From NCBI RefSeq assembly GCF_004210375.1, contig NC_134825.1, forward strand, positions 68,563,558-68,627,557: a stretch of DNA of 64,000 nt. The letters are read 5' to 3'. The translations under genes were made by a program, and so were the position numbers. Each line of letters opens with the position of its first letter. Position 1 is the first letter of the stretch. Shown here piece by piece: positions 1-64,000 of this stretch. The notes beneath the pieces are model-generated. The model did no database searches. It was given only the letters and a program-made list of their open reading frames with translations, and was not told where the DNA came from. The stretch is from Tachypleus tridentatus. Taxonomy: Eukaryota > Arthropoda > Merostomata > Xiphosura > Limulidae.

Positions 1-409
1 TTCTGTTAAACTTCAGTTCGGCTCTCTTCACGACCCTGTTCATCTTTGTAATTACTTGAAATCCAATTTATAATGATGTAATTGTTATATAGTGCATAGA
101 AATTTCATTTTTGTATGCTGTAAAAATATTTCCAAATCAAATAACTTCCCAATAAGCACTCATTCTCGGTATCAATTATGCACACATTATACTGTATAGA
201 TAAACTTTCCACAGGGGTGGAGGAAGTTCCAGCTTTCCTGTTGTTGGACCTTTTTATACATTTGCAGTTAGAATCAGTAAATGGTCTGGCTTCTTTAAAT
301 AACAACTTATTATCTCATATGAAGGAGATACGTTTTCGTAGCTCATCTTTGCCTGTAAACCCAATTAATTCTTATTTTCTGATGCCATTGGACTCAACTT
401 GTTGACTGT
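1..409. other. Unassigned AT-rich flank
   Basis: Short open frames on both strands have no recognisable domain and no supporting splice sites. I see no gene here; it lies just upstream of a LINE relic. Confidence 0.5.
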
Positions 410-429
410 CAAGGACCGTGTGTCTGCTG

Positions 430-1190
430 GTGTACAACATTATTCACACGTTAAATCAACTCACGCACAGGCGTCTTACAAGTTTAACATCTCCGAACAC
501 GAGTTTTCCAGGATCGAGACATTAGGACAGTTACCAAGATGCTCGTATACAAGGCAGTTGTTATCCCCATTATACTGTACGTATCTGAAACATGGATCAC
601 ATATCATCGACACCTGAACCAGTTGGAACGCTTCCATCAGAGATGACCCCAGGGTATCTTGAAGATTAAATGGGCGGAATACAAAACCAACCTCAACGTC
701 CTCGAAGAAGCGAAAATCAACAGCATCGAAGCCACCATCATCAAGAGCCGCCTCCAATTGACAAGCCACATGCTTCAAATGGATGACAGCCGACTCCCAA
801 AACAACTTCTGTATACTCAACTGAGAAATGGGAAACGAATGAGAGGAGAACAGAAGAATCGGTTCAATGATGGCCTGAAGAGAACACTCAAGAGCTGCAA
901 CATTGATGTTAAACACTGGGAAACTCTAGCTCACGACCGAACCACCTGGATACCCCTTATCTATCAGAGAGCAGAATTATTTGAGTTATCAAAAGACAAC
1001 ATTTTGAAGAGAAGTGAGAGAAGAGGAAACAACGCCAGCTTCTACTAAAACCTCTCCTTCCCTCTGAACTGACCTGCCTTCATTGTCAGAAGATCTGTGC
1101 AGCAAGGATTGGCTTCATTAGCCATCTCCAGACCCATGTATGAAATTGGAGAACCAACATCCTCGACCTCGAGGGATCACCACGACGACA
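430..1190 (+). pseudogene. 3' end of a degenerate LINE (non-LTR retrotransposon) ORF2
   Basis: The plus strand encodes the C-terminal part of a LINE reverse-transcriptase polyprotein. In order there is a thumb-like segment ending near 'YVSETW' and 'NQLERFHQR' (about 540-645), an in-frame TGA at 643-645, then 'ILKIKWAEY', 'NVLEEA', 'SIEATIIKSRL', 'LPKQLLY', 'GKRMRG' and 'WETLAHDR' (659-1048). A final Cys-Cys-His-His knuckle with C-x2-C and H-x3-H spacing ('CLHCQKIC...SHLQTH') follows at about 1075-1140. This is the usual tail order of LINE families whose ORF2 ends in a zinc knuckle. The frame is broken by the stop and probably by small indels upstream, so it is dead and 5'-truncated. I cannot assign the clade by eye. 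No poly(A) tail is obvious. Confidence 0.8.
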
Positions 1191-1900
1191 TGTCTGGTAA
1201 TTGTCATTATGGTGTTGTCTCCTTGATTTATTATAAGCTGTTGATTTCTCTCGCTCTTAGAGTGATGGTTGTGTTTCACAAATTTATAACAGTTGCCTTT
1301 TGCTGACGTCCTTAGGGAGGAGGTTTTATTCCTTACTAGTTTTTACCAATAGTTGTTTGCAATATCTTTTTTTACGACACAGTTCGAAATACCTATTGTC
1401 TTATAGTTCCTTTTTTTCGTCCCCCGCTGACACAGCCGAAACTCTACGGTTTAACAACAATGGACTCAGCAGATAGCCTGATGTGGCTTTGCTATAAGAA
1501 AACACACACTCTTTCCTTCGTTCTGTGCAATTAATTGTTAAATTAATAATTTCAATTATTCCAAACTACCATCAGACAGAATGATGTTTGCACATTGTTT
1601 AATCTCATTATTCTGTCACTTCTGAATGGTGTCTTTAGTTCTTTATCTGTGTTTTTAACGAGTTCAAGTTATATCATTAACTGAAAAACTTCCTAGATGG
1701 GCATATAATTTGCTTTAGAATATTATCATGTATTAAAGCATCTATGCATCAATCGGGGAATGAAATCCATAACTACACGTGGAGCATTAATATAAGATAA
1801 TATGGCAAGCTTTTCCACAATATCTTATTATTGTTTCTGTTCTTCAGCCTTGGTTTGAAAACTTTTATTTTACTGTTTATTATTCCAAACTTGTTTGCCC
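1191..1900. other. No gene seen
   Basis: AT-rich DNA downstream of the LINE relic. No splice-framed exon, SINE head or terminal repeat was recognised. Confidence 0.5.
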
Positions 1901-2025
1901 TGTAGTGGCATAGTGGTACGTCTGCGGACTCACACTGTCAGAAACCTGGTTCCGAAATCCGTGGTTGGCAGAGCACAGATAGCCCATTGCGTAGATTTGT
2001 GCTTAATTGCAAACAAACAGGGCAG
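1901..2025 (+). repeat. tRNA-derived SINE, family B (plus)
   Basis: Diverged head 'AGTGGCATAGTGGTACGTCT', a B-box-like 'GGTTCCGAAATCC', then 'GCAGAGCACAGATAGCCCATT' shortened and a tail 'GCTTAATTGCAAACAAACA'. The same layout recurs, mostly inverted, at 3.2, 6.95, 15.5 and 26.2 kb, which defines a second SINE family beside the common one. Confidence 0.7.
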
Positions 2026-2034
2026 TCACCAGTA

Positions 2035-3155
2035 CTTCATAATTGTTATGACTCTCAGCTGGAAAATTGCTTAATGTTGTTAAGGCTTGTTCTTTTAAGC
2101 AGTCAATAAGGGGAAACTTATTACTTGCTAGATCATCTATTAACTTTAGAGATGATTTTAAACTGAACCTTATATCCCTCCCATTATACTCCGCTGTTTT
2201 CTCTATTTGACAAAGTTATTTAACTCACTTGAAAATATTGTAACTAATAGACATCATGATAGATTCTGGATAGTCCAGAAAATTACTGCAGTCATAGAGG
2301 GCACAGTTGTTGATCTTGTTAGGTTGTTGTTTTTAATGCAAAGCTATACAAATATCTACGCTCTGGTCACCGTGAGAAATCGAATCCCAGATTTCGTCAA
2401 TGTAATATTACTTCTGACACACAACATTTGTCAACGAAATGGTGTATCTTATTGAATTTTTCATATTTAAAAGAATTAAATTTGTAACGAATACTGAGAG
2501 GAGTGTGACTGGTTTGGTCCTTGGACTTTCCATTTTCTTTTTCTGTCACTGATGTTCTTTTCTCTCTCATTGATTTTAATGTTATAATCTTTCTTCATCA
2601 ATGTTTCCTTGTATTAAACAAGTTTTTGTCATTACAAGCTTCCACTTCATTAATGCCTTTTTGTATATTGTCATTGTAGTCTTTATGTAGTCCAAAGAAG
2701 TTTCTACTATTTCACATCTGCTCTTATAAAAATTTCTACACATCTTCCGTAACTTCTTCGAACTTGTTTTCAACTAATTATATCTTTTTTCTTAATCATA
2801 TTACAGGGCCTTTCTTTTAATTTCCTGTCTTTCTTTGTTTTTACTGGTACTCTTTTAACGGTATGTTTCTTGCTAATTGTTCTCCTCTTCACTCTTTCGT
2901 CATTTCTAGCAACTTTTCCATCTAACTTCGAACGCATGGTTGCATCATGAAGTTTATCCTATATTTCATTTTATTTTTATCAAAGTAAAGCTAACTGCGA
3001 GACCAGTATTGTTGCGATTCCTATCTTTTAGGCAAGTTCTTGTTGGTTATTTGGTGAGGTGGAAAAATTACAAGTTAAACTGATACCCAGCAATAGAGAT
3101 AACTTACAAATAAAACTAAACCGTCTCTTGTTAGATTTCCTCTCGTATGGATGAT
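2035..3155. other. No gene; one SINE family B remnant
   Basis: AT-rich. About 2325-2400 (minus) keeps fragments of SINE family B ('AATGCAAAGCTATACAAATA', 'AATCGAATCCCAGATTT'). The small open frames at 2207-2455 and 2582-2773 show no domain. Confidence 0.45.
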
Positions 3156-3161
3156 AGAAAC

Positions 3162-3290
3162 TGTTTTTGTTTGTTTGAAATTAAGCACAAAGCTACATAA
3201 TGGGCTTTTTATGTGTTCTTGACCACCACAGGTATCGAAACCTAGTTCCTAGTGGTGTGAGTCCACATACGTACCGCTGTGCCAATGATA
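3162..3290 (-). repeat. SINE family B (minus)
   Basis: Reads inverted: tail 'GTTTGTTTGAAATTAAGCAC', 'AAAGCTACATAATGGGC', a B-box complement 'GGTATCGAAACC', and head 'CATACGTACCGCTGTGCCA'. Confidence 0.75.
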
Positions 3291-3705
3291 TAAACTAAAA
3301 AAAACTCATTCATTTAATAACACTTGACAAATAAAACATTTGCTACTGGAAAAGATTCAAATGATTATGGGTAATTTGATGGTGCTAGTTTCAGAAATGT
3401 AGTGAGAATTTGTTCATCTCCTATATATTTTGAGTTATTGTAATATCTCAATATTTTAGCAGCAGTATGTGAAATACCATGCAATCAACAGATTTATGTT
3501 GTGCAGTTAAATTTACTTGGACAGTTTAACTGAGCAAAAGGCATATATTTTTGATAATAACTTCAAACACTGACTGTATTGTGTTGATATAAAATTTCAA
3601 ATATATTGTTTTACATGTTATATAACGAATTTAATATTATATATTTATTTCAATATCTATGTTGCTTCAGTTTAATTTATTTTTAGAAGTGAGTATAATA
3701 TATAT

Positions 3706-4500
3706 TGTTAAACGTGTATTGCGAAAGTCCCGCCTGTTCTATAAATGTGTGGAAGGTTCTCGAACATAAGAATCAACAATGTGTGATGTGTGTTTGTAAA
3801 ATACCAGTATTGTTGCCTTAACTAAAATTTCTAGAATATCTCCTCTCAAGCTTGTTAAGGGGTAACCAACTCAATGCAGGAAGAGAGTTTTATTATATTG
3901 TTAGTTTGCTACAATCAGTGTTCTATAAATTTCGAAAGCTATAATTGTGGTAAACGCTAATTGATTGGAGAACTACAAATATTTGACCAGGAACGTTTAA
4001 AGATTTCGAATACTTCAAACAGCTTAAGTTCAGTGAATTAACTTCGGACTTTAGTATTTCTACAAGGACATTTAATATCTTCGTCGGAGAAAAGTGAGCT
4101 TGTAAACGGCGTGATGCTAGCCGTTAAGTGAAGTGTAACTATATAAATATAAAATTATAGTTCGTTGTGAACCGTCGATAAGACATTCATTTACAGACCA
4201 AATATAAGACTCTCTATTGTTTGCCACTTTGTAAACCTGTTGTACATAAACTATTATTTATAGCAACTGTTATTATAAATTGTATTGTTGTTTGTATATT
4301 AAAAGATATTTGTGTTAAGAAAGAAAATTGTGTGTATCTTGTTAGCATATGATGTGCGATGCCGGGCAGCATTCATCGCCAAAAGTCCAGTTTCTTCAAT
4401 TGAATAACTAAATTGACGATCACTGATATAAAGTGTCCACAACGGAAAGTGTTCAGTGGCATCACATCTTGAGCCACGGACCTTTCGATACGCATTAGAG
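3706..4500 (+). repeat. LTR-like repeat, copy 1 (right edge uncertain)
   Basis: Begins TGTTAA and shares an ordered series of blocks with 33.95-34.7 kb: 'TTGCGAAA..CCGCCT', 'TTCTCGA', 'GTCAACAAT'-like, 'CTCTCCTC'-like, 'TATTTGAC..GGAACGTTT', and an AT-rich run near 4260-4330 ending 'TGTGT'. The second copy is followed by a primer-binding site, so I interpret this one as a solo or truncated LTR of the same family. No primer-binding site is visible downstream. The 3' boundary could lie anywhere between about 4340 and 4510. Confidence 0.55.
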
Positions 4501-4519
4501 CACGTGAACCACTATATAA

Positions 4520-6350
4520 TCAGAAACTACTTTAAATTACAGAAAGTAGTTTAAATATAGAATTAAACTACTCATGGTAACGAAGATTACTCCTGAATGC
4601 AATTATAGAAATCGACATTTTATTGTTTACGTGAACAATTCACATGCCCTTTGTAACAATAGGTGTCTGTTTCGGTACATTGTGTTTCCACTACTTACAT
4701 GGGAAGATAATTCGAATTTTGTCTTCCAGTGTGATAATTGTTGGTGTTGGTGATAAACTCTGTTTCTGTTTCTATATAACTGAGTGATAATGGTGCATGT
4801 TGATGGATGTGGAGAGTATAGGCTTAGCTACAAAATTATGTAAGGATCTAAATCTAAACACCATGGATACCTAAACTTAACACCATGTATACTTTAGATA
4901 ACCATGAACATGGATACATTTGTAAATCTAATAAAAGTGTATAAGATTTGTAGCTAATTGTAGTTTATATATATTATTTACAAAGATGGAGGGCGAATTC
5001 CTCAGCCTCATATGAAGCTCTACACTCATGTTTGATGGTATATAAACTATCACAACTAATTGTAGGTGTATTTTGGTTTTTAGAAGAAAGGTTTTGAACA
5101 CGCTGTAAAAAAACAACGACAAAAACTAATCTGTACACTATTATACTATTATAATTATTATAATGAATAGTCAACTATATGTTACATATTAACCGTTAAC
5201 TGCACAACTTAGCGTTAATAATCACTAGTATACTACCATTAAACTGCGTCTGAGCTTCAGGACGGCAACTGATGTGGCTGTAAGTCACTGTATCGACAGT
5301 AACAGCTTTTCAGTATACAGCTTAAGATAAAGAAGGTCTAATTAAGGTCTGATTGAACAGCTCGTATGAACTTTATTCATGAAACTACAATTGACAACAA
5401 CACCTGTCCTCCTTAGGGACAAGAGGTGTGTAAAAACATTACTTCAAATATGTATTTTTCTATTATTGGTCACTGCTTAACATTTTTGTTGTTGTTGTTC
5501 AAATACAATACGTTTGTTATGGTTCAGCGGTTAGTTTAAGAACCTAAAACGCTAAATTTCAGGATTTCATCTTTGCAGTGGGTACAACCGGGAAATTCCT
5601 TTGTCCAGCTTTGAGCTTAATATCAAAGACCGAATTCATCAGATATGCTGAGCACACAACAGATAAAGGTATTTCTGTGTAGCAGTAACAGGTCGTTTTC
5701 AGCTACTTTAAACACTTAATATATATTTTCTGCTTGTTTTCAAATGTTAAAAATATATATGACTAAGTTTATACAGTTTATTTCACAGACTTAAAGTGGT
5801 TTGTTTTTATTCAGCTGAGATGTTTAATCATAATTCAGTGAAATGTTATTTTAAGCAAAGCAAATAAAACAGCGGATCTATTAAATTTCGAGAAACATCA
5901 TATTTGTAACGGAAATATTTGCCAACAAAAGACGCCTACGTAAACTAAGTGTTAACCTAATTCTTTATTTATGTACAAAAAAGTCATAAATAACGTTGTT
6001 TAAAATAAATAATTTACTTATATACAAATTTGATATACATTAATCTTAACATTTCATGACGCACTACATCTTTCAGTCTACACAGTTGATTGAATCAATT
6101 TGTTTTAGAACATAAAGAAATTCACCAAAATTCTGTGTTGTTAGATGGTTCTATTATTCATTGATTGTAACCATTTGAAATTCCTTTGCAATTCCTACCT
6201 TTCTTATCAAACAAAATAATTTTACTGTATTCAACAAACACAGAATTTTTTTCAAAGTACAATATTTGTAATATACTATGGGAATGATTAACTAATTATA
6301 GCATTATAATCCGACGTCAAGGATATCATACCTTTTCTATTTTAGGTTTT
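4520..6350. other. No gene seen (3' flank of the anosmin-like gene)
   Basis: AT-rich DNA with short frames only and no SINE or terminal repeat. It lies downstream of the anosmin-like gene, which is on the minus strand. Confidence 0.5.
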
Positions 6351-6353
6351 TTT

Positions 6354-6359
6354 TTTATT
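6354..6359 (-). terminator. Candidate polyadenylation signal of the anosmin-like gene
   Basis: TTTATT on the plus strand reads AATAAA on the minus strand, about 90 bases past the stop codon at 6448. It is the first such hexamer downstream. Confidence 0.45.
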
Positions 6360-6447
6360 GTAGAATTATGCTGCACAGAGAACACCAGTTGAATAAATCA
6401 TGGTATTCATGTTCGCTGAACATACAACTTGCAGAAGACTGTGCTTT

Positions 6448-6644
6448 TCAATCATCTGTTATCGCTGCTTTCCAGGGATGATTTTGTAGACTTGAAGGAA
6501 TATCAAAAATGGAATAGTTGTTTGGAAGTTCGGAGTCATATATAAATTCTTTTTCTGACTCGTAGATTGGACTTAAAGGTCTAGCTCCAAAAGACACCAT
6601 ATTTATGTCAGTTTTTTGTGGAGAACTGTAAACAAAACTGCCCC
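6448..6644 (-). CDS. Anosmin-like gene, exon 9 (cytoplasmic tail and stop)
   Basis: 197 bases of coding sequence. The tail contains several acidic/tyrosine patches ('PIYESEKEFIYDSE') and ends 'KAAITDD'. Acceptor gctcaccag is followed by the frame that completes the split Gly codon. Confidence 0.75.
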
Positions 6645-9600
6645 CTGGTGAGCATAAAGTTTTACAAAAAAAAGATAAGTAAATCAACGATAACATAACA
6701 AAAAAGTGAATTGTTACAATTTTAAACAAAAAAATATTGTGTTATATATGCTTGTTAATTCTATAAATACTTTTAGATGAATAGCCTGCCACGTAACCGC
6801 AATTTTGCTTGAACATTATTATAATGATTTTTTTCTTAGATTTTCTTTATATTATTTGGTAAAAAAAAGGAATGATGGAAAGTCTAATCCGCTTAGCATT
6901 ATCAAAACGATGTATTTCTTAAACGTATAACGTTATTGTTTTGAACTAAGCTACACAATGCTATGCCCAACACGGGTATCGAAACCCCATTTTTAGCGTT
7001 GTAAGTCCACAGCCATACCGCTGAGCCACTGGGGGTCAACGTATAACGTCACCAATATTCATCAATAAGAATAACTATTCACATCAACCTAGTCTAACAG
7101 AAGTTCTAGTTGATAATTTCTTCCCGCTATTTCTCCACTGAAATATAAACTAATATTCATAGCATAGCGGCCCCACATGGCCAGGTGGGTTAAGGCGTTC
7201 GACTCGTAATTTGAGAGTCGCGGTTTCGAATCCCCGTCGCACCAAACATGCTCGCCCTTTCATGCGTGGGGGCGTTACATGTTACGATCAATCCCACTAT
7301 TCATTGGTAAAAAAGTTGGCGGTGTGTGGTGATGACTATCTGCCTTCCATCTAGTCTTACACTGCTAAATTAGGGACGACTAGCGCAGATAGCCCTTGAG
7401 TAGCTTTGCGCGAAATTTGAAACAAACAAACAAAACATAGTATAGTACTGAAATAGCTAATGAACTGCAGTAGCAGAACTGACTAATTCATTCACTAATT
7501 ACTTGCTAACTGGCTTTTTTATATATGGCTCAAATTGTTTCCTGACCTTTGAAAAACGTTTTAGAAAATAAGACCACGTACATCACCTTACATCAAATTC
7601 CTTTATGGGTAAAGAAGAAATTAAATGTCTGGAAACATTTATATTAGAAATATAGCCTACAAAAATATTAAAGGTTAAAATAAGCAAAATGTTCTTAGAA
7701 CGTTCCATAATTTCTGTGGATTTTCCTTCACCGAAATATCAGTTAAATACTTCTTAACAATTATAGCCTTATGCAGCTAGCTTGACAAGCGTCTGGACGA
7801 AAGAGACTTAGAGTAACGTGATATTAAACGCGTGCATACAGTTACATTACAAGTATACATTATTGACATCTTTTATACGTTGGCCTATAGATGTTTTCAA
7901 ATAATTACGTTGTTAACGATGTAGAGCTCTAGTTATAAAGCAGTTACACGTTTTAATACATAATCCCATAACGATATATGAACGTTCAGTAACTGCACAA
8001 TACAACTAATAAACATATTTTACACTTGACTGCATTTAACACACAAAATCTGGGAAGAAAAGTACTAGTAATAGAACTAATAAAGTATACGATGGGTAAG
8101 TACGTTATCAAATTACTACCCTGCAAATAATCACGTGATTCTTCTATATTTTTTCGGAGAATAACTGGCATTCTTCGGATAGGTTGATGCTGACGCTTTT
8201 TACGATAAGTCTTTTTACATAAACAGCAAGTCATTAAAACCGCGAGCACTGAGGAAAAACACGCTGCACAGCCGGCAATTACTTCCACTCTCAAACAGCC
8301 TAAAAAAAAAGAAAGAAAGGATAATGATATTTTGTCTTATAATTAAAGACATAAAACATAAAAAAAAATTAGGATATTCTGATATTTCTGTCTTAGTTAC
8401 CTGAAGAGGTATAATTTAGTATCACCCGGCTAATATAGGGTTTATTCTAATATACGGTAGAGGTAACCTGTGTTGGCTTCGATGTGTTTGTGTTTTCTTA
8501 TAGCAATGCCAAATCGGGCTATCTGCTGAGCCCACCGAGAGGAATCGAAACCCTGATTTTAGTGTTGTAAATCTGTAGACTTACCGCTGTACTAGCGGAG
8601 GGTAACGTGTTTGATTGCAGAAATTAAAATACGTACTTAAGATTAAAAACACCAAAAATAAGACAAAAATTGTACGCATTTTGTCTTGTTCTCGCCTATG
8701 AATTTATTTCTTTTTGCAGTTACAATGAGGAGAGACTTGTCGCATTATCATGTTATTTATTTATCAAACACTATTAAAGAACCAGTTAAAGACTTTTATT
8801 CAAATATTGTATCACTCAATTCCAAGATGTCATTAGTGAAAGTTATTAGAACGTTATAATTTTGACTTGGTTTATTAATCAGTGAATTTAAACAATTGCA
8901 TAATAAAAAAAATTAAAAATACGCCTTGATTGAATGTGAATTTAAATTACTTTGATAAAACCACGTGCTAATGGTAACTAACCTAAACATTTGTGTGAAA
9001 TCGAAGTAGTAACTGGTGCAATTCCATGAGTATCCACAGTCAAATTTTCACTGAGTGGCTCATGCTCGTTAGTAGCTGTGTAGTCTTTGACCTAGATACA
9101 AGGAAACACGAATTAGCTTTAACGAAAATAAAATTAATAGCGATAGTTTTCTATTTTGTACGAGTGGTACGTGTAACAATAAAAAAAAGATATTTGTCTT
9201 ATAAAACAATGTAATCCAGTTTAACGACTGAAAGTGTTTGAGCTTGAAGTCCGAATGAGCTCAAATTATTGGTCAAAGCTTAAACTCAGATTGACAGTCA
9301 AAACTCGAATTCAGCTTGATGTTTAAAACTTCCTTTCATCTGGTAAAAAGTGTCAGAAACTTAACACAAGTCTGTCACTCCAAGGTACACGGAATATCCC
9401 AAAGATAAATCCCAAAGATAAATATTTTCATTACACCAGTTTCTATTTAAATACATGTTTGAGTCCTACCTTAGCTTCAAATTAAGTTGTTCTTGTTTAT
9501 TTCAGAAGCGATATTTTCACATATTTTATTGAAATAATAAAATAACAAAAACCAATGAAAATATAAAAAGTAAAGTCGCTGTGATGGAAAGGTAATATAT

Positions 9601-12600
9601 TTTCAACGTTGGGACGTGACACTGACCACTTATTTCTATTTCCTTTAGAATTAACTTATTTGTTTATCACAAATATGCTGAATAATTAACATAATCCTAA
9701 GTCAACATTATTCCAAATACGAAATCTTTTCTCATGCTAGAAATTACCAAATCATCTAATATACTGACCTGAACAGTATATAAAGTTTCAGGCCACAGAG
9801 TTAGTTTCACAACGTTATCGGCTGTATACAAATGCCCAGTTATTTCAATTAAACCATCGAAAACCTTCCATGTAACTTCATACTTGGTAGTCTCAGTTGG
9901 TCGAAGAGCAGGCCACGTGATTATAGCCTCAACATTGAGAAAGTTGTCATCATAACTCAGCGAGAATAAAGTTGGTCTCCATGGGATATTTTTCTCGTCT
10001 ACTACTGCTGTAGGAACATTTGACGTGGCAACTTCACTAGTCTTATCTCTAGCAGCATTCGAATCAATATTTGGGGAGTACAGAACTGTTTGTTTTCCAA
10101 AAACACCTTCTGACGTCACAGCAACGATCTTAACTTCTGAAGGACGATTCAACCAACTGGCTTTGATGTTTGTTGTTTTCTTCAAAGTCTGCTCAGGAAA
10201 CCAAGAAAAATGTTTTGAACCCTAAAACTATTACACAACATATCAAACATTGTGATGTCACATAACTAATTTCTTTGTTCAGGAGCCTATAAAAATGTTC
10301 ACAATTTCGTATATAAATAGCCAACAAGTATTATTACTTTTCAATATAACATATTTAACTACGAACACTGACATATCATAAAAGAACCAAAATTAAAGAA
10401 ATCAAACAACAGTAAACCATCAAATAAATATGTAACCTAAAGGAATAAACCTTAGAGACAAGACAGGGTTGCTAGGGTGGGGTAATTAATTGCTCATCAT
10501 CATCTTCTCCTCTATCGTGATTGATATCGTGTGAGTGGGAAAGGGGCAACTATTATTTCTGTTTGTCTTATCTCATTAAATTGTTACATATTATAATTTA
10601 TCTCGGACGATCTTCCAATTTATTATGTTACGCATTACGATTTCAAATAGCTGGAAATTTTAATTTTAATTTAGAAGTTAAGTGAATTTCAACATGTGTC
10701 AGATTTATGATATTTGCTAGCAAGATTGATACAAACAAGTTTCTCTCTTAACACAAATATATTTTAAGATACAAATAACAATACAATTTATGATAACGGT
10801 TATTAGAAACAATGATTTATATACAAAAGTATCATAAGCTTATAAACAATACTGAGTCTTCTATCTGGTCTGGATGGAACTAAATATTTTATCGGGGGTT
10901 AAAGACGAACGAAGTAATTCTGTGTTCATACACAGGCACACTTCACTTGACGGGAAGCTAGCGAGCTTCTTCACAAGTGAGCTTTTTCCATTGAAGTTAT
11001 ACGATGTCTTGGTAGAAATACCAACGTCCAAAGCTAATTCACATTTAAGTACATAAGTTACATGCATTTTTAAATACATATTAAACTGAAACAAACAAAA
11101 ATATTGAAATAAATACATAACAGTGAATCCATTACAAAGCTTGCTAAATATATATTATACTCAACTTCTTTATGTTTTTATGAATTGCGCCTACCTGGAG
11201 TTTGAGAATAAACCGAAACATCAACCACTCCTACATTCAATTAGTTGCAGTCCGTAACATTTCAAATTCAGTACAATCTAACATGTGTATTGTTTTTGTT
11301 TTTTGAACATTCGGAAACTTCACCAAGAAACCATTATCTTGTTGGTCTTTACAAAAAAATGAAATTGTTTCTTGTTTTACCTTAGCTAATGCGATAAGTT
11401 AAATATAGATTAGTTCATAATATAGAACAATTTTTAGTAAGAACCAAGTTAACTCCGCTATAACAAAAATGCACGGTGGCTCAATGACAAACCTGAAGGG
11501 TTATAATAATAAAATCAGGTTTCGATGTTCGCAATGAATACAAAATAGATAACCCACTATAGCCCACAAATTAATAAAATAAATTTTAATCTTAAATCCA
11601 GGAGAAAATATCGATTTACGTACAAGAAATGCACATATGTGTGCATATGTAACTATAAAGATTATATATATATATACCTGCGTTACTTCTTCCCAGAGTT
11701 CGTCGTTTTTTGTCAGATTCCTTTTCACCAAGACAACATACACGATGCATTCTGGATTACTTCGCCTCCTGGAAACTGGAGCAGACCAAGTGAATTTGAT
11801 AGATTTATTTTTAGTTTCGAATTCAAGTCGAAGAGGACTAAGAGATGATCGTGTTCGAGATGAATTTGCGATGAAGTTACCTATCGAGCCAAAATAAATA
11901 CACTTGTAATGAAGGGCTCAATACGAAGAGTGTTTACACTTTTAGTCATATAATAAAAAACAAAACAACTCAAGACTTTGTTTTAGATTGTTAATAAATG
12001 GAACTATAACAGTGATTTTAAACAATAAAATATCTATATCAAAATTAGATTAAGTAATATACATCAGATTTTTAATCTTCGTGGTTCATTAGTATTGAGC
12101 AACCGAGTCACGAAATTTTAAAAATAATTTAATATTAACAAAAGTTTCAACTTTGAAAGATGTCTCTGTAAACAATAAAGTGTACTCTTATTATCTTTTA
12201 AGGACTTATGTTATTGACCATTTAATTTTTTGTGCTGAACAATTCTCCCACTAAATATTTTGAGATGAGTAAATGAGCGTGTTTTCTTAGAACAAAGTCA
12301 CAACGGGTAATCTGCTGAGCCCATCGACGAGAATCGAACCCTTCATTTAAGCTGGGGACGTGAGTAAATGATGAATGGACCCTATTTTTAATGACTGTTA
12401 TTATTTGTTTCGTTTTTTGTAGTTAATACTTCCTACGCAAAATTATGACGTAAACATTAAACAGCGATTATGGTGTAACTTTCGATCACGAAGCCTAAAA
12501 CTGAGAGTAATTACAAACAAAAACTAAGCGTTTTGGAATACTTACGTCTATGTCCCTCAAGGTAAAATTCACAAGCTTTGTCACATCCCAGAAACTGAAA

Positions 12601-15600
12601 AAGAAAAGGAAATGTACTAAATATGTTTATAAAGAACATCTATACAACAATCCTCAATTTATATATGTAACTTTACTTTACTTTTTAATTTCTTCTTGGA
12701 TTCCTGAAAAACGTCTTGAAATTTTAAAGTATGTTTCTAACCTCCCAAAGGATGTTATTTAAAAAAAAATTCGAAGGAGTAGCAATGAACACCAAAAATA
12801 TGATCAAGAGAGTTTTACTGCTTGTCTATCTGTGTTCCCTGGTGTGTAAACAGTACGACGTTACAATGCTAAAATATGGGATTCGATTTCCCACAGTTGA
12901 CAAAAAAAGATGCTTTTATGGCCACGAATAAACAATCCACTATGCTAACAACTACGTCACGCTAAACCCAAATTTGATTGAGCCGATTTACTCAAAAAAT
13001 TTGTATTAGTATAGTGCCGTTGATAACAATAAAGCAAATTTAATATTTGGAGATTTTCGAACTGGGTTCACTATACGTCTATTGTTTTCACAAGGTTTGC
13101 CTTGTGGACTTATATAATAATTGCCGTGTGTATGTAAATAGATATACGACACAATAATATATTTTGTATTTTTAAAACGTCGCCTGACTCATAATCTGAG
13201 GGTTGCAGATTCGAAACCCCGTCGCACCGAACATGTTCGCCCTTTCAGTCGTGAGGACGTTATAATGTGATGGTCAATCCCACTATTCGTAGGTAAAAGA
13301 GTAGCCCAAGTGTTGGCGGTGGGTGGTGATGACTAGCTGCCTTCCCTTTAGTCTTAAACTGCTTTGTTTTGTTTGTTTTTGAATTTCGCACAAAGCTACT
13401 CGAGGGCTATCTGTGCTAGCCGTCCCTAATTTAGCAGTGTAAGACTAGAGGGAAGGCAGCTAGTCATCACCATCCACCGCCAACTGTTGGGCTACTCTTT
13501 TACCAACGAATAGTGGGATTGACCGTCACATTATAACGCCCTCACGGCTAAAAGGACGAGCATGTTTAGTGCGACTGGGATTTGAACCCGCGACCCTCAG
13601 ATTACGAATCAAACGCCTTAACCCACCTGGCCATGCCGGGCCTCTTACAGTGCTAAATTAGGGACGGCTAACTCAGATAGCTCTCGTGTACCTATGCGCG
13701 AAATTTAAAAAACAAAACAAAAAATAAAATGTCGCCTTCTATATAGGAACAAGATGATTTTGGGAACTCTTAGTATTGGTTAGTTGGATGTGCATAAAAA
13801 ATAATAAGAATCTTGTAAATGTGCAAAATTTTTATCTTTGTTTCCCTTGAATTTTCGGGGCAATTTACTAGTTTTAAGACGAAAATTCATCATTCACTCT
13901 AGAATCTATTAAATGTTTTATGCCTCTTGATATATTTCTTTGTCATGTTATTAGCTTATCTGACAAAATCTTACGTAAATAAAAAACCAGCAGATCCCCT
14001 TTCTAAAGATGGTGTCATTTTAAAAAGCTTGATCTTAAACATGCAGTAAAAAAAGTAAACCGAGCTATTCAAATAATTTATAACGCACTATTATATAAAA
14101 AATGATAACATTAATATAATCATAAAGATAATAAGGTAAAAGTTTTATTTTATGAAAATTAAATACGAACGAAAAATTTTGAAACTAACACTATGAGGAA
14201 ATAATTTTAAGTTGTTTTTTTCGAATGTTTGTGTAATTTTTAATGTCATTTTTAATTTGACTAAAAAAGACGTTGCTATGTCTTCCAACAATAACGTTCA
14301 CTATCATTACATTCTTTTACACGTAAGTACGTTGCTATTGACTGAGTGTTAAAACGACTGCTCTTCCAAATTTATAAGAGCAATGTTCTTCCTAACTGAT
14401 TGTTTATCTGTCTATTTGTCAAACTAATCTTATAAGGTTGATATCACACGTATAAAACAACTTCATTCTTTCTCTGAAACTACAGTCTGTAAAAATAAAC
14501 TAAAATTCAGCCCGCTGTTTCTCTTGACTTTTCAGAGAAGGAATGAATTTAAATAATGAGATATATTCTATAAACTTTGAAAATGGACATAAAGGATACA
14601 CGTAAGTATTTTGTATAGAAGGTTGAAAAGTTACTTACGCAAATATCTGAGACGCCACACATTGTTCCCCAAACACCAAAATTTCTGTGCAGCAGTTCGC
14701 AAGTTTCCCAGCACTAAAAAAAGAAATAAAAAAAATGCAACATTGTATTAGTTTGTATAATTAGAACCAGTCCTCATATACAGTTATAGCTTCTCACGAG
14801 TGTTCGGGTTAAAGACATTTTCAGAGTGAAAAGATGTTACAAGATTCTGAAAGTAAAAACAATATATATTTAATTTTGTTTATGGTTAAAAACAAAGTCC
14901 AAAAGTTCTTAAAAGTGCAATTAAATAATGCTCATGGAAATTCAAAGACAAAGTTATTTTTTTGCGAATGAAATTATACTAATTTTATTATTGGGTCTGG
15001 CATGACATGATGGTAAAGATGCTCGTCTCGCAACTTGGAAAGCGAGGATTTGAATGCCCACCACCGGACATGAACGCCCTTTTGGAGGTTTTATAAAGTG
15101 ACGATTAATCTCACTAGTTGTAGGTAGAACAATGGTCCAAAGGTTACCTGTGGGTGGTGTTGATTAACTATCTTCCTTGTAGTCTAAGCCTGAAATTACC
15201 AAGTGGTTCGAAGCAAGACTCGCAACTTGAGGGTCGCGGCTTTGAATTTCCGTCACACAAATCACACTCGCCCTTTCAGCCATGGAAACGTTATAATGTA
15301 ACGATAATTCCCACTATGCGTTGATAAAACAGTAGTCCAAGAGTTGGTGGTGGGTAATGATGATTATTAGCAGCCTATCCTCTAGTCTTACACTGCTAAA
15401 TTAGAGAGGCAGATAGCCCTCGTGTAGCCTGGCGCGAAATTTAGAAAAAAGCATCTATAATTTGTCAATAAAATAATTTTTTTGTTTTGCAGTAAGCACA
15501 AAGCTACACAATGGTCTATCTGTGCTCTGCCCACCACGGGTATCGAAACCCGGATTTTAGCGTGTAAGTCCGCAGACATACCGCTGAGCCACTGGGGGGC

Positions 15601-18600
15601 ATAAAATAATCACATATTTATTCACATGTGACTTATTCCTTTAATGAGTAGATATTCTTCTGTATTTCTATATTCATCCACTCACGATAAATATTGAAAT
15701 ATACAAAAATATTATTGTTAATAGCAAATAAATTACAAGAGGTTATCTATTAATAAAAACTTATAAACATAAAAGTAATGAAAATCGTGTTTTGTTTTGT
15801 TTTTGGAAAACCAGCGATTTGAACAATATTTAACAAGCTGGGTATTTAAATCTTAGAACTAAAACTTATTAATATGATGAGGTTTGTCAGCTCCAAATCG
15901 TCGACTATTTTGATCCTCATCCAAAAATAATCGTTTTATATTTTTATCGTAAGTTAAACACTTTCAAGAAATATTATACACATACCATCCATAAATGTAC
16001 AGTACAGTGATGAAATATTTTATATCACAAATTATCAGGTCATTCCATAAGTGATATCCGAAAATTTAATACAGAAAGTGTATCGTCATTTCTGTCTTTG
16101 TAGAAGGCTTTAATGACTAAAATATGTAGTAGGACATGTATGAAAATGTTTAGACAAATGAAAGAAACTAACCCAACTCCACTTGTTCAGATCATTAATC
16201 AAATAAACCCTTATGACGATGGATGTGTCTGAGGAGCACATTAGGCATATAATGCTTTATGAGTTTAAAAAAGGCAATAGTGCAATAGAAACTACATAAA
16301 ACATTCAAGGTGTTTATGGTGTGGAGTCTCTCAATGAAAGAAGATGTCTAAGATGGTTTCAGAAGTTCAGATCAGATGACTACAGCTTAAGTGATGTGCC
16401 ACGTTCAGGTCGTCCTGTTGACTCTAATGATGACTTGCTGCTGGCTGCACTTGATGAAGACTGTGCTGTAACAATTGAAAAACAGCACAGAAACTTAATT
16501 CAACCCATTCAACAGTTCACCGTCATCTGTAACAGCTTGGAAAGGTGTCAAAACTTGGAAAATGGATTCCCCATGATTTGACAAAAGCCAACCTTAGAGC
16601 GGAAGTAGACATTTGCACTTCTCTACACTCTCGTGAATGTAACTCATCTTCTATGGACAGATTAGTGACTGGAGATGAAAAATGGACATATATTAAAAAT
16701 GTTAAGCTCCGCAGACAATGGCTCAGTACAGGTAAACTAGCTAAAGCACAGCCTAAAATGGACCACCACCCTAGGAAAGTCTTGTTAAGCATTTGGTGGA
16801 TATTGTTGGCATGATCAACTTTGAGTTGCTGCCATTCAATGTAACGATTACATCAGACTTCTATTGTGGACAGTTAGAGTGCTTGAATGTTGCACTGAAA
16901 GAAAAGAGGCCTGCTTTGATCAATCGTGAAAGGTGTTGTGTTACACCAGGACAATGCACGACCCCATACAGCAAGGATCACACCTGTAGAGATTGAAGAG
17001 CTAGACTGGGAAAACTTCCACATCCTCCTTATTATCCAGACCTTGCTCTATCTGATTATCATCTATTCCGAAGTGTGAAGAACTATCTTGATGGGAAAGA
17101 GCTTGGAACACATGAAGATGTCAAAACTACCCTCTCTACATTATTTTCTTCCAAACCCCAGGAATTTCATAGAAGTGACATTCAGAAGCTTGTGAATCGT
17201 TGGCAGGAAGTAATTAATAATAATGGAGCATACATTATTGATTGAATAAGATAAAAAGCGTCGGAAATCCTTTCGATTTTTCTGAACCTAAAATCGGACA
17301 TTACTTAAGAGATGACTTGATATATTGCTAAAAAATGTTCATGTGTAATTTTTTAATACTAGTCTTAATCTAAGACAAATTCATACTACTTTTAAAATTC
17401 TATATAAAATAAACTACACTTTTTATAATCTTACTACGATTTGAGCGTCATCCAACTACAGTTAAACATTGTTAACGGTTTTTGTTTTTCTGTTACATGA
17501 TCTCTTCGACAATCTATTGAAATTACACGTTCTTAGTACTTTGTTATAATATGCACGACGTTCTCTAGGACGTAAGCCTTGCTAGAGCTTCTTTCCCTTG
17601 GTTTATACGTCGTCCAAAATACATAAAAAACATTCTCGACACATTTCAGTCACGATCTATATGTACTACTTAAACCTTGCTTTGTACATCCTAAAACGGT
17701 TAAGCCTTATTAAAATTTCTTGTCCAGGATATGTGCTGCATCCAATAACGATTAAACTTCAATAAATATTTCTTGTCCGGGATCTGTGCGACATCCTAGA
17801 ATGATTAAATCTTGTTAATTTTCGTCCAGGATTTGTACGGCATCCCAAACGGTTAAACCTTGTTAACACTTCTCTCCCACGAATTTTTCGGAATTAAAAA
17901 GAATGGAAAGATAATACGATCTCGCCAATTTATCTTTTAAACTTACTACAGCACCTTATAGTAAATACAAATATACTTTATTATTTTTAATTTCAATCCC
18001 AAAACATATTCTATCGATAACTGAATTTGACGAGAAACAAAATTTTTAGTACCAAAGTAGAAAATCTCAATAAAGTGCACTTTATGGCCAAATAAAAACT
18101 GAAAGTTCTGGTTAGATCAATTTTCAGGCCCGGCATAGCCAGGTGGTTAGGGCGCTCGACCGGCAATCTGAGAGTCACAGGTTCGAATCCTCCTAACACC
18201 AAACATGCTCGACTTTACAACCGTGGATGCGTTATAGTGTTACAGTCGATCCCACTATTTGTTGTTAAAAGAATAGGCCAAGAGTCAACAGTGGATGGTG
18301 ATGATTATCTGCCTTCTTTCTAGTCTTACACTGCTAAATTAGAGACGGCTAGCGCAGAAAGCTATCGTGTAGCTTTGCGTGAAATTCAAGACATACAAAT
18401 ACATCAGTTCTCCTTAATTCAATCTAGTTGAGAATATTTTAAAGCAGTTAACGTGTAGAAATAGCTACGTATACTATTACGTGGAGAAATCAAAGTGGTA
18501 TAACATTTATAGATATGCTGTCAGTATATACATCATGTTATTTCTTCTATATGTTTCCTGATAACAGATACAGTTTGGTCTGTAATATAATTTTCTTGAG

Positions 18601-20254
18601 TGTATTATTTAGTGCTAGAAGTGATTTACTAAATGACGAAAAAATAATTTAAAATGAGTACAGCGTATTTGATGAATTAAAATTTTTTACAAGTTATGTG
18701 TAGTCCAAAATGTGCGCACCAACAACTGACTTAGCGATTTCGGAACATCGCGAAAAACAAAGAACAACATTGGAATATTTCTCTGTGCAAACTATGCCTT
18801 CACTGTACAAAATGTGCAATGGTTGCAAAGTTGCATCTTCGTACTTCGTTAGTTCTTCAGTGTTTTATGTAAAAAATGTAAAACTGGATGTCTCTTGTAG
18901 TGTTTTTTTTGCAATAATTATTTTTACTTACACTACATAACTACAAGTATAACCGTTTAATCAGGCGAAAGTGTAAGTATAGTTTGATATATAAATCTTC
19001 ATTTTAAATGGTTAGGATTGTTCCATCAATCTAGAGGCCTGATGATTAGGGACGCTCGACTTGCCATCTGCGGGTTCGAATCGTCTTTTCAGCCGTGGAT
19101 GTATTCTACTGTGGCGGTGGGTAGCGTTACTTTCCTTCTCGTCTATTCCTGCTCGTTTAGAGACGGTTAGAGCAGAGAGCCATCGTGAAGCTTTACGCGA
19201 ATTTCAAAACAAAACAATCAATCTGATACATAGAAAAATGACACTTAATCTGAAGAAAAACGTGTACTTACCATGTTGCAGTCTGGTGTTCCGCGGCATG
19301 ATTGTATGAGTCTGGTGTCGTTTTCAAACTAAGTAGACAGATGAAGAATAAGTAAGCTAATAAAGTGACACACGAAAAAAATTATTGTTAACAAGACTGA
19401 TTTTTTTTTTTTCAATTTAGCTAAATATTAATCCATAGTTGACATAAGTTACGACATAAATTTCATCTGTTGAATGTGTTTGCTACTGAAATCTGTGCTA
19501 ATTTTACTTTTTCCTGATGATCAAGTTTCTGGTGTTGGGACTATTAAACAAGTTTGTTAAAATTAAAACAAATGCAACCCTAAAGTGTTACCTGTAGGGT
19601 TTTTTTATTTCTTAACTTCGGTAATGGCTACTGATATTGATGTTGCATCATATGATTTTTAGCATAGCATGTTATTAGAATGAGCTCGTGTTAAAATTCT
19701 CAATAATAAAGTTAAGATTAGTTAAGCAACGTGAAAACAAATCAAATCAAAACAATGGAATGGTAAGAAATTTTTCAGAAAATTTACAAATGTTTGCTGA
19801 CGGTTGTTGTTTCAACATATCTATCCTTTCTAATAATAAACTAAACAATAAAGAAGTTCAAAGGGATTATCTTATTTTTTTAAGATTTAGATTAAACGAT
19901 TGCAATACATTTGAATCGTTCTATAAAACAATCATCAGACAGCTAATAGGTTTAAAAGTTTTAAAGTTAAAATATTTTGGTTTTTGTTTCCGTTTTCTTT
20001 ATTGCTGAAAGTTCCCAAACTAAACAATCTCACGAGTCTTAGATTCAGTAAATATATTTTTCTCAGTTTATTTTGTTGCCCGTGTACCAGAATCATTCGT
20101 TGGATAGACATCTTACCTGTTCAAGACAGTTTGCTCGACACTGAGCCGTCTTTATCTGTGTCTTGAGTTGGACCAACTTCGAAGTAGAAGGGTTTATTAC
20201 AATATATAGACTAAGCCAGATTACTGAGTAAAATGCACCAGGTAGTCGGAACAT
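6448..20254 (-). CDS. Anosmin-like Cys-box / fibronectin III single-pass membrane protein, 9 exons, complete
   Basis: CDS exons in transcript order: 20254-20117, 19328-19272, 14713-14639, 12594-12546, 11880-11678, 10188-9748, 9091-8983, 8299-8120, 6644-6448; total 1449 nt, 482 residues plus stop. All introns are GT/AG and all phases join without a stop. Residues 1-25 form a signal peptide ('MFRLPGAFYSVIWLSLYIVI'). Residues 39-98 hold ten cysteines spaced C-x3-C-x13-C-x5-C-x2-C-x3-C-x13-C-x5-C-x3-C-x3-C. This resembles my memory of the anosmin-1 Cys box, including the C-x5-C-x2-C-x3-C core and the final CxxxCEF. Two FN3-like domains follow (about 120-215 and 235-340), then a membrane helix (about 364-385), a basic stop-transfer (KKTYRKKR) and a tail of about 95 residues. 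There are several N-x-S/T sites in the predicted ectodomain. No WAP domain lies between Cys box and FN3. Function inferred: cell-surface adhesion or signalling. Family assignment is moderate; the gene model is strong. Confidence 0.82.
6945..7036 (-). repeat. SINE family B fragment (minus)
   Basis: 'AGCTACACAATG', 'ACGGGTATCGAAACCCC', 'GCGTTGTAAGTCCACAG' and 'CATACCGCTGAGCCACTGGG'; the tail is missing. Lies in the last intron of the anosmin-like gene. Confidence 0.75.
7169..7434 (+). repeat. tRNA-derived SINE, family A (plus), near complete
   Basis: Head with pol III A-box-like 'TGGCCAGGTGGGTTAAGGCG' and B-box-like 'GGTTTCGAATCCCC', then a conserved body ('CAATCCCACTATTC', 'GATGACTATCTGCCTTCC', 'TAAATTAGGGACGACTAGCG', 'GTAGCTTTGCGCGAAATTTG') and an (AAAC)n tail. 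This is the abundant family of the window. Confidence 0.88.
8120..8299 (-). CDS. Anosmin-like gene, exon 8 (membrane helix)
   Basis: 180 bases. Encodes a cysteine-rich hydrophobic helix (VIAGCAACFSSVLAVLMTCC) followed by LCKKTYRKKR, which predicts an intracellular C terminus. Acceptor ttttttttag, donor AGG|gtagta. Confidence 0.82.
8489..8601 (-). repeat. tRNA-derived SINE, family C (minus)
   Basis: Inverted copy: 'GTGTTTTCTTATAGCAATGC', 'GGGCTATCTGCTGAGCCCAC', 'GGAATCGAAACCCTGATTTT', 'CTTACCGCTGTACTAGCGGA'. This family shares the tRNA-like head with family B but has a different 3' region. Lies in intron 7 of the anosmin-like gene. Confidence 0.78.
8983..9091 (-). CDS. Anosmin-like gene, exon 7 (juxtamembrane stalk)
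   Basis: 109 bases; phase 0 in, phase 1 out. Encodes a Ser/Thr-rich stalk beginning VKDYTATNEHEPLSENLT and ending SHKCL. Acceptor ttgtatctag, donor TAG|gttagt. It bridges exons 6 and 8 in frame; skipping it would break the frame. Confidence 0.72.
9748..10188 (-). CDS. Anosmin-like gene, exon 6 (end of FN3-1, linker, FN3-2)
   Basis: 441 bases, phase 0 at both ends. The start completes FN3-1 ('VKIVAVTSEGVFGKQTVLY'). A roughly 30-residue linker precedes FN3-2, seen by 'AIITWPALRP', 'KYEVTWKVFDG', 'LTLWPETLYTVQVS'. Acceptor ctgagcag, donor TTG|gtaatt. Confidence 0.85.
11678..11880 (-). CDS. Anosmin-like gene, exon 5 (first FN3, N-terminal half)
   Basis: 203 bases; phase 1 in, phase 0 out. Contains FN3 strand motifs 'IKFTWSAP' and 'CIVYVVLVKR', ending 'WEEVTQ'. 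The acceptor (ggctcgatag) has a weak pyrimidine tract but its phase exactly completes the Arg codon begun in exon 4. Confidence 0.75.
12274..12362 (-). repeat. SINE family C fragment (minus)
   Basis: 'GTGTTTTCTTAGAACAAAG', 'AATCTGCTGAGCCCATCGAC' and 'GAGAATCGAACCCTTCATTT', then it degenerates. Lies in an intron of the anosmin-like gene. Confidence 0.65.
12546..12594 (-). CDS. Anosmin-like gene, exon 4 (residues 91-106 plus one base)
   Basis: 49-base exon with a strong acceptor (tctttttcag) and donor (gtaagt). It encodes 'FLGCDKACEFYLEGHR', the last Cys-box pair, and ends in phase 1. Confidence 0.78.
13171..13720 (+). repeat. SINE family A (plus), split by an inserted minus-strand copy
   Basis: The 5' part (about 13171-13362) reads from a headless tRNA-like region through 'TTTAGTCTTAAACTGCT'. 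The 3' part resumes near 13643 at 'CTTACAGTGCTAAATTAGGG' and ends in an (AAAC)-type tail. The gap is an inverted SINE of the same family. An imperfect duplication of about 11 bases (CTTAAACTGCT / CTTACAGTGCT) flanks it. Confidence 0.8.
13363..13642 (-). repeat. SINE family A (minus), nested in another SINE A
   Basis: Complete inverted copy from tail 'GTTTTGTTTGTTTTTGAATT' through 'GGCAGCTAGTCATCACCA' to head 'TTAACCCACCTGGCCATGCC'. It interrupts the plus-strand SINE, so it is the younger insertion. Confidence 0.85.
14639..14713 (-). CDS. Anosmin-like gene, exon 3 (residues 66-90)
   Basis: 75-base exon, phase 0 at both ends. Acceptor ctttttttag, donor TGC|gtaagt. It begins CWETC and ends with a cysteine, supplying four Cys-box residues. 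Confidence 0.8.
14993..15452 (+). repeat. Two partial SINE A copies in tandem (plus)
   Basis: The first (about 14993-15205) has a degenerate head 'GGTCTGGCATGACATGATGG' and body. The second (about 15206-15452) starts inside the head at 'CAAGTGGTTCGAAGC', with a B box 'GGCTTTGAATTTCC' and the usual body ending 'GCGCGAAATTTAG'. Both are diverged. Confidence 0.7.
15484..15600 (-). repeat. SINE family B (minus)
   Basis: 'TTTTGCAGTAAGCACAAAGC', 'CTACACAATGGTCTATCTGT', 'CCACCACGGGTATCGAAACC', 'CAGACATACCGCTGAGCCAC', ending GGGGGGC. It is among the best-preserved family B copies. Confidence 0.82.
16035..17320 (+). mobile_element. Mariner element, full length, inactive
   Basis: 1286 bp between TA dinucleotides (16033-34 and 17321-22). 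Terminal inverted repeats of about 27 bases pair TCAGGTCATTCCATAAGTGA... at the left with TCAAGTCATCTCTTAAGTAA... read from the right end; both continue to TCCGA. The length and TA target match known mariners. It sits in intron 2 of the anosmin-like gene, in the opposite orientation to that gene. Confidence 0.92.
16219..17245 (+). pseudogene. Mariner transposase, dead
   Basis: ATG at 16219 opens a mariner N-terminal helix-turn-helix ('HIRHIMLYEFKKG', then 'LRWFQKFRSDD', 'PRSGRPV'). The frame is interrupted by TAA shortly after 'AIETT' (about 16297) and by frameshifts near 16480-16560. Later frames carry the catalytic D,D34D signature: 'VTGDEKW' (about 16665-16685), 'LHQDNARPH' (about 16942-16968) and 'LSDYHLF' (about 17048-17070). 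The C terminus is 'GAYIID' with stop TGA at 17243-17245. All three catalytic aspartates are still visible across frames, so loss of activity comes from stops and shifts. Confidence 0.88.
18127..18398 (+). repeat. SINE family A (plus)
   Basis: Head 'GGCCCGGCATAGCCAGGTGG', B box 'GGTTCGAATCC', and the standard body to 'GCTTTGCGTGAAATTC'. It is one of the clearest tRNA-like heads in the window. Lies in intron 2 of the anosmin-like gene. Confidence 0.86.
19033..19222 (+). repeat. SINE family A (plus), internally deleted
   Basis: Head 'GAGGCCTGATGATTAGGGAC' and 'GCGGGTTCGAATCGTC', then a shortened body ('TTTTCAGCCGTGGATG', 'AGAGACGGTTAGAGCAGAGA', 'GCTTTACGCGAATTTC') and an AAAC tail. It ends 50 bases before exon 2 of the anosmin-like gene. 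Confidence 0.75.
19272..19328 (-). CDS. Anosmin-like gene, exon 2 (residues 47-65)
   Basis: 57-base exon, phase 0 at both ends. Acceptor tacttag, donor ATG|gtaagt. Encodes an NDT glycosylation site and the motif SCRGTPDCNM. Confidence 0.75.
20117..20254 (-). CDS. Anosmin-like gene, coding exon 1 (residues 1-46)
   Basis: ATG at 20254 starts a typical signal peptide, followed by the first cysteine pair (QCRANC). Donor CAG|gtaaga. An in-frame upstream ATG at 20314 would bury the signal peptide behind 20 polar residues, so I prefer 20254. Confidence 0.75.
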
Positions 20255-21185
20255 GACAACTTTCAGAATATTTCTCAGTGGATTAAATGAAATGCATAAA
20301 GTAAGGGTTAACAAACGAACAGAATATTGTTCAAATCCTGGGCTGAACTTTTAATAATTTACTGCTTTTACCCGTCGTTAGCTATAGTTTTGGTCTTAGA
20401 TTCAAATCAAGGATCTAGTCGCTTCTGATCACAGCAAGCCTAACTTCCCTTTTAAGTCTGAACCGCCTTGATAACTTATTTCCCTTTCAATTGGTACCGA
20501 TGACCTAGTGACGCAGCAAACCACTAATATTACTGTGGACAATGACCGACGATCCGCCTACTAGGCTGATTTCCCCTCCCTATGTAAAAAATACAACAAT
20601 AATCTCAATATACAGGAGTAGCGCCTCCCGACTATTCATCAGGTAACTAACGACCTATGTGTCAGTCGTGTTATAGGGGATCAGATTTCGTTTGCCATTC
20701 ATAATGACAACTCTCGCCATTTTTCTTATTTGCCCTAAAGAACCTCAGCCAGAGACGCCGTAAGACACAGATATGCTACAATGTCTTATCCTAGAAAGTC
20801 TTAAGAGTAAGATTTTACTAGTAAATTATCTACGTCAGGTGGTTACAAGGTCAACAAAAATCATTCCAAAAATCCCTGGGGCAACACTACCTGAACTCAT
20901 GCTTAACGCACAAAAGTCCTTCGCCAGCCATCTGGTGACACCTCAAATGATCAATACCTTTTGGGGGTCATCTTTAAAGTTAATTCCAGTGTTTTGCAAT
21001 TTTGTAAGCAAGTGATATTACAGACGCTAGGCCCATATATTTTCAATTGTTGGTATTTGACCTGTATCTATCTAATGATCACAAGTAAATAAATATTTAT
21101 ACATTTTATTACGCCAAATAAAATATTTCTCTTAAGTCTTAATAATAATTTGTAAATATGTTATTGTTTATAATTATTATTAATT
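20255..21185. other. Upstream flank of the anosmin-like gene; no gene recognised
   Basis: Should contain the 5' untranslated region and promoter on the minus strand, but I see no TATA box or confident acceptor. About 20340-20760 is less AT-rich than its surroundings. The open frame at 20773-21015 has no domain. Confidence 0.4.
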
Positions 21186-21187
21186 GT

Positions 21188-21312
21188 ACATGTGTGTGTG
21201 TGTTTTCTACAGCCAAGCCATATCGAGCTATCTGCTGTGTCCACCGAGGGGACTCGAATTACTGATTTTAGCATAGTAAGTCCAAAAACATACCGTTGTC
21301 CCACCGGGGGAC
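21188..21312 (-). repeat. SINE family C (minus)
   Basis: A (TG)n run leads into 'TTTTCTACAGCCAAGCCATA', 'GAGCTATCTGCTGTGTCCAC', 'ACATACCGTTGTCCCACCGG'. Confidence 0.72.
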
Positions 21313-21426
21313 AATAGATAACAACACAAAGTTATATTTTATAAATATTTGGATTTAACACGACTTTTAGCATATGCGAAGCACAGAGAAAACATAAGCT
21401 ATCTCATAATTATTCAACCTTGATCA

Positions 21427-21668
21427 AACTATGGCCAGGTGGTTAGGGCGCTCGACTTGTAATCTGAGGGTCGCAGGTTTGAATCTCTATCACACCAAAC
21501 ATGCTCGCCTTTCAACCGTTTTACCACTATTCGTTAGTAAAAGAGTAATTCAAGAAATTGCGGTGGGTGATAATGACTAACTGCTTCTCTATAGTTTTAC
21601 ACTGTTAAATTAGGGATGGTTAGCGCAGATAGTCTTCGTGTATCTTTGCAAAAAATTAAAAAAAATAA
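21427..21668 (+). repeat. SINE family A (plus)
   Basis: Head 'CTATGGCCAGGTGGTTAGGG', 'CGCAGGTTTGAATCTC', a shortened body to 'GTATCTTTGCAAAAAATT' and an A-rich tail. Confidence 0.82.
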
Positions 21669-21669
21669 A

Positions 21670-24178
21670 ACCAAACGTTTAGAATAAAGTAAAATAATAC
21701 TTAAGATTACACTAAGAGCAGATATTTATATGTCTTTATATGTAAATCAATCTCATATTTAAGTGTTTTATAAATTAAAAACAAATCTTTTTTTTTATTC
21801 TTTCATGCCAGAAAGTAAAGAACAAAACACTAAATGAATACATTAATACATACGGTTATGATGGCAAATTAACAAATAGTTTGCTTATTTGAAGATAGCC
21901 CCAAACTAGCGTTAATTTACCGTATCGGATTAGGTAGCCATTTTACGTGAATAATTGGTATCCATTGTTGGCTACAGTACCCTCAAATTGAAAAACAGGA
22001 TCAGATTATGTCAGACAATACGTCAATGTTAAACACAAAAAATGGAAGCTCAGCATGTTTCAGTGTATTGTTTTACGTTTCATCGCAGTCTTCGGTGGCG
22101 TTTTGTAACAGTTTCACCAGTCTTACCGTAAAAGAAGAAGAAAAAAAAAGCACTATATTGCCACTTGTTATTTGTGCAAGAAAAGCGAGTTTCATGAGCA
22201 GGAAATTTCTCGTTTTTTTTTTCCGTTTCTTTATAAAGCACCAACAGGAAATACTTTATGAAAAATGTCCAGAACAGTTCTAATTTTTCAGTTAATATAA
22301 TTATGTTTTATTGGTTGTCGAATTATGGTTTGGAAACCAATCTTAGTATTCCTGTTTAAATAAGCAAGTGAATTATTTTTAATTTAAAAAGATAAGCACA
22401 AACAAAAAATAAAAATGTTGAATGCAAACGAAAATAAATTAAGCAGAGTTTATTTAGTACAAAACAGGAAACCTTAACACTTACTTCAAAACATATGTGT
22501 TAGGGGCGATGTATTCATCACTTTTTCAAGCTTTAATTAATACTATTTCTGTATCACCCTTTACTACGGTTATACCTTTTATATAAATTATATATTTTTA
22601 ATTTTAATATCGAATGTACTTAAAAGTTGTTTCACTCATTTTTAAGCCTATAAAATGTACATATTTTTCTACTTGTATTATCTTTCACAGCAATACTACA
22701 AAAAAAAAAAAAAAGATTTTTGAGCCGAATAATAAATGCTTCCTCTAATCTTTTATTCAACTTTTTAGTTCGTAGCAAATACGCTTTATCCACGAAAGTC
22801 GTGATTTTCTTAAAGGTTTATTTTCAGCAACAGTTGAATATTTGCCCTTTTCAACGTCCATTCTGATTTTCACGTTTCTTTAAACTTATTAAGTTTAGCA
22901 GCATTTTAAGCCTAAACCATTACAGCGTCAAAACCTAACTGTAACAAAATCAATAACTTTAAAAACAACAACTTCAGAAAGTAAACTACGGCCCAACAGG
23001 AACAGCGATGCCAGAAAATTGGGGATAAGTTGTTCGAATTACATATTTTAAACTATGGTTGGTAATTCTGAATGTATTATAAAGATAGTGTTTTGGTGGT
23101 TGGAAAGTTGTCTATGAATATGTATCTTTGAAAATTCACTCAGTAAGATGTTATAAAACCAAGGCTGGAGTCATAGAAGCATTCGCATTTTTACTAGAAC
23201 AAATCCAAGTTAAGCGTTGGATGTGCGTGTATGTCTATATACATTTCGCCTTTGACAAATCTTAGCTAGGACCTTACGATTGTATATTTTTATTTATACG
23301 AAATTGAAGCTGTGGTCTTGGGATTGTAGGTGTTTTATTTATATCAAATCTAAACCTATGGAATATAGGCATTTCATCTATATCATATTTTTGCTGTAGC
23401 CTTTTGACTATAAAAGGTTTATTTAAACTGAATCCAAGTTTAGGTGGTTTGGTTTACACAGTTTGTTGTTTTGTTTTAAGTAACCCGAACTGAGTTCTCA
23501 AACTTTTCGTATCTTATAAACTCTTTTTTACTTTATTACACAGTTTCTACAAAAAAGTACAAATATTCTTTACAGCTTTTTTATTTTATAACATATGTAT
23601 ATTATGGAATTTAAAATTTATTACACGTTTCAACGATGCACTTTCAGATCAATTCTTCTTCGAATATTAATTACAGCTGTAAAATTAACATAGTTAATTA
23701 AATGTATTCTGTTGTGGCGTTAGCGTTCGATAGATGATTAATAATTTATATAACCTTTACAGCAATAAGAATTATGAATTATAATTATTTGCAATTTCTG
23801 GAAACAAAAATTGTACACGTAAATACTTGCGCCGTTTAAACTTCAGCCGTTATAATCTGGATGTAATTTACTAGCAGTAATTTTGTATTAAATTTTATCA
23901 TAAAGTCATCCTTTTTGGACTGTGTGTGGGTGTGTTTATATAATGGCATATCGAAATGCGTTAAGCAATGTTTCCATGTACGAGTGTACTAAATCACAAG
24001 TATGCGGAAGTCTTGGATTATGGCGCCGTTTTATCATCTGGATGTCTGCTGCTAACCTCAGACTATCCTATGTTGACATAATTCCCTAGGGTTCCTCTAC
24101 ACATTCATGCATTCCTCGTCATGAAAGAATGCATTAAACAATACAAATAGCTCACAATAAAAGCAATATCCTGAAAGT
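21670..24178. other. No gene seen
   Basis: AT-rich, with a 15-base A run near 22700. The frame at 22008-22283 has no recognisable domain or splice context. Confidence 0.45.
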
Positions 24179-24425
24179 TTGTTTGTTTTAAATTTCTTAC
24201 ATAGCTACAAGAGGGCTATCTACGCTAGCCATTCCTAATTTAGCAGTGTAAGACTATAACAAAGGTAGCTAGTCATCACCACCTATCGCCAACTCTTGGG
24301 CTACTCTTTTACCAATGAATAGTGAGATTGACCGTCACATTATAACGCCTTCACAGTTGAAAGGAGAGCATGAATGGTATGAATGGTATTCGAACCCGTG
24401 ACCCTCAGATAACGAGTCGAGCGAT
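24179..24425 (-). repeat. SINE family A (minus)
   Basis: Tail 'GTTTGTTTTAAATTTCTTAC', 'GGCTATCTACGCTAGCC', 'CAACTCTTGGGCTACTCTTT', 'CGAACCCGTGACCCTCAGAT'. The outermost head is truncated. Confidence 0.82.
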
Positions 24426-24639
24426 TGCTTTGAATCATTCATCTAATCACGTAGTAACTTAATGCAAGATCAAAGATAACCGTGTTCTGCCGCCGATTTA
24501 ATAAATCACCAGCAATACCTGTGACGTAGAAGTCGCTTTGTAAGTTCTACTGTTGTAGTTATTCTTTTTACTTTCCTTAATGTACATATTGTATATTTCA
24601 ATTATTTTTATCGTTTACTGTTTGCGAGAAGTCATAATG

Positions 24640-25000
24640 CGTGTGTTTTTAAATTAAGATCTCACGAGGCTCTTACGTCAGATCTTGCAGTTTACCTCAA
24701 GCCCATTTCTTTTGGGATACGCGCTTGGGCGGATTTACAGTTGGCCTCCTCTTAGCTAAAACTGTGCGAGTGAAAGAGTGAGCCTGACCTGCACACCATA
24801 TGGTATCATTGTTTATAATGTAATAAATTATAATACCCCCTGATAGTGTAAAGAACCATATAGACATCTGGCACATGGAAAACCGGGGTTCGATTCCTTA
24901 CCGATGAGGAAAACCCTTTGTGACGAGGGATTGAAGTGACAGCACCTTTTTGGAAAAAACTGGAAGAAAGCAAGAGTGAAGCTAAGAAGAATCTGGATGT
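24640..25000. repeat. Possible relic of a different tRNA-derived repeat
   Basis: A less AT-rich patch containing 'ACCGGGGTTCGATTCC' (pol III B-box-like) near 24890 and no family A, B or C body. No boundaries could be placed. Confidence 0.3.
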
Positions 25001-25231
25001 GAACTGTTAATGAAATTAAATATTAATAGAAAGGCTCACAACAGAACAATTTGGAGAGATATAATTGCTTGCCTTGGATCAAAGACGCCACCACAAATTA
25101 ATAAATGAACAAACTCTAAAATATATAAGTTTTATTATTTTGTGCAAAACGTGAAATACATCGATTAAACCTTTTATTTTTTGCATAATGCAACAAAACA
25201 TGATTTTAATAAATTAATTAATAAACAAACC

Positions 25232-25352
25232 ATATGTGTGTTCTTCTTATAGCAAAGCCACATTGGGCTATCTGCTGAGCCCAACAGGGAAACGAACCCT
25301 TGATTTTAGCGTTGTAAATCCGTAGACATACTGCTGTTCTAGCGGGAGGCCG
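25232..25352 (-). repeat. SINE family C (minus)
   Basis: 'TGTTCTTCTTATAGCAAAGC', 'GGGCTATCTGCTGAGCCC', 'GCGTTGTAAATCCGTAGACA', 'TGCTGTTCTAGCGGGAGG'. Confidence 0.8.
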
Positions 25353-26182
25353 AACCATATGTCAGCGTTCCAATGTGAGGAAGAAATAAATCAAGTTGTT
25401 TAAATACATTTTTATCAACTTAATAAACTAAACATCATCAGTATATTAAATGAACGTTTTAGTTTACTATGTACATTGTATTTTATAACGATTCTTGTTA
25501 CTTTAAAAATTGAAGTACGTCTGACTCCGTAAGTCCATGAAGTCGATCGTGTTTGAAGGAAGCTTAGAAAAGTTTGTCAATTTTCCTTCAGATGACGTGT
25601 TAGAGCCCTCAGGAAACGTTAAAACGTTGAAAATTCCTATTTTGAACATAACTTCCAAAAGTAAGCAAATACGTAGTTAGTGTCTGGCATTGGTATCAGA
25701 GACAAAGAACAGACCAGATGGCAAGCACGACCGACATACTCATCAGGAAAATTGAAACCAATGGTGTTTACTTGGCGATGACTCATTTATAATCAGCAAC
25801 AGACTGTAACTTGTTAATTTGCAAATTGCAAAATATATCTATAAATAAGAAGTAATATGTTATATTGGTTTAAAAACTACAGAAAAGATAAGTTAATTTG
25901 CATTAACATTGAAAATAGTTACAGTATTTATATAAAAGTAATATCTGGTGTACCACAAAGTTCTCGTTTCAATATATAAATAGCAGAGCAAGTATTCTTT
26001 AACAAGGTTCTATTTATACGTATATAGACAGCATTGTTTTAGTGATAAGTGATTATAATCCTGTTACCAAAGTATAATAAATAAAGAGATATTAATAATA
26101 TTATAAAATAATTGAACTTAAATATTTATTTTAATAATGGATATGCATTTGGCTAAATATTTCCTGTTAATATTAGTGATTT

Positions 26183-26264
26183 GTGCTCTGTCCACCACGG
26201 GTATCGAAACCCCGTTTCTCGCAATGTAAATCCACAGACATGCCGTTGCGCTACTGGGTGTATA
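26183..26264 (-). repeat. SINE family B fragment (minus)
   Basis: 'GTGCTCTGTCCACCACGGGT', 'ATCGAAACCCCGTTTCT', 'ACAGACATGCCGTTGCGCTA'. The tail half is absent. The open frame at 26181-26420 is only this repeat read through. Confidence 0.75.
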
Positions 26265-26269
26265 GGTAT

Positions 26270-27705
26270 TCGACGCTTATTAAACGTGCGTTTGCACGAA
26301 ACCACAGGCACAAAGTCACGTGGCTCAGTAAATAATTATTTTAGCAGTCACGAAGCTTTATTTAAAGCGATGTTTTATACGTGTTTATTTTATTTCAAAA
26401 GGATGCTTTTCTACTGGTAAACTTTTATACGTGAGGATTGAGTCTTACTCTACTCGTGTATTAGTCCATTAGGAGAAACAACATACAAGACAATAAAAAA
26501 ATTAGAATTTAGAAATTAAATTCTACAAATAGAGATCGTAAAAAATGGGTATGCAAACAGGGATGGAAATCTACTACTGACAGTTTGTTCAAGCTACAAA
26601 TCCCTATTATGAATCCATTATGAAATTATAGCAAGCATAATGTGAATCACACTGGAATTTTCTAAAAATTGAGAGAGTAGCTTCAAACTTATTTTGACCT
26701 CCTCAATTTTGTCGTGCTGCGAAATTTTCTACGTTCTTCACTTTTCACTATCAAAAAATCTGACATTTTTCTAGTGTATGTGTTACTTTGGAATTACAAC
26801 TCGCGCATTTTCTAGCGCATTAATTGGAAACCACAACGTGAAAGATTTCTGATTTTACTGTACTCAGTACTCGAATTTGTTGTTTCTACCTGGACTTCTA
26901 CGACTATATTTCAGCAATTTGGTAACAGTAGACGATTATCATAGTATAATTGCTTCTACTGTTTCTTATACTTAGCTGAAATTGTGAGTGCATATTCGGT
27001 ATTTATTACCACTGCATATAACATTATTTCATATAATTGTTGCTATTTTTAAATAGTTCATGCTAAGATAGCAGTCGTAAATGTTGTCGATAAGTGTGTC
27101 GCTGTTGTCTATTTTACATGCATTATTTGTGTCTCCTTACTCTAGCAAACACTTGTGCACAGCAAGCTATTCAAGAACACATATATATTTCATGTAGATC
27201 TGACAAGGTAAGCATGTTACTTCGTCTGTTTATATTGCATTAATCTGTGTTATATTATCTTAGAGGAAACATCATTCCATTCTGTTGAGATTACTCTGTT
27301 GCTGTTCATCTTTTGTTACATTACACTGTGGCATTGATGGAAGCCGGTCATTAATACTATAATGATACAGTCTTTTTCTTCGAGATGTTCCTTTGAGAAC
27401 ACCTTTATATTTTACTGTTGTTGTTGTAGTTGCATACCAGTAGATGTGTTTATTCTTTGTTATACATTTGTTTGTTATTTTGAATGGGTTCAGTGCCATG
27501 GTTGGATGGGAAATGCTAATGCAATAGTAAACTGTAGAAAAACATGTAACATTAAACTCAAAGCATATGTATGTATGTAGCTAAAAATTCATTCTTTATA
27601 AACAGACGTAAAAAACTTAATAAACAAATTTAGTAAAAATTGTTAATTTAACAGGGGAGTGTAGAGATAACTTTAAAAAAACCAGAAACGAGTTAAATGA
27701 TAATG
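26270..27705. other. No gene seen
   Basis: AT-rich noncoding DNA. The frames at 27272-27499 and 27362-27580 overlap on opposite strands and show no domain. Confidence 0.45.
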
Positions 27706-27708
27706 GAA

Positions 27709-27952
27709 AGGTTATATTTTGAAGGTCACAGCTAGGTACTCTAAAGAAGTAAACAAACAAGTCTGGAAACAGTGTCTACATTATTTTCTCAGGCTATAAA
27801 TCCCTGCTTTGACTCCATGTCTTCAATACTTATAAATTCTAGTGGAGTCAACATAGAAATTTATAGCCTGAGAAAATAATGTAGACAGTATTTCCGGTCT
27901 AGTTTGTTTACTGTTTAGAGTCCCAAGTTGTAGACTTGAACATATAACATTT
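27709..27952. mobile_element. Foldback (hairpin) element, non-coding
   Basis: Two inverted arms of about 110-115 bases (27709-27826 and 27843-27952) around a spacer of about 16 bases. The core 'GTCTACATTATTTTCTCAGG' with 'CTATAAAT' matches exactly between arms; the outer parts (GTAAACAAAC, ACTCTAAA, GTTATAT) match with indels. There is no coding potential. It is either a MITE-like foldback element or a DNA/RNA hairpin; no target duplication was identified. Confidence 0.8.
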
Positions 27953-27954
27953 AC

Positions 27955-28670
27955 GTTTTAAATTGTTTTTGTTCTTTTTGACAATCCTCCTCCCCCGTTT
28001 TTAAATCAACTATTTTCACTAATCTTGTGACAATATATGGACTTATTTATAATTTACAGATAAGTAACATGTTACAAAGTAGTATAGAAGAAAAAATTAT
28101 AAAAGAAAAAAAGAAATAATAGTATTGTTACTTACAAAAGGTACAAAACTTTAAATGTATTAAATGCATTTAAATTACACCACTATAGTGTTATAATAAA
28201 GCGCTATTTCTTATCGCCTTTTAAGATTAAGATAGACCATAATAAATATAGAAGATGAAAAAATTAGGTTATTATATATAAATCACCTCAAGTAAAAATT
28301 GATCGTGGTAAAAATAAAGTCATGAAGTGCCAAGTGTATTCAATACAGTTCCAAGAAGTTTAATAGAAATTGAAATATATACTAATGTTAGAAAATCGAT
28401 AAAAATTGGTTAATACACACAATTAGAAGTATTCTCATTTTTGGTTTGTATTATGTTACATTTACAATGGTATTGTACTGGATAAACAAGTTAATTTTAA
28501 ATTGTACAGGTAAGCTTTTAAAAACTGTGAGATAACCCAATATAAAATTGCTAATAAAAATAAAACAGCTAAAATGGGATATGATTGAAAACACTGATGT
28601 AGATTATAAAAGGGTTGAACGTTGCTTCACCAACATATTCTAATCAAGTTATTGAAGTAATAGCGTCTGT
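27955..28670. other. No gene seen
   Basis: Very AT-rich; no frame, repeat or terminal structure recognised. Confidence 0.5.
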
Positions 28671-28675
28671 TCATT

Positions 28676-28785
28676 TTTTTATAGTGAAGCACAAGGCTAT
28701 TTGTGCCACACCTACAACTAGTATCAAAACTCAGTTTTTAGAGTTATAAGCCTTCAAACTTACTGATGAGCCACTTTGAGGCACA
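28676..28785 (-). repeat. Diverged SINE family B (minus)
   Basis: 'AGTGAAGCACAAGGCTATTT', 'CTAGTATCAAAACTCAGTTT', 'CTTACTGATGAGCCACTTTG' preserve the family order with many substitutions. Confidence 0.6.
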
Positions 28786-28789
28786 ATGA

Positions 28790-29738
28790 CCTCTATTACT
28801 CTTTTCCCTAAACCAGATTACCTAAAACTCACTTGGTAGTTACCCAATGATTTACTGCCATTACCGTCTACATTAGGGTAATCAATCACCCACTTACATT
28901 TGCGCTAAAAACACAATGATAAAAATCATATGAGAAAAGAAGAAAGTCGAACAGCTAACCAGCTCTTACCGATTCGCCTCTGATTATAAGTTTCAACGTT
29001 CGAAATCATGGCTCATACCATACTAATCACAGGTAGCGGTGTGAGCCAGTAGTTACTGCATATATTAATTTTATCCTTAGGCACATCAGAGATCACATTA
29101 CAAAAATAGTTACAACAAGGCACCAACCATCTATAATTAACAAATGAAAGGTGGGGCGTTACCAGTTTGTGTTTACAGCAGATGCAGAGGTATAAACATT
29201 TTCCGGCATCCATAAATTATATTGGATGAATCTTGTAAACTGAGTAATTAAGCTTTAAGCTTCTGGAAAGGTTGTACGTATCTATGTACATCCTCGTCTA
29301 AGTCGCGTGCAGTGTGTCATCGTATCACTAAAGTACTGTTTCACATTACAAGATATTGTTAATATGGTTATATGCATTCACAGCAAATTATTCACAATAC
29401 AGACAGGAACTGAATTATTAAGAGCTGATTCTAACTGAATGACTGACTAGTTCTTATCATTCATCTCAACTGTAAAGTATAATAATAATAAAACACTTTG
29501 TTTAATGTATGGACAAAGAATACACTATTCTTGATAACAGTACTAATACATTTGTTTTAGGCTTTTGTCAATAAAATAAAAAAGTACGATTTGTGTGTGG
29601 TGAAAATTAATGACTTGGGTTGTAACAATTAACGATTAAGATTAACCAATCTCTTGGGTACACTGGAGATTGGAAGAAAGATTAATATATTGTTCCATAA
29701 TAGGAAAAGAGGTACCTTTCTATTAAAGTTGGAGTTAC
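28790..29738. other. No gene seen
   Basis: AT-rich DNA. The frame at 29013-29213 (minus) has several cysteines but no matching splice context or domain. Confidence 0.4.
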
Positions 29739-29739
29739 G

Positions 29740-30018
29740 ACTTGGTTTGGTTTTTGAATTTCGCGCAAAACTACACGAAGGCTATCTGCGTTAGCCATCC
29801 CTAATTGAGTACTGTAACACTGGAGGGAAGGCAGCTAGTCATCACCACCCACCGCCAACTCTTGGGCTACTTTTTTTACCAACGAATAGTGGGATTGACC
29901 GTCACATAATAATGCCCCCACGGCTGAAAGGGCGAACATGTTTGGTGTGGCTGGGATTCGAACTTATAACCCTCGGATTACGAGTCGAGTACCTCAACTA
30001 CCTGGCCATGCCGGGTCT
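29740..30018 (-). repeat. SINE family A (minus), near complete
   Basis: 'GGTTTTTGAATTTCGCGCAA' through 'GGAAGGCAGCTAGTCATCAC' to 'CTACCTGGCCATGCCGGGTC'. Flanking GGAGTTAC / GGAAGTTAC may be an imperfect target duplication. Confidence 0.87.
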
Positions 30019-30468
30019 GGAAGTTACAGAAGCAGAACTTAAAATAAAATCAGACTCACAGTGAAATGTATATCTAATGAGGGTGTTATTTCCTAATTAC
30101 TGGCCTGAACGAACTTTAAATATATTTCCAGGGAGAATGATGTTCACACACAACCCTGAGCACCACCTCTCTTTTTTCAAACTCCTCCCCCCCTTTCTGG
30201 AATTAAATGGAATTAATATATTCCGCTTCTTTCAGGAAATACAAGGTGTAAACCCCAAACGGCTTTAAGTAAAATCGTGTCTTTAAAGCTGAGAGAAGAA
30301 AAGATGTCTATAGTGCGCCGATGACTTTAGCTACAGGTGTAAAAACTTCAAAAGGAGAAAAACTATGAATTTGACGAGGTGTGATAGAAGGCATCGCAGG
30401 TCTGATAACGACCGTGCGACGTTAGAAAAACCTTTCAAGCAACGTGAAAATCATCACAACAGGAAAAC

Positions 30469-30713
30469 ATGGGTGACAGCTGCACGTGTGATAATCAGTT
30501 TGCTCAGCCAGCACAATGCATTCCAACGAGCCAAGTCCAGAAAACGAATGAGTTTCTACAGCGGACAAAGGTGATAATAGATGCCGTTATATGTTTGTGT
30601 ATACGTCTTGAAAACGCCCAGCAACTGCCTAAACAACTGGTAGAGCTGCTAGCCGACCGACAGACGGCATGGAGAGACAAGAGATTGAATGCCGCTGAGA
30701 CATGTTTTCGACT
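30469..30713 (+). CDS. Candidate first coding exon of the unrecognised gene
   Basis: Start in strong context, 81 full codons without a stop, clean gtaagtg donor. No signal peptide; one hydrophobic run ('VIIDAVICLCI') is too short and too interrupted for a confident membrane helix. Confidence 0.55.
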
Positions 30714-32301
30714 GTAAGTGCCAAGCTGACAAGGGTAAAACCTAGTAAGGCCCTCAGATATTCTTCGAAAATTAATACATTAAAAAATAGGTTAAATATT
30801 TTTTACTAAGCTAATATACTCAGTGGAATATTTTCATAAATATCTACAAGTTGGCGCTTATTTTAGTAGAAAAGATATTATAACCTAACACGCTTGTACG
30901 TTCTAACCTTTTTTCTCTGATGGTCGTAGTTGTTATCACTTTTTAGCGCAAAACTGCACAATGGGTTGTTATCTGCGCTCCGTCCACTACGAGAAGTAGA
31001 ACTCCAAATTTTAACGTTGAAAGTTTGTAAATTTACTGCTAACCCACTAATAAATTCTGATGAATGTTCTGTTGTGTATAATCTTGTGTAAGTACAAGAA
31101 GCCGTGTTTTTGATGTACACTTACATTCGTAACATTCTTTTTTTTTTATATGCGCTCCGTCTCCGCAGAGAGTCGAACCCCGCATTTTATCGTTGAAATT
31201 ACATAAACTAACAGCTGACTATCAGAAGGCACTTCATTACGTTATAAATATTTTTCATTAAAACATGTTATGCTTAAAACTTTTATTGCTATAAATAAAG
31301 CTAATGCACTAGGAAAATAATGTTTCAAATGTCTTAGTTTGACTGTGTTTCGGCCCGGTATAGCCAGGTGGTTAATTCGCTAGACTCGTGAACTCTCCCC
31401 CCTCCCTAACATGGTGGGGGCGTTATAAGTTACAGTCAATCCCACTATTCATTTGGTGAAAGAGAAGCTCAAGAGCTGGTGGTAGGTGGTGATGAGTAAC
31501 CGTCTTCCCTCTAGTCCTTCACTGCTAAATTAGGGACGCTAGCTCAGATAACCCTCGTGTAGCTTTGCGCGAAATTCAAAACAAACAAACAACTCACAGT
31601 GTTTATTGAATTTCTAAGGAAAGTAAATGAAACTCTTCAAGAAAATGAAATGAGTTTCCGGAATACAGAGTGGCCGAAATACTATAAAGTCGATGTGTTT
31701 CAATTTATTTAGAATGGATGTAAGTTTGGTAGAAACTAAGGCATAATCGTTCTTTTACTATGGGGTTTTAACCGAAATTTTTTAATTCACTGAAGAGAAT
31801 TTTAATCAGTGTCAGAGTTTATTGATTATTGAATAATATTAAATCACGACTGCTGATCTATTTTAGCCTCTAAACTGTAAATTTTTACTGTCAAAAACAT
31901 TAAAACTTATGTGAACTTTTTTTCAGTATCCTATACTCTCGTCCCTAAGTATTTCAAGCATTTACGCTAACGTTTAAATTTCACACTTTCACAAAACATT
32001 TGAATCAATGAATAAACATTAAATAAAGTAGTTCAACGTAGCGCAGAAAAAACAACAACTTACTGTTTGATATGAACGTTCGACACTTCGACTTAAGATT
32101 AATCTCAGAAATTCAGAGATAAACCTATTTTGATTGACAAACAAACTTTTATTTAAAGGCAGTGATTTTGACAATAGCTTTATCAGAGCTGTCAAAAAGT
32201 CATCCCAAACACCCCATATGAAGCAACCAGCCATTTCAGTGGAAGAGGCTTTGTTTGGAATAGTGTTGTGTGGCAGCAAAACTGAATGCGAGTTTTCTTT
32301 G
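30469..32301 (+). CDS. Unrecognised gene, two 5' coding exons (128 residues, open at 3' end)
   Basis: Exon A is 30469-30713 (81 codons plus 2 bases) and exon B 32163-32301 (1 base plus 46 codons). The ATG has a strong context (AACATGG) and an in-frame stop lies upstream at 30445-30447. Exon A ends at CT|gtaagtg. Exon B follows ttaaaggcag and joins in frame, giving '...AAETCFRLDFDNSFIRAV...', then ends TTTG|gtatac. Exon A is less AT-rich than its surroundings and reads as a mostly helical, Gln/Leu/Arg-rich protein ('LPKQLVELLADRQTAWRDKR') after a short Cys-containing N terminus. I do not recognise the family, and no later exon was found with confidence. Confidence 0.5.
30935..31062 (-). repeat. 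Diverged SINE family B (minus)
   Basis: 'TTAGCGCAAAACTGCACAAT', 'GCGCTCCGTCCACTACGAG' and a degraded head. A second fragment of the same kind lies at about 31146-31215 ('GCGCTCCGTCTCCGCAGAGA', 'GTCGAACCCCGCATTTT'). Confidence 0.6.
31352..31591 (+). repeat. SINE family A (plus), head partly deleted
   Basis: 'CGGCCCGGTATAGCCAGGTG' is followed by a deletion across the B box, then the normal body ('CAATCCCACTATTCA', 'TAGCTTTGCGCGAAATTC') and an AAAC tail. It lies in the putative intron of the unrecognised gene. Confidence 0.83.
32163..32301 (+). CDS. Candidate second coding exon of the unrecognised gene
   Basis: Phase 2 to phase 0 exon that keeps the frame of the first; read in the same frame it contains 'KQPAISVEEALFGIVLCG'. 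The minus strand also has an open frame here (32019-32309), which weakens the case. Confidence 0.42.
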
Positions 32302-33950
32302 GTATACATAGACCTTTACATTTTTAAGAGCTTTTCACACTAATAGTTTATACCACCAGATTTTCATTTCTATTCCTGTGATTTCATATCTATGAAAAAT
32401 TAAATCTAACAGTTTAGCAACTTTATTTTATATTTCTCATGTCTATGAATTTGAAAGTTGCCCACAAACACTCAACAGCTTTCGAAAACACCCATCAAGG
32501 TGCCAGCTAAGATTAAAATCTGCATGCGTAAAAACTGATAAGGTTCCTGACAAGCAGATAATCCAGTTTCTAACTAGGAAGGGCATTATAATTTCAATAA
32601 GTTATCCCATAATTCCTCTAGTTCATAACATGAATGACAGCTCAGCTCTTAAACTGTACAAAACAAAGATATTTGTATTATTATAGTTACAATATGACAA
32701 GTAATGTGACCCAACATTTATAAATAAGTAACTATCGAGTGGTGAAGTAGATAGTTTGAAACTGTTTCGAATAAAAACAAAAATCTGTAAGCATTATCTA
32801 ACAAGTTAGCCCTAAAAGCTTAAAGTCGGTAGAAGTGCGTTTTTTTTTCTGTTCTTTTTTCTCTCGCATCTTTTACCACAAAATTGTATTCTGAGAGGAG
32901 CAGGTTTTCAGATACCATTGCAGTTAGATACAAACATGTTGTGTTTTAAACATCTAAACGGAAGTTAATTAAATTACGTATTTCAGCGTATATGGTGCTG
33001 AAGAAAATTTATTAGAAAACTATGTTTTAGAGAATTTCCCGCAGCTACTCTACATATATTGTCACTCTTCCAAAGAAATCTATTCCTTAAAATCAACAAT
33101 AATATTTATTAGCTTTGATAATACAGAAAAAAAGATGAAATAAAAAGAGGTAGTATAATATAACGCACAAGCAGTTATCATTCCGTCTGTCCACAATTTG
33201 GTAGAGAAAGCCGGGGCGGATATCCAAAAATCGAGCTTTAAGTGAAGAGTTTCATGAAGTTCTTTGCTCATATTTATATTTTTTGTTCTCTAGACAACAG
33301 AGGGTCAGGTGCGATTATATCCCGTTCTTCCCTCCTTTACGGCTGATTTATTTTTGATTGGTTGATATTATACTGAAGTAAAATGCCATTTTTATTACTA
33401 CACGAGTACAGCCCTTAACACTTTCCAAAGCTAAGTCAAACTTATATAATACATTGCTATTTATAATACAATCATTATTTCTTTTTTCGATTTGTGATAG
33501 TCTTTCACATCGCGAACAGTTCCAAATAATGAACGCACACTTACTCTATTTTAATTAGGTATGTATTTACATAAATACCGTTTCATTAATACACACAACT
33601 TATTGATATAGTTACCTACTAATAGGTGGCTTGTCCTTATAACAGATGTTAACTAGGGAGAGGTATTGATTTTTAAGAGCCATTTCCATCATGTATGCAA
33701 TAACGAACAAACTTAGTCACGTAACACCTCGTTTTTGTTGATATTTTTCTGAAAAATGATTGGAAACATTGCACGGAAGGAGACTGTCAAATGGTGACTG
33801 AATATTTCATAATTATGTACAAAAACCGATTATTTTAATTTGGAGACTAAAATGTTTGTGTGAGTAACGAATTTTGTAATGTTTATTTACTTCATGACTA
33901 TCGTATTTTTGTTTAAGTTAAATTTATGCTAAGAAAAATGCATAACTTGT
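32302..33950. other. No confident gene
   Basis: Mostly AT-rich. About 33175-33250 is a short less AT-rich patch open on both strands. It could be a small exon but matches neither the phase of the upstream gene nor any known domain. Confidence 0.35.
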
Positions 33951-33952
33951 AC

Positions 33953-34714
33953 TGTTAAGTCTGTCTTGCGAAATTTCCGCCTAGTCACTAAAATTGTAGA
34001 AAATTCTCGAGTGTAATAGTCAACAATATACATACGCACGTGAACATTGGTATATCGTCTATATTTGTTACACAAGCTGAAATTTCGTGAAACTCTCCTC
34101 ACACCTACAAATATAAACAACGCGACGTGCCAAAAGACAGTATATATTGCTTTAGTTGGTTTACTACAAACATCGGAAGTTATAACTGACTGTTATAACG
34201 TTTATTAATTGGGAAATTCGGGTATTTGACTAGGAACGTTTGTACATTTCAAACATTAAAAACCATTTAACTTCACTGGATTCACACCGGACATTAATAT
34301 TTTTACTTAAACATCGTACAACTTCAGCGGTGGATAACTCGGCGTGTGGCCAGCGAAGAACAAATAACAGAGCTAGCTAGCTCTCTGTTGAGTGAATCGT
34401 TATCCACATCAACTCAAAATTAACTCATTGCTCATGAATCTTCGATAAAAGATCAAGGAAATTCCAGGACAGATACAAGACTTCACACTCTTTGTAAGTT
34501 TGGGAAAAAAATATTTTTACATAGATCGCTATTTGTATTTTATTGTAAGTTGTATTGTATTTTGCATATATTAAAACATTTGTATTAAAAAAACTGTGTG
34601 CATCGGTCTTGTTGGCAAGTATACTAAAGTGAATACGTATCGACATTTAACTTTTCCATCAAAATTATCATCTTAATCAATCTCAGGCACTTCAAAATTA
34701 TACCTTTGGTGACA
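33953..34714 (+). repeat. LTR of a retrotransposon (copy 2), 5' LTR position
   Basis: Starts TGTTAAG and ends ...GGTGACA three bases before a primer-binding site. It shares ordered blocks with 3706-4500. A run at about 34547-34595 (TTGTATTTTGCATATTAA-like) resembles an AT-rich U3/R region. Edges are inferred from the TG...CA rule and the primer-binding site. The element is presumably of the gypsy type, as this primer is common there. Confidence 0.7.
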
Positions 34715-34717
34715 AAT

Positions 34718-34735
34718 TGGAGGCTCGTCCGGGAT
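34718..34735 (+). promoter_or_regulatory. Primer-binding site for tRNA-Pro
   Basis: TGGAGGCTCGTCCGGGAT differs at one position from the complement of the 3' end of animal tRNA-Pro (TGGGGGCTCGTCCGGGAT). It stands three bases after an ACA end, as expected for a 5' LTR. Less than 200 bases of internal region follow before a SINE, so the retroelement body is gone. Confidence 0.8.
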
Positions 34736-34924
34736 AAAATGTATTATGTAACGTGATAAGTTTTAATTCATGAGGGAGCCCTATTGCTCTATTATAGGCA
34801 TGCATACTCAATATTAGGCCGTATGTATGTTGTTAATATTTTTATAATACTCGTTGCCGTTGTTTCTCTATTTGTGCTTGTCAAACTCTTGGCACAGTTG
34901 GTTCGTTGCCATACTCTTGCTTTG

Positions 34925-35175
34925 CTTGTTACTGAACTTCGCGCAAAACTACACGAGGGCTATTTACCCTAGCCGCCCCTATTTTAGCAATGCAAGACTA
35001 GAGGGAACGCAGTTAGTCATCACCAACTCTTAAGCTACTCATTTATCAACGAGTAGTGGGATTGGCCGTAATTTTATAACGTCCCCACGGCTAAAAGGGC
35101 GAGCACGTTAGGTGTGACGAGGATTCTAACCAGTGGCCATTAGGTTACGAGTCAAGTACCCTAACTACCTGGCCA
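34925..35175 (-). repeat. SINE family A (minus)
   Basis: 'CTTCGCGCAAAACTACACGA', 'AGTTAGTCATCACCAACTCT', 'TTATCAACGAGTAGTGGGAT', 'ACTACCTGGCCATTTTG'. It cuts into the remnant of the LTR element. Confidence 0.83.
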
Positions 35176-35179
35176 TTTT

Positions 35180-38100
35180 GAAGTACGAATGCTGGCATTA
35201 ACAGAGCAACTGTACAACTGTATTTGTAAAAAGGATGAATCGATATTTTATAAATTATGATTAATAATGATGAGAGTTGTTCCATCAGTTGACTTTGGGA
35301 ACTAATTTTAGGGTTTGAGGGACCAGATTAATTTTTTCGTCAGATGCTAAACCTAAAACTTAACTGTATCGGAGGACACAATAGATACAGGTGTTCTTGA
35401 ATAATGATTTGTATTGGAAAGTTTTATCTATATTGTTTGTTTAGTTTTTATGAAATGTTTTGACTTCCGCTATTTTTCTTCTCTTTTCTATTTAAACGGA
35501 TTCGCCAGCAGGCAAATCACTGAGTTACAAGTTGATAATTGTTTGAGCTCTTGTAGCGGCAATGAAATGTCATAAATAAAACAAAGTGTGGAAAAAGGGA
35601 AAAGGTCTGAGCCTTGGGGTATGTACTGATGAATGAAATGGTTTAGAGAAAACACATTTATGTGAACTCTGACGAAATGGTCACAAATAAAAGATATCCA
35701 ATGAATGATTATAGCTGAAATACTGAGTCAAAACAGTTCATAACAGACTATTATGCTATTCAGTACCAAAGACTTTTTTTATGTCGAGAAATACAGCTAT
35801 GATTTAATACTTTGGTTAACAGAACTGACGTACAGATTCAGAATTACATGATCAGAAGTTTGGCATTAATTCCTACTAGAATTTTGGATTTCAGAAAACG
35901 TTGTTAGTTACTACAGATTGTTTTACCTGGAAGTTTAGAAGACTAATGTAATTTTGAAGATGACAGTAACTGGAGTTTTTTTTGGGAATAAGAACAATAA
36001 TTGCAGGTTTCCAGATAATATACAGCTAGGAAGGCATTAAAAAGTGCAATAAGGTAATGTAGAAAATTGGAAGTTTGTAATTGAATTTTTCGACTTAAAA
36101 TGCATTTTAACTTTGGCTTTTGACAAGAAATATTTAAAAAAAGTTAACCAAAAAACTAGACTGAACAGTTCTCTCTATGTCCAATAATGTCTCACCTCAA
36201 TTGCAGCCTACCCCATAGTACATGTTGATCTTAGCTTATTTCTTTACTGTTTTATAGAACTTGAAGGCCAACATCAGATTATTAGTTAATGCTATCCTTC
36301 CAAGAATGCTTACTGTATGACCTTTATCAATCTCATCTGTTTAGACTGTTGTTATTTTTATTTTTGGCTAATCATGTGCTTCATCTTCTTCCTATTTCCT
36401 ACAGAGAACATTATATATTTTCCAATCAATTCATAAATAGGAAGAACTATCTTTGACTGGCTTATGCCAAACACACATTACAACTTAATAGTTCACCTGA
36501 AGAAAAATTCTGCATGGAGCCCAAACCGCTGTCCCAGCAAAAAGAAAAAAAATGGCAGTAGATATTCATAAACGTTTAACCAGTCATAACTGTAAAAACT
36601 CTAGCAAATTATATATATATAACAAAGTCTTAATATTGATAGAATTTAGCCATATGAAGTTCCAGTAACTACTCAATTTGAGAAAAGCCAACATACAGTT
36701 GGTATGGTAAACTTATTTTAACTGCACTTTAATGTAAATTAATATTACAATATACCAACAAATTAAGTCAAATTGAACAGAAAATAAAGTTAAATACAGT
36801 TATAAATTAAACTTAATACATAAAAACTTTTAAATCTAAGATGGCAGTCTGTAAATAAATGTTGCAATAAATTAGAGATACAAGTTTTATTCTTGCATTT
36901 TCTGGAAAATAAACATTCAATAAACAATTAGGAATCCAATAGTTTAACTTTACAGCCAGTACATCAAAATGCCTTAAAATTAATATTGACAAAATTCTGA
37001 AAGGTCAACTTTATTAACAAAGTTTGGTATCCCCACCCACCCATTCAAAAGACAGTAATATAACACATGAACATTCCTTTTTTTCTCAAAACCCATGTGT
37101 TTATATAAAGGGGTAAGATATCTGTGACAAATAGAAAAGTTAGATATTGTTAACAAAAGGTTCTTTACACTCATAACTACAGTCTACTAGAACGTTATAT
37201 CAAAAATAACTTCTATAAATACAAATTTTACAATGTTATGTTTACAATAAAAATATTTAGGGTACTTATATGTAGAGCATATTACCATAAAAAGAGTTTC
37301 TTAACTTTGATATTGCCTTCTTCAGGTTCACTTCAGTTTGACAGATCAGTACACAAGTAAAAGCTTTATAGTAAATAGCAAGATAAGATGTTAGTAATCA
37401 ATAAATATAACCGAAAGTGAAATAACCTGACCATTAATCATAATGGATCTGTCAAAGGTTTTCTTGAAATTTTTGATAAAAGTTGGTATACACAATAAAT
37501 ACATATACTAATGTAAAGAAAAACTCAATTTGTAAGAAATCTGTACTACAACATTTATAACATACTCAGACTTCCTACAACTTTTTCATTATAATAGATC
37601 ACATTCACTTAAGATAATTATCAACATTTAATACTGAATGAATTTTAATGTTAATTTCTTAAATATCTTGTGCACCAGAATGATCACAATCTGAAAAACT
37701 GATTTTAGAAATATAAAAAGAATCCAAATATGCTGGGTAGTTTTAGGAAAATCTGATTCTATTTATCAGATCATTCTGGAATTTGTTTCATAATGCATCA
37801 AGTTATGCATTGAAAAAAACCCGTTAATACCATAATTTACCCAGCTTTGAAATGATGCAATATACAGCTTACTTTTAAAACTTTAGATGTTTCTGTTAGC
37901 TATTACAAAATATAATACACCCAAAGTATCTTTATATGTACTTTAACTTTCATAGATTATTACTATGAATTTCTTTCTTGTTTAATTATGTAATCAATAT
38001 TTTACTGACAAAATAAAAGCACAAACAATATGGAAGCTAAAACTCAAATTAAAATAAAAACATCTAATGAAGAACAGCAAAATTAGTATTTTTAAAAATC

Positions 38101-38410
38101 AAGTATTACTGGTTATAGAAACAATAACAATCTTTTTTCATAATTCATAATTTACCTAAAAGATATTTAAACTTCCACACTAATTACTCTACTATACTTC
38201 TAACTTTTCCAGTGTGTACAAATGTGGATTTTTTAACATAAAAGTTAAATAGCATAAGTAATAAACTATGTCTAATAGAATACACCATTACAAAGTTTAT
38301 TAACATTATTTTCTTAATTGTGTTTTATTTACACATATGCAATAATAAAATGTGGTCTTACCCACCACCAGTCTTCACTAAAAAGTTGTAAAATAAAAAA
38401 CAAGTTACAG
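35180..38410. other. No gene seen
   Basis: About 3 kb of AT-rich DNA without SINEs, terminal repeats or splice-framed exons. It is the 3' flank of syntaxin-5, which reads toward it. Confidence 0.5.
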
Positions 38411-38417
38411 AGCCATC

Positions 38418-38423
38418 TTTATT
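38418..38423 (-). terminator. STX5: Polyadenylation signal of syntaxin-5
   Basis: AATAAA on the minus strand, about 70 bases past the stop codon. It is the first hexamer downstream, so the 3' UTR is probably about 90 bases unless distal sites are used. Confidence 0.55.
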
Positions 38424-38493
38424 GAAAATCATTTCTTAGTGACAGGATCGTTTTCCTTTTTTCAATGGTTATTTCACTTAAACCAAATTATGG

Positions 38494-38653
38494 TTATGCC
38501 ATGAATACAACAAATATTATAAAAAAAATAATCAAAACTGCAAAAATTTTTATCATTAACCAACGATTAGATGAGATGGACTGGAAGTACTTTAGTATCT
38601 CCAAATGGGCTGCTTCCACATTTAATTGAGTGTCTTCAACATTAGAATCAATT
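38494..38653 (-). CDS. STX5: STX5 coding exon 9 (end of SNARE, membrane anchor)
   Basis: 160 bases: 'IDSNVEDTQLNVEAAH', 'EILKYFQSISSNRW', then a hydrophobic anchor rich in Ile, Phe and Val ending FMA and TAA. Acceptor cttcatag. Confidence 0.97.
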
Positions 38654-41600
38654 CTATGAAGATAAAAATTAACAATGGTTTAGCAGAATAATGATATTCA
38701 ACTCTTTCATGCCCAGATAGGCACAATACACTTGAAGGGAAAATCTGTACAACTGAATTAAAAAAGTTATAGAAAATACTTAATTTTTCTATTTATCAAA
38801 ACAAAACTGCAGTTCAAATTTACTTCAGGTACTTAATTTTGTGTATAAGGAAAATCACAAATATTGATTTTGTTTTCATTTCAGCTTGGTCCAAACAAAA
38901 TTATTAGTTTCAGTTTCCTGAATTCTTTCTCAGCACAACAGCACTCTTACAGCCCTCTAGGAGGAATGTGTTGGTAGTTTTGAAAAAATATTGCTAGTTT
39001 TATTTAACTCAAATAAAAGTGTTTTATAAATGTTTAGCTAGTCACCGTTTCTTAATTTTGATTGTCATGTAATTGCTTATATCTAAGCTTTAAAGTCATA
39101 GGTTATTAATCTAAACACTAAATGAAAGTTCTTTTTTTAACTCTTTTTAACTGCAAAAGCCAAATATGGTTTCATTTTAACAGATTAGTGTAGAAAACAG
39201 AACCAAATGATAAAATTCATGCTTTATTATTTTATACTTCAATGTAATTACAATGTTAAAATACTGTAGAAAAATACATTTTTTGTAGAATGTGATGAAA
39301 TAGGAAGACTTAACTCATTTTACAAAAGAACCTGTCAAACATTACCTACAATGCCAATGTATTTAGACCATATCAACCTAGATATACAAGTATAAAATGT
39401 GTTTGAATTTATTACATTTATTAAATAAAACCTTCTGATTAACCAATCTAAAATTTAATTTTGGTATGGTAAAAAAATTATTTTTATTGTATGCCAGTTA
39501 TTAACATAGTAAATTTCCATGCAATGGTTTTCTAATAGTAAAAAAAGATAAAATTTACAGATTTATTAAAAAAAAACTTTATAGGAAAGTTTCAAAACAA
39601 TAAAGAGAGAAACTGTTAATTAAAATCTATAATGAAGGTAAGCCTTCTTAGCTGCTTCTTAGAAAATGTATCAATGAAATATTTTAAAATTTTAAAATCT
39701 GAAAATTCATACAAATACCACATATAAAAATAAAATATTTTATCTATACAAACTACATAACCAGTAGAAAATAATTACAATTTCAATTTCTTTTTTTCCC
39801 CCATAATACAAGAAAACAAAGCCTACAATAAGTGTGTCCAATCTATGCACCCTGAACTCAATATTAATAAAAACACCAAATATCATAAAAACCTTACAAA
39901 ATTAACATAAACTTTGAAGTTTTTAATATTGACTATTAAATAACTATTATGATTATGTTGCTTATAACTAAAAGAATGAAAAATACCTAACCTTTGAACC
40001 ATCTCTTCTTGTTCCTTAACCATTAAGGCAAGTTGTTGGAAAATGGAACCCAATTCCACAATAGTAGATTCTATGTTCTGCATTGTGTCAGCTCTACTCT
40101 GGATGTAGGCATCCTAGGATTGTAAATACAACTTGTGTAGTGTAATTATAAAATATACAAAAAAGCTATTTCATTCAATGTATGCCTAGTGTTTAAGGAA
40201 GATTGAGACAGCTAAAAATATATATATTTTATTGGAATACAAACTGGATGATTCATATTCTCCACTGAATACAAAAGGCATTGTTTTAGTAATTATGGTA
40301 AACACATGTTATAACATACAAAAGCTAACAATGTTAAGGGTGGATGTTTTCTCATAGAGAAGCCATATCACATTATCTGCTGTGTCCACTGAACAAAATC
40401 GAACCCCTGATTTTAACATTGTAAATCTGGAGACTTACTGCTGTCCCAGCAGGGGAAGAATGTTAAGGGCAATTGAGACTACAAAAGTGTAAGAAAAACT
40501 TACATTAATTTAAACCTCAGAAATAAAAGTTTTGAAACATGAATTCTACAAAATTTAATAGATATAACAAAAACAATTTCAGAGAGAAAAATTTTGGAGG
40601 ATAATATTTCTATTAAACATTCACACAGTTAGCTATTCTCAATCAGTGCTGCCCTCTGTATGCAAATATTTTCATTAAGCATGCCACAAAACTTTTTCTC
40701 TCCTATATTGGAATTGCAAGATTCCAGCACTTCTGTCACATAAATTATTGTGCTCTACCTCTTCATCATCAGATCAAAATAGGGAAACCACACCACTTCT
40801 GAGCCAAGTATACATTTCACCCAACTGTGGAACGTGTAAAATATAATGAAGAAAAATTAATGGAACTCATTGAGTGTGAAAGAATGCAACAGAAAAGTGA
40901 TCTTAACCATAGAAATATACTATAACTCAACCCCACAATGAGAAATGTGAGTAAACAAAGGATGCATCCCTAGATGTAGAGTAGCTGGAGCACAGTGGAC
41001 TGTACTCAGTAAGTCAACTACATCCAAAAACCTGCCAGTGAACAACCGACATCCATGCAAGGGGAGGATGAGGATCATTCCATCTTCACCTGAAACCCAA
41101 GAACCATGAGATTGAGAATCACTCAAATTCCCAGATATGACACAAGGATTAGCTTTGAGCTATCAATTCTGGAACTAGACATAAGATATCAATAGAATAT
41201 TTATCACATGTAATCAACTATCCCAACCATGAAATAGGCTGGGACCATCCAAATGGCAGTAGCATCCCCTCAAGAAGAGAGCGTGGTAATGTTTATTGGT
41301 AGACTAATTCCAAAACCTGCCCATGGGGTACCAACAGCTGCACAAGGGTTCCCAATCAAATGGATGAACTGCATTATGATGCATAACTCCAGTGTCATTA
41401 GTTATCACAAACAGGAGGATAGCACATCATTTACACCCAAAGAACATCAATGCCCTACTATGTAAATGATTGGTTATTGTGTGAAACACATTCAGCAAAG
41501 TGCCTCCAAGATTAACCACCCCAGAGGCTTGAAGCTGGAAAGTGGCAAGGACTATTATACTCCACTAAAAGAAAGGAGGGTGATAATGTGGTGGAAAGTC

Positions 41601-44600
41601 AAGAGATACATCATTGCCTGAGACAGTGCAATGGATGACCACAAAACCTTATAAAAATGTAACACCCCAGAAATAAGAACATACATAAATCCCTATAATA
41701 TGTCAAGGGTAAATGAACCTAAACCAATACAAGGCCTCAATAACAAACTACTTACCTAATGTGAGAGTCAAATAAATTATGCAGGCTAAAGTGGAGGAGA
41801 GAAGGGCAAGGGATCTTCAGAAAATCCCTCAGGATTTGTGCAGAGAGCATCAGATAAGAAGTGTATGGAAGACAGACACTGTAGTAGACTGGTATGGGTA
41901 AAATGCAAAATTGAATACTGGGCATAAGTGAGACTAATAGATAATTCAGGATAAACTGATTTTAAAAATTTGCCAATTCCTTTCAATAAAATATAATGTA
42001 TTTAAACCCACTGGGAAATGCCTTAAAAGTCTAATATCCATTACCTTACACATAAAATGTGAAATAATGGATATCAATATCTATAGTAAAGATGGATAAT
42101 GTCAGACAAGGTTTTTCAGAAATGCAAAGAAACAACTGAAAAAGAACAATTACAAAACACTGAAAAGATGAGACATCTAGTAAATTTACAAATGATTTCA
42201 CAAAACTAAAAACTTATTGTCTAAAACTGTATTAAAATTGAAAACTTAGAGAGTAATCTAAACATACTTTACACTGTATATTATTCTTCCATGTACACAA
42301 AAGTGATCTTGAATTACCTGCTCATCAATCAGTTGCATCTGCTGGTAATGGTCCTGATGGTGATCCATGTTGATCATCACTTCAGAATTAGCTCTTTCAT
42401 CTGCCAACAGAACTGATCCATTGTGTCCAGATGTTACAGATGGTGGGAGGGTAGCCGATACAGTTCCCTGGGTAAACTGTTCTCTTCTACTTCTTTGATG
42501 TTTTAAATTCTGTACCAATTTTTTTTTAAAAACAGTATTGAAAAGTTTAGGTAGACAAGCTGAGCATGGTAATACTAAATTATCATACCCCCAGTAAGTA
42601 CATTATTTTAAACTGCCACTCTGAAACCAAAGTATTGTCTAACAAAGTTTACAATTTTTACTTAGAGATGTTACACAATTATATTTATACAATTGAGTTT
42701 ATTTACATATTTACAATAAAAAAAGACTACTATAATCCAAACTACCCACTAAAAAATTCATTTTGTTCTAGTATTAACTACCTTCCAAAGGTATTATCCA
42801 CTTAATGAAAGTTGCAAATCCATTTTGATCTAGTATTAATTAATTCTTGAGAGGTTATAAATTCATTTATCTAATTTTAGCTACCTGCCAAGTCTGATCT
42901 GGATTATTACTTTCTTTTGGGTTGTAAATTTAACATGAACTGTAATTAACAACATAGTAAAAGGTTATAACTTCAGTAATACCTAGTGTAATCTGATTTC
43001 TCAGAAGAACATACCTAATTTGAGCAAGTATTATACACCTCTTGAGACACTTTAAACTGTTCTCTGGTTAACTTCTTTGTGCTTTAGCAATGTTACCACT
43101 AATAAATCACTTATTATAACCTAGAGCAGGGGTTCCCAACCTTTTGGCACTCGCGACTTGAAAATGTAATTGATGAAATAAAATTAACGTTATCCCAAGC
43201 TACTTCTAACAAGGCTACGCGACTCCCCTGCCAAGGCTTTGTGACCCCCTGGGGAGTCGCTACCCACCGGTTGGGAACCCCTGACCTAGAGTATTTAAAT
43301 TATAACTAGTTTTAATGTAAGATGTGTAATGTAAATGCAGTTAGTCTCTGAGAAGTTTAAGTTTTAAACTTACCTCTGTCCTAATTTCTAGAACCTGTTT
43401 GAAGTCATTTGACATCATGGCCAATTTGGACTGAAAAAAATATACACATCAGAGAAAAATATGACATTTTGTGGCAATAAATTAATTATACATAAAAAAT
43501 TGGTTGACCAAACAGTTGTTTGTTAACACATCTCCAGATATCTTAATAAATGGATTCAGTTTTTAAATATCAGTACTACTCAATGACATAGTTACCAACA
43601 AATTACAAGTTTTATTTAAAAATATTTGAAGGAAAAGAAACTATTACTTTCATGTAACTTTGTAGGATATAAATATGAGATATGCTTTCAAGAATGACCC
43701 ATACATCTTTAAAGAAAATAAAAAAAAACTACCACAATCCATCAAACTTCCCAGAAAAATGTTTTAAATGCATAAAAAGTAATTACTGCTTTCTTTCTAT
43801 GAAAAGTGACAGCAATAGAAAGGGAAGTAATTATAACCACTATGTTTACCTGCAGAGTAACAACAATAGAATTGGAATGTGACTGCATGTGTCTCCCTTG
43901 CTTATAACTTCTTGTTTTGGATAACTAAATAAACAAAAAAGAACTAAAATCAACACCCCCTTATCATCAATAGGATAAACATATTTTTCTGTACAGCTAA
44001 TAAAACTCTTCAATAAGAACTAAAATCAATAAACCTTTATCACCTTTATACATACTAATTTAACTAACAGCTATTGTAAACTTCACATTCAAATCAAAAT
44101 TGATCTGACAATATAGTTATACCTCATTTCAATATTTACTTAAATCTTTTATGATTACTCTGAACAATTAAAAGTTCATTCTGCCAAACATAATTTTGAA
44201 TTATTAGGATTAACACTTGTGCCAAAAGTTACGTTCAGCAATGTTTTTTTTAAAAAACCAGTATACCTGCTTCTTTAAACTATCCATAAAAATTTTAATG
44301 ATAGAATAAAACTTCTATGAAAGCATATTATCAGAATAGGTGTGCTTCAATTCAACATACCTCCTGTAATTGTGCTATTTGTTTATTTAGACTGTTGATG
44401 TCCTGTTTTATTATATATGTTAGCTCTTGTATCTCTACTGATTGATCATCAAAAAGCGACTTCTTCTTGGCCACTGAATGATAATAATTAGTATACTTAA
44501 TCAATAAACAAATTAAATAACAATATTCTTCCTATGTTATTTTTTAATAACATTGCAAGCAAGTCCTTATTAATTATGCTTCCCAATTTTCCAGTTATTT

Positions 44601-47600
44601 ATTTTGACAAACTACACTTTGTTTTCAAACAACTTAAATTGAATGAATTTTTAATAAATATCAAGGTAATAAATCTTAACAGGTTAACTAAAGCTGTTTT
44701 ACCATTCTATACATGGCAAAGAAAGATTTAACATATTATCTGAAGCTATTCTGCTATTCCATACTTGATAAAACAAATGCTAACATTTTCTTACATTAAA
44801 AATGTATTTCCAATAACTAACACCTTCCCCCACACAAAGTTATTTCATTCTTCTTCCTGCTCCGAAGTATTGCTAAAATATTTTAGCACCAGTTTTTATA
44901 CCCCATAAATTTTGGAGGGAACCCAGCTTGGCCACATTCTCACTGAATGGATAAATATAGGGTTGTATTGTAAGGTAAGTTTCAACTTCACATTCAAGAG
45001 GAAGCCTCCTTGGACCACCATCCCAATGGTTGGGAATTGGTAGGTGGTAACAACTTCCATGCTATACTTGGAGAAGACAAAGAGGGAAAGATGAGTAAAT
45101 GCAGTGAGGAATTCAGAAGAGCATCACACTGGAAAAAGTGATATAAGTGTCCACAATTTCCAGATTTATGCAGTCAAACGATCAGTAGGGATGGGCAGAA
45201 ATCTCCTTTCGCTTTACTCATGATAGTTCATGAGTGACAGTCTCAAGTTAACCTTGCCAACTCTTAGAGACAAATGTATATATCACTAGGCATGTCACTC
45301 GTGGTCTTGTGGAACACCCCATCTATAAAATAACCATTATAGCTCTACCAGTATATTGTGTGGGTTTGAGTAAAAGCACACCTGACCAGGTAACATCCAC
45401 CACAGAGTGAGTTCCCATCAGAAGCAGTAAACAAAAACATAAATGTTGTAGACAGACGTACCAAAGACAAGGGCAAATGGAGAAGTGTAAAATCTCCACA
45501 GCAGAGATGACATCCACCTGATAAAGATACACCCAAATAGTGCAGATTATAATGAGCGACAAAGGAATAGGGAGTGGTCTACATATGGCCAAAATAGTTT
45601 CTTCCAATGAATGTTGAAGACAAGCAGTCAAAGACATATGTCAAATCTGATGAGAAGATACATTGAGGAGATTACAACCTTCCATGGATCAATCTAATTA
45701 TGCCAGGCTAAGAAATTGATGAACCAAACCAGGTAGTCTGACAGAAAATAGATCAAAGGAAGCAGAAAGTTTACAGGGAATAAGAAGTTGAAAATGTGAA
45801 CCTCAAAAGGAGGCAGTTGTGCCATATTACACCTTAACATGCAAACCTGGCAAAGAAGCCAATCAGAATTGGAATGGGAGTAGAGGTGGAAGATGGAAAG
45901 TAAAAAAGTGGGTGTGAAAGCAAAATGGCCTTCTTAGACAACAGAGGTCATAAGCAGAAAGGACCAGTCTGGGTATAGAAGAATATAAGAATGTTATAGC
46001 ATTCTAGTAACACTAATACAAAAATATCTAATCAACAACATCTGCAATCTAGGAGAGAAAACAAACTTGTACCATATACACGATTAACTAGCTGTAAAAC
46101 AAAGGTGTAGAAGGTGAGATACCCTGAAGAGGCACAGAGTGTGATGAATAAAAACAAAAAAAGTGCAGGAAAAGAGTGAATCCAATTTTCTTCACCTTGA
46201 TTGTATTCATCCCGATACATTTTTAGGTTGAGAAGAAGAATACAGCATCAGCTTAATTAATCCTGGAATCTAGCTCCCTGTGAATTAAGGCCTGTACCTC
46301 CCCTCAGAAGATAATGTCAAACCCAATGCCTAAGTAGTTGAACCAAAGGTGTTGTCTACCATAACAGAAACTTCCATTGTTGATACAGAGAAACAAGTAA
46401 TTCTAAGTTACTGTATAATTCAGTAACAATAAACGAATGCAACAAAAAAATTTGAAACAAATTTAAGCAAACAAAGTAATAGAAAACTGTTGAAAAAAGG
46501 ATTGAAATGTCAATGGAGCACAATCATTACAGCAGTCACATAAGAAAATATACATCCAAATGATGTGCCAATTTAGAAAGTGATGATTGCGTACAAAAAT
46601 CAGAGAGCTATCTGTGTGAATATAGGTGACAATACTATTTGTGGAGGGTGATCAAAAGAGGTGCAAAATTTTAGAATTTACAGACTAGTGTATTAAGCAC
46701 TATAATTTTTTAGCAATACACCCATGTGCAAATTAATTGAAACAAGATGGAAAATTACGATTTTTTTCAATTTTTTGCATTTTATTTCTGAGAATCCAAA
46801 ATTTACTTACAAATTAATACATGATATGACTGCCTTTATTTTTCAGAAGATCATTAATCCACTTTGGCATCAAGTCCACGACTTGACTGCTATCTTTACT
46901 AATTTTTGGATCGCGCTACCACACCTCAATTAGCTTATCTTTCATAGTACAGTCTTTTCCCCAAAATCTTTCTTTACAAATCGCCCAAAGATTTTCAATA
47001 GGATTTAAATCCGGAGGGTTTCCAGGCCAGTTCAGCACCTTTATTTGCGTTGTAGTCATACAATTCTTCACAAGTTTCGATGTGTGGCACAGAGCCAGAT
47101 CTTGCTGAAAAATGCCAGATCCATCTGGAAATCTCTTTTTCAATTCTGGAATGACTCTGGAACGACATGTAAGCCTCCGACGCCACAGTAGTTGAAAAAG
47201 CCCCAAAACATCTTCTTCAAGGGATGTTTTACGAACTGATTGATGTGAGATTCTCCAAGTTTCTCACCTGGAGATCTGCAAACATGCAGACTTCTTTGAC
47301 CCTGTATGAAGAAATGAGTCTTGTCACTGAATAACACCTTCCTCCTCAAAATTTCGTCATATCTCCCAAAAATAGATCGACCGTACTACAAAACACAGCT
47401 AATGATGCCATCGGTGTGAAAAAATGACTATTAAAGGAAATCAGCAGGTCCAGTGAGCCTACACCGACCACCATGCTGAAAATATTGTAAAATGACCATT
47501 TGTTTCAATTAATTTGCACAAGGGTGTAGTTAGGGGGCAGAAAAAAGACAACTATATGTGAGAGTAGGTATGACTATCAGAACTTAACATATTATCTGGA

Positions 47601-50239
47601 GCTGTTATGCAATTCATAACATTACCTTAGATTTTTGTTGTTTTGTTTTACCATTCTATGCTTGAAAAAGACAATATCTTAATATCTAATCTGAAGAAAT
47701 CCTACTTTTTTATCTTGGACAGAACAACAAATTTTAAAATACTCTTGTAAAATGTCCTACCATTTTATACTGAACAAATCAAATATTTTAAATTAAGATG
47801 ACTGTAGTACATTCCAAAACATTATCTTAACATCCTAATACCATCCATACAATTATGCTAACACAGTAATCAAAAAGTAAATTATAATCTCAACTTACAT
47901 AATGTTAGTTTTTCCAGCTTGGTAAATGTATTGCTGATATCTCTTCCAATTTGTCTAAATGAAAAGAAAAATAACAAAGACATGAGGTAACACATTTTCA
48001 AGAAACTAAAATAACTACCAAATAACATATCTGTAATCAAACTAAACCCACTTTTCTCCTCAAAACACAACTGTTATTGAAACATACAGAAATAAGCATT
48101 AAACAGATAAATCACAGCATGTTATTCCACACAATGGTCATGAGAACAGAGGCAGATGTACTCATAGTACTTACAACAAGTACTTCATCACAAAAGTATT
48201 TTAGGTCATATTAGACCTACAACGTAGTTATGGATTACTGAATCATATATATTCTTCGATCTTTAAACAAACATGCATACATGCTGAATGTATTTAAGAT
48301 AGAGGTCTTTAAAATGTCACTAATTAGCATTTTTACTATCATCATGAAATGTACATGCCAAGACTGACATCAATAACCATACAATAAATGAGCACTTTCA
48401 GAACAAAAGCACTCAAATTTTAACATAACATTTTAGAATTTGTTCAATTTTTATGTGACATTTTACTCAAAAAAGCATTAGCTAAAGATAATATTTATTG
48501 TAATTCTCTCTACCACTTTAAAAGTTTATTGTATTTTCTTACAAAGCACAAAAAAATAAGATTTTTAGTAACTTAGCTATATGATCACATAATTTGACAA
48601 TTCACTACCACAACAATAAGCATACTTTGCAATTTTCATGAAAACATTCCAGTCCTGCAGGTCCTTTGTTTGTCTATTCTGTTGAGGTTTTACATATCCA
48701 TTTCCCTATATAAGAACAATATAAAACACGGGTTTAAAATGTTCATAATATTTTTAGCACCAATTTTTAATGCATGTGTTAATTTGTTGTATTTATAATT
48801 TTCATGCAGTGCTACTAGCAGTTGTCTGCATACATTTGCCCCTAATTTTGAGCTCAGAGACTAGAAAGGTGTTATTTAACAGTACGGACTACCAACTCTT
48901 GGGTTATTGGATTTGACCATTATTCCCATATTGCACCCAAAGCCTCACAAGTATAGAGCTTTTTCTCTGGCAACTGAACACAAATCTTTAGATTAATAAT
49001 TCAGGTATACTAATCATTCAGCCACACCAAACCTTATGAGTTAAGAAAATCTAATTTTGTCCTTTTTGAGATAGATAAAACACTAGTATATAGTTATAAA
49101 CAATTTATTTTAATGAAATCTTGTGGAGCATTAAAATCAAAAGTGGTTAACAAAAATAATTTCATACTGATGCTTCACCAGTACTAATTACATAATTACG
49201 TGGTATATTTAAGATATATTCAAAATTACACTTCTTCTTAAAGTAGCTTTTAACACTGTACAATCCAAATCTCTGTATCTGCAAATGTCCAAATCTGCAA
49301 ATATAGTATATCGAAGTAAATTATATATTGCCAAAGTTATTTATTGGTCTTTTAAGTTTCAACAAAGTACAACTGTGCATATAAAATGTTATTTTAAGAC
49401 CTGTTACCATTCAATTGTGTCCAGAAAACCTCATTCACACAAGCTTCAAAACTAAATGAACAAACACACACAATGTAAACAATGAAACATACAGTAAGTG
49501 TCATTTACTTACTGAAGTGAGTCAGTGATAAGTAAATTAATATTATCATTTACACTCTCAATCCTTACATTCAGCTGGCCAGTTATTCTTTTGCAAATGA
49601 CAAAAAAATAGTGTTACTTATTTGAAAGGCTATCTGCAAACAGGAACTTCAAAATTGCTCATAGCTTTTCGAAGACAAAACATCTTGTTGAAAGAACAAG
49701 TTAGGTAAATATCTCACTCAAAGAATTACCAAATAACAACTTACATTTTATATATGTAAATGAAAAAGATAACCAATGTATAAAACATATTTTTCTTCCT
49801 TTCCGGCTGTCTAAAGGAAAACTGCTGCACTAAATGCAGGTCTACATTACAAAAGCCTATGCGTAAGGTATTTTGAATAAATACAAGTGGAATCTGCAAA
49901 TTAACTTAACTGTAGTAAACTTCATGATAAAATCACAATACCTTACTGCACTAAATATACATGGTTAACTCTTTGACACATACAATGTTAAAATTTGTTT
50001 TAAACCTAAAGCACAAGTTGTCTCTTTGGCTTTACCATTCTTCCTTGCATTGATTTTACAGTGGCCATAAATTCTACTGTTCTATCTCTACTCATCATTT
50101 CTGGTTCAGCCTGGACTGGCACAAATGATTTGCTAGGTCCAGATTCAGAAGTGTAGGTTGTAGGGATGCTCTGTATGGATAAACCACCTTGCACCCCTCT
50201 CTCTGACTCTGACCCAGTACGTCTACGTCTTGCACTCAT
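38494..50239 (-). CDS. STX5: Syntaxin-5, Golgi Qa-SNARE, nine coding exons, complete
   Basis: Coding exons in order: 50239-50036, 48705-48626, 47954-47899, 44473-44361, 43924-43850, 43430-43374, 42509-42318, 40113-39992, 38653-38494. They sum to 1059 nt, 352 residues, GT/AG throughout. Syntaxin-5 is the Qa-SNARE for ER-to-Golgi and intra-Golgi fusion. Visible parts: arginine cluster at residues 4-7; Sly1-binding DRTxEF motif at 52-57; N-terminal helical (Habc) region, with 'ISNTFTKLEKL' and 'YIIKQDINSLNKQIAQLQ'; linker with 'NLKHQRSRREQF'; SNARE motif about 256-318 with the zero-layer Gln at 294 (MVKEQEE); and a C-terminal anchor 331-352 with almost no lumenal residues. Length and exon order match animal syntaxin-5. 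The SNARE motif is interrupted by two introns. No broken residue was seen. Confidence 0.97.
39992..40113 (-). CDS. STX5: STX5 coding exon 8 (SNARE core)
   Basis: 122 bases encoding 'DAYIQSRADTMQNIESTIVE' and 'LGSIFQQLALMVKEQEEMVQ', including the zero-layer glutamine. Acceptor atcctag, donor AAG|gttagg. Confidence 0.97.
40338..40456 (-). repeat. SINE family C (minus) in STX5 intron 7
   Basis: 'TGTTTTCTCATAGAGAAGCC', 'ATCTGCTGTGTCCACTGAAC', 'AAATCGAACCCCTGATTTT', 'CTTACTGCTGTCCCAGCAGG'. Confidence 0.75.
40900..41990. repeat. Higher-GC block in STX5 intron 7, probable unclassified repeat relic
   Basis: About 1.1 kb clearly less AT-rich than the rest of the intron, with short frames on both strands (40920-41126, 41253-41465, 41786-41986) and no recognised domain. 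A second block of similar composition lies at 44990-46300. Sharp composition edges suggest insertion, but no terminal repeats were found. Confidence 0.35.
42318..42509 (-). CDS. STX5: STX5 coding exon 7
   Basis: 192 bases, phase 0, from NLKHQRSRREQF through a variable linker to 'QQMQLIDEQ', where the SNARE motif begins. Acceptor ggtacag, donor CAG|gtaatt. Confidence 0.96.
43127..43283. mobile_element. hAT-type MITE, 157 bp, intact ends
   Basis: Terminal inverted repeats CAGGGGTTCCCAACC / GGTTGGGAACCCCTG flank a non-coding interior. A perfect 8-bp target duplication (ACCTAGAG at 43119-43126 and 43284-43291) is diagnostic of hAT transposition. It sits in STX5 intron 6, 90 bases downstream in plus coordinates of... 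i.e. 91 bases before exon 6 begins on the plus strand at 43374. Confidence 0.93.
43374..43430 (-). CDS. STX5: STX5 coding exon 6
   Basis: 57 bases, phase 0, 'SKLAMMSNDFKQVLEIRTE'. Acceptor tttttcag, donor GAG|gtaagt. Confidence 0.96.
43850..43924 (-). CDS. STX5: STX5 coding exon 5
   Basis: 75 bases, phase 0, encoding 'GRHMQSHSNSIVVTLQ', the conserved HSNxIVVxLQ block. Acceptor atttag, donor CAG|gtaaac. Confidence 0.96.
44361..44473 (-). CDS. STX5: STX5 coding exon 4
   Basis: 113 bases encoding AKKKSLFDDQ through 'SLNKQIAQLQE'. Acceptor cattcag, donor GAG|gtatgt. Confidence 0.96.
44990..46300. repeat. Higher-GC block in STX5 intron 3, probable unclassified repeat relic
   Basis: Composition is again distinct from flanking AT-rich intron. 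Overlapping minus-strand frames at 45323-45637 and 45345-45536 show cysteine-rich but domain-free peptides. I could not align it by eye to the 40.9-kb block. Confidence 0.35.
46719..47526 (-). mobile_element. Tc1-like element, internally deleted, in STX5 intron 3
   Basis: About 808 bp bounded by TA (46717-18 and 47527-28). Inverted ends CACCC(A/T)TGTGCAAATTA... continue through ATTGAAACAA at both sides, a match of about 27 bases. Only the C-terminal half of a transposase remains. It reads in the same direction as STX5. Confidence 0.9.
46916..47349 (-). pseudogene. Tc1-like transposase, C-terminal half
   Basis: Two frames: 47349-47140 carries 'KVLFSDKTHFF' (first catalytic Asp) and 'KMFWGFFNYCGVGGL'; 47206-46916 carries 'FQQDLALCHTS' (second Asp) and 'NPPDLNPIENLWAICKE' (catalytic Glu). 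A frameshift separates them near 47150-47200. The N-terminal DNA-binding region is absent. The DDE residues are intact but no protein can be made. Confidence 0.88.
47899..47954 (-). CDS. STX5: STX5 coding exon 3
   Basis: 56 bases encoding 'QIGRDISNTFTKLEKLTL', a highly conserved syntaxin-5 block. Acceptor catttag, donor TAT|gtaagt. Confidence 0.95.
48626..48705 (-). CDS. STX5: STX5 coding exon 2
   Basis: 80 bases, phase 0 in, phase 2 out. Acceptor tatatag, donor AAA|gtatgc. Encodes the least conserved part ('VKPQQNRQTKDLQ') before the Habc region; included because phases and position fit. Confidence 0.85.
48810..49035 (-). repeat. Very diverged SINE family A (minus) in STX5 intron 1
   Basis: Order preserved: 'GACTAGAAAGGTG', 'ACTACCAACTCTTGGGTTAT', 'GGATTTGACCATTA', 'CAAAGCCTCACAAG', but with many changes. 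It is probably an old copy. Confidence 0.45.
50036..50239 (-). CDS. STX5: STX5 coding exon 1 (residues 1-68)
   Basis: Contains both candidate starts: ATG at 50239 (C at -3, weak context) giving a long form beginning MSARRRR, and ATGs at 50098 and 50095 (purine at -3) giving a short form that begins just before DRTVEF. Donor ATG|gtaaag. Confidence 0.93.
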
Positions 50240-50268
50240 TAGGAAAAACAACTAGGAGCATTCCACAT
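50223..50268 (-). promoter_or_regulatory. STX5: Two overlapping uORFs at the STX5 start
   Basis: uORF1 begins at ATG 50268 and ends TAA at 50241-50239, overlapping the main ATG as TAATG. uORF2 begins at ATG 50261 in another frame and runs through the main start to TAG at 50225-50223. Both lie downstream of the inferred acceptor at 50286, so they would be in the mature mRNA. Confidence 0.55.
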
Positions 50269-50289
50269 GAAATAGAAGTATGTGCCTAC

Positions 50290-51950
50290 AAAAAAAGACT
50301 GCATCAAGAAATAAGTTCTCACTAATAATATAGTTAGAACAAATTTATATGGTTTTAGCAGTTTAACCACATAGATCATACAAGTGTGTGTACACTTAAG
50401 TTGAAAACTTGTAGGTAATACAATTAGCAGACAAGGGGTTGAAATGGGATAAATTCATAAAGAAATTTACGTGAGAAAGAAAAACTTAATGAGATTATCA
50501 TATGAATGAGAGTCAATGTATTTCTATATTATCTTTATTAAAAATTATGGGCAAGACCCTAAACATGCAAGATGCTTTTTAATTAGAACTGGATGGACAA
50601 GGAAATACAAGTAGGTGAATTCATATTATGTTCTTATTTAATTATCTTTTATACCTAGATTAATATGCATATGCTACTTCTTGGGTTGATTAATAAAAAC
50701 CTTAACACATATATGTACATTTATTGTTTTTTTAAAGAATAAAAAAGAATATATGTGCACATATTTTATTCTAATTATTTTTAAATTACAAAAGTTTTAA
50801 CAATGCACATTCAAATTAAATTTAATGGTTAAACAGCTTTCTTGAAATAAATTTGGAAACACTAAACCCATCCAATTCTAATGAGCAAAATGATGAATAA
50901 ACATATGTTTATATATGTATTCAATGCAGTTTCAATGTTCACAAACATATGAATTTATAAATTCAGTTTTACTTTCTAGACACTTTAATACAATGGTGGT
51001 AAATGTTAAAATATAAATTACAAGATCTATGAAGAAATATGTTATAAGTTAGTACTGTATGAGCAGGTTTAACAATAAACATTATTTCCATGTAACAGCT
51101 AATTACATGAAATTTCCCACCTATCATTTATTTATAAAATTACATCCAAATATGATGTCATTTTACCTTTATTCATCAGGCATGATGTTTTACCATTCAG
51201 TAAATGTCAAGCATGGGCTTTGATACTTGAAGAGCTAGTCTACTTCAGGTTATAGCACAGTCATCTACTCATAGGAAGTTTTAATTTTTTACCATTTATT
51301 ATCATTAATGAAACAATAAAAACAAAAATAATGCCTACAACAAGTAACGAAAAAATTATCCTTACATGTAAAAGTCAGAATAATTAAATTCTAAAAACAA
51401 CATGCAACTTCCACCAAACAAAAAGTGTAAACAGAAAACATAAGCAATATTTGAAAGTTAAAGAAAAATCATGTAGTTCACAATGACTAACAACAATGAC
51501 AGTAATACAGTAAGCTATGTTTTAAAATTTTCTCAAACACGCAATGTGGTAAATATTGTTAGTCATATATGTTATTAATATTAGTGTTTAATAAAGTACT
51601 AGAAGAGATAATGTCAGACCCAATCTTCAAATTAACAACAGCAAAAATAAAGAGGACTAACTATAATTGCTTTTTTTGTATTTAACTATCTTAACCTTAT
51701 AACTTACATGGATTTATTATATTATAAATAAAAGTTAATATTAAATTAAAAGTGTTCACATCTAATCTTGGTATTGGATAGTAATACTAGTAAATAATAT
51801 CAGCAGACTGGTTGTATAATTTGATTTAACTCTTTTTATGCCTATTCTGATTTATACCTCAGATAAAATGTGATTTTTTTAAATTTTAGATTAACAAATA
51901 ATAACCTGTTTAAACTTTACCACTTGATTTCTCCTTCCGTAAAATTCTTA
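50290..51950. other. Probable 5' intron of STX5; no other gene seen
   Basis: AT-rich, without repeats I can name; bounded by the inferred donor at 51951 and acceptor at 50286. Confidence 0.4.
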
Positions 51951-51951
51951 C

Positions 51952-52015
51952 ATAGGTTTAACACAAAAGTAACAGGAATCCCTTACTAACTCTCTCAAAC
52001 CAAATGTCCACGACA
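51952..52015 (-). other. STX5: Inferred noncoding first exon of STX5 (5' edge uncertain)
   Basis: A good acceptor (tttttttgtag) at 50286-87 precedes 46 untranslated bases and the ATG, so an upstream exon is needed. The best donor, CTAT|gtaaga, lies at 51951/51952, close downstream of a CRE. Transcription start is only approximate. Confidence 0.4.
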
Positions 52016-52022
52016 GTCTAAG

Positions 52023-52030
52023 TGACGTCA
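52023..52030. promoter_or_regulatory. CRE palindrome TGACGTCA, candidate STX5 promoter element
   Basis: A perfect ATF/CREB octamer about 70 bases upstream of the inferred first-exon donor. No TATA box is visible at a suitable distance. Position fits a CREB/ATF-type core promoter for a secretory-pathway gene. Confidence 0.45.
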
Positions 52031-52303
52031 CAACGTTAAGAAGCGTTTTGTTCACTAGGTAGCGAAGTCAACTTTATTTGGCATTCATATTTACCTTGCA
52101 AAATAAGTTAAATGTCGATTTTGATTATGGTAGTGTGAAGTAAAATTAACACCAAATTATACACTGCGAGACTGACTAATATATTTGACTGGCATAGTAA
52201 TTTTGTTTTAAACACATAATCAAATATCATGTAAAATAGCCTGTTATCTAAATTGCTCATGTTCTGCTACTCGAGGACAATTTTGAGTAGTTAAAAAAAG
52301 TGA

Positions 52304-52581
52304 GTTTGTTTGTTTGTTTTGGAATTCCGCACAAAGCTACTCGAGAGCTATCTGTGCTAGCCGTCCCTAATTTAGCAGTGTAAGACTAGAGGGAAGGCAG
52401 CTAGTCATCACCACCCACCGCCAACTCTTGGGCTACTCTTTTACCAACGAATAGTGGGATTGACCGTAACATTATACGCCCCCACGGCTGGGAGGGCGAG
52501 CATGTTTAGCGCGACGCGGGCGCGAACCCGTGACCCTCGGATTACGAGTCGCACGCCTTACGCGCTTGGCCATGCCAGGCC
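52304..52581 (-). repeat. SINE family A (minus), well preserved
   Basis: Full length from 'GTTTGTTTGTTTGTTTTGGA' to 'CATGCCAGGCC'. Head reads 'GCGCGAACCCGTGACC', a variant shared with the copy at 53.0 kb. Confidence 0.9.
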
Positions 52582-52736
52582 TTAAAAAACAAAACAAAAA
52601 AAACACATTATCTAGCATGAGAGCATTTTTTATTCATTCTGTATAGACTTGATTTCAGAATTCTACCTTTGTAATAATCGCGTAATTTCACGTTTACTGA
52701 AATAAATAAATAGTCTATGTATATTAATTCAGACTT

Positions 52737-52905
52737 TAGAAGGTTTTGCAGTTAAGGTGCTCGTCTTCCAATTTAAGAGTCGCGAGTTCGAATTCTGTCA
52801 TCGAATATGCTCGCCTTTGCTACCATGAAGGTGATGTAATATAACAATCCATCCTTCTATTAGATTAGAATAGCTCAAGTATCTCACTCTAACAAATTGA
52901 GTCTC
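52737..52905 (+). repeat. Diverged SINE family A (plus), 5' part
   Basis: 'GCAGTTAAGGTGCTCGTCTT', 'GCGAGTTCGAATTCTGTCAT', 'AATATGCTCGCCTTTG', then it fades. Confidence 0.55.
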
Positions 52906-53028
52906 CAAAGCAAAGATTTTTTTTTAATTGTAGGCAACCCAGTTTTTATAGTTTTGTCTTTCTTTTTTCGATACTTTTTGTGGTATTATAAATTTCTGTA
53001 TTACTATAGTTAATTTGGTTGCATATAT

Positions 53029-53304
53029 TGTTTGTTTTTGGAATTTCGCACAAAGCTACTCGAGGGCTATCTGTGCTAGCCGTCCCTAATTTAGCAGTGT
53101 AAGACTAGAGGGAAGGCAGCTAGTCATCACCACCCACCGCCAACTCTTGGGCTACTCTTGTACCAACGAATAGTGGGATTGACCGTAACATTATAACGCC
53201 CCCACGGCTGGGAGGGCGAGCATGTTTGGGGCGACTCGGGCGCGAACCCGCGACCCTCAGATTACGAAGCGCACGCCTTAACGCGCTAGGCCATGCCAGG
53301 CCCC
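53029..53304 (-). repeat. SINE family A (minus), young copy with target duplication
   Basis: Nearly identical to the copy at 52.3 kb and flanked by a perfect 13-base duplication TGGTTGCATATAT (53016-53028 and 53305-53317). This fixes the element's ends: 'TGTTTGTTTTTGGAATTTCG' at the left and 'CATGCCAGGCCCC' at the right. Confidence 0.93.
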
Positions 53305-53319
53305 TGGTTGCATATATAT

Positions 53320-54828
53320 TTATCAATCCCCACTTGTCTTTATAATTTTTTATTACACTTTCACACTTCTATTTCATGTAATCTCTCAGTAACCCAAGAG
53401 CTAGAAATTAATCTCTTCAGTGTGTTGCTACTAAAACAAATTTGTGTATATTTGAATTTAATCTTAGGGGATACCGTTCCTTGCCTGGCTCAATTTGAAA
53501 CAGTAGTCACTGCTGTAGGAAGAAGTTTTTAAGTGGCCAAGTCGCTGCCATATTGCCAGAAGATTTAATACCATGAGGTTGAATATTGAGCCACTTTAAC
53601 TATAAATACTACATACATACAACATAAAACTATCAAATTAAGAGAAGCAAGTTTTAATACATAAGTTGAAGCTATACATGCTACGAAAAAGTGGTCAGGC
53701 CATGTTCTGAAACCGCTTCCTATGACTCTAGTAGGACTTGAGAGTATGGAATCGGAAGGCCCTCGTGTACTGCTTTTCAAAAGGTGATATATCAACTTTT
53801 TTCCAAAAAAAAAAAGCTTCTACATCCCCACATTAAAGTAATAAAGTTGCCTTTAAATAATTTCAGTTTAAGTCTCGAGAAACTTCACGTTTTCATGACA
53901 ATAATACTAGTAATTTATCTATGATAGGAAATTTAGTTATAATATTAGACCCCACTCAAGTGAAATTTAATAAATGCAATCAACAGATATTCGCCAGAAT
54001 TTTGAAGCAAGTAATTTTTGTTTATGAAATTCATGAAATGTGTCAGCTTGTTGATTTTGATGCAGTGATGGAAATCAAATCACGATCCTCCTCTTAAATC
54101 TTGCTTCAAGTGTCTCAATAAGATGAATGATTTGTACCTGTTCAACTAGAGCACACAGAGGAGTTATTTTTGAAATGTCATCAGAGACAAATGCTGACTG
54201 CAGAGAATTTCTTTGAAGGGTTTTGTAGTTTAGATTACAAAATCCTGGATGTGCAGTAGCTTATTAGAATAGAAAAAGGAGTTCAAATATATAATTAAAA
54301 TGTTTAAATCACTTTTGAATGAACAGTTTTGCCCAATTTTATTAATATTGGTTTCAAAATTCCTTTCTGTAAGACTTTACATAAATAATATTCTTATAGT
54401 GTTTTTATTGTTACAACTCCAGACACTGTCGAGGTTGGACTTCACGAGACATGGTACTGTAATAAGAAATGCATTAATTGTGATGGGGTACATTTTTCAT
54501 GATTTTCATAAGGCCCAATTGGTCTATAATTAAAAGGGTACTACAACCCTTATATTTTATAAAGCCTCATTTCTGTTTTAGCAAATTTTCTGAAAGAAAT
54601 ATATCCTATGCAGAGGTAACGAAATATCATTATTTTCACACTTATGATGTGGCACTTTTGATACAGGATCAATATAAGAAATCAACCAGTGTCAGTCGTT
54701 ATCTGTTGACAGCACTACGACAACCTATCGTAACCAAACCATTGTTTCATTTTTTTAATGTACTTTATTTCTTCTTTAGGAGTAAGCTGGAATGGTGATG
54801 TAATCGATTGAGTGATATATAAAGAGAG
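53320..54828. other. No gene seen
   Basis: AT-rich DNA with a poly(A)-like run at 53803. Frames at 54300-54533 and 54499-54798 have no domain or splice support. Confidence 0.45.
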
Positions 54829-55014
54829 TTGTATCTCAGAAATGCTGGCATGGGTATTAACATTTTGACTAATAAAGGAGAGAGCAAAATTTCAACCTTC
54901 CTAGGTCATCTTTAGGTTAACAGAGAGAGAGAGTTTACAATTAATCATTGCGAAACACGTGTCTTAGGGACGAGAATATAAATTGCTACGGGATTGTATG
55001 GAGCGTTGTAGTTG

Positions 55015-56200
55015 AATGTTACGTTATTAATTAGTTTAGATATAAAGGTGTTCCTTTATATTGGTTTTAGATGTGTAAGTAGAACTTCTTTGATTTTGCG
55101 TTTGTTTATATTTGTTTCCCTACTTAGTATCTGGGTGTTTTCTATAGTTATGTTGTGTTTATTTAACTTGGGGTGTTCAAAAATGTGTGAAGGTGTTTTT
55201 TGTGTTCTAGATTTTTGTGTTCTGTGTTTTGAATCTAGATTCCATTTTTCTGCTTATTTCTCCAATATAGAAGTCATGGCAGTTGTTATATTGTAGTTAA
55301 TAAATTATGTTGGTGTTGTGTTTGTCAGTGTAGTTTTTACGTAGTAAGGACTTTAGTATTGTACCTGGTTTTTGAATAAATTTGGTGTTTACTGTAATGT
55401 TGTGTTTTGTTATAAGTTTTTTCAAATGTTGGCTATTTTTTCGCTGATGTCGGGAACATGTGGAATGCAGCAGTGTTAGGTTTTGTAGTTTGTTGTATCT
55501 CGGGATTTATTATTGTTTGTTTGTTGTTGGTCATGTTGTGTGCGTATAATTTTTTCTGTGGTTTTTGGAGGAAATTTGTTGATCTTGATGAAGTGTTGTT
55601 TTATGTTGTTGTGGCCCGGCATGGCCAAGCGTGTTAAGGCGTGCGACTCGTAATCTGAGGGTCGCGGGTTCGCATCCTGGTCGCACCAAACATGCTCGCC
55701 CTCCAAGCCGTGGGGGCGTTATAATGTGACGGTCAATCCCACTATTCGTTGGTAAAAGAGTAGCCCAAGAGTTGGCGGTGGGTGGTGATGACTAGCTGCC
55801 TTCTCTCTAGTCTTACACTGCTAAATTAGGGACCGCTAGCACAGACTGCCCTCGAGTTGCTTTGTGCGAAATTCCAAACAAACAATTATGTTGTTAATTT
55901 CATTGTTAATTTTATCGGGTGAGCACAGCTTTGTGGCTGTCTTTATTTGGTTTCTTAATATGTTGAGTTTTTGTTTTGTTTCATATGCTTAGTCCCAGGG
56001 AGTGTATGATCCAGTATGGGTGATTTTCTGTGGATTTTATTTTCGAATTGTGTATCGGTTCTAGTGATCTTGAGGTTGAAAATGCTATTTGGTTAGTTAC
56101 TTCCTGTTCACAGGTGAACTTAATGTTGGGGTGTATCTTGAACATATTTATATCAGTATAGTAGAGGGTGTAAGGCTGAATTGATCGCTTGAGATTCAAT
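55015..56200 (-). pseudogene. Penelope-like polyprotein remnant: RT thumb, linker, GIY-YIG endonuclease
   Basis: Read on the minus strand: 'HPNIKFTCEQEVTNQIAF' (56125-56080, the region after the RT catalytic core); then, after a frameshift, 'ETKQKLNILRNQIKTATKL' (about 55985-55930); after the SINE, 'IPHVPDISEKIANI' (about 55460-55420); 'NCHDFYIGEISRKMESRF' (about 55285-55235), the GIY-YIG signature; and 'HIFEHPKLNKHNITIENTQI' leading to the C terminus at about 55070. Stops and shifts make it dead. Confidence 0.8.
55611..55885 (+). repeat. SINE family A (plus), with 10-base target duplication
   Basis: Complete copy from 'GTGGCCCGGCATGGCCAAGC' to 'GCGAAATTCCAAACAAACAA', flanked by TTATGTTGTT at 55601-55610 and 55886-55895. 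It is inserted into the Penelope-like element. Confidence 0.93.
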
Positions 56201-56465
56201 CTGTGTCATAAAAATCTCAAGATCAGTTCAGACTTTTGTGTTAATACCCATACCAGCCGTTCTGAGATACATTTTTATTTCAAGTGGGTTTCTTGTCATT
56301 GAGAATAAAGCGAGTTGAGTGGCATCATGAAGGTCATCCGGTTTTCCAAGAAATATTTAGTATATTTGTGTAAGTGTTTCATTTCCGGTACAATCAAACC
56401 GGCGACAAGAGAGTTATGTAAAAGATGTTAGAGATATATTGCTTCTTTAGAATTGGATAAATATA

Positions 56466-57890
56466 TACACTGCTGGCCAAAGTCTGAAGACCAATGAACA
56501 TAAAGAAAAAATATGCATTTTGCAATGTTAGACTCAACCACTTATTTGACCAGATCTTCGATAAATGAAATAAGAAAAGGGAAAATAAAAATGAAAAACT
56601 TTTTAGCATTTAATATGGAAAATGTAAACACTATGAAATTAGCCTAAATACTAGCTGGTCAAAAGTTTAAGACCATGCCAAAAAGAAGTTCTAAATAGGG
56701 TAGGAAATGCCCATCAAGAGGTCTCAGTAGTGAGTTACAAAGCCATCATTGCGAATAACCTCAAACATTCGCTTTGGCATGATCGATATAAGCGTTTGTA
56801 GAAGGCTGGCTGGAATGTTATTCCAAATGATGAAGATGGCTTCACGAAGATCATGCACTGTTTGGAATTGACGTCCATTCATAGACTTCCCTTGGCACCC
56901 ATCCCCAAATATTTTCAATGTGGTTCAGTTCGAACGAACACACTGGATGGTCCAAAAGAATCACGTTATTCGCCATAAAAAGTCTTTTATCCTGCGGGCA
57001 TTGTGGATTGCAGCATTGTCCTGCTGAAAGATCCAGTCATTTCCACACAAGCGAGGGCCTTCAGTCAATAAGGATGCTCTCTCCAACATGCCAATGTAGT
57101 CAGCTGCTGTTTGACGCCCCTGTATAACCTGAAGCTCCATTATTCCATGGAAGGAGAAAGCACCCCAGATGATGATGGAACCTCTTTCACTGTATCGTCT
57201 AGAAAATGTCTCCGATGCGATATCCTTATTGTACCAGTAACGTTTGAATCCATCTGGACCATCCAGGTTAAATTGTTTCTCATTAGAGAACAAACCCTTC
57301 GTCCTCTTTTCTACGTCCCATGTTTGGTGCTTCTCAGCAAAGTTTAACCGAGCTGTTTCGTGGTGTGGAAGGAGGTGTGGCCTTTGAAGACGTTTACGAT
57401 TTTTAAAGCCTTTCTCTCATATATGCCGTCTTATTGTTTTTGAGCTGCATTCTGCGTCCGTAAGGGCCTTAATCTCGTTCAACGATCGATTGGTGTCTTG
57501 CCGGACAACCCGTCGAATCCTCCTGCTCAACGCCGACGAAATTTTCATGGGCCGACCACTTGAAATTCTCGTTCCGTATTCCTCAGGGTCTTTTAAGAAA
57601 TTTGCAACAGCAGTTTTACTACGCCCAATCTCACCAGCAATAGCACGCTGAGAGAGACCTTGCTTTTGCAGTTCAACAATTCTTCCACGTTCAAACTCTG
57701 TCAACTTTTTAAATTTTTGCCATGTTTTTACCCAATGCTAGTGAGAGATGTTGAAAATGCTAATGCTTGAACACAAATGGCTAAATTTCGTTTCGTGTTT
57801 ACCGATTAACGCTTCGTTTCAGTATGGTCTTAAACTTTTGACCAGCTAATATTTAGGCTAACTTCATAGTGTTTACATTTTACATTATGA
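56466..57890 (-). mobile_element. Tc1-like element, nearly full length, inactive
   Basis: Left end begins TACACTGCTGGCCAAAGTCT; an internal inverted block ('TTAGCCTAAATACTAGCTGG', 'TCAAAAGTTTAAGACCAT') at 56618-56680 matches its complement at 57822-57882. The outermost right repeat appears truncated. Length of about 1.4 kb fits the family. It lies between two different Penelope-like fragments. Confidence 0.88.
56724..57723 (-). pseudogene. Tc1-like transposase, dead
   Basis: About 330 codons on the minus strand. The ATG at 57723 is followed within five codons by a stop caused by one extra A in an A run. Then come the paired helix-turn-helix domains ('LQKQGLSQRAIAGEIGRSKT', 'GRPMKISSALSRRIRR'), an in-frame TGA after 'TIRRHI' (57417-57419), and 'FSNEKQFNLDGPDG', where the first catalytic Asp is Asn. 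'WIFQQDNAAIHNARR' keeps the second Asp. A frameshift near 56960 precedes 'ELNHIENIWGW' with the catalytic Glu and the C terminus ending 'FVTHY'. Several independent lesions. Confidence 0.9.
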
Positions 57891-57989
57891 AAGAAATAAG
57901 CAAAGGACATCGATTATTTTTCTGACAGAAATGAAACCATTGATCGGAGATCACTCGATTCTGGAATTTCTCTATTAGCTTTAATTTTG

Positions 57990-58075
57990 AATCTTTTTCA
58001 ATGCCAATGAGGCACAGATAGCCTAGTTGCTTTGCACCATAAAACGCCAAACCAACCAACCAATGCCAATAAAAG
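57990..58075 (+). repeat. SINE tail fragment (family B-like)
   Basis: 'GAGGCACAGATAGCCTAGTT', 'GCTTTGCACCATAAAACGCC' and an AACC-rich tail; no head is visible. Confidence 0.5.
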
Positions 58076-58427
58076 TAACATTTATAATGGAATCCGGATT
58101 TGTTAAAGTGTTGAGCAATATGAAGATCCTTTTCGGTGTTAATAAAAGGCTTATGGTCTTTGAAACGTTGTCTAAAAGTTGTTTGTGCATGCTCTACACA
58201 TTTTTATACTTTTTAAGGTAAGTGTTTTTTGTGTTACACAAGTGATTTTAATTTTAATATTTTAAAGTTTCTTTGGTTGTACTTCTCAGAAAATGAGTCA
58301 ATAGCTTTGATGAACGTACAGGTTTGATATCGAGCTTTATTGTATGGATGAAAACAACTTTTTGGAAGGATGTAATTAGCTTTTGTGTGAAGAAAAATAT
58401 CTTTCAGATTTCTACATTTTCAGAAGG

Positions 58428-58708
58428 TTTTGTTTGTTTGTTTTTTGAATTTCGCACAAAGCTACTCGAGGGCTATCTGTGCTAGCCGTCCCTAATTTAG
58501 CAGTGTAAAACTAGAGGGAAGGCAGCTAGTCATCACCACCCACCGCCAACTCTTGGGCTACTCTTTTACCAACGAATAGTGGGATTGACCGTAACATTAT
58601 AACGCCCCCACGGCTGAAAAGACGAGCATGGTTGGCGCGACGGGGATGCGAACCCGCGACCCTTAGATTACGAGTCGCACGCCTTAACACGCTTGGCCAT
58701 GCCGGGCC
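58428..58708 (-). repeat. SINE family A (minus), with target duplication
   Basis: Complete copy, 'TTTTGTTTGTTTGTTTTTTG' to 'CTTGGCCATGCCGGGCC', flanked by ATTTTCAGAAGG (58416-58427) and ATTTTTCAGAAGG (58709-58721). It is inserted within the second Penelope-like fragment. Confidence 0.93.
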
Positions 58709-58719
58709 ATTTTTCAGAA

Positions 58720-59330
58720 GGAGACAACAGGAATTTCAGGAAATATCTGTTTAAAGTAGACGAAAATGATTTTTTGTTGTTTTTTAGAATTCTTGAAATT
58801 GATAGGTAATAATAAGAGGAATTAAATTTGAAACTTTAGTTTTCCTCTGATTTTGTATGTTTTCCACAGAGTGTTGTTAAGCCTTTTCAATTTGTCTGTC
58901 GATTTCGGTATCTTTATATCCTCTTTGTAACATGCTTTTTTTTTTATCTTTGATGTGTTTTCTGTAGTCTGTTTAATGTGAGCATATTTTCTTTATTCTA
59001 AGAGTTTGGCTATAAATAATGTTCCGTTTAGTGTGATCAGAGTGACTGCTTTTATATTGAAGGTACTGTGGACTGTCTGTAGGTTTTTGTACAAGTCTGT
59101 GTGTAAACTGTCGTCCTTTAAAAAGACAGTTAGATCAAGAAAGTTAATTTGGGTAGGCGAGTAATCAAAAATAAAGTCGATTGCTCTGTTTAATGTTATG
59201 CTATGTGTTTTCATGTAATTTCTTTGGAAAGGCGATAATGGTATTATTTTTTCAATATTTTCATTTGAGGACAAGGATGCAATCTTTGTTTCACATATCG
59301 CATTTTCCAAAATATTGTAGACTTAGTTCA
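58720..59330 (-). pseudogene. Penelope-like element B, RT fragment of a second family
   Basis: Minus-strand frame 59310-58993 has 'YSPTQINFLDLTVFLKDDSL' and 'HTDLYK', the segment just past the RT catalytic core. After a frameshift come motifs matching 'HTKRNIIYSQTLRIKKIC' (about 59045-58985) and 'LQRGYKDTEIDRQIEKA' (about 58935-58885). This covers the same RT region as the 56.1-kb fragment with different sequence, so it is a separate family. It may extend beyond the SINE to about 58.3 kb. Confidence 0.75.
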
Positions 59331-59334
59331 AACC

Positions 59335-61035
59335 TAGACTGATACATAGGGATTTTCCCTCACATTGAATTTTTAATATACGGTTACAACACACACACTC
59401 ACACAGAAACATGGATATTCCGAAACTTCTTGTTAGAGAGATGGATATCTTATTAGTAACAAAACTAGAGTGCCTTAGTATGATACTGGATATTCATTGG
59501 AATTACAAACTTTATAATTTCTCTTTAATTGATTCTTCTTTGAAACATATTAATGTTCTCACAAATGTCTCTGCTACGTCGTGAAGAGCTAAGTGTTGTC
59601 ATACGTTTTTTCCTGTTGCATTGTGTGCTTCACTTTTCTCAAAGTTGGATTACTGATATTTATGGTTCTGTTTTTTACGTGGCTTTGAAAACTAGATGTC
59701 CTTTAAAATAAGGCCTTATGTATTTGTTTGGAATCAATGAATTATACTCCTTCCGTTGCTTCACAAATTGTTGTATCTCTCGAGATACTTCTGGCTTTAC
59801 AGCGATAATATTTGATAGATCAATGGGAAGTTAAATACGTTCTAGACCTCCATTCTTTAATAACCTTTCCTGTTTTTAGTATAACGCTACTCCGAGTCTT
59901 ATTTTTGTTCTGTGTGTCTGTGTGTGTGTCATAACGTTTTTTATTTTATTCTTGAAGTATTTTCTTCTATCACTTACCTCTCCTAAAAATCTCGAAATAA
60001 ATGAAGCTTTTGTCCTTTTTGTAATGTTATTGTTGATCTAAAGCTTACAGAACATCCTAGAAATGAAACTATCTTAAAATATTGGTTTGTTTATATTTTT
60101 AGAGCTTCAGTACTATTTAAGAAATTATACAGAAGTTTCATGTGATTATTCTAATGAACACATTGTTTGATTTTTATGTTCAAAACTTTTAACGTACTTT
60201 GTCATTATCGTCTCCCGCCTTCACTTTCAACGTTTTATTGTCCAACTTTTATTACGTTAAAATCATCTTGGTTAATTAATACTCCAACTTCATTTCTTCA
60301 CTTTGTTATCTTTTCAGACTCTTTAAGTATTGTTGTTGCATTAAACTCTAGTTTGCTATGAGAACATTGAGTTCTCTATAACTACTTTACCACTCCTGAT
60401 GAAAAATTGAATCTGGATACCTTGTTATGAACGAGCTGACAAGGATGCAAAAGCAGTACTGTATTTGTTGTCCCACAAAATTCCTTTCATTTTATAGTTC
60501 TTACTATTCGTAATAACGCACATCCTCCTGGTCAAAAATCCAAAGTGAAACATTGTGTTTCTATTTTTGTTACACTACTACCCAAAACTCGTATTTTACT
60601 AAAAACATCAGTATATGGTTATTATTCGATTACTTGTTGTTTGATTTATACTCTACATAAAATTGATCAGGTAAATTTACCAATATTGTTTTTCTGTCGC
60701 ACTCCTCTGGATACTATTTAAAATATGTTTCTTTCGTATCTTGTTTCTGCTAAAAACAAAACAAACGTCAAAGCCTCAAAGAAGTTATATATAACATTTA
60801 CCTTTTTCGTTAACTACTTTGTTAAGAGGAGTTCATGTGCCTTTAAATCTTATTCCTCGTGTTATCAATGTTATTCGTTCAGTTTCTAAAATAGAGTTGC
60901 CAGCTGTTCTGTTTTTCACCATCTAGTCGATTTTTTAAGGAATTGCTGGTTATCATCAAACAATTTAATTTGACGTTTTTGTTTTTTTGTGTGGTCCTAA
61001 AGATTTCATTCTTATCACATTAAGAGGCGATATGT
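59335..61035. other. No gene seen
   Basis: AT-rich with short (CA)n and (TG)n tracts near 59390 and 59925. The frame at 60167-60361 has no domain. Confidence 0.45.
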
Positions 61036-61039
61036 AATG

Positions 61040-61158
61040 TTGTGTGTTTTCTTATAGGAAAGCCACATCGGGCTGCCTGCTGAGCTCACCGAGGAGAATC
61101 GAACCCCTGATTTTAGCGTTGTAAATACGTAAACATACCGCTGTACTAGCGAGGGGCC
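61040..61158 (-). repeat. SINE family C (minus), well preserved
   Basis: 'GTGTGTTTTCTTATAGGAAA', 'GGGCTGCCTGCTGAGCTCAC', 'GAGAATCGAACCCCTGATTT', 'ACATACCGCTGTACTAGCGA'. It is the best copy of this family here. Confidence 0.85.
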
Positions 61159-61358
61159 TATTTAATGTAAAACGATTCTTTGTTCACCTAAAAAATCGTT
61201 GCTTCTTCCTCGCCGACCACACCACCTTTTAATTTCAATTGTAATTTTCTCCTTGGCGTGTAGTGTAAAGTCGTTTCCAACGCCATACGGCACATCAGGA
61301 ATATTTCATCTTTTACCACTCATAATTTTTCCATCATATCTTTTGAATGGATTATTCC

Positions 61359-61679
61359 TTATATGCTTGGACTGCCAAGGAAAGGAAAGCTTTTGCGACG
61401 TGTTCCATCTACTTTGTGCCAAACATTGGTTGGGAGTGCAGTATCATCACTTTCGTTGTCAGTATGGTCAGTTTTAACAGGAGATCCCAGTTGACTATAG
61501 GCATGCGACATAACTGAGAGTTGACCATGATCATCTGACATAGAAGACTTATTAGAGTCAGGGTTATATGGCACATAACTATCTGTATCAGAAAAAGAAC
61601 TGAATGGCTCCTCATTATCTGAATCTTGTTGAGATGATAATCCACAAAATGATTTAGATGTAAATGAGGGTTTTTGCAT
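61359..61679 (-). pseudogene. piggyBac-like transposase, N-terminal fragment
   Basis: ATG at 61679 opens a Ser/Asp-rich acidic region ('DSDNEEPFSSFSDTDSYVPY', 'TDHTDNESDD') that ends in 'WHKVDGTRRKSFPFLGSPSI'. The W-x-(5-9)-R-x-FPF-x-G motif marks the start of the conserved domain in piggyBac-family transposases. A stop follows at 61359 and nothing downstream resembles the catalytic domain. An acceptor-like 'TTTTCTTTTTAG' precedes the frame. Truncated; no terminal repeats found. Confidence 0.65.
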
Positions 61680-62654
61680 ATTCAAGTATACGTTGCAATC
61701 TAAAAAGAAAAGAACAGTGAGTTAGTGAAAATGCTGTGTAAAGTTAATATGATGAATTTCACCATGACCTGACGCGGGTCATGCACCACACAAAAAATAT
61801 ATTATTATCGCAGTGGCGGCCCAAAGGGGGCCTTGGGGGGCTTCAATCCCCCAAAATGAGCCAAACCCTCTCAGCCCCCCAAATATTGTTACCTATATAT
61901 ATTCATAAAATATGGAAAACACAATCGTCGTTGTTGCTTAACAATTAACATCAAAGAGACATAGATCTGTAGAACTCAAAGACTTCATTAAGATGGAAGT
62001 ATGTGTCATGCTTCCCACAGCAACGTACTGAATGCACTGAAACTCTTGCACTGTATTGCTGCTTCCTGTGTAATGCCATTCTATCTTGAACTTTGACGAA
62101 GATTAGACAACCACGTTGACTTCAAGTTACAACAAATCATCAGGGATTTTACTTGATAAACCAAAGGTTTTACAGGTATTTACCCATTAATTTCATTTAT
62201 CTTTTATTGAAAAGTAAAACATAGCATGCATGTATAAGTGTATTGTGTATAGGTCAAAATTATGAAGCATTTAGCTGGTGTTGTGTTCTCTGTGAGATTA
62301 TTTTGCATTGTGTTTCAGCTATCCAAAATTGTACTGATGATTGTGGCATACACTTAAAATTGTAACTTACAATCCAATTAATGTTATACTTATGGTTAGA
62401 TAATAACCTTACATGTTAACTGACCAAATAATATTTTTAAACAATTCTAGAAGGAATTTTGAAATTGTCATTGGGCTGTTTAGAAGTGCGTAATTTAATG
62501 TAATGTAGTAGTTACATTATTGTAACAGGTGCTTGTCACACTTATGATAATAAGAACAATATCACAATCACAGTTTGGCCTGTATGAATAATGTGAACTT
62601 ATAAAGAAACCAGCCTTTCTGTGAAGGTCAACTGCAATTTAGACATTTTTGGTG

Positions 62655-62875
62655 CTACTATGACCATTCAGTATCCAGGCCGCGGGTTTGTTTTGTTCGA
62701 GCGCGCGATTCCCACCTCGAACGCTTTAAGTATGTGATCACCGAGCCGCTGACCATGGTGTACGCTCTGCGTACGGCTAACGATCAGCTCAGCCCGATCG
62801 AGATCCAGATGCCAGCTGCATGCCATACCTACAACCCCGTTCACTCCGATTAGCTGCCCACAGTTTAAAAACATG
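62655..62875 (+). other. GC-rich, coding-like fragment of unknown origin
   Basis: About 180 bases far richer in G+C than anything nearby. On the plus strand one frame is open to a TAG at about 62850 with most codons ending in G or C ('HLERFKYVITEPLTMVYALR', then 'QLSPIEIQMPAACHTYNP'). The minus strand is also open (62874-62668). I do not recognise the product. Options are a captured coding fragment, foreign DNA or a regulatory island of the hAT element. Confidence 0.4.
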
Positions 62876-63305
62876 CCCTATTAAAGCTGTGTTTGTGTTC
62901 CATAATTAGCCCTGTAATTTTACATTATCACTACCCTCTAATTAAGTACTTGTGCTATATGGTTAAAGATAAACACTTTCTCTAACAGTATTTTACAGAT
63001 ATGTTCTGGATTTTCATGTGCTATTAATATAATTTGGTGATTTCAATGCCGTAGAGCAGTTGTTCGTAATGTTGAACTATGTTTAGTTGTTATTTGTTCC
63101 TTATTCATGAAATGACCCAATAGTATGTATGTCATATCTTTTTCCTTAGATTTCGATGTTTAAAATGAATACCCTTTGTAAGCCCTAATGCCAATATAAG
63201 GAGAGAAATTCCCATTCGTTTCGTATAAACTAACACAACTTGAAAGTAAGAAGTGGTACTAGCAATCAGCTGGCTCAGGGGTCACTTTGACGTTCGCGCG
63301 CTCTG

Positions 63306-63312
63306 TATAAAA
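63306..63312 (+). promoter_or_regulatory. TATA box, probable promoter of the hAT element
   Basis: TATAAAA in the context CTCTGTATAAAAGGGAG, with a pyrimidine-rich, initiator-like stretch (GCTCTCGCTCTCTCTGGTAC) beginning about 35 bases downstream. An AATAAA at 63391-63396 follows. Confidence 0.5.
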
Positions 63313-63538
63313 GGGAGTTATGTTTGTTTACGCGGCTCTCGCTCTCTCTGGTACTCGGTCTCACACTGGAACACACACTCAGTTTGGATTAATAAAAGGA
63401 AATCAAAATCAGCGACTCGTTTTCAAACAAGAACACCAACGCACAAGACAAGAGTCAGATATCACCCACCAAAACATAAACTGGTCATACTACACATAGG
63501 GTTGATTATGCAACACTACCTAGCAGAAGAGGCAGTGA

Positions 63539-64000
63539 GTAGATGGTCCTACAAACACATGTGGTGCAAGTGAGGAGGACAGTGGTGATCCTGATGGTGA
63601 GAATGCGGACACGACTAGTACGGTACCCCAGCCGCAAGAGGGCACCACTCACACCCAGGGTGAAAAATTATCACCAGGACCCAAGGACCTGAGCTAGCTT
63701 CCAGACTTGAAGAGATACCCGGCCACAGAATACAGCAGCCATTCAAGGTCATTCAACAAGAATTGGTGTGATCAGCACTCGTGGTTAGAGTACTCTGTGA
63801 CCCAAGATGCTGCATTCTGCTTCGCATGTCGTCTTTTCAGTCACACACACTTCAGTAAAACTGTGAAGACCTTCACCCATGAAGGCTTCCGGAACTGGAA
63901 GAAGGCGACCACATCACTGAAGTCCCATGATAATTCTGCAGGACACAAGTTTGCCATGCAAGCTTGGTCAGAGTTTAAATTGCAGAAAACAAAGGGTGCA
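63539..64000 (+). pseudogene. hAT transposase N-terminal region with TTF-type zinc finger, partial
   Basis: Open frame from 63539: an acidic leader ('SEEDSGDPDGENADTTSTVP'), then 'PGPKDLS', an in-frame TAG at 63695-63697, 'LPDLKRYPATEYSSHSRSFN' and 'WCDQHSWLEYSVTQDAAFCF', 'ACRLFSHTHFSKTVKTFTHE', 'GFRNWKKATTSLKSHDNSAG', 'HKFAMQAW'. The 'DAAFCFACRLF...GFRNWKKA...L..H..S..H' order is the TTF-type zinc finger of ZMYM1-like hAT transposases. No start codon is visible in frame. The stop suggests an inactive copy unless an intron removes it. The catalytic region lies beyond the window. Confidence 0.8.

Follow-up and report, generated by a model that had tools for sequence, protein, structure and literature searches.

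A family of three WAP-less, probably anosmin-like type I membrane proteins predicted in Tachypleus tridentatus

The anosmin-1/KAL-1 proteins comprise human ANOS1, C. elegans KAL-1 and Drosophila Kal-1; anosmin binds heparan sulphate and FGF receptor complexes. In the literature drawn on here (PMC3580776, PMC1629024, PMC12154317, PMC6988261, PMC4644526, PMC8874799), human anosmin is described as secreted and worm KAL-1 as carrying a predicted GPI site. According to the same sources, the fly and worm orthologues retain the WAP domain, this domain is dispensable for part of anosmin function in both animals, and the fly protein has just two FN3 units, the number of FN3-like units encoded by the gene described here. 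UMODL1 (olfactorin), which these sources compare functionally with anosmin, resembles the present family in combining FN3 with a transmembrane domain. It shares WAP and FN3 with anosmin and also has EGF, SEA and ZP domains, whereas no Cys box appears among the domains they list and the present family has no WAP. Literature searches returned no paper joining anosmin with a horseshoe crab and none joining anosmin, Cys box and transmembrane; the titles and abstract openings among the matches listed contained no WAP-less anosmin.

The window analysed here is a 64,000-nt stretch of Tachypleus tridentatus DNA (GCF_004210375.1, NC_134825.1:68,563,558-68,627,557, forward strand), to which all positions given below without a prefix refer. 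A gene of nine exons lies on its minus strand (20254-6448), with all junctions in phase and GT-AG introns. The first exon (20117..20254) carries the start codon, a signal peptide and cysteines 1-2 (CxxxC), and has counterparts in both paralogues described below. Cysteines 3-4 (C-x5-C) are encoded by exon 2 (19272..19328, phase 0-0), cysteines 5-8 (CWETC ... C-x5-C) by the strongly conserved exon 3 (14639..14713, phase 0-0), and cysteines 9-10 (C-x3-CEF) by exon 4 (12546..12594, phase 0-1), which is joined to the FN3 region without a WAP domain. The first half of FN3-1 is found in exon 5 (11678..11880, phase 1-0), its end together with a linker and most of FN3-2 in exon 6 (9769..10188, start corrected, phase 0-0), and the end of FN3-2 plus a stalk in exon 7 (8983..9091, phase 0-1). 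GC content is 0.40 in the exons versus 0.33 in the introns. The joined frame contains one stop, the terminal one, and the two alternative frames contain 28 and 39, a comparison for which the splice sites had been chosen beforehand to stay open.

A search of the same genome with this model returned two additional loci with five exons apiece. One is C10:75681645-75692718, with a best E of 6.0e-41, and the other C6:46060992-46069034, with a best E of 1.4e-38; their products are 48% and 42% identical to the window protein, respectively. Local tblastn on the fetched DNA recovered the remaining exons except exon 2 of the C10 copy; exon 2 was found by tblastn at E 0.23 in C6 and by scan alone in C10, where one of its cysteines is absent. 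The exon 9 acceptors are uncertain in both paralogues. Because the exon finder required the phases of the window gene, equality of phase is a consistency check and not a free result. The three copies are under constraint, with pS of 0.58-0.71 versus pN of 0.32-0.35 between them. The three proteins have 475, 476 and 471 residues. In each of them the signal peptide is followed by a Cys box and a pair of FN3-like units, and a single membrane helix leads into the short tail. This is the architecture put forward in an earlier note on this DNA, and its recurrence in three paralogues indicates a family trait and not a slip in one gene model. In the case of a weak match of the model on C2 (E 0.27), 50 kb were examined and no convincing additional exon was seen.

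The paralogues also decide whether the gene model could be an artefact of choosing exons by eye. The earlier reader did pick splice sites to stay open, and the exon 6 site appears to be wrong. However, the same exon order and an excess of synonymous change are present in two paralogous genes, which rules this explanation out for practical purposes; the gene is real. Of the proposed structure, the nine in-phase exons stand and only the exon 6 acceptor had to be moved. In both C10 and C6 this exon starts at the site equivalent to window position 10188, where the acceptor is CCTGAGCAG|ACTTTG, and the upstream, in-phase extension (10189..10221, minus strand) is missing. The longer model, with exon 6 starting at 10221, has 486 residues, of which 11 are extra (GSKHFSWFPEQ). 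Since both paralogues begin at the shorter site, these residues are most likely intronic, although 10221 could mark an alternative acceptor, and a protein of 475 aa replaces the 482 residues first reported.

Membrane anchoring, as first suggested, agrees with the hydropathy profile. The twelve most hydrophobic 19-residue stretches of the protein all fall within exon 8 (8120..8299, minus strand, phase 1-1), with a peak of 2.18, and this exon is found in all three copies. It is predicted to encode a single membrane helix followed by a basic juxtamembrane stretch. Exon 9 (6448..6644, minus strand) supplies a cytoplasmic tail and the stop codon. As the tail is short and weakly conserved, anchoring is a more likely role for this region than signalling through the tail.

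A membrane helix behind FN3-like units and a CxxxC start also resembles the ectodomain of Torso. Drosophila Torso begins with a similar CxxxCLE motif, and the gene could on this basis be a Torso-type receptor tyrosine kinase that is truncated or serves as a decoy. This is very improbable. Downstream kinase exons were sought and no HRD, DFG or glycine-loop motif occurs in the six frames of the 64-kb window, the Cys pattern is different, and the tail stops in exon 9, which can be aligned in C6 and partly in C10. A PDB search with a Torso ectodomain gave no Torso entry, and a literature search on Torso gave nothing.

The likeness to anosmin begins with the cysteines, which in the window protein lie at residues 39, 43, 57, 63, 66, 70, 84, 90, 94 and 98; the C10 copy has nine instead of ten. 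Both the C-x5-C-x2-C-x3-C spacing and the final CxxxCEF are present as originally described. Five of the nine spacings equal those of human anosmin, a level matched by 2680 of 200000 permutations. The domain search suggested earlier gave no support for the Cys box, as none of the three proteins matched Pfam Cys_box (PF17869) at E <= 10 with HMMER filters on, whereas human anosmin, used as a control, scored 144.6 bits. The same profile had no match above the cut-off in the genome. A weak PF17869 match on C13 (L045, E 0.037) contained internal stops and nothing recognisable, and was rejected.

The passage from exon 4 straight to FN3 without a WAP domain is borne out in all three copies. Intron 4 (11881..12545, minus strand, 665 bp) is the expected place of a WAP exon; on three-frame inspection it reads as non-coding and no such exon was found, and its counterparts in C10 and C6 read likewise. 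A WAP pattern scan, which would miss a WAP domain split between exons, found no full WAP in the 64-kb window and a single partial core match at 63515 adjoining a stop. No WAP core was present on the gene strand in the 30 kb around the C10 paralogue or the 40 kb around that in C6.

The two FN3 assignments made at first fared unequally in profile searches. FN3-2 of the window protein scored about 17-19 bits with Pfam fn3 (18.8 with corrected exon 6), below the cut-off of 25; two of the three copies gave sub-threshold scores (18.8 and 16.2 bits) and C6 gave none. No fn3 match was obtained for FN3-1 in any of the three proteins, and the only Pfam hit of FN3-1 was to an unrelated family (E 0.075). 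Compared directly with human anosmin, window FN3-1 is closer to human FN3-1 (local z 5.08, 2/2000 shuffles) than to human FN3-2 (z -0.36), with local z values against human FN3-1 of 3.74 for C10 and 0.03, or no likeness, for C6. FN3-2 tends towards human FN3-4 in the three copies (local z 3.00, 2.35 and 3.57; other human FN3s <= 2.31), while by glocal score window FN3-2 gives z 2.42 with human FN3-3 versus 2.28 with FN3-4.

Alignments over a longer region set the window Cys box plus FN3-1 against human anosmin from which WAP had been removed; the exon 6 correction used for them came solely from the paralogues. Local z was 8.19 (0/2000 shuffles) and 3.88 when cysteines were held fixed (2/2000); glocal values were 6.67 and 3.43. 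With WAP retained in the human sequence, local z was 5.73 (2.89 with Cys fixed). The same region of C6 reached 5.49 (2.46 with Cys fixed), and that of C10 scored higher with WAP retained (6.29) than without it (2.89). With a profile of the three proteins, human anosmin minus WAP scored -2.9 bits, a value matched by 862 of 1000 plain shuffles and by 730 of 1000 that kept the cysteines in place. PDB searches returned no anosmin at E <= 10 or, in one, E <= 1; one of the E <= 10 runs used the uncorrected exon 6.

The exon plan can also be compared. In the human gene, exon 3 includes c.262-269 and c.313 (Cys105), and exon 4 encodes WAP (c.488 within it) and ends at c.541 in phase 1, before FN3-1. 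We take the exact human junctions to be c.255 and c.318, two positions that literature searches by number and by exon failed to bring up. As far as the human exons can be checked, the cysteines are grouped into exons 3 and 4 as in the window gene, whose exon 3 carries cysteines 5-8 and whose exon 4 likewise ends in phase 1. The link to anosmin first drawn is thus favoured by the corrected alignment and the exon plan, and disfavoured by Pfam Cys_box, the PDB searches and the three-sequence profile; as judged from sequence, kinship is suggestive only.

These data have to be weighed against a serious, though less probable, alternative, an unrelated family of membrane receptors that has a Cys-rich N-terminus of its own together with divergent FN3-like units, in which the likeness to anosmin reflects convergence on CxxxC-stapled helices and a common FN3 module. 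The missing profile-level match to Cys_box or anosmin, the drop in z from 8.2 to 3.9 once cysteines are held and the agreement of just five spacings are all consistent with it. Anosmin was, moreover, chosen by the earlier reader as the best look-alike, which carries a look-elsewhere cost. However, the likeness of the window copy to anosmin is co-linear in the Cys box and FN3-1 and specific to human FN3-1 over FN3-2, it rose once exon 6 had been corrected from independent evidence, and the grouping of cysteines into exons agrees where the human exons can be checked. We lean, with somewhat better than even confidence, towards a family of three genes for type I membrane proteins that are distant anosmin-1/KAL-1 relatives without WAP, in which a helix replaces secretion. 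Signal peptide, partly equal Cys spacing and putative FN3 units are points of likeness to anosmin; the single helix, short tail and very divergent FN3 units are not. Formally the protein is not an anosmin, since it has no Cys_box match, no WAP domain and a predicted anchor where anosmin is secreted.

As distant anosmin relatives, these proteins probably serve as tethered co-receptors or adhesion proteins, a function we infer. On the outer face of the cell, the Cys box, stapled by disulphides, and both FN3-like units would bind a partner, and the helix would retain this binding activity on the producing cell, so that the protein would play a tethered role in nerve or epithelial morphogenesis. 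If kinship holds, a Cys box and FN3 protein exists in three copies under constraint without WAP or secretion, and would offer a natural test of the purpose of both in anosmin. The three sequences can be used to find the family in other arthropods.

A paralogue that lost its WAP exon, as once proposed, is possible, but no WAP-containing anosmin partner was recognised in the genome. Exon-by-exon, six-frame searches are insensitive and cannot prove absence. A human anosmin query (Cys box to FN3-2; 31 candidates scored) matched the genome at five places with E <= 0.01, and every match falls in the WAP part of the query, outside its Cys box and FN3 units. In the 70 kb around the one on C12 (L003), no Cys box or FN3 match was convincing, and it was judged an unrelated WAP protein; a WAP cluster on C9 gave multi-WAP or single-WAP readings by eye. 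These matches, and the Cys_box search of the genome, would fit a special case of the favoured explanation, in which the family is the lineage's only anosmin, the orthologue itself having lost WAP, gained a helix and been copied twice. We consider this unlikely, and slightly less likely still the full sequence of events in which WAP and the middle FN3 units were lost from the anosmin gene itself and a helix and tail were added, so that it came to encode a membrane-anchored receptor, with three copies and no secreted WAP anosmin left. A diffusible guidance cue would then have turned cell-bound. However, the human query misses the window family as well, WAP is kept in fly and worm, and the PF17869 genome search did return a weak Cys-box-like stretch elsewhere, at C10:23654895 (E 5.1).

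Nine minus-strand exons, the first beginning at 20254 and the last ending at 6448, can be spliced together without a break in phase, and all introns are GT-AG. The joined frame is open, the two other frames hold 28 and 39 stops, and GC content is 0.40 in exons versus 0.33 in introns. The predicted protein begins with a signal peptide and carries ten cysteines within residues 1–100 (the Cys box), followed by an FN3-like ectodomain, a single strongly hydrophobic stretch in exon 8 (hydropathy) and a short tail. This layout is that of a type I membrane protein.

The gene model was used to search the assembly (2.17 Gb, 205 contigs), and two further loci, on contigs C10 and C6, matched with five exons each, in order: C10:75681645-75692718 (best E 6.0e-41) and C6:46060992-46069034 (best E 1.4e-38). 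Two paralogous loci that match its exons in order show that the window gene is real. Within the paralogue DNA, tblastn placed 8 of the 9 exons in C10 and 9 of 9 in C6; C10 exon 2 was located by scan only. The exon finder required the window's phases, and equal phases are therefore a consistency check; the end of C6 exon 5 was placed manually, using a GC donor. Exon 9 acceptors are uncertain in both paralogues. Pairwise identity among the three proteins is 42–48%, with pS of 0.58–0.71 and pN of 0.32–0.35 between copies. Horseshoe crab genomes are similar in size to this assembly and have undergone duplication. As read from these sequences, the three copies are a genuine three-gene family, in which the architecture proposed in the earlier note (Cys box, FN3, membrane helix, no WAP) recurs. 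In the scan-chosen C10 exon 2, cysteine 3 of the Cys box is missing (SHNETPDC versus SCRGTPDC), so that this copy has an odd number of them.

Exon 6 of both paralogues starts at an acceptor equal to the window's CCTGAGCAG/ACTTTG (10188), and the 11 residues added by a longer reading (10221) are absent from exon 6 of both. The exon 6 start was therefore moved to 10188, giving a predicted protein of 475 residues. The nine in-phase exons of the earlier note are upheld by introns, open frame and paralogues; its length of 482 residues is not.

Anosmin-1/KAL-1 (ANOS1) is secreted and carries a WAP domain after its Cys box. No full WAP pattern occurs in six frames of the 64-kb window, where a partial core at 63515 adjoins a stop, and no WAP core occurs on the gene strand of the paralogue regions (30 kb in C10, 40 kb in C6), in a scan that would miss a WAP split between exons. 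Intron 4 reads as non-coding in all three copies, and no WAP exon was seen there. Because window, introns and paralogue regions agree, the absence of WAP, as first claimed for the window gene, is very probably a trait of the whole family.

Profile tests say no to an anosmin identity. Pfam Cys_box scores human anosmin at 144.6 bits; run with HMMER filters on, it gave no match at E ≤ 10 to any member of the three-gene family. Anosmin was not among the PDB matches in sequence and profile searches, one of which used the uncorrected exon 6. With a three-protein profile, human anosmin minus WAP ranked 1593 among 1871 rows listed (2002 sequences given) and scored behind most shuffles.

Pairwise tests answer perhaps. 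Against human anosmin without WAP, the corrected window Cys box plus FN3-1 (first FN3-like unit) gave a local z of 8.19 (0 of 2000 shuffles as good), or 3.88 with cysteines held (2 of 2000); with uncorrected exon 6 these were 6.08 and 2.71. The corresponding values were 5.49 and 2.46 for C6 and no more than 2.89 and 1.12 for C10, the latter pair improving to 6.29 and 3.31 with WAP kept. FN3-1 of the window (z 5.08) and of C10 (z 3.74) favours human FN3-1 over FN3-2; that of C6 does not (z 0.03 against human FN3-1). By local score FN3-2 leans to the last human FN3 in all three copies (z 3.00, 2.35, 3.57); by glocal score human FN3-3 is just as close to the window unit (2.42 versus 2.28 for the last). 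Five of nine cysteine spacings equal those of anosmin, as attained in 2680 of 200000 gap permutations and 25 of 200000 random placements.

Extracellular modules commonly have phase-1 borders, and agreement in exon plan is therefore a modest point for kinship. Reports on the human gene (PMC4644526, PMC6988261, PMC12154317) place c.262-269 and c.313 (Cys105) in exon 3, c.488 (Cys163 of WAP) in exon 4, and c.571 and c.714 in exon 5, with intron 4 after c.541, WAP coded by exon 4 and the first FN3 on exons 5-6. As there, window exon 3 has cysteines 5-8 and FN3-1 lies on exons 5-6; window exon 4 likewise ends, in phase 1, before FN3. Exon borders at c.255/256 and c.318/319 in the human gene would agree with the window, where phase-0 introns precede CWETC and fall at cysteine 8; these human borders were not found in the literature searched by number and exon. 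We judge a relationship with anosmin somewhat more likely than not. The likeness first suggested finds some backing in pairwise scores and cysteine spacings and fails in the Cys_box, PDB and profile searches, and the family is not formally a member of anosmin.

A human anosmin query gave five places in the assembly at E ≤ 0.01, all over WAP and none over Cys box or FN3, and the Cys_box family gave nothing above cut-off. Since these exon-by-exon searches are weak, an ordinary anosmin may have been overlooked. Of the 8 Cys-region cysteines counted for human anosmin by the authors of the fly study, Drosophila Kal-1 itself retains only 4 (PMC1629024). WAP-bearing readings cluster at C9:158181501-158214854, one comprising, by eye, two WAPs and then a thyroglobulin-like stretch. 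At C10:23654895-23654984 a weak Cys_box-like stretch (E 5.1; tblastn E 0.008, the set being one 3-kb locus) with RCVSRCIS resembles the human Cys box start; it could be a remnant of another anosmin-like gene, or chance.

Published accounts (PMC3580776, PMC1629024) state that anosmin FN3 units bind heparan sulphate, that the Cys region and WAP tune heparan sulphate and FGF receptor binding, and that WAP is dispensable in some settings. Worm KAL-1 already has a predicted GPI anchor. With its Cys box and FN3 units tethered by a helix, a protein of this family would work on the cell that makes it or through contact. Because the cytoplasmic tail is poorly conserved among the copies, a tethered co-receptor or adhesion role is favoured as an inference. 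No description of such a family was found in the literature searched on anosmin.

Intron 2 holds, by eye, what looks like the decayed reading frame of a mariner-like transposase, on the strand opposite the gene (16200-17240, plus strand). A tRNA-like short repeat, in which ARAGORN called no tRNA, has several copies with a common tail by eye (e.g. 7160-7430, 13190-13700, 18130-18400). Tc1/Tc3-type transposase pieces lie on the minus strand at 56961-57737 and 46916-47263, where HTH and DDE_3 were matched, in some cases with scores under the cut-off. An open frame running off the window (63698-64000, plus strand; zf-C17orf113 23.8 bits, below the cut-off of 29.5) is perhaps part of a hAT-like element.
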